Shown piece by piece: positions 1-20,428 of a DNA stretch of 20,428 bases (within the stretch, counting starts at the first letter, position 1; each line of letters opens with the position of its first letter). The stretch covers positions 1-20,428 of the IMG/VR virus record IMGVR_UViG_3300021197_000365; one strand, given 5' to 3'. The position numbers were made by a program, and so were the translations under genes. Source of the DNA: a virus. The notes beneath the pieces were generated by a model. The model ran no database searches. It saw nothing but the letters and a program-made list of their open reading frames with translations, and was not told the origin of the DNA.

Positions 1-360
1 CACCCTGACTTTGAAGAGATTCGTGCGTCATACGATTTTCACAACTGGGCAGAAAAACAACCTAAAGTTGTACAAGATGCTCTATATGAAAACTCAGAAG
101 ATGCTAAATCTGTAGCTGTAGCTATTGATCTCTATAAGTCACATAAAGGTATTAAAGCTAAGTCTACTAATAGTTCAGATAAGGCCGCTGCCTCTTCTGT
201 TAAGACTAAAGGTAGAACAACTGTAAACGATGATGAGAGTAAAAACTTCTGGCGTGAATCAAATGTTGCTAAAATGAGTGACAAAGAGTTTGAGAAACAT
301 CACGAAGAAATACACGAAGCTCAGAAATCAGGTAAATTTATTTATGATTTGTCAAAATAA
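1..360 (+). CDS. Scaffold-like head assembly protein, C-terminal part (5' truncated)
   Basis: An open frame runs from the first base of the window (codon phase 1) to the TAA at 358-360, giving about 119 residues of the C-terminus; the start lies upstream. It reads HPDFEEIRASYDFHNWAEKQ near the window start, then a helical, charged, Ala/Lys/Ser-rich stretch, and ends in a basic-acidic helix (KMSDKEFEKHHEEIHEAQKS). A soluble, highly charged helical protein directly before the major capsid gene fits the usual position and composition of a phage scaffolding protein, which directs procapsid assembly and then leaves. I recall similar HPDF...DFHNW segments in marine phage scaffold-position proteins, but cannot confirm this here. 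It could also be a head-completion or capsid-associated protein. The call rests mainly on composition and synteny. Confidence 0.55.
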   Translation, partial: HPDFEEIRASYDFHNWAEKQPKVVQDALYENSEDAKSVAVAIDLYKSHKGIKAKSTNSSDKAAASSVKTKGRTTVNDDESKNFWRESNVAKMSDKEFEKHHEEIHEAQKSGKFIYDLSK

Positions 361-580
361 GTATTGACAATAGCTGCAAGTTTAGTATAACTTGTATAGT
401 ATGCACTTAAAATGTGTATTTAAACTAAGACTCTAGCCACTAAAAGACTACCCAGACACGTTTAGCCCTTATTAGATACGGTAGGCATACCTTAATAATA
501 AGCTACCTAAACAAGATTTGGCCTCTGTTGTGGATATGGATCTGTAAAACTCAACGGTCATATCTATAAGGAGATTAATT
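361..580 (+). other. Structured non-coding leader before the capsid gene
   Basis: This 220-base gap holds no plausible gene. It contains the promoter at 364-391 and two inverted repeats. The first pairs CTTATTA (468-474) with TAATAAG (496-502), with an inner GGTA (480-483)/TACC (488-491) stem. The second pairs GATATGG (533-539) with TCATATC (558-564), including one G-U pair, and ends just before the ribosome binding site. Neither hairpin is followed by a T-run, so they look more like a structured 5' leader (message stability or translation control) than a terminator. The ribosome binding site AAGGAG (568-573) sits 7 bases before the ATG at 581. Confidence 0.5.
364..391 (+). promoter_or_regulatory. 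Sigma70-type promoter for the capsid gene
   Basis: A perfect -35 hexamer TTGACA (364-369) is followed after 16 bases by TATAAC (386-391), a good -10 match. It starts just after the scaffold-like gene's stop codon and about 190 bases before the capsid start. The fit to consensus and the position suggest host RNA polymerase drives extra capsid transcription. A second -10-like TATAGT lies at 395-400 but is too far from the -35. No transcript data are available, so this is a sequence match only. Confidence 0.6.
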
Positions 581-1651
581 ATGGCTGCATTTGGAAAAGC
601 CTCTGGCTATACCAACTTGAACAATGGAGTATTCTCCAGCGTTATCTACTCAAAACAGGCACAGATTGCGTTCCGCAAGGCTGCTACTGTAAATGCAATT
701 ACTAACTCAGAATATTTTGGTGAGATTGCGAACCAAGGGGATACAGTGCGTATTCTTAAGGAGCCTGATATCACTGTGAATGCTTTGCTACGTGGTACAA
801 CCGTTTCGGCACAAGACCTCGTTGACAATGACTTTCAGTTGACTATCGACAAAGCCAATTATTTTGCCTTCAAGCTTGACGATATCGAAGAGCAACAAGC
901 ACATCACGACTTTATGCGCTTGTCATCTGATCGTGCAGCATATAAAATGGCTGACGCTATGGATGCTGACGTATTGTCATATATGTCTGGTTACTCTACT
1001 GCAGGTGCGGTAATTAGTACTGTAAGTGGTACTGCTTCACACCAAACAGCGGGTGACTTGACAGGTGAACTTCTGACTGCTAACAAGTTGGATATGTCAG
1101 ACTTCGGAAACATCACTACTTCAGCCTCTTCAGGTACAACTGGTGACTCAATTCCGTTGGCTCCTCGCTTCGGTGGCGCTACTGCAGCCGCTACTACCAC
1201 AGCAACACCTCTCCAAGTTGTAGCCCGTATGGGTCGCATTATGGATCAGGCTAATGTTGATACTCGTGGTCGTTGGCTCTGTGTTGACGCCGTATTTATG
1301 GAAATGTTGAAAGACGAAGATTCTCGCGTATTGAACGCTGACTTCGGTGGTGCAGGGCTGCAAAACGGTCTGGTACTTAACAACCTTCACGGTTTCCGTA
1401 TTTACCAGTCAAACAACCTTCCTGCGAAGGGAACTGGCCCCGGAACCACAGGCGTAACTGCACAGGACGATAACTATGGCGTTATTGTAGCTGGACACGA
1501 CTCCGCTGTTGCAACTGCACAGCAACTCAACAAAGTTGAGACTTATCGTGACCCAGATTCATTCGCTGATATTGTTCGCGGTATGCATCTCTATGGGCGC
1601 AAAATTCTACGTCCAGAGGCTCTGGTAACTGCAGTATACAACGCTGCTTAA
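581..1651 (+). CDS. Major capsid protein
   Basis: This 356-residue protein is the best candidate for the major capsid protein that builds the icosahedral shell. The start is fixed by a strong AAGGAG (568-573) before the ATG. The N-terminus (MAAFGKASGYTNLNNGVFSS) leads into a block that looks like the E-loop and start of the spine helix of HK97-fold capsid proteins: GDTVRILKEPDITVN at about residues 53-67, then LTIDKANYFAFKLDDIEEQQ at about 87-106, then a long helix ending MADAMDADVLSYMSG. The C-terminal part has the strand-rich look of an A/P-domain. Length fits the family. Arginine codons are almost all CGT/CGC, consistent with high expression. It has its own promoter upstream and a terminator downstream, matching the copy number a capsid protein needs. 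It follows a scaffold-like gene, the classic order. I assign function from sequence character and synteny; the exact capsid subfamily is not certain. Confidence 0.85.
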   Translation: MAAFGKASGYTNLNNGVFSSVIYSKQAQIAFRKAATVNAITNSEYFGEIANQGDTVRILKEPDITVNALLRGTTVSAQDLVDNDFQLTIDKANYFAFKLDDIEEQQAHHDFMRLSSDRAAYKMADAMDADVLSYMSGYSTAGAVISTVSGTASHQTAGDLTGELLTANKLDMSDFGNITTSASSGTTGDSIPLAPRFGGATAAATTTATPLQVVARMGRIMDQANVDTRGRWLCVDAVFMEMLKDEDSRVLNADFGGAGLQNGLVLNNLHGFRIYQSNNLPAKGTGPGTTGVTAQDDNYGVIVAGHDSAVATAQQLNKVETYRDPDSFADIVRGMHLYGRKILRPEALVTAVYNAA

Positions 1652-1659
1652 ATAGTTAG

Positions 1660-1693
1660 AGAGTAGGCTGCTTAACTGTGGCCTACTCTTTTT
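1660..1693 (+). terminator. Intrinsic terminator after the capsid gene
   Basis: AGAGTAGGC (1660-1668) and GCCTACTCT (1681-1689) form a perfect 9-base-pair stem with a 12-base loop, followed at once by a T-run (1689-1693, then CTT). This is the classic layout of a rho-independent terminator. It lies just after the capsid stop codon, so part of the transcription from the leader promoter should end here. The run of T is short, so some read-through into the fibre genes is likely, and no clear promoter is visible immediately downstream. Confidence 0.85.
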
Positions 1694-1724
1694 CTTAGTC
1701 TTGCATTGAAAAAGGATACCTCTT

Positions 1725-2162
1725 ATGGCAATCACTACAGCAATGTGCAGCAGTTTCAAGCAAGAGTTGCTTGGAGGTGTTCACGATCTTGATACGGACA
1801 CTTTGAAAATAGCTTTAATCAAAGCCAGTCCGTCAGGCACTTATGGTGCTGCAACTACTAACTACTCTGACGTTACAGGTAACTCAGATGAAGCTTCTGG
1901 CAGTGGCTACAGTGCTGGCGGTGGAACTTTAGATTCACCTGCTATTTCACTTTCTGGAACTACAGCTTTTGTAGACTTTGCTGATGAAGCTTTCAGCAAC
2001 GTAACAGTTTCTGCAGATGGTTGTATTATTTACAACTCTTCTCAGTCAAACAAAGCTATTGCAGTATTTGACTTTGGTGGCACTGTTAGTGCAACCTCTG
2101 GTACACTTACTGTACAGTTCCCAACAGCCGATGCTTCAAACGCTGTTATTCGTCTTACCTAA
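1725..2162 (+). CDS. Small structural-type protein of marine phages, function unknown
   Basis: A 145-residue protein that starts after a good AAGGA (1712-1716). It opens with MAITTAMCSSFKQELLGGVH, then TDTLKIALIKAS, a Gly/Ser/Tyr-rich stretch (about residues 37-65), and a beta-rich half with AFVDFADEAFSNVTVSADGC. I recall this arrangement, a short helix then TxTxKIALY, then a GY-rich loop and a beta-sandwich, as a conserved uncharacterised protein in phage virion modules. Its place directly after the capsid gene and before fibre-type genes suggests a capsid decoration or other minor virion protein. No catalytic motif is visible. It could instead be a fibre-base component linked to the next gene, which follows after 16 bases. 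Confidence 0.6.
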   Translation: MAITTAMCSSFKQELLGGVHDLDTDTLKIALIKASPSGTYGAATTNYSDVTGNSDEASGSGYSAGGGTLDSPAISLSGTTAFVDFADEAFSNVTVSADGCIIYNSSQSNKAIAVFDFGGTVSATSGTLTVQFPTADASNAVIRLT

Positions 2163-2178
2163 ATAGTTAGGACTACTT

Positions 2179-2883
2179 ATGGCAAAGTTTGCTGACCGTG
2201 TAAAAGTAAGCACAAGCACTACTGGAACAGGTACAATCACTCTAGGATCTGCGGAGACTGGTTTTGTGGTTGTACCTTCTTCTTTAGATGGAGATACCCT
2301 AAGATATGTAATCGAAGATGGGGGATCTCCTGCAACTGCTTTCGAGATTGGAACTGGAGTTTTCACCAACTCTGGAAGCACTCTCACACGGTCACTTACT
2401 TCCTCTTCTACAGGAAGTCTACTTAATTTATCTGGTAGCGCAAAAGTATTTATATCGCCTACTGCAGATGATTTACAGTTTGTTCAAGTTTATAACTCTA
2501 CTGGTGACCTACCATCAGCTTCAGATAACCACGGCAGAATAACTCACGTACACGGTGATGGTGCAATGTACTTTGCACACGCTGGTAGTTGGGTCAGGTT
2601 ACAAAACTACGACTCAAATCTTCAATCCTTTGTGGACACATTTACACTACCTACATCTGATGGTACTTCAGATCAGGTTTTAAAAACTAATGGTAGTGGA
2701 ACTCTTCAATTCGGCACAATAACTTCTTCGGCGGGGTTTAGCGCAGTAAACGTGGCCTCACGCACTTTAACCACTGACACCACAGTAGGAGCCACAGAAA
2801 GCGCTCTCACGGTTGGGCCGCTTACCATTGCCAGCGGTGTAACTTTAACTGTTGCGGCTGGGGGAAGGCACGTAATCCTATGA
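2179..2883 (+). CDS. Fibre-type virion structural protein
   Basis: A 234-residue beta-rich, Ser/Thr/Gly-rich protein. The start [20 protein letters not shown], followed by a segment of the type RYVIEDGG...[17 protein letters not shown] (about residues 43-70), matches a fold I recognise from cyanophage and other marine phage virion proteins, often at the base of fibres. A histidine-rich stretch, [21 protein letters not shown] (roughly 118-138), sits mid-protein and may bind metal or structure a trimer. The C-terminus ends [20 protein letters not shown] then RHVIL, a short beta-helix-like tail common in phage fibres. AGGA upstream supports the start. The TGA stop overlaps the next start (ATGA at 2880-2883), tying it to the propeller genes. 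Likely a fibre or adaptor subunit; exact location on the virion is unknown. Confidence 0.65.
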
Positions 2884-4037
2884 CCGAAATTCGTGTAGAC
2901 ACAATCGTTGATGCCGCTGGAACAGGCGCACCCGACTTCACTACCGCTCCAACTGTTGGCGGGGTTGCGCTGGGCAGTCTAGCTACTTCCAGCTTTACGA
3001 GTAGTGGCACTGCGCCTTCAAGCCCGTCGAATGGTGCGGTTTGGTGGGATACTACAAACAGCGCATTGAAGATCTATGCAAACAGTGGTTGGCAAACGGT
3101 TACTTTGGGAGTGATCCCGCCGGGGCCAGCTTACTTTGGTGATAGAGCCTTATTTACGTTAGGTTGGGTAAGCAATGGTTCATCACGAGATGATAGAATT
3201 CAGTACTACGATTTAGATGTTAGTGCGAGTGCAAATAGCTTTGGTAATTTATTAGTAGATTGCGTAAATCCTAGCGGTGCTTCTGGTGGGGGCCGAGGTC
3301 TATTTGCGGGCGCAGCGACAAACTCAGGGGTCGTTAATACAATACAATACATCACAATCGCCTCGACTGGAAACTCTACTGACTTTGGTGATCTGACAGA
3401 GGCTAGTTTTAACCTAGCGTCTGCATCTAATGGCAACAAAGCTATTTATGCTATGAACCTTAATAATATGACGAGTTCAATTCAAGAAGTTACAATAGAA
3501 ACCGCTGGTAACGCCACTGCTTGGTCTGGCACTTTAACTCAGGCTAAATGGGATGGTAGCGGTGCTTCTGATGGCACTAAGGGTTTCTTCTTTGGCGGGA
3601 AAACGGGTGCGAACAGTGCTGCTATTAATGAAATAGATTACGTGACTATTGCTACGGATGGTAATGCCTCAGACTGGGGAAATCTTGCTACGGCAAGAAA
3701 AAATGTAGGGGGCGACTCTGCTTGTGGAACCAGTAGCCGCATACTTGTTGGCGGTGGAACTAATTCATCAGGAAGTTATACCGCAACTATTGATTATATA
3801 AATCCAGCAAGTGCTGGTAATGCGTATAGTTTTGGTAATTTAGCAAACGCCCTTTGGTATACTGGCTCTACGAACAACGACACACACGCAATTTGGGTTC
3901 AAGGCCTAAATGCTTCAGTTCAATTCCAAAATTACGCTCATAGAGTTACAATAGATACTACTGGAAATGCCTCACTTTGGGGTACTACCGCTGAGGCGGG
4001 GTACGGCATAGGTGCTACATCAGGAGCGCATTCATAA
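2880..4037 (+). CDS. Six-repeat beta-propeller fibre protein, paralogue A
   Basis: A 385-residue protein made of two parts. Residues 1 to about 80 form a head with [17 protein letters not shown] and later [20 protein letters not shown], a pattern used in marine phage fibres as an attachment domain. From D88 on, six repeats of about 45-52 residues follow, each starting with a strand like RALF, RGLF, KGFFFGG or RILVGGG, then an [18 protein letters not shown]-type segment. Repeat number and period fit a six-bladed, Kelch-like beta-propeller. Such propellers commonly bind sugars or proteins, so I infer a receptor-binding or particle-decorating role. No galactose-oxidase catalytic set or export signal is visible. 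The gene overlaps its neighbours on both sides (ATGA at 2880, TAATG at 4037), and AGGAG near 4022 serves the next gene. Confidence 0.7.
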
Positions 4038-5194
4038 TGTCAGATATTACAGTAGATAAAATTAACAATTTAGCTGGCACAGGTGCTGCTAATTTCACTC
4101 ACGGAATTAAGGTTGGTGGATCAGCGCAAACTCTTGGCGGCGGTACATTTACTAATAGTGACACTGAGCCTACTAGCCCTAGTGATGGTGACATTTGGTA
4201 TGCACCAACGGCTGGAAATTTAGATTATCGTGCTGGGAGTGAGTGGAAGCGGGTCATTGGCGGTGGAACGGCAAACCCTCTACCCTTTAACGGTGATAGG
4301 ATGCTTGTAGCAGGCGCTCAGACCGCAGGGTTTGGCGGCACCTACACAACCAATTTGATGCGATACATTGATATAACTGGTACTGGCGGTCAAGCCCAGT
4401 ATGGTTATACAATCGGATACCAAGCAGTTTACGGTCTTTGTGGAGCGCAGGGAAATGGTAGGGCTGTATGGGCAGGAGGACAAAGATCTAGTGGTCTGGT
4501 CGATGTAATTTTTTACACCGCCACAAATGGTAGTAATGTTGTTGGTACAGACTTCGGTGATCTTGCGAGTGCCTGTAATTACCTTTCTAGTGCATCCAAT
4601 GGTACAACTGCGATATTTAACGGCGGTGTAGGTCAAACCGCTAGTTTAATTGAGAAAGTCACTATTGCTACCACTGGTAATGCAAGCACTTGGTCTGGAA
4701 CAGCAACCAGCGCAACCCAAAAAGCTGGGGCTTCTAACGGTACTAAAGGCTTCTTTATGGGTGGGATGACGCCATCACCGGGTGCCTCTGTTATCGATAC
4801 GATAGAAGTAGTGACCATTGATACTGAGGCTAATGCTACAGACTGGGGGGATCTTGTAGGGGCAAAGCGTAATGGCCCCGGCGCTTGTGGGCAGACAAAT
4901 GGTCGTATTCTTGTTGGCGGTGGTTGGGGGCCGTCACTTTTACTTGATGAAATCGAGTATTTTGATAGTCAAAACGCTGGCAATGCATACTCTTTCGGAA
5001 ATTTGGCTCAGAATGCTGCTTATACTTGTGCTTCCTGTAATGATACTAAGGCCGTTTGGGCTGGTGGTTATGGTGGTTCGAGAAGCAATTTTCAGAATAT
5101 AGTTACAATAGCTACCGCAGCTAATGCGACTGATTTTGGAGACTATTTTACGAGTATTGACTCACCGGGATCTTGTTCGGGGGCACCTGCGTAA
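4037..5194 (+). CDS. Six-repeat beta-propeller fibre protein, paralogue B
   Basis: Same length (385 residues) and layout as the gene before it: an attachment-type head (SDITVDKINNLAGTGAANF, then SPSDGDIWYAPTAGNLDY) and six propeller repeats from about D87. Recognisable repeats include RAVWAGGQ, KGFFMGGM, RILVGGGW and KAVWAGGY, with NATDWGDL and NAYSFGNL segments. The head has lost the usual WWDTxNS form (here IWYAPTAG), a sign of divergence. It is richer in cysteine than paralogue A, for example CASCNDT near the fifth-sixth repeat junction. Equivalent repeats resemble their counterparts in A and C more than neighbouring repeats in the same protein (for example repeat 4 with DWGDL then an AC-containing linker), so the whole gene was duplicated rather than single blades. 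The start overlaps the previous stop. Role inferred as receptor binding or decoration. Confidence 0.7.
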   Translation: MSDITVDKINNLAGTGAANFTHGIKVGGSAQTLGGGTFTNSDTEPTSPSDGDIWYAPTAGNLDYRAGSEWKRVIGGGTANPLPFNGDRMLVAGAQTAGFGGTYTTNLMRYIDITGTGGQAQYGYTIGYQAVYGLCGAQGNGRAVWAGGQRSSGLVDVIFYTATNGSNVVGTDFGDLASACNYLSSASNGTTAIFNGGVGQTASLIEKVTIATTGNASTWSGTATSATQKAGASNGTKGFFMGGMTPSPGASVIDTIEVVTIDTEANATDWGDLVGAKRNGPGACGQTNGRILVGGGWGPSLLLDEIEYFDSQNAGNAYSFGNLAQNAAYTCASCNDTKAVWAGGYGGSRSNFQNIVTIATAANATDFGDYFTSIDSPGSCSGAPA

Positions 5195-6312
5195 TGAGTA
5201 CATTAAAAGTAAACACCATTAAAGATAATGGCACAGCGATTGACCTTGAAAACGGTATTAAGATTGCTGGTGCTTCACCAATACAAAATTACACTGCCAG
5301 TGGAACTGAGCCTAGTAGCGGAGTTGCAAACGGCGACTATTGGTGGGATACTGGTAATTCAAAACTTTATCAGTATTGGAATAGTGCGTTTCAGGCGATT
5401 ACTACTTCGCCACCATCAAATGACAGTCATATTGGGGATCGGGGTATTTGGGGTGGCGGTAACCTTATTAACGCACCTTATTATACAAATGCAATACGAT
5501 ATGTAGACATTACAACCACAAGTAACTCTATTGCTTTTGGTTCACTGAGAGCAAATAGTTCTAGTCTGTCAGGCGCTCAAGGTGAAGGTCGAGGTCTTTG
5601 GCTTGGCGGTAATGAGAGCGGTACGATCACGAATAAGATCGACTACATTTCAACCGCAACATTAGGAAGTGCCCAATCCCAAGGTACTTTGGCATCGACT
5701 TACTATAATATGGCTACTGCCTCAAACGGAACCACTGCGCTTATGTCTGGTGGTAGTATGGTTGGGGGAACTGTAACTCAGCTTACTATCGCTACTGGCA
5801 CAGGAACATCCTCTTTCGGGAGTTTAACTGACTCTAGAAGTAATCTTTGTGCTGCATCCGATGGAACTACAGGCTTTTTTATGGGTGGTTATGTCAGCAG
5901 CGCAGCTTCAAATACGATAGATTCAGTAGATATTTCCACCGCTGGTAATGCCACGGACTGGGGAGATTTAACCGTATCAACCAACGGAATGAGCGGTAAC
6001 GGTGCTTGTGCTAATACGAGTAGGGTCATTCAAGGTGGTGGCTATGTGAGTGGCTCAGTGTCTAACCACATTGCTTATTTCGACACTTCAAGTGCTGGTA
6101 ACGCTACCGACTTTGGTGACAACACGGAATCTCAAGCTTGGAACGCTTGGGCAGCAAACGAAACCAGAGCAGTAGTGGCAGGTGGTTATACTGGCAGTCG
6201 ATCAGGTAACATAAAATACGTAACGATAGATACCCCGGGAAATGCATCTACGTTTGGTCAAATTGGCTGGGGATCTGATAGCCAAGGCTCGCTATCAGGC
6301 CCAGCCTCGTAA
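5194..6312 (+). CDS. Six-repeat beta-propeller fibre protein, paralogue C
   Basis: I place the start at the ATG at 5194 (MSTLKVNTIKDNGTAIDLEN), which overlaps the previous stop as TAATG and restores the N-terminal pattern of its two paralogues; an in-frame TTG at 5173 would add seven residues inside the previous gene. The 372-residue product has a shorter head (about 80 residues, with DYWWDTGNSKLYQYWNS) and six repeats from about D82: RGIWGGG, RGLWLGG, TALMSGG, TGFFMGG, RVIQGGG and RAVVAGG starts, with NATDWGDL and NATDFGDN segments. It completes a tandem triplet. As with the others, a carbohydrate- or protein-binding propeller on the virion is the best reading, by family resemblance. A 30-base gap with AAGGA separates it from the next gene. 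Confidence 0.7.
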   Translation: MSTLKVNTIKDNGTAIDLENGIKIAGASPIQNYTASGTEPSSGVANGDYWWDTGNSKLYQYWNSAFQAITTSPPSNDSHIGDRGIWGGGNLINAPYYTNAIRYVDITTTSNSIAFGSLRANSSSLSGAQGEGRGLWLGGNESGTITNKIDYISTATLGSAQSQGTLASTYYNMATASNGTTALMSGGSMVGGTVTQLTIATGTGTSSFGSLTDSRSNLCAASDGTTGFFMGGYVSSAASNTIDSVDISTAGNATDWGDLTVSTNGMSGNGACANTSRVIQGGGYVSGSVSNHIAYFDTSSAGNATDFGDNTESQAWNAWAANETRAVVAGGYTGSRSGNIKYVTIDTPGNASTFGQIGWGSDSQGSLSGPAS

Positions 6313-6342
6313 TTACTAGACTAAAAACTTCAAGGAAAACAA

Positions 6343-7173
6343 ATGACAAATATAGTTACAAAACCAATCACGTTTTCTTTGCCTATTGAGGCATCTGAAA
6401 ATATCAATCAGGTAGCGGCAGCTAGGGTTGCTGAAAAATTGCCAGAAATAGATCAGGCCACACGAGCCTTTGATCGTTCTAACTCTCAAACAACACTGAG
6501 CTTAATGAGCCTCACGATGCTTAACGGGCATTCTCCAATGCGGATGCTTCGTCAGGTAGCTGCGGAAGTTGAAACCCGCAAAATGGCTTTGAATGAAGCG
6601 CAAGTCAGTCACGCTGAGTGCCGTGAAGAAATTCTAGAATTAGAAGGCAAAGACGATATCGTGTCAGAGGCCAAGTTGCGAATGAAGCGCCATTCTTTAA
6701 TGACGTTAGAGCATAAAATTAATGGCTCCATCAAAGACATTGCTACGCTTGCAGATGCCTATGACAATCTCAAAGAAAAGCACGGCATTGATGATTGGGA
6801 TGAAGTTGATTTTGAGGCTGAAGAGAAGCGACATCACGTAAGGCGTGGCTTTGAGCTTATGTACCGAAATTTGTTGAATGGGGGTCGAGCTTCAACCTCA
6901 ACGATTGAATATATGCAGCAATATGGGGTGCATCCGCAGGTCGGTTTTACTGAGGTAAACGGATACGTGCAGTACTGCGGCCAGCGCATTTCTCAAGGCG
7001 AACTATTACATTCAAACGATCTTGAAGAATTTCTAGATGAGATGGCCGACAAGTATTGCAAAAACGCAGACGCCACTGCGGAACGAATTTTTGGAAAAGC
7101 TGATTTTGTAAACCCAGAATATATGCTGAAGCTCGAAAAGCCAGAAGGGGATGAAGATGTTTCTGAAGTATAA
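6343..7173 (+). CDS. Conserved-type helical protein of unknown function in the propeller cassette
   Basis: A 276-residue, mainly helical, soluble protein that I cannot assign to a function. The first 20 residues (ITFSLPIEASENI) are strand-like. A long charged helix, probably coiled coil, runs from about residue 70 to 150 (HSPMRMLRQVAAEVETRKMA then EAQVSHAECREEILELEGK). An acidic stretch follows (DDWDEVDFEAEEKRHHVRRG), then a compact C-terminal part with two short tyrosine-rich segments and an acidic tail. No signal peptide, membrane segment or catalytic motif is obvious. Composition is unlike a fibre. Together with its place right after the propeller triplet, this suggests an assembly factor or chaperone for those proteins, but that is inference. 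Arginine codons are almost all CGN, in contrast to the AGA-rich neck genes downstream. A good AAGGA precedes the ATG. Confidence 0.55.
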   Translation: MTNIVTKPITFSLPIEASENINQVAAARVAEKLPEIDQATRAFDRSNSQTTLSLMSLTMLNGHSPMRMLRQVAAEVETRKMALNEAQVSHAECREEILELEGKDDIVSEAKLRMKRHSLMTLEHKINGSIKDIATLADAYDNLKEKHGIDDWDEVDFEAEEKRHHVRRGFELMYRNLLNGGRASTSTIEYMQQYGVHPQVGFTEVNGYVQYCGQRISQGELLHSNDLEEFLDEMADKYCKNADATAERIFGKADFVNPEYMLKLEKPEGDEDVSEV

Positions 7174-7189
7174 ATTACATAGGACTCAT

Positions 7190-7486
7190 ATGGGAAACAC
7201 AACACCGCCGTGGGTTGAAAATCCGGGCTACTTTCCTGATCCAGACGATAACACTTACATTGGGTACACGCCTGACGAAGGTGATCGGGATTATTGGGTT
7301 CCTGATACCGTCACAAATTATACACAGTCAGAACTGGTTGCCCACGTTCTTGATCTACATTCTCGCTATCCAATTTTGCAAGTAAGTGCAGAAACTCCTT
7401 CTGACCCCTCAGAAACACCAAGCGCTATGACAAATGACGAGGTGACAGCATTTGTGAACGCTTGGGCGACTGCAGTAAGTTCTTAA
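7190..7486 (+). CDS. Small acidic protein of unknown function
   Basis: I choose the ATG at 7190 because AGGA (7181-7184) sits just upstream and the extra residues from 7151 would overlap the previous gene. The 98-residue product begins MGNTTPPWVENPGYFPDPDD, is rich in Pro, Asp, Tyr and Trp in its first half (GYTPDEGDRDYWVPD), and ends in a helical half with AMTNDEVTAFVNAWATAVSS. The Trp/Pro/Asp-rich character resembles small proteins found beside phage fibres, some of which are assembly chaperones, but I do not recognise a family. It lies 17 bases after the unknown helical gene and 12 before the large adhesin, so it could serve either. Confidence 0.55.
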   Translation: MGNTTPPWVENPGYFPDPDDNTYIGYTPDEGDRDYWVPDTVTNYTQSELVAHVLDLHSRYPILQVSAETPSDPSETPSAMTNDEVTAFVNAWATAVSS

Positions 7487-7497
7487 AAGGAACCTAA

Positions 7498-10400
7498 ATG
7501 CTCGGCTTTAGCCCCTTATCATCAACAACTCTTGCAGACGATGGACTCTTAATAGTTTCATCGTCTATTAGTTTGTCAGGGGTAAACAGTCAAGGTTCTA
7601 CAGGTAGTTTAAACCTTACTTTAGAAGACAGTAAAATTTTAACATCTGTTTCTAGTGTAACTGCAGTAGGTAGTTTAAATCTTACTGTAGTAGACAGTGA
7701 AACTTTAACACCTGTTTCTAGTGTAACTGCAGTAGGTTCTGTTTCAACATCTATAGTAGATATTCAGACATTAGTGTCTGTATCTAGTTCCACTGCGTTA
7801 GGAACTTTATCTTTAACTGTAACGGATTCAGAGACTCTTTCCTCTGTTTCTTCCTCTTCTCAGATCAACTCTTTAGGAGTACAATTAGAAGATACGCAGT
7901 TAGTAACATCTGTATCTACCTCCTCTCAAGTTGGGAATATAGTTACTAATATAATAATCCCACTCTCTTCAGCAAATACAACAAGTCAAGTTACATCATT
8001 ACAAGGAACTAGTGAAGACCAACAACTTCTAAATTCAGTTTCCTCAAGCACACAAATAGGAACTGTCTCCACAAGTACTTCAGAGCAAGATGTCCTAAGC
8101 GGTGTTTCTTCTGGTTCTAGTATTAATAATATATCTGTAACAGTCACTGACTTACAGGTACTAACTTCTGCATTTTCTTCAGTACAAGTTAACTCTGTTA
8201 TACCAAAGAGCGGCATAGATTTAACTGGAAACTCTTCTTCGGTTGTTGTAAATCCAGTTAGCTCAAATGGGTCAGCTAACGAAACTCTTTCAACGTTAAC
8301 CTCTACTACACAACTAGGTTCAATTCAAATTGGCCCTTCAGAACACCTAGTAGCAGTTTCAGTAACTTTAAGTGTTTCTTCTTTAACACTATCTGTTAGT
8401 TCAAATAAAACTGTTGAAGATGTAAACTCTACTCTTATTTCGGGAAATATAGGCGTTTCAAGTAGTGTTGAGCTATCCTCAGACTCAAGTGCTTCTGAGA
8501 TAGGAGTTGTTACTAAAACAGCCTCTAGTAATTCAACACTAGTTAAAGTTACTTCACAAACATTTATTGATATATCCGCATCAGGTACTGCTAACACAGA
8601 CTTATCAACAGTATCTTCATCTACTCAAATACCAAACAGTTTAGATACAGAAGTTGTTATTATTGCTTCTATAGTAGGTGTTAATACTACCTCTGAAGTA
8701 AATAATGTTTCTGGTATCGAAACTATAAACGCTAATGTTTTATTAGATACTACACCCAATTTATACTACTCAGGTATTGCATCCGCTGGGGTTACATACA
8801 CAAGCTCTACACAGTATCAGAGTTCGGGTGTTGGCGCTGAGTTTTATTTTAAAGTGGCATCTAACTACAGCGGGGGTACACAGTACTTCTTTCAGGCTGA
8901 TGGTAATAAAACAGGTTGGTCATACCAGAGGGCTTATGGTACACTTCAGTCTACTGGTGGCATTGGTGGTTACGTAAGATTAGGTAACCAGTTAGGTAGA
9001 AACGCTGCAGCTAGTGTTAGTGTCTACTTACCTAACTCAGGTACTTTTTCTTCTAACACTTGGTATAAAGGCCGTATTTTTAGTACTGGTCAGCGTGTAT
9101 ACGCACAAATTTTTGACCTTAGTGGCAGTCTTCTAGCATCAAATAGTCAATTAATGTCAATAAGCTATGGGTCTTATACCACTAACTCTTATCAGTTTTT
9201 CTTAGACGAGTTTGTTGTAGGATCAAGCGGCAGTAGTAACGCATTTACTGGACAAATTACTGATTTTAGTATAACTGGTGCATCCCTAAACCCAGTTCGG
9301 AGTAGGGTTCTCTATCAAAGAACAACACCTACTTGGGCAGCTACTAACAGTTTTACAAATAATGCAACCGCTGCTGATACACTTGTTTTCGATAGTCCTT
9401 TTGAAGAAAGCCATAAAACAAGCTCTGGTGCGGCTGTTTCACCCTTATCTTTTTCTTTAGACTCTACCATTGTTCCTAGTTCCGCTACCCTTACAGGTCA
9501 AACTGGTACTATTGACAGTTTTAACGTAAATTCCAGTATAGAGCTTGACAGTTCTACTGGTGTAACGTCTTTAGAAAATATTAGTCAAACTCACTCAAGC
9601 AATAAGTCACTTACTTCAGTACCTTTACAAATAAATGTTGAAGATGTTGCCCCTATTTGCGACTCAACTTCATTCCCTTTAACTACATCCTCTCAAGGTT
9701 TTGTAGGCACATTTACTGTAAATCCAAGCGCTGGTCTGCCTAGTGCAACATCTTCTGCAGTTACAGCAAATCTATCCGTCAGTTCATCTGTTACTATATC
9801 TTCTACCACATCCGTTGGATTAATAGATAATAATGTATCAAGTATTGGAAACGGTAATGCAGACTTAGTAGGCACTTCTTCAAACTCAATCTCAACCTCT
9901 GTCACCCAGACACACTCAAGTAATAAAGTACTTCCCTCTACTAATTCCGTATTTTCAGTAAACGATGTTAGTAAGTCAGCGTCATCCTCTAAAACTGTTA
10001 GTGGTACAGGCGCTCAATTTTCCATAGAAGATATAGCTTTACTTGTAAAAGCTTTTGTATCTAATACTTCTTCAAGTACAACTGTTAATAACTTAGTAAT
10101 AAACTTAAGCGTAACCTTACCAACGTCAACTTCTGCGTCACAGATTTCTGAATTAATAGTTGACATAGATGAAATTATACCCCCGGCATTATCTGTATCT
10201 TCTCAGGTATCTGTAGGTCAGGCTTCTGTAGGTATTTCTGTACCTATAACCTCTGCATCAGCTTCAGTGTCTACTAACAACTTATCTGGGTCTAGTCAAG
10301 AGCCTTTACAGGGTGTAGTTGGTTCACTACAAGTAGGTTCTCTCACTACTTCTCATAATAGTCTTGTTGCTATTAACTCTGTGTCCACTACTTCACAAGT

Positions 10401-10755
10401 TGCGCCTACGCTTGATATAAATTCTGTTGCTGTCATTACAGGCGTAAGTTCTGCTACAGCGTTTAGTATTGAACAAGCCTTTACAGGCCAAGCAAGTCCT
10501 TCTGGAGTTTCTTCTTCTTCTGTAACTGGCTTACTAGTTATAAATGTTGTAAAGGTATTACCCTCTGCAAGTTCTACCTTTAATGCGTCTGAACAAGTAA
10601 AAGGTGTAATAAACACATCTGTACAACTAAGTACTCTACCCTTAGTCACTGTAAGTAAAGGCTCTTTAACTTTATCTACAGATGGGTTTAACTTTGAAGA
10701 GTTTAAGAATGCTTTTGAAAGAGCGCGAACTGTTTATATTTCGAGGGCTGCTTAA
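7498..10755 (+). CDS. Giant Ser/Thr-rich repeat fibre/adhesin with lectin-like domain
   Basis: A 1085-residue protein starting MLGFSPLSSTTLADDG after an AAGGA. From about residue 37 it consists of degenerate repeats of about 22 residues of the form SLNLTVxDSETLxxVSSxTxxG; at least nine consecutive units are visible before residue 280. Residues about 411-610 break the pattern with an aromatic- and Gly-rich domain (AEFYFKVASNYSGGTQYFF, TWYKGRIFSTGQRVYAQIFD, FTGQITDFSI), typical of a LamG/concanavalin-like jelly roll that often binds sugars. Repeats resume and run to near the end, which closes with a helix, FNFEEFKNAFERARTVYISR. I read it as an elongated beta fibre or spike displaying a sugar-binding domain. 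No export signal, sortase or autotransporter motif is present, so it is not a host surface adhesin. Its stop overlaps the next start (TAATG). Confidence 0.65.
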   Translation: MLGFSPLSSTTLADDGLLIVSSSISLSGVNSQGSTGSLNLTLEDSKILTSVSSVTAVGSLNLTVVDSETLTPVSSVTAVGSVSTSIVDIQTLVSVSSSTALGTLSLTVTDSETLSSVSSSSQINSLGVQLEDTQLVTSVSTSSQVGNIVTNIIIPLSSANTTSQVTSLQGTSEDQQLLNSVSSSTQIGTVSTSTSEQDVLSGVSSGSSINNISVTVTDLQVLTSAFSSVQVNSVIPKSGIDLTGNSSSVVVNPVSSNGSANETLSTLTSTTQLGSIQIGPSEHLVAVSVTLSVSSLTLSVSSNKTVEDVNSTLISGNIGVSSSVELSSDSSASEIGVVTKTASSNSTLVKVTSQTFIDISASGTANTDLSTVSSSTQIPNSLDTEVVIIASIVGVNTTSEVNNVSGIETINANVLLDTTPNLYYSGIASAGVTYTSSTQYQSSGVGAEFYFKVASNYSGGTQYFFQADGNKTGWSYQRAYGTLQSTGGIGGYVRLGNQLGRNAAASVSVYLPNSGTFSSNTWYKGRIFSTGQRVYAQIFDLSGSLLASNSQLMSISYGSYTTNSYQFFLDEFVVGSSGSSNAFTGQITDFSITGASLNPVRSRVLYQRTTPTWAATNSFTNNATAADTLVFDSPFEESHKTSSGAAVSPLSFSLDSTIVPSSATLTGQTGTIDSFNVNSSIELDSSTGVTSLENISQTHSSNKSLTSVPLQINVEDVAPICDSTSFPLTTSSQGFVGTFTVNPSAGLPSATSSAVTANLSVSSSVTISSTTSVGLIDNNVSSIGNGNADLVGTSSNSISTSVTQTHSSNKVLPSTNSVFSVNDVSKSASSSKTVSGTGAQFSIEDIALLVKAFVSNTSSSTTVNNLVINLSVTLPTSTSASQISELIVDIDEIIPPALSVSSQVSVGQASVGISVPITSASASVSTNNLSGSSQEPLQGVVGSLQVGSLTTSHNSLVAINSVSTTSQVAPTLDINSVAVITGVSSATAFSIEQAFTGQASPSGVSSSSVTGLLVINVVKVLPSASSTFNASEQVKGVINTSVQLSTLPLVTVSKGSLTLSTDGFNFEEFKNAFERARTVYISRAA
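7646..7737 (+). repeat. 66-base direct repeat inside the adhesin gene
   Basis: A 26-base exact match occurs at 7646-7671 and again at 7712-7737, a shift of exactly 66 bases, equal to one 22-residue protein repeat. The flanking bases (encoding SLNLT, then a DSxxLT block) are also close to identical, so this is a recent in-frame unit duplication. Other units of the gene are much more diverged at DNA level. Such repeats allow length change by slippage or recombination. Confidence 0.85.
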
Positions 10756-10871
10756 TGTCAAGTACACCAAAAGAAAGAACTGTTGTCATAGTAGAAGAAC
10801 TCAGAACAGTGTTTGTAGAAAAAGACACAACACCTTTTGATAGGTATGTCTATATTACATTACTTAAGTAA
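10755..10871 (+). CDS. 38-residue protein with repeated RTVxxV motif
   Basis: An ATG at 10755 overlaps the adhesin stop as TAATG, and the frame closes at TAA 10869-10871. The product begins MSSTPKERTVVIVEELRTVF and continues VEKDTTPFDRYVYITLLK. It has two spaced copies of a strand motif (RTVVIVEE and RTVFVEKD) and a third looser one (RYVYIT). I recall short proteins with tandem R-T-V-Y-V segments at this position, between a large fibre gene and an adaptor-like gene, in other phages. The adhesin ends with the same motif (ARTVYISR), so this may be a detached strand that pairs with or extends it. Gene spacing and the GAGGG upstream (near 10743-10747) support translation. Length makes independent proof weak. 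Confidence 0.6.
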   Translation: MSSTPKERTVVIVEELRTVFVEKDTTPFDRYVYITLLK

Positions 10872-10882
10872 AGGATTATAAA

Positions 10883-11200
10883 ATGGCGTTTAGGTGGCCC
10901 AACAAAGACCCAGATGAGACACTTGACTATAGTGTAGATTGGTCACGGTTTCTAGGTAATAAAACGATATCAAGTGTAGCTTGGTTCCTTAGAGATGCTA
11001 ACGGTGTTATGCAAGAAATTACGGCTGGGCAAACTCTTAACAACATAACTATCACATCTACGACTAATACAGATACAGTTGCGACAATATACATTAGCGC
11101 TGGTTTAAACAATGTTGACTACAAGTTTACCTGTCGTATAACTAACAACTTAGCTAATACTGTAGAGAGATCTATTAAAATAAGAATGCGGGAACAGTGA
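10883..11200 (+). CDS. Fibre-tail adaptor-like protein
   Basis: A 105-residue beta-rich protein starting MAFRWPNKDPDETLDYSVDW. The DPDExLDYxxDWSxxL opening, then ISSVAWFLRDANG, a Thr-rich strand pair (NNITITSTTNTDTVATIYIS), GLNNVDYKFTCRITNN and a final ERSIKIRM strand, match a common small Ig-like phage protein that I recall being annotated as a fibre-tail adaptor (Gp77-like). It would connect a fibre to the tail or neck, which fits its position between the large adhesin module and the neck adaptor gene. AAGGA (10871-10875) lies upstream. The exact family assignment is from memory of its sequence pattern. Confidence 0.65.
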   Translation: MAFRWPNKDPDETLDYSVDWSRFLGNKTISSVAWFLRDANGVMQEITAGQTLNNITITSTTNTDTVATIYISAGLNNVDYKFTCRITNNLANTVERSIKIRMREQ

Positions 11201-11201
11201 T

Positions 11202-11885
11202 ATGGCATATGACTTTTTAGGCATAGTTAACGACATAAATAGAAGGTCTAATGAGGTAGAGCTTACAACAGATAACTTTAATACAGTTACTGGTTATTAT
11301 TCTGCTATTAAAGATTCTGTTAACTCGTCAATTAACTTTATAAACCAGCACGAATATGAGTGGCCTTTTAACCACTCTGAGGAAGAAGAGACACTTACAG
11401 CTAACATCGTTAGGTATTCTACTCCCGGGGATGCTAAGACTGTTGACTGGGATAGCTTTAGAATAGCTAGAAGCGCTACATTAGGTAATGAAACAGTTAA
11501 ATTAAAATTGATTTCATACGAAGAATACCTTGACAAATACGCAGATTACGAGTATAACTCTGAGTTAAAAGGTATGCCCCGTTATGTATTCCAAACCCCT
11601 AGCAGAGAATACGGACTAGTACCTGCCCCAGACAAAGCTTACACTATCTTCTATGAGTATTACAGACTACCTGTAGATTTAGTTAAAAACACAGATGTTC
11701 CCGCTTTACCAGAGTATTTTAGACACGTTATTGTAGACGGTGCTATGTACTACTTGTTTATGTTTAAGGGTGATATGCAAGCTGCTAATGCATTACAACA
11801 AAAGTTTCTTATGGGTATTAAGCATTTACGAAGTACCTTTATAAACAGAACAAGCTACGTAAGAGACACTAGAGTACATTACTAA
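11202..11885 (+). CDS. Head-tail neck adaptor protein
   Basis: A 227-residue protein that probably forms the ring joining portal and tail nozzle, equivalent in place to P22 gp4 or T7 gp11. It opens with a helical segment (YDFLGIVNDINRRSNEVELT), has a helix pair ending INQHEYEWPF, a beta middle containing YSTPGDAKTVDWDSF, a YEEYLDKYADYEYN stretch, then PRYVFQTPSREYGLVPAPDK and YTIFYEYYRLPVDL, followed by PALPEYFRHVIVDGAMYYLF and a closing helix. The 'FYEYYRLPxxL...D.PxLPExxxxVIVDGA' block is what I recognise from podovirus adaptor proteins of the SU10 type. Arginine codons are almost all AGA/AGG. It follows the previous gene after one base and overlaps the nozzle start (TAATG at 11885), the usual adaptor-nozzle order. 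Confidence 0.75.
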   Translation: MAYDFLGIVNDINRRSNEVELTTDNFNTVTGYYSAIKDSVNSSINFINQHEYEWPFNHSEEEETLTANIVRYSTPGDAKTVDWDSFRIARSATLGNETVKLKLISYEEYLDKYADYEYNSELKGMPRYVFQTPSREYGLVPAPDKAYTIFYEYYRLPVDLVKNTDVPALPEYFRHVIVDGAMYYLFMFKGDMQAANALQQKFLMGIKHLRSTFINRTSYVRDTRVHY

Positions 11886-13426
11886 TGGCTATACAGTATC
11901 AAACATTTCCTATAGAGTTTAGAGGGGGTCTTATTTCAAACCTAAGTCCTCTTCAACAAGGTGTAAATGCTGTAGGTTCAGCCGCTGTTCTGCAGAATCT
12001 TGAACCCTCTACAAGTGGTGGTTACTCTAAAATAAAAGGCTTTGCTAAGTTTGACACATCAGCCCTACCGGGATCTGGTGATGTACTTCTTTCAAAAGTT
12101 TTAGGGCCGGGGTTTGTTCTAGCAGCTAGGGCTGATGGTGGTGTTACAAAGTATTATGAAAGTCAAGGCGGTGGGTGGACTTTAAGGGGAACCGCCGCTT
12201 CTTTAGGACAAAGAGTTCGTTTTGTTGATATTGTCTTTGGTGGAAAAAAGAAGACCGTACTAGTAGATGGTGTTAACTTTCCTGCGATATATAATGATAC
12301 AGATAATACTTTTACGTTCCTATCTTCCTCTAACTCTGCAGACATTGCAACAGCTTCTGATGTAGAAAACTTTAAGAACCACATTTTTTATGCTAGTGAT
12401 GATAAAGTAGTATTTAGTGTACCTTTTGATGAGACTAATTTTAGTACAGCTAGTGGTGCGGGTGTTATAAATGTGGGTTCTAATGTAGAAGGTCTTAAAG
12501 TATTTAGGGATCAACTTATAATCTTTACTAAATCTTCTATCTTTAAACTGGTAGGAAATAGTGAAGCTGATTTTCAATTAGCCCCCATAGCTTTAGGTAT
12601 TGGGTGTATATCTAAAGAGACTATTCAAGAGGTAGGTGGGGATGTTATGTACCTATCTTCTGATGGCATTAGGTTACTATCTGCTACTGATAGAATTGGT
12701 GACTTTGCCTTAGCTGTTGCCTCTGCTCCTATCAAGAAAGATGCAGAGACTTTTTTAAAGGGCGCTAGTAGTTTCTCTTCTGTGGTTGTAAGAGAGAAAG
12801 CTCAATATAGGGTATTTGCTTACAACGCAAGCACTCCCTCAGACGTATCCTCTGGGTTACTTGCTACAAAATTTTCTGCCCAAGGTGCAGACTCTATAGC
12901 TTGGGCAACTTTAGTGGGTATGAAAGTAAACGTATCTGATAGCCTTATTACAGGAAACTCTGAGACTGTTGTGTTTGCTAATGATTCTGGCTATGTTTAT
13001 AAGATGGAGTTTGGCTCTAGTTTTGATTCTGAGAACATAAGGTGTGTTTACGAATCCCCTTATATGCCTATTCAAGATCCCCAAGTAAGAAAAACTTTTT
13101 ACAGAGTTACAACTTATGTTGAGCCAACAGCCACACTTAATTTAGATATGAATATGTCATATGACTTTGATGGTCAAACTAGGGGTACTACTATTGACCC
13201 CCCTACAGCAACACTTCAGAGTTCTTCAGGAACAGCATCTTTATATGGTGCCGCCACTTCAGTATACAGTGTATCTACTTATGGCAGTTTTGCTGACAGA
13301 GTTTATGAAACATTTACATTAGGTAGTGGTAAGACAGTCTCACTTAAGTACGAAGATAACTCTACTAATCCAACGTTTAAATTAGACACTGCAGTGTTAG
13401 AATTTAGAACTAACGAAAGACAGTAA
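11885..13426 (+). CDS. Tail nozzle / DNA stabilisation protein (P22 gp10-like)
   Basis: A 513-residue protein with the N-terminal signature of short-tail nozzle proteins: FPIEFRGGLISNLSPLQQGV, then VLQNLEPSTSGGYSKIKGFA, the 'genes its own baseline of strands' type seen in gp10-like propeller proteins. Repeated strand pairs follow (VRFVDIVFGGKKKTVLVDG, FKNHIFYASDDKVVFSVPFD, LKVFRDQLIIFTKSSIFKL, VGGDVMYLSSDGIRLLSATD), consistent with a beta-propeller-like body. The last 130 residues form a beta-sandwich-like domain (RKTFYRVTTYVEPTATLNLD). In podoviruses this protein sits below the adaptor and plugs packaged DNA. Position right after the adaptor supports it. T7 gp12-like tail tubular B is the equivalent in that lineage. 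The gene overlaps the adaptor stop and is followed by AAGGA for the fibre gene. Confidence 0.7.
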   Translation: MAIQYQTFPIEFRGGLISNLSPLQQGVNAVGSAAVLQNLEPSTSGGYSKIKGFAKFDTSALPGSGDVLLSKVLGPGFVLAARADGGVTKYYESQGGGWTLRGTAASLGQRVRFVDIVFGGKKKTVLVDGVNFPAIYNDTDNTFTFLSSSNSADIATASDVENFKNHIFYASDDKVVFSVPFDETNFSTASGAGVINVGSNVEGLKVFRDQLIIFTKSSIFKLVGNSEADFQLAPIALGIGCISKETIQEVGGDVMYLSSDGIRLLSATDRIGDFALAVASAPIKKDAETFLKGASSFSSVVVREKAQYRVFAYNASTPSDVSSGLLATKFSAQGADSIAWATLVGMKVNVSDSLITGNSETVVFANDSGYVYKMEFGSSFDSENIRCVYESPYMPIQDPQVRKTFYRVTTYVEPTATLNLDMNMSYDFDGQTRGTTIDPPTATLQSSSGTASLYGAATSVYSVSTYGSFADRVYETFTLGSGKTVSLKYEDNSTNPTFKLDTAVLEFRTNERQ

Positions 13427-13438
13427 GGACAAACTAAA

Positions 13439-15157
13439 ATGGCAGGATATACAAGACAAGATACTACAGGTCAGATAGCTAACAATGAGGTTATTGATGC
13501 TGATGACCTTAATGCTGAGTTTAATGCTGTTCAAACTGCTTTCAGTGGTTCCTCTGGTCATAACCACGATCCTAGTTCTTCTAACTCAGGAGCGCCTATT
13601 GAGAAGGTTGGCCCTGCAGGTCAGATTACAGTAAATGCAACCCAAGTTTTACCTAATGGTAATAACACTATAGACCTTGGTGGTTCACCAACTAGTGCCA
13701 GATTTAAGAATGGGTTCTTTGGAACACAAGTCACAGCACCTACTATTGATGGGGATACTTTAAAAGCTGGTAGTAGTGGCTATATGACTCTTACAGATAA
13801 TGAGTTAGACGTTTCATCAGGTGATCTGCTTGTGGATGTCGCTGGTGATATGACTTTAGATGTAGCTGGTGGTAACATTCTCTTAAAAGATGCAGGAGTT
13901 GACTTTGGTAGTCTAAACAATGTATCTGGTAATATGACAATTAAGTCTGGTACTACAGATGCCCTTCAATTTACTGGCGCTAATGCTGACTTTCAAGGCA
14001 CTCTAGATGTAACACTTGCTGCAACCTTAGACAACAACCTAACTGTTTTGGGGAATGTAGATTTTAGTAACTCTACTGTAGGGGGTACTTTTAGTGTGAC
14101 ACCCCCCTCTACTTTTACAGGGTTAGTAACAGGTAATGGTGGTTTCTCAGGATTGCTTACAGGTAACGTAAATGGTGACGTATTAGCTACAAATGGAACT
14201 GTAGTTCTTCAGAATGGTACAGATGGGTCAGATGCTGCACTAACTGGTACAGTCTCAAGTCTATCTAATCACGACACTGATGATTTATCAGAAGGCTCTA
14301 GTAATCTTTATTTTACAACAGCAAGAGTTACAACCCCAGCTAGAAGTGCTATTTCTGTCACTAAAGTTAGTGGTCAGGGCGACATAGCTTACAATAGTAC
14401 TACGGGCGTTATTAGTTATACGGGGCCAACTAATAGTGAACTTCAAAGTGGCCTTAGTGGTGGAACTGGTGTATCTATCTCTGACGGAGAGATCTCTATT
14501 GGTCAGGCAGTGGCTACAAATAGTGATGTGACATTTAATGATGTTATAACAAGTGCAGACCTTACAGTAGGTAGCCCTCTTCTTACATTGGGTGGAGATA
14601 CTGCCCCTGTATCTAATGACCAAAAGGATCGTGGGGCTGAGTTCCGCTGGCACGATGGAACTAACGCTAAGTTAGGTTTCTTTGGTTTCAATGAGGATGA
14701 TGGTAAGTTTACTTTTATACCAGAGGCTACAAAAAACGCTGGTATTTTTTCTGGTACTACGGGTACAATCGTTGCTTCTTTTGAAGGAAGTCTAACAGGC
14801 AGTGTTACTGGAGATGTTACAGGAAACGTTTCTGGAAGCGCTGGAACAGTTACCAGTTTAAGTGGTCACGACACAGATGATGTTTCAGAAGGCTCTTCAA
14901 ACTTATATCACACAACCGCTAGAGCTAGAGGTGCTATATCTGCTAGTGGGGGTATATCTTATGATAGCTCTACAGGTGTTATATCTAGTGATTCTTCTGG
15001 AACTGTGGAGACTAACACTATTGATCTTGGCGCTTGGACGATTACCCAATCTGGAACCGATTTAAAATTTGCATATAATGGAACTGATAGACTTAAGCTT
15101 TCTAGTACTGGTGCCTTGACTGTAGAAAACGATGTAACAGCATTTGGTAGTGCATAA
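13439..15157 (+). CDS. Tail fibre protein
   Basis: A 572-residue trimeric-type tail fibre. The N-terminus MAGYTRQDTTGQIANNEVID followed by ADDLNAEFNAVQTAF and GHNHDP is a well-known phage fibre head that attaches to the short tail. The shaft is beta-rich with LTVLGNVDFSNSTVGG and SDVTFNDVITSADLTV repeats. Two copies of a DTDDxSEGSSNLYxTTAR motif (from H278 and H477) mark repeated shaft segments. The C-terminus has FAYNGTDRLKLSSTGALTVE and ends VTAFGSA; there is no S74 peptidase chaperone domain after it. Instead the next gene, which overlaps as TAATG (15157), encodes a glycine-rich tip. The fibre should carry that tip to the host surface. Confidence 0.85.
   Translation: MAGYTRQDTTGQIANNEVIDADDLNAEFNAVQTAFSGSSGHNHDPSSSNSGAPIEKVGPAGQITVNATQVLPNGNNTIDLGGSPTSARFKNGFFGTQVTAPTIDGDTLKAGSSGYMTLTDNELDVSSGDLLVDVAGDMTLDVAGGNILLKDAGVDFGSLNNVSGNMTIKSGTTDALQFTGANADFQGTLDVTLAATLDNNLTVLGNVDFSNSTVGGTFSVTPPSTFTGLVTGNGGFSGLLTGNVNGDVLATNGTVVLQNGTDGSDAALTGTVSSLSNHDTDDLSEGSSNLYFTTARVTTPARSAISVTKVSGQGDIAYNSTTGVISYTGPTNSELQSGLSGGTGVSISDGEISIGQAVATNSDVTFNDVITSADLTVGSPLLTLGGDTAPVSNDQKDRGAEFRWHDGTNAKLGFFGFNEDDGKFTFIPEATKNAGIFSGTTGTIVASFEGSLTGSVTGDVTGNVSGSAGTVTSLSGHDTDDVSEGSSNLYHTTARARGAISASGGISYDSSTGVISSDSSGTVETNTIDLGAWTITQSGTDLKFAYNGTDRLKLSSTGALTVENDVTAFGSA
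14270..14914 (+). repeat. Duplicated shaft motif in the tail fibre gene
   Basis: Two near-identical stretches begin at 14270 and 14867, both encoding HDTDDxSEGSSNLYxTTAR, and share blocks such as CACGACAC and TCAGAAGGCTCT. They are 597 bases apart, an exact multiple of three (199 codons). Each marks a homologous shaft unit. In-frame recombination between them would delete about 199 residues without frameshift. Confidence 0.7.
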
Positions 15158-16218
15158 TGACTATAACCTCTATAGATAACTTTGGTCACGCCTCTGGCTC
15201 AATATCTATGAGTGAGTTACGTGATTACTATGGGCAGTCTGGTTCTGTATCCCTTAATGGTAACCTTAACGGGGGAACTAACCCTGTTCCTAGTAGTTTA
15301 CCTGCTTCTGGTGCGGCTACCTCTTTTTCTAATTATCGTAGTAAGAATAGAATACTCAAGAAGAAGGGTACTACAGAGACAAAATCTAGTGGTACTTTTT
15401 GGTCACCCGCACAGTCAGGTTGTGTTCAGTACAACGTTTATGCAGTTGGTGCTGGGGGTTCTGGCGGCGGTCACTCAACGGATAGTGGTCGTGAAAAGGT
15501 TTCCTCTGGTGGCGCTGCAGGTGGTACAGCTTTCCGTAGATACTCAGTGCAGGATCACGCTATATCTAATGCTTCTATACTCATTGGATCAGGTGGTACT
15601 GGTATTTCTTACCCCGCAAGTAGTGGAACAGTTAGGTCGGGTCATAATGGTGGTAATACTATTTTTAACCCTAATGGTTCTGGAACAACTATCTCTGCTA
15701 CAGGTGGATCAAGGGGTTTTGGTGGTAGGCAGGGTGCTATAAACGCTACTGTAACATCTACATTACCAGTAGGTGAAAACTCTACTTCTGTAACTATTGG
15801 TGCTTGGGGTACTGTTCCTGCATCCTTGGGTGGTAATGGTTCTGGCGGTGAACAGAACTACTCTGGTGGTAATGGCCCCGGTTTATCTGTAGGTAGTGAC
15901 CATTCTGGAGCTACAGGTGGTGGGAGTCCAAATTTAGGCTCTGGTGGTGTGAATGGTTCTACCGTTGGTGCGTCTGGATATGCAAAAGGTGCTACTACAA
16001 GTGCACCAACAAAGCCTTCAGAGTGGGGTTCTGATGTAAGCGTTACTTTTCAAGGTGGTGCGGCGGTACAACACTCAAGCGGTGCTGCAGGAGCTTCTGA
16101 TGCTGGTAATAATTACGGTGCAGGTTCTGGGAGTTCTTCTAGTGAAAGTGGTTCTGGTTCTACTGGTAATGGGTCTAGTGGTGCTATATTTGTAACATAC
16201 TACGAGATAAATACATAA
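15157..16218 (+). CDS. Glycine-rich tail fibre tip (adhesin) protein
   Basis: A 353-residue protein with two parts. Residues 1 to about 67 (SISMSELRDYYGQSGSVSLN, then SSLPASGAATSFSNYRSKNR) follow the 'G.ISMSELRxYYG...G.ISxSxFYGK' pattern used in phage fibres to join a tip. From about residue 85 a strand segment (SGTFWSPAQSGCVQYNVYAV) leads into glycine loops (GAGGSGGG, GGAAGGTAF, GGSRGFGGRQG, GGNGSGGE, GGGSPNLGSGG, GAGSGSSSS). This resembles polyglycine-loop phage adhesins such as T-even gp38-type and related glycine-rich domains, where the loops contact receptors and vary between phages. It ends in a strand, GAIFVTYYEIN. It overlaps both the fibre gene before it and the small gene after it (TAATG each). 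Confidence 0.75.
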   Translation: MTITSIDNFGHASGSISMSELRDYYGQSGSVSLNGNLNGGTNPVPSSLPASGAATSFSNYRSKNRILKKKGTTETKSSGTFWSPAQSGCVQYNVYAVGAGGSGGGHSTDSGREKVSSGGAAGGTAFRRYSVQDHAISNASILIGSGGTGISYPASSGTVRSGHNGGNTIFNPNGSGTTISATGGSRGFGGRQGAINATVTSTLPVGENSTSVTIGAWGTVPASLGGNGSGGEQNYSGGNGPGLSVGSDHSGATGGGSPNLGSGGVNGSTVGASGYAKGATTSAPTKPSEWGSDVSVTFQGGAAVQHSSGAAGASDAGNNYGAGSGSSSSESGSGSTGNGSSGAIFVTYYEINT

Positions 16219-16553
16219 TGACGAAGCGTGGATTTTACTTTGGTAGTGACAGTATCATTGAGAACATTGTTGTTTTTGATGACGATCAGGTTTTAACTTC
16301 AAGTCAAAAGTTTGAAGAGGGTGTATCAGGGGTGGCTGAGATAGGTAAGTACTTTGATGCTACTCAAAACTCAGTATATTTTCTTGCTTCTCCTATACAG
16401 GGTTGGTTACTAAATACAACTACTTGGGAGTATGAACCACCCACACCAGATCCCTCAACAGAGTTAAACTTCTACGACTGGGATGAGTCTTCTGAATCTT
16501 GGTCTTTAACAGAGACACGAGACACAGTTGAAGAAGAATGGCGCGTTGTTTAA
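16218..16553 (+). CDS. Small fibre-associated protein, possible assembly chaperone
   Basis: A 111-residue acidic protein (MTKRGFYFGSDSIIENIVVF) ending in a Trp/Pro-rich segment, GWLLNTTTWEYEPPTPDPST, then NFYDWDESSESWSL. The 'W-N-x-T-x-W-E-P-P-x-P-x-P ... Y-x-W-D-E-x-x-x-x-W' layout is common in small marine-phage proteins encoded next to tail fibre tips. Because it follows the glycine-rich tip directly and overlaps both neighbours, it may help fold or attach the tip, or sit on it. No enzyme motif is visible. A loose parallel is the tail fibre assembly proteins of other phages, but I cannot claim homology. Confidence 0.55.
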   Translation: MTKRGFYFGSDSIIENIVVFDDDQVLTSSQKFEEGVSGVAEIGKYFDATQNSVYFLASPIQGWLLNTTTWEYEPPTPDPSTELNFYDWDESSESWSLTETRDTVEEEWRVV

Positions 16554-16801
16554 TGGATAAACTTACACCAGAACAATTAGAAGAGATGCTTGACAGAGCC
16601 GCTAAAAAAGGCGCTAAACAAGCCCTGTGTGATTTAGGTTTATCTGATATGGATGCAGCTACTGACATTAAAGAGTTACGTAGTTTATTAGACTCTTGGA
16701 GAGACACAAAGAAAAGTATTTGGAAAACTTTAGTACAATTAGGAACAGTTGCAGTACTGACATTCATAGCTACTGCCGTATGGATGCAAGTAGGCAAGTA
16801 A
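16553..16801 (+). CDS. Small single-pass membrane protein (DUF6127-like), possible holin
   Basis: I start at the ATG at 16553 (MDKLTPEQLEEMLDRAAKKG), which overlaps the preceding stop as TAATG; an in-frame start at 16538 would add five residues inside the previous gene. The 82-residue product has an amphipathic helical N-terminus (AKQALCDLGLSDMDAATDIK, then ELRSLLDSWRDTK) and one predicted membrane segment at about 57-79 (TLVQLGTVAVLTFIATAVWM). The 'GAxxALxxLGLxDxxAxxDIxxLRxLLxxWRxxK' pattern is what I recall from DUF6127 proteins found in phage late regions. Size, orientation (long cytoplasmic helix, C-terminal hydrophobic anchor) and location near a lysozyme make a role in lysis possible, but a role in DNA ejection or virion assembly is equally open. 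Confidence 0.6.
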   Translation: MDKLTPEQLEEMLDRAAKKGAKQALCDLGLSDMDAATDIKELRSLLDSWRDTKKSIWKTLVQLGTVAVLTFIATAVWMQVGK

Positions 16802-16811
16802 GGAAAAATAG

Positions 16812-18887
16812 ATGGCAAAACGTTTCTTAGGATTTACACCAGAGCAGAGAGGCAAGATTGTGCCTGAGTTAGCTGGTATGCAAGGTGATGAACAGCGTAG
16901 AGTTATTGCATCTAATCCTGCTTATCAGGCTAAACTAGGTAACGCAACAGAGCAAGCTATGCGTGTTTTAAACCCTCAACCCGTTAAAGCTAATAATGGT
17001 ATGTATGTAAAGGGTTTCAATGAGGGTGGGCAAGCTAAACTAGATGCCGCACAGAAACGTGTAGCTGATGCTCAAGAAGCTTTACAGGCCGCTAGGGATG
17101 CTCAAGCAGCTAACCCAGAAGACGCATCTTTAGTAACAAAGGTTACTGAGGCTGAGACTAGATTGAGAAATGCTCAAGAGTCTCTTCAAGGTGCAGAGAC
17201 TTCCTTTAAAACTACTGAGATGCCCTCTAATGTAGAGATGACATCTACAGCGGTAAACGATCCTGAGTCTTTAATTACTAAGACAGATGTAGAGAAGATT
17301 ACCACAGATGATAAACAGACCATTACTACGGGCACTGGTGAGGTTGGCGATGCTGAGAAGGCAACTGCAACAACTGCGGAAACAGAAGAAGACGTTGTAG
17401 CTCCAGAAAAGAAGCCTACTCCTACTGTTGAGGCTACTACAGTCACAGATGAGGTTAAGAAAACTTTAGATTCTTTAACTGCAGCAACTGGTCTACCTAG
17501 TGACGAGGCTTTAGCTAAAGCTGCGACTATGAACCCTGATGAGTTAGCTCAACTAGGTTTAACTGCAGCACAGATTACAGCCGCACAGACAGTTAAAGCT
17601 CCCGATAAGCGTAAGGTAGAAGACGGTGAGATGATCTCAGGATCTTCTGTCGATATGGATCGTGTAAAGGAAGAGACAAGCTTTGAGGCGGCTACAGGCG
17701 CACCCTCTTCTGATGCCACAGTCCAAGGCCAGTTAAGCGGTCTTATGGAAGACTTTGAAGAGAAGAATCCACCAGCTTGGGCTGCAGGAGCTATGAGAGC
17801 AGCATCAGCGGCACTAGCGGCTAGGGGTCTTAGCTCCTCTAGTATGGCTGGTATGGCTGTTGTACAGGCGGCAATGGAGAGTGCTATTCCTATTGCTTCT
17901 CAGGATGCTAAGACTGCAGCAAGCTTTGAGTTACAGAATTTATCTAACAAGCAACAGTCTGCTATGTTTGCTGCACAGCAACGTGCTGAGTTTCTCAACC
18001 TAGAGTTTAACCAAGAGTTTCAGACTCGTGTAGCTAATGCAGCTAAGATCTCTGACATAGCTAATATGAATTTTACTGCAGAGCAACAGATTGCCTTGGA
18101 GAATGCCCGTCTAGCTCAGTCAGTAGATCTAGCTAACTTAGATGCCGCTAATGCTAAGGTGTTGTCTGATGCTGCAGCAATGACTCAGATGGACACAGCT
18201 AATTTAAACAACCGTCAACAGGCGGCTATACAGCAAGCTAACGCATTCCTACAGATGGATATGCAGAACTTAGAGAATGAACAACAGACTAATGTGTTTA
18301 AGGCTCAACAACGTGCTAATGCTTTGTTGTCTGACCAAGCAGCTGAGAATGCGGCTAAACAGTTTAACGCATCTAATCAGATACAGGTTGACCAGTTCTA
18401 TGATAATCTGAGTTCATCACTTAGTATGTTTAACTCTGAACAAGCTAATGCTCAGAATAGATTTAATGCTGGTGAAACAAACGCTATTGAGCAGTTCAAT
18501 AAGAAAATGGTAGATGAGCGTGAAAGATTTAATGCTGGTAACCAACTTATAATTGAGCAAGCTAATGCGGCGTGGTATCAAACAGTTGCCACTATAGATA
18601 CTGCAGCAACCAATGAAGCTAATCGTGCGGATGCAGCGGCGGCAACTAATATGACAGCCCTAGCATTTAGTGCTATGATGCAAGAGACTAGGGATATGAT
18701 GAGCTATGCTTGGCAGTCTGCTAACAATGATGCCGATAGGGCAACCCAGCTTGCTATTGCTCAACTATCATCAGATGATGCTAAACAGGCAGCAAGTGCT
18801 GCTAAATCTTCTGGCTTCTGGAGCGCTCTTGGCAACTTTGGTAGTGCCGTTGTCGAGGGTTACTTGGCTGGAAGAAATAAAGAATGA
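16812..18887 (+). CDS. Internal virion / DNA ejection-type protein
   Basis: A 691-residue, low-complexity helical protein, starting after AAGGA (16800-16804). The N-terminal part has a coiled coil (about residues 77-135, AQKRVADAQEALQAARDA and similar) and a Thr/Glu-rich acidic linker (about 136-220). The C-terminal half, from AALAARGLSSSSMAGMAVVQ at about residue 332, is Ala/Gln/Asn-rich with recurring units such as NLNNRQQAAIQQANAFLQMD, NLENEQQTNVFKAQQ and RFNAGETNAIEQFN, ending in a small hydrophobic segment (SGFWSALGNFGSAVVEGYLA). I recognise this Ala/Gln/Asn repeat type from marine phage virion proteins in the late region. It lacks sugar-binding or enzyme motifs. By place between neck/fibre genes and the lysozyme, it likely belongs to the internal or ejected proteins that open a path across the cell envelope. 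Confidence 0.65.
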   Translation: MAKRFLGFTPEQRGKIVPELAGMQGDEQRRVIASNPAYQAKLGNATEQAMRVLNPQPVKANNGMYVKGFNEGGQAKLDAAQKRVADAQEALQAARDAQAANPEDASLVTKVTEAETRLRNAQESLQGAETSFKTTEMPSNVEMTSTAVNDPESLITKTDVEKITTDDKQTITTGTGEVGDAEKATATTAETEEDVVAPEKKPTPTVEATTVTDEVKKTLDSLTAATGLPSDEALAKAATMNPDELAQLGLTAAQITAAQTVKAPDKRKVEDGEMISGSSVDMDRVKEETSFEAATGAPSSDATVQGQLSGLMEDFEEKNPPAWAAGAMRAASAALAARGLSSSSMAGMAVVQAAMESAIPIASQDAKTAASFELQNLSNKQQSAMFAAQQRAEFLNLEFNQEFQTRVANAAKISDIANMNFTAEQQIALENARLAQSVDLANLDAANAKVLSDAAAMTQMDTANLNNRQQAAIQQANAFLQMDMQNLENEQQTNVFKAQQRANALLSDQAAENAAKQFNASNQIQVDQFYDNLSSSLSMFNSEQANAQNRFNAGETNAIEQFNKKMVDERERFNAGNQLIIEQANAAWYQTVATIDTAATNEANRADAAAATNMTALAFSAMMQETRDMMSYAWQSANNDADRATQLAIAQLSSDDAKQAASAAKSSGFWSALGNFGSAVVEGYLAGRNKE

Positions 18888-18900
18888 TAAGGATAACATA

Positions 18901-20184
18901 ATGAGCGAAGTACAATTTTCCTTTGATGCCCTAAGCTTTCTGCAAGAAGTTCTTCCAGAGCCAGAAGAGGCTAAACCTACAGAGTCCATAATTAGTAGAC
19001 CTACAGAGCCTAAACCTGTAGAGGCTAAGGACGAAAACCAAACGATGCTACAAGACTTTGCTCGCCTACAGGCTGACCAGTATGACTTGAAGAGTATGAA
19101 GAAAGCCCCACCTGTAAAGTCTAACCTTATACAAGACTACTTAGATAACTTAGATATGTTCTACAAAGATGAGCAGATGAATGAGGCTATCAATAGCGCT
19201 CTGATGGAAGCTACTAGACCCCCTATAGGGCAAATGTCAGATACAGCTAGGACTGCTATGTTTAGTGGTGCTGATATGCGGGGTTCTGAGTTGACTATGA
19301 TGGACAACGCTAGGGAAGCTCAGGATGTAGTTCAGCCTATGGTCACACCTGTCTCTAGAGGTGAACAGCCAGAGATGGCAGACAGCCCAGCGCTTGTAGA
19401 TACACCTAGTATAGATGATCGTAGTAATGAGATGCTAGAGAAGCCTAAAGGTATTATGAATAGACCAGAGGTAGCGACTGCAAGAGAGGATGCTATAGCT
19501 GCTGGCCCAGAAGAAACAGTAGCTCCTCAAATAGTCTTCCTTAATGACTCTACAACAAATAAAGGGTCTACTGAACGAGGTATATATCAGTATGCATATG
19601 AGCAAGGGATTAAAGGAGATGAGTTACAATCTTTTATGTCTCAGGTAGCTCACGAGTCAAGTAAGTTTGGTAAAATGCAAGAGTCTGGATACTTGTGGAA
19701 AAATGTAGCATCTATGGAGCAGGCTAAAAAAGATAGACTTGCAAGAGATGGTGTTACGGAGAAGAATGCTACCGCCGAGAGAATATTTAATTCTATATAC
19801 GCAGGTAAAAATGGCAATGGTGACTTTGCCTCTGGGGATGGTAGTCGCTACAAAGGAAGGGGTTACATCCAATTAACAGGGCGTGATAACTATAGGCTTA
19901 TTGGTGAAGATATTGGCGAAGATTTAGAAGGTAATCCTGACCTTATGCTTGACCCCGAAATAGCAAAACGCGCATCTGTAGCTTGGTGGAAAAGAAATGT
20001 AAGATCTAAAAAACCTGATTACACCGATGTAAAGAGGGTAACTAGAATAGTTAATGGTGGGGAAAATGGCTTATCTGAGCGTAAAAAGTACTTTAAAAGG
20101 TATGGTGAAAAACCTACCGCCCCTCAAGCTTCTTTAAGACCATCAGCAAGACCAGAGCCTAACATACAGGTGGCATCTAACTAA
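18901..20184 (+). CDS. Virion-associated GH19-type lysozyme
   Basis: I start at the ATG at 18901 (MSEVQFSFDALSFLQEVLPE) with an AAGGA upstream; the longer frame from 18706 lies inside the previous gene. The 427-residue protein has a disordered, acidic, Pro/Glu-rich N-terminal half (residues 1 to about 215, with TEPKPVEAK and Met-rich stretches), then a catalytic domain of the GH19 (chitinase-like) lysozyme type. QVAHESSKFGKMQES places likely catalytic acids at E252 and E261; a conserved GDG...KGRGYIQLTGR block spans about D313-R328, and NPDLMLDPEIAKRASVAWWK follows. GH19-type phage enzymes cleave peptidoglycan. Its long N-terminal extension and location among virion genes suggest it is packaged and used at entry, though it could also serve as endolysin. 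No signal peptide is visible. Confidence 0.8.
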   Translation: MSEVQFSFDALSFLQEVLPEPEEAKPTESIISRPTEPKPVEAKDENQTMLQDFARLQADQYDLKSMKKAPPVKSNLIQDYLDNLDMFYKDEQMNEAINSALMEATRPPIGQMSDTARTAMFSGADMRGSELTMMDNAREAQDVVQPMVTPVSRGEQPEMADSPALVDTPSIDDRSNEMLEKPKGIMNRPEVATAREDAIAAGPEETVAPQIVFLNDSTTNKGSTERGIYQYAYEQGIKGDELQSFMSQVAHESSKFGKMQESGYLWKNVASMEQAKKDRLARDGVTEKNATAERIFNSIYAGKNGNGDFASGDGSRYKGRGYIQLTGRDNYRLIGEDIGEDLEGNPDLMLDPEIAKRASVAWWKRNVRSKKPDYTDVKRVTRIVNGGENGLSERKKYFKRYGEKPTAPQASLRPSARPEPNIQVASN

Positions 20185-20428
20185 TGTTCGGTTTACCTCT
20201 AGAACTTATCACTATGCTCTTCTCAACAGTGTTGGGGGGAGTAATGTCTATCTGGGGTCAGTCTAATAAACAGAAGGCTGAACAACAGAGAGCATTGATA
20301 GGTGCAGCAAGTCAGGCTCGTGAACACGGTAAGACAGATAAGCACTTTGCTTGGACTAGACGTATCATAGCATTATCTGCAGTTTTCGCAATTATTGTCT
20401 TGCCAAAGCTAGTAGCAGTGTGGTATCC
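20184..20428 (+). CDS. Small two-pass membrane protein, 3' truncated
   Basis: The ATG at 20184 overlaps the lysozyme stop as TAATG, preceded by AGGTGG. The frame runs off the window end after 81 codons and two bases, so the C-terminus is missing. The product has a hydrophobic N-terminal segment (FGLPLELITMLFSTVLGGVM, about residues 2-21), a charged linker (NKQKAEQQRALIGAASQARE), then a second membrane segment at about 61-81 (RRIIALSAVFAIIVLPKLVA). Two-pass topology and its place right after a lysozyme are what one expects of a holin or related lysis-membrane protein, but no family is proven. I recall similar MFGLP...ELI proteins in marine phage late regions. Confidence 0.6.
   Translation, partial: MFGLPLELITMLFSTVLGGVMSIWGQSNKQKAEQQRALIGAASQAREHGKTDKHFAWTRRIIALSAVFAIIVLPKLVAVWY

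Follow-up and report, generated by a model that had tools for sequence, protein, structure and literature searches.

Three adjacent genes, A, B and C, in a fragment of a marine podovirus genome of the HMO-2011 type most likely encode receptor-binding tail-fibre tips with three docking positions and a dedicated assembly partner, as judged from sequence comparison and structure prediction. The window analysed (the whole stretch of 20,428 nucleotides, IMG/VR record IMGVR_UViG_3300021197_000365) carries them on the plus strand as adjacent reading frames with slight overlaps: A in slot 1 (2880..4037, 385 aa), with a class-1 head (aa 1-85, ~2880-3134) and a predicted six-bladed Kelch-type propeller (~3135-4034); B in slot 2 (4037..5194, 385 aa), with a class-2 head (aa 1-84, ~4037-4288) and a six-repeat propeller; and C in slot 3 (5194..6312, 372 aa; start codon ATG at 5194, not TTG at 5173), with a class-3 head (aa 1-79, ~5194-5430) and a six-repeat propeller. 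We consider it quite probable that this locus represents a modular cassette for receptor binding. In this model the heads would serve for docking, whether at three separate sites of the tail-fibre apparatus or to each other; the propellers would be exchangeable tips contacting host-surface ligands via their BC/DA face; and the partner D would aid folding, assembly or attachment of the Kelch tips. By recombination in the head sequences, which are conserved and flank each body, the phage could then acquire a new set of binding specificities without a rebuilt virion.

Paralogy and fold of A, B and C

As proposed in the preliminary description, A, B and C form an adjacent triplet in which each gene encodes a head and six repeats, and they are full-length paralogues, with protein identities of 42% for A-B (E 6e-66, 377 columns), 37% for A-C (E 3e-54) and 38% for B-C (E 3e-52). 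The low DNA identity reported was also found, similarity between A and B being confined to patches of at most 59 bases. Six repeats were counted as described, and the given length of about 45-52 residues holds (44-52) except for the first unit of 40-42 residues, which in A comprises three strands, with the last strand at 379-382 according to the model and the repeats. Repeats of the same index in different genes had a mean score of 79.9 (42% identity), compared to 33.9 (33%) for different-index repeats between genes and 38.7 (35%) for adjacent repeats inside one gene, and for each of the three gene pairs the identity pairing ranked first among 720 permutations. This confirmed that equivalent repeats match better across the genes than neighbours within one gene; over 76 relatives the same-index signal was far weaker (44% vs 41%).

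AlphaFold2 modelling of A with an alignment including 76 relatives led to a mean pLDDT of 90.4 and an all-beta body (body blocks ~91-98), with low confidence for residues 1-40 in the monomer. The best PDB matches of this model in Foldseek were six-bladed Kelch domains (E 1e-18, TMt 0.85-0.91), and structure prediction did thus return the anticipated propeller. All six units follow the consensus GG-x7-N-x-I-D-Y ... DFGDL, from which individual blades of A, B and C depart. Pfam Kelch profiles matched 1 of 76 members (E 0.007, threshold not reached) and a profile of the 76 propellers matched no PDB sequence; as these searches miss the Kelch match, the bodies of A, B and C are Kelch-type by fold rather than by profile. 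The predicted six four-stranded blades with GG ending strand b, and the variable BC and DA loops, are as in the Kelch propellers KLHL12, Keap1 and CBB_552, whereas the sequence identity of A to solved Kelch domains is 11-13% and the Pfam Kelch models stay below threshold. Mass spectrometry of phage CBB has shown CBB_552 to be a virion component (PMC5259590). A reading of A as HNH protein (PF01844, E 0.0015, below cut-off) was rejected because the match falls on the propeller, and C weakly matched phrog_19111, of unknown function.

Head classes and exchange of propellers

The heads, ~80 residues long in A, B and C, sort into three classes when separated by HMMs; simple identity clustering gave no clean separation. 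Complete related arrays, defined as entries bounded by Z and D (n=26), contained 2-7 genes, and the copy number of propeller genes across relatives ranged from 1 to 7. All three head classes were present in 24 of the 26 complete arrays, class 1 came first in 25, and class numbers were equal (1:1:1 or 2:2:2) in 19. Five further arrays had all three classes in unequal numbers (e.g. 1-3-2-2 or 1-2-3-2-3), one was without class 1 and one without a clear class 2. Several different propellers within one operon, as first described, are supported. Heads of the same slot were 82-90% identical among near relatives, those of different slots 40%. The head of B has indeed lost the WWDTxNS form; slot-2 heads in more distant relatives retain WWDS/WWDT, and the loss is a lineage trait. 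The three heads represent ancient, separate classes common to many phages. No match to a gp10-like XD or TD docking domain was obtained for the heads in Pfam or PHROG.

For the bodies, identities among near relatives were 45-57% in the same slot and 45% between different slots. Class changes amounted to 3 on the head tree and 33 on the body tree, compared to 41.5 (sd 2.5-2.6) with shuffled labels on the latter. Slot 2 of the relative L007 is a chimera of nt 1-248 of window B (85%) and nt 256-1160 of window A (90%), so that a slot-2 head precedes the propeller found in slot 1 of the window; the breakpoint lies no more than ~10 bases from the head-propeller junction. Compared with L086, the flanks align at 91-95% and most of the triplet at ~67% or not at all. 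In L213 and L216 all three slots have switched together, behind the same heads, to another propeller family with matches to the SGL and Lactonase families, and in L177 a related propeller follows an Mtd (tropism-determinant) N-terminal domain. By sequence and model, each head keeps to its slot, and the propellers move between slots and between phages, the exchange taking place where head and propeller meet. The suggested whole-gene duplication with later divergence consequently holds in outline only, given separate, ancient head classes and reassorted propellers. A Pfam scan of the main window ORFs detected no reverse transcriptase of a diversity-generating retroelement; the variation would be explained by whole-body exchange instead, and this trading of propellers between heads looks like a quick change of the bacterial surface bound.

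A single heterotrimeric or branched complex, in which heads 1, 2 and 3 co-assemble into one fibre with three different propellers, is conceivable, if doubtful. It would fit the presence of all three classes in 24/26 arrays and their equal numbers in 19/26, the joint change of propeller family in L213 and L216, and the low confidence of the first 40 residues of monomeric A, which would suit a segment that becomes folded during assembly; the five arrays with unequal class numbers, the one without class 1 and the one without a clear class 2 speak against it. Only tentatively can it be suggested that the head classes are obligate, non-interchangeable parts of one hetero-oligomeric fibre, with a recombining pool of propellers and D as a propeller-specific assembly factor. 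If true, this would be a combinatorial receptor-binding system in abundant uncultivated marine phages.

Tail genes around the cassette

Z (2179..2883, plus strand), a fibre-like protein 5' of A and the 5' border of the cassette, matched the tail fiber protein family phrog_9729 (E 9e-11). It is 97-99% identical among near relatives of the Kelch type, and in cassette-swapped relatives its conservation is limited to aa 1-102, indicating a conserved N-terminus of ~100 aa and an exchangeable remainder. Further downstream, F (10883..11200, plus strand) is a fibre-tail adaptor homologue, with 62.6 bits (cut-off 27) to Pfam PF23148 (Gp77, 'Podophage GP4 fiber-tail adaptor protein gp77'); beside it lies a tail adaptor gene (11202..11885, plus strand) with matches to Pfam PF24175 SU10_adaptor (E 2.7e-16) and the tail protein family phrog_10775 (E 5.6e-36). 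The proposed assignment of the cassette to the tail fibres is supported by these two adaptors and the family match of Z. A match of F to the designed protein Ika8 (PDB) was rejected, as no single stretch passes alone.

The major capsid protein (581..1651, plus strand; phrog_267, E 4.5e-56), which served as handle for finding near relatives, is up to 72% identical to those of the Roseobacter phages CRP-2 and CRP-207 and 62% to that of HMO-2011. The window phage shares its capsid and tail core with the HMO-2011-type phages CRP-1/2/3 and HMO-2011 (PMC6918029), a type reported to rank with the most abundant marine viral groups known (PMC6918029); HMO-2011 and CRP-2 differ in having neither Kelch cassette nor D. 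Only 1.2 kb separate the capsid gene from the start of the cassette, and the head of A weakly matches phrog_1786 'minor head protein' (E 0.008). The three proteins could accordingly sit on the capsid as head fibres, with the propellers binding host surface or particles from there. We regard this as unlikely, in view of the tail fiber family of Z upstream, the fibre-tail and tail adaptors downstream, the Mtd head on the related propeller of L177, and the many phages in which near-identical capsid proteins coexist with quite different genes at the cassette position.

Variable face and selection

Variability of the DA+BC loops was 2.94 bits, that of the AB+CD loops 1.35 bits (p 1.6e-14), and recent changes affected 24% vs 11%. 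In Kelch pockets the BC loops form the frame and the DA loops the floor (PMC7333892), and the variation in the propellers concentrates on this BC/DA-loop face, the ligand face of Kelch domains. Close copies had dN/dS of 0.27-0.68, indicating purifying selection. Decay of the copies was rejected from open frames and dN/dS below 1, and the earlier scenario of one normal copy beside decayed ones does not apply, since the copies are maintained.

Many propellers are enzymes, and the same heads bear SGL/Lactonase-matching propellers in L213/L216, so that A, B and C could act as enzymes (e.g. polysaccharide or lactone hydrolases) opening a capsule rather than as pure adhesins. This is rather improbable, because the Kelch bodies resemble ligand-binding Kelch domains, no catalytic signature was found in them, and variability is highest in the loops where an active site would most likely lie. 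Plain tandem duplication with drift, leaving a redundant triplet with no slot logic, would agree with true paralogues, repeats in register and a copy number of 1 to 7, but is highly improbable and already disfavoured by the conserved head classes and their order, purifying selection, and the precise head-body exchange and body shuffling.

Comparison with known systems

Like the branched tailspikes of the Ackermannviridae (CBA120, S117; PMC11414711, PMC8825819), the window has several adjacent, putatively receptor-binding genes with conserved N-terminal parts for probable docking, different for each member, and variable C-terminal parts for probable binding, the latter replaced by recombination behind a kept N-terminus as seen in S117. 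Ackermannviridae spikes are joined via gp10-like XD/TD domains on a myovirus baseplate, whereas the window represents a podovirus with ~80-aa heads without Pfam match, Kelch tips and a constant helical gene after them. Among cyanophages, the Synechococcus phage S-SKS1 has Kelch-like repeat genes beside a phrog_1409 gene, and P-HM2 has a Kelch gene missing from its co-isolated relative P-HM1 (PMC3037559); however, S-SKS1, S-ShM2 and P-HM2 are T4-like myoviruses and lack the three head classes. In phages related to that of the window, the fibre bodies encoded at one locus can be Kelch, lactonase-like or FG-GAP propellers. Tandem slot-headed Kelch copies with exchange have, to our knowledge, not been described before. 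In the proposed cassette, sequence alone would define a set of heads, exchangeable tips and a partner gene, predicting specificity in the BC/DA loops, its change by recombination at the head junction and a need of the tips for D; the host-deciding part of an uncultivated phage thereby becomes testable.

Genes D and E

D (6343..7173, plus strand) encodes a conserved 276-aa protein, modelled as all-helical (AF2 pLDDT 77.6) and proposed as assembly chaperone or adaptor for the Kelch bodies. A propeller gene lies directly upstream in 53 of 59 distinct D genes, and D is missing where other bodies fill the slots, as in L213/L216 (other propeller family) and L003/L013. D is a distant relative of phrog_1409, of unknown function; it had no match in Pfam, nothing credible by sequence in the PDB and nothing below E 0.001 by fold in BFVD. 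The D profile had no match in cyanophage genomes, in which the PHROG 1409 model did match. SShM2_038 of S-ShM2, a distant D relative, follows non-Kelch fibre-like genes, so that the wider D family is not confined to Kelch bodies. Like the tail-fibre chaperones T4 gp38, Tfa and Pam3 gp25 (PMC9608196), D lies directly downstream of fibre genes and is inherited together with one fibre-tip type. Unlike these, it is all-helical and strongly conserved, resembles no known chaperone family in sequence or fold, and is shared by up to seven fibre genes. The label 'chaperone' for D is based on position and co-inheritance, and the role is putative.

A tblastn search of 50,697 phage records with C, D and E gave no homologue, and a distant D relative as query found no isolate phage. 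In the genome collection D was present in only two MAG contigs, titled Porticoccaceae (9.9 kb) and Alphaproteobacteria (3.1 kb); as these are short and may be co-binned viruses, no host is claimed from them. E (7151..7486, plus strand), a small protein of 111 aa, is found downstream in most arrays and accompanies the three heads even without D, as in L213 and L216.

Genomic context of the propeller genes

The capsid protein of the window shares up to 72% identity with those of Roseobacter phages CRP-2 and CRP-207 and 62% with that of HMO-2011, so the window, a virus record of 20,428 bases, represents part of the genome of an HMO-2011-type podovirus. The genes that separate the capsid gene from the tail adaptors all lie on the plus strand, several of them with overlaps: Z4 (1725-2162), the tail-fibre-like Z (2179-2883), the propeller genes A (2880-4037), B (4037-5194) and C (5194-6312), the partner gene D (6343-7173), the small gene E (7151-7486) and a gene for a serine-rich protein of 1085 aa (7498-10755); F (10883-11200, plus strand) is homologous to the podophage GP4 fibre-tail adaptor gp77 (PF23148; 62.6 bits, cut-off 27) and precedes an SU10-type adaptor gene. 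The serine-rich protein contains many short repeats and, around aa 420-600, what may be a globular insert, and Pfam and PHROG searches gave zero matches; some relatives conserve it well, others have a replacement.

Three paralogous Kelch-type propellers

The preliminary description of A, B and C as a tandem triplet of six-repeat propeller genes was borne out. The proteins are paralogous over their full length (37-42% identity) with almost no DNA similarity, each has six units (consensus opening S(D/N)GTRGxFxGGx7), and pairing these in register ranked first of 720 permutations in all three gene pairs. An AlphaFold2 model of A (76 relatives in the input) reached a mean pLDDT of 90.4 (body blocks about 91-98), and its top matches among solved structures were the six-bladed Kelch domains of KLHL12, Keap1 and the designed SAKe6 (11-13% identity; E about 1e-18; TM, normalised by target length, up to 0.91), a likeness that sequence-profile searches miss. 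Given their 37-42% identity to A, the B and C proteins are probably propellers as well. The triplet is real and functional. In L095 (7591-8762) the slot-3 propeller gene reads as two separate ORFs of 296 and 93 aa, apparently through a frameshift or assembly error, with the remaining copies of that array intact.

Head classes and slot order

The N-terminal heads of 89 relatives fell into three classes, with the motifs MTEIKVDTVVDxAGTGKPNF (class 1), KITDRAGTGAPNFTxGxNxxGSDSG (class 2) and MSTLKVNTIxNxGSAVDFPNKLKVxGNAIEQGYT (class 3); for most heads the best and next-best class HMM scores differed by tens of bits. Among 26 array entries flanked by Z and D, 24 contained all three classes and 25 began with class 1, counts given without a probability because L007 and L089 (two of the 26) share one cassette and related contigs are non-independent. 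Orders included 1-2-3, 1-3-2, 1-1-2-2-3-3, 1-1-2-3-2-3, 1-3-2-2 and 1-3-1-2-2-2-3; the exceptions were L134 (2-3) and L175 (ambiguous middle head). Searching again from class-1 heads, without reliance on D, recovered more arrays of the same kind. The heads are slot-specific.

The largest arrays (L127:658-9944 and L150:1-10828) have seven propeller ORFs each, one in L150 being cut by the locus edge. In L058 (8563-10032) a class-1-like head is broken by a domain common to cyanophage baseplate and tail-fibre connector proteins.

Exchange of propellers behind the heads

In seven near relatives, heads of the same slot were 82-90% identical, bodies only 45-57% (range 30 to 100%). Mapped onto the body tree, head class changed 33 times (41.5 with shuffled labels, sd 2.5-2.6), and onto the head tree 3 times; the latter figure is partly circular because the heads themselves defined the classes, and the contrast is the meaningful part. 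The slot-2 gene of L007 resembles window B over nt 1-248 (85%) and window A over the remainder (90%), which puts the breakpoint no more than about 10 bases from the point where head and propeller meet. Between the window and L086 the flanks are 91% and 95% identical, the triplet mostly about 67% or unalignable. Propellers are exchanged behind the slot heads at the head-propeller junction.

L003 and L013, near-identical relatives with a capsid protein 97-99% identical to that of the window, carry other fibre genes where A-C, D and E stand. This alternative cassette (L003:8364-16437; L013:3058-9460) has the heads MSNNRNLGNIATAI and MSNASNLSTLANVL; the two L013 proteins look similar to each other, with FG-GAP repeats in the one scanned, and the bodies in L003 are different. 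L213 (10001-13417) and L216 (10001-13408) keep heads 1-2-3 with an SGL/Lactonase-like propeller (about 48-residue repeats) in all three slots.

Mean entropy per loop was 3.4 bits for DA, 2.7 for BC, 1.7 for AB and 1.2 for CD (DA+BC versus AB+CD, p = 1.6e-14), and close copies differed at 24% in DA+BC versus 11% in AB+CD, with dN/dS of 0.27-0.68. In solved Kelch complexes, BC loops frame the ligand pocket and DA loops form its floor (PMC7333892).

The partner gene D

D is all-helical and shares 58-98% identity with its relatives. In 53 of 59 cases the gene immediately upstream of it encodes a propeller, regardless of the head. It is absent from L213 and L216, where E is retained alongside the heads, and also from L003 and L013. 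D is distantly related to phrog_1409, with matches to 37 of its 49 members at a best E of 4.5e-8; a gene of this family adjoins Kelch-like repeat genes in cyanophage S-SKS1 and follows fibre-like genes without Kelch repeats in cyanophage S-ShM2. Position and co-inheritance suggest that D is an assembly chaperone or adaptor.

Proposed function of the cassette

Fold, head classes, junction exchange, variable face and D linkage come from sequence and model. A tail location is suggested by the adaptor genes, the tail-fibre-like Z, a relative of the propellers on L177 carrying an Mtd head, and the Kelch protein in the virion of phage CBB (PMC5259590). There, the heads would dock the proteins, as one complex or at three separate sites, the BC/DA face may bind receptors, and D may act as an assembly factor. 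Among systems whose working is understood, the branched tailspike complex of Ackermannviridae comes closest; in it, swaps behind conserved N-termini alter host recognition (PMC11414711), and the window cassette may work likewise; however, it is not a member of this kind, because the gp10-like docking domain of that complex was not found in it. The more interesting fact, which shows only when relatives are compared, is that the triplet first described forms an array of three slots whose propeller tips can be interchanged and which has its own dedicated partner gene.

Further along the window, a 691-aa protein rich in Ala, Gln and Asn (16812-18887; zero matches in Pfam and PHROG) is possibly, as a guess, an internal or ejection protein, and 18772-20184 encodes an endolysin whose C-terminal part holds a GH19 (chitinase class I) domain (PF00182, E 6.8e-9).
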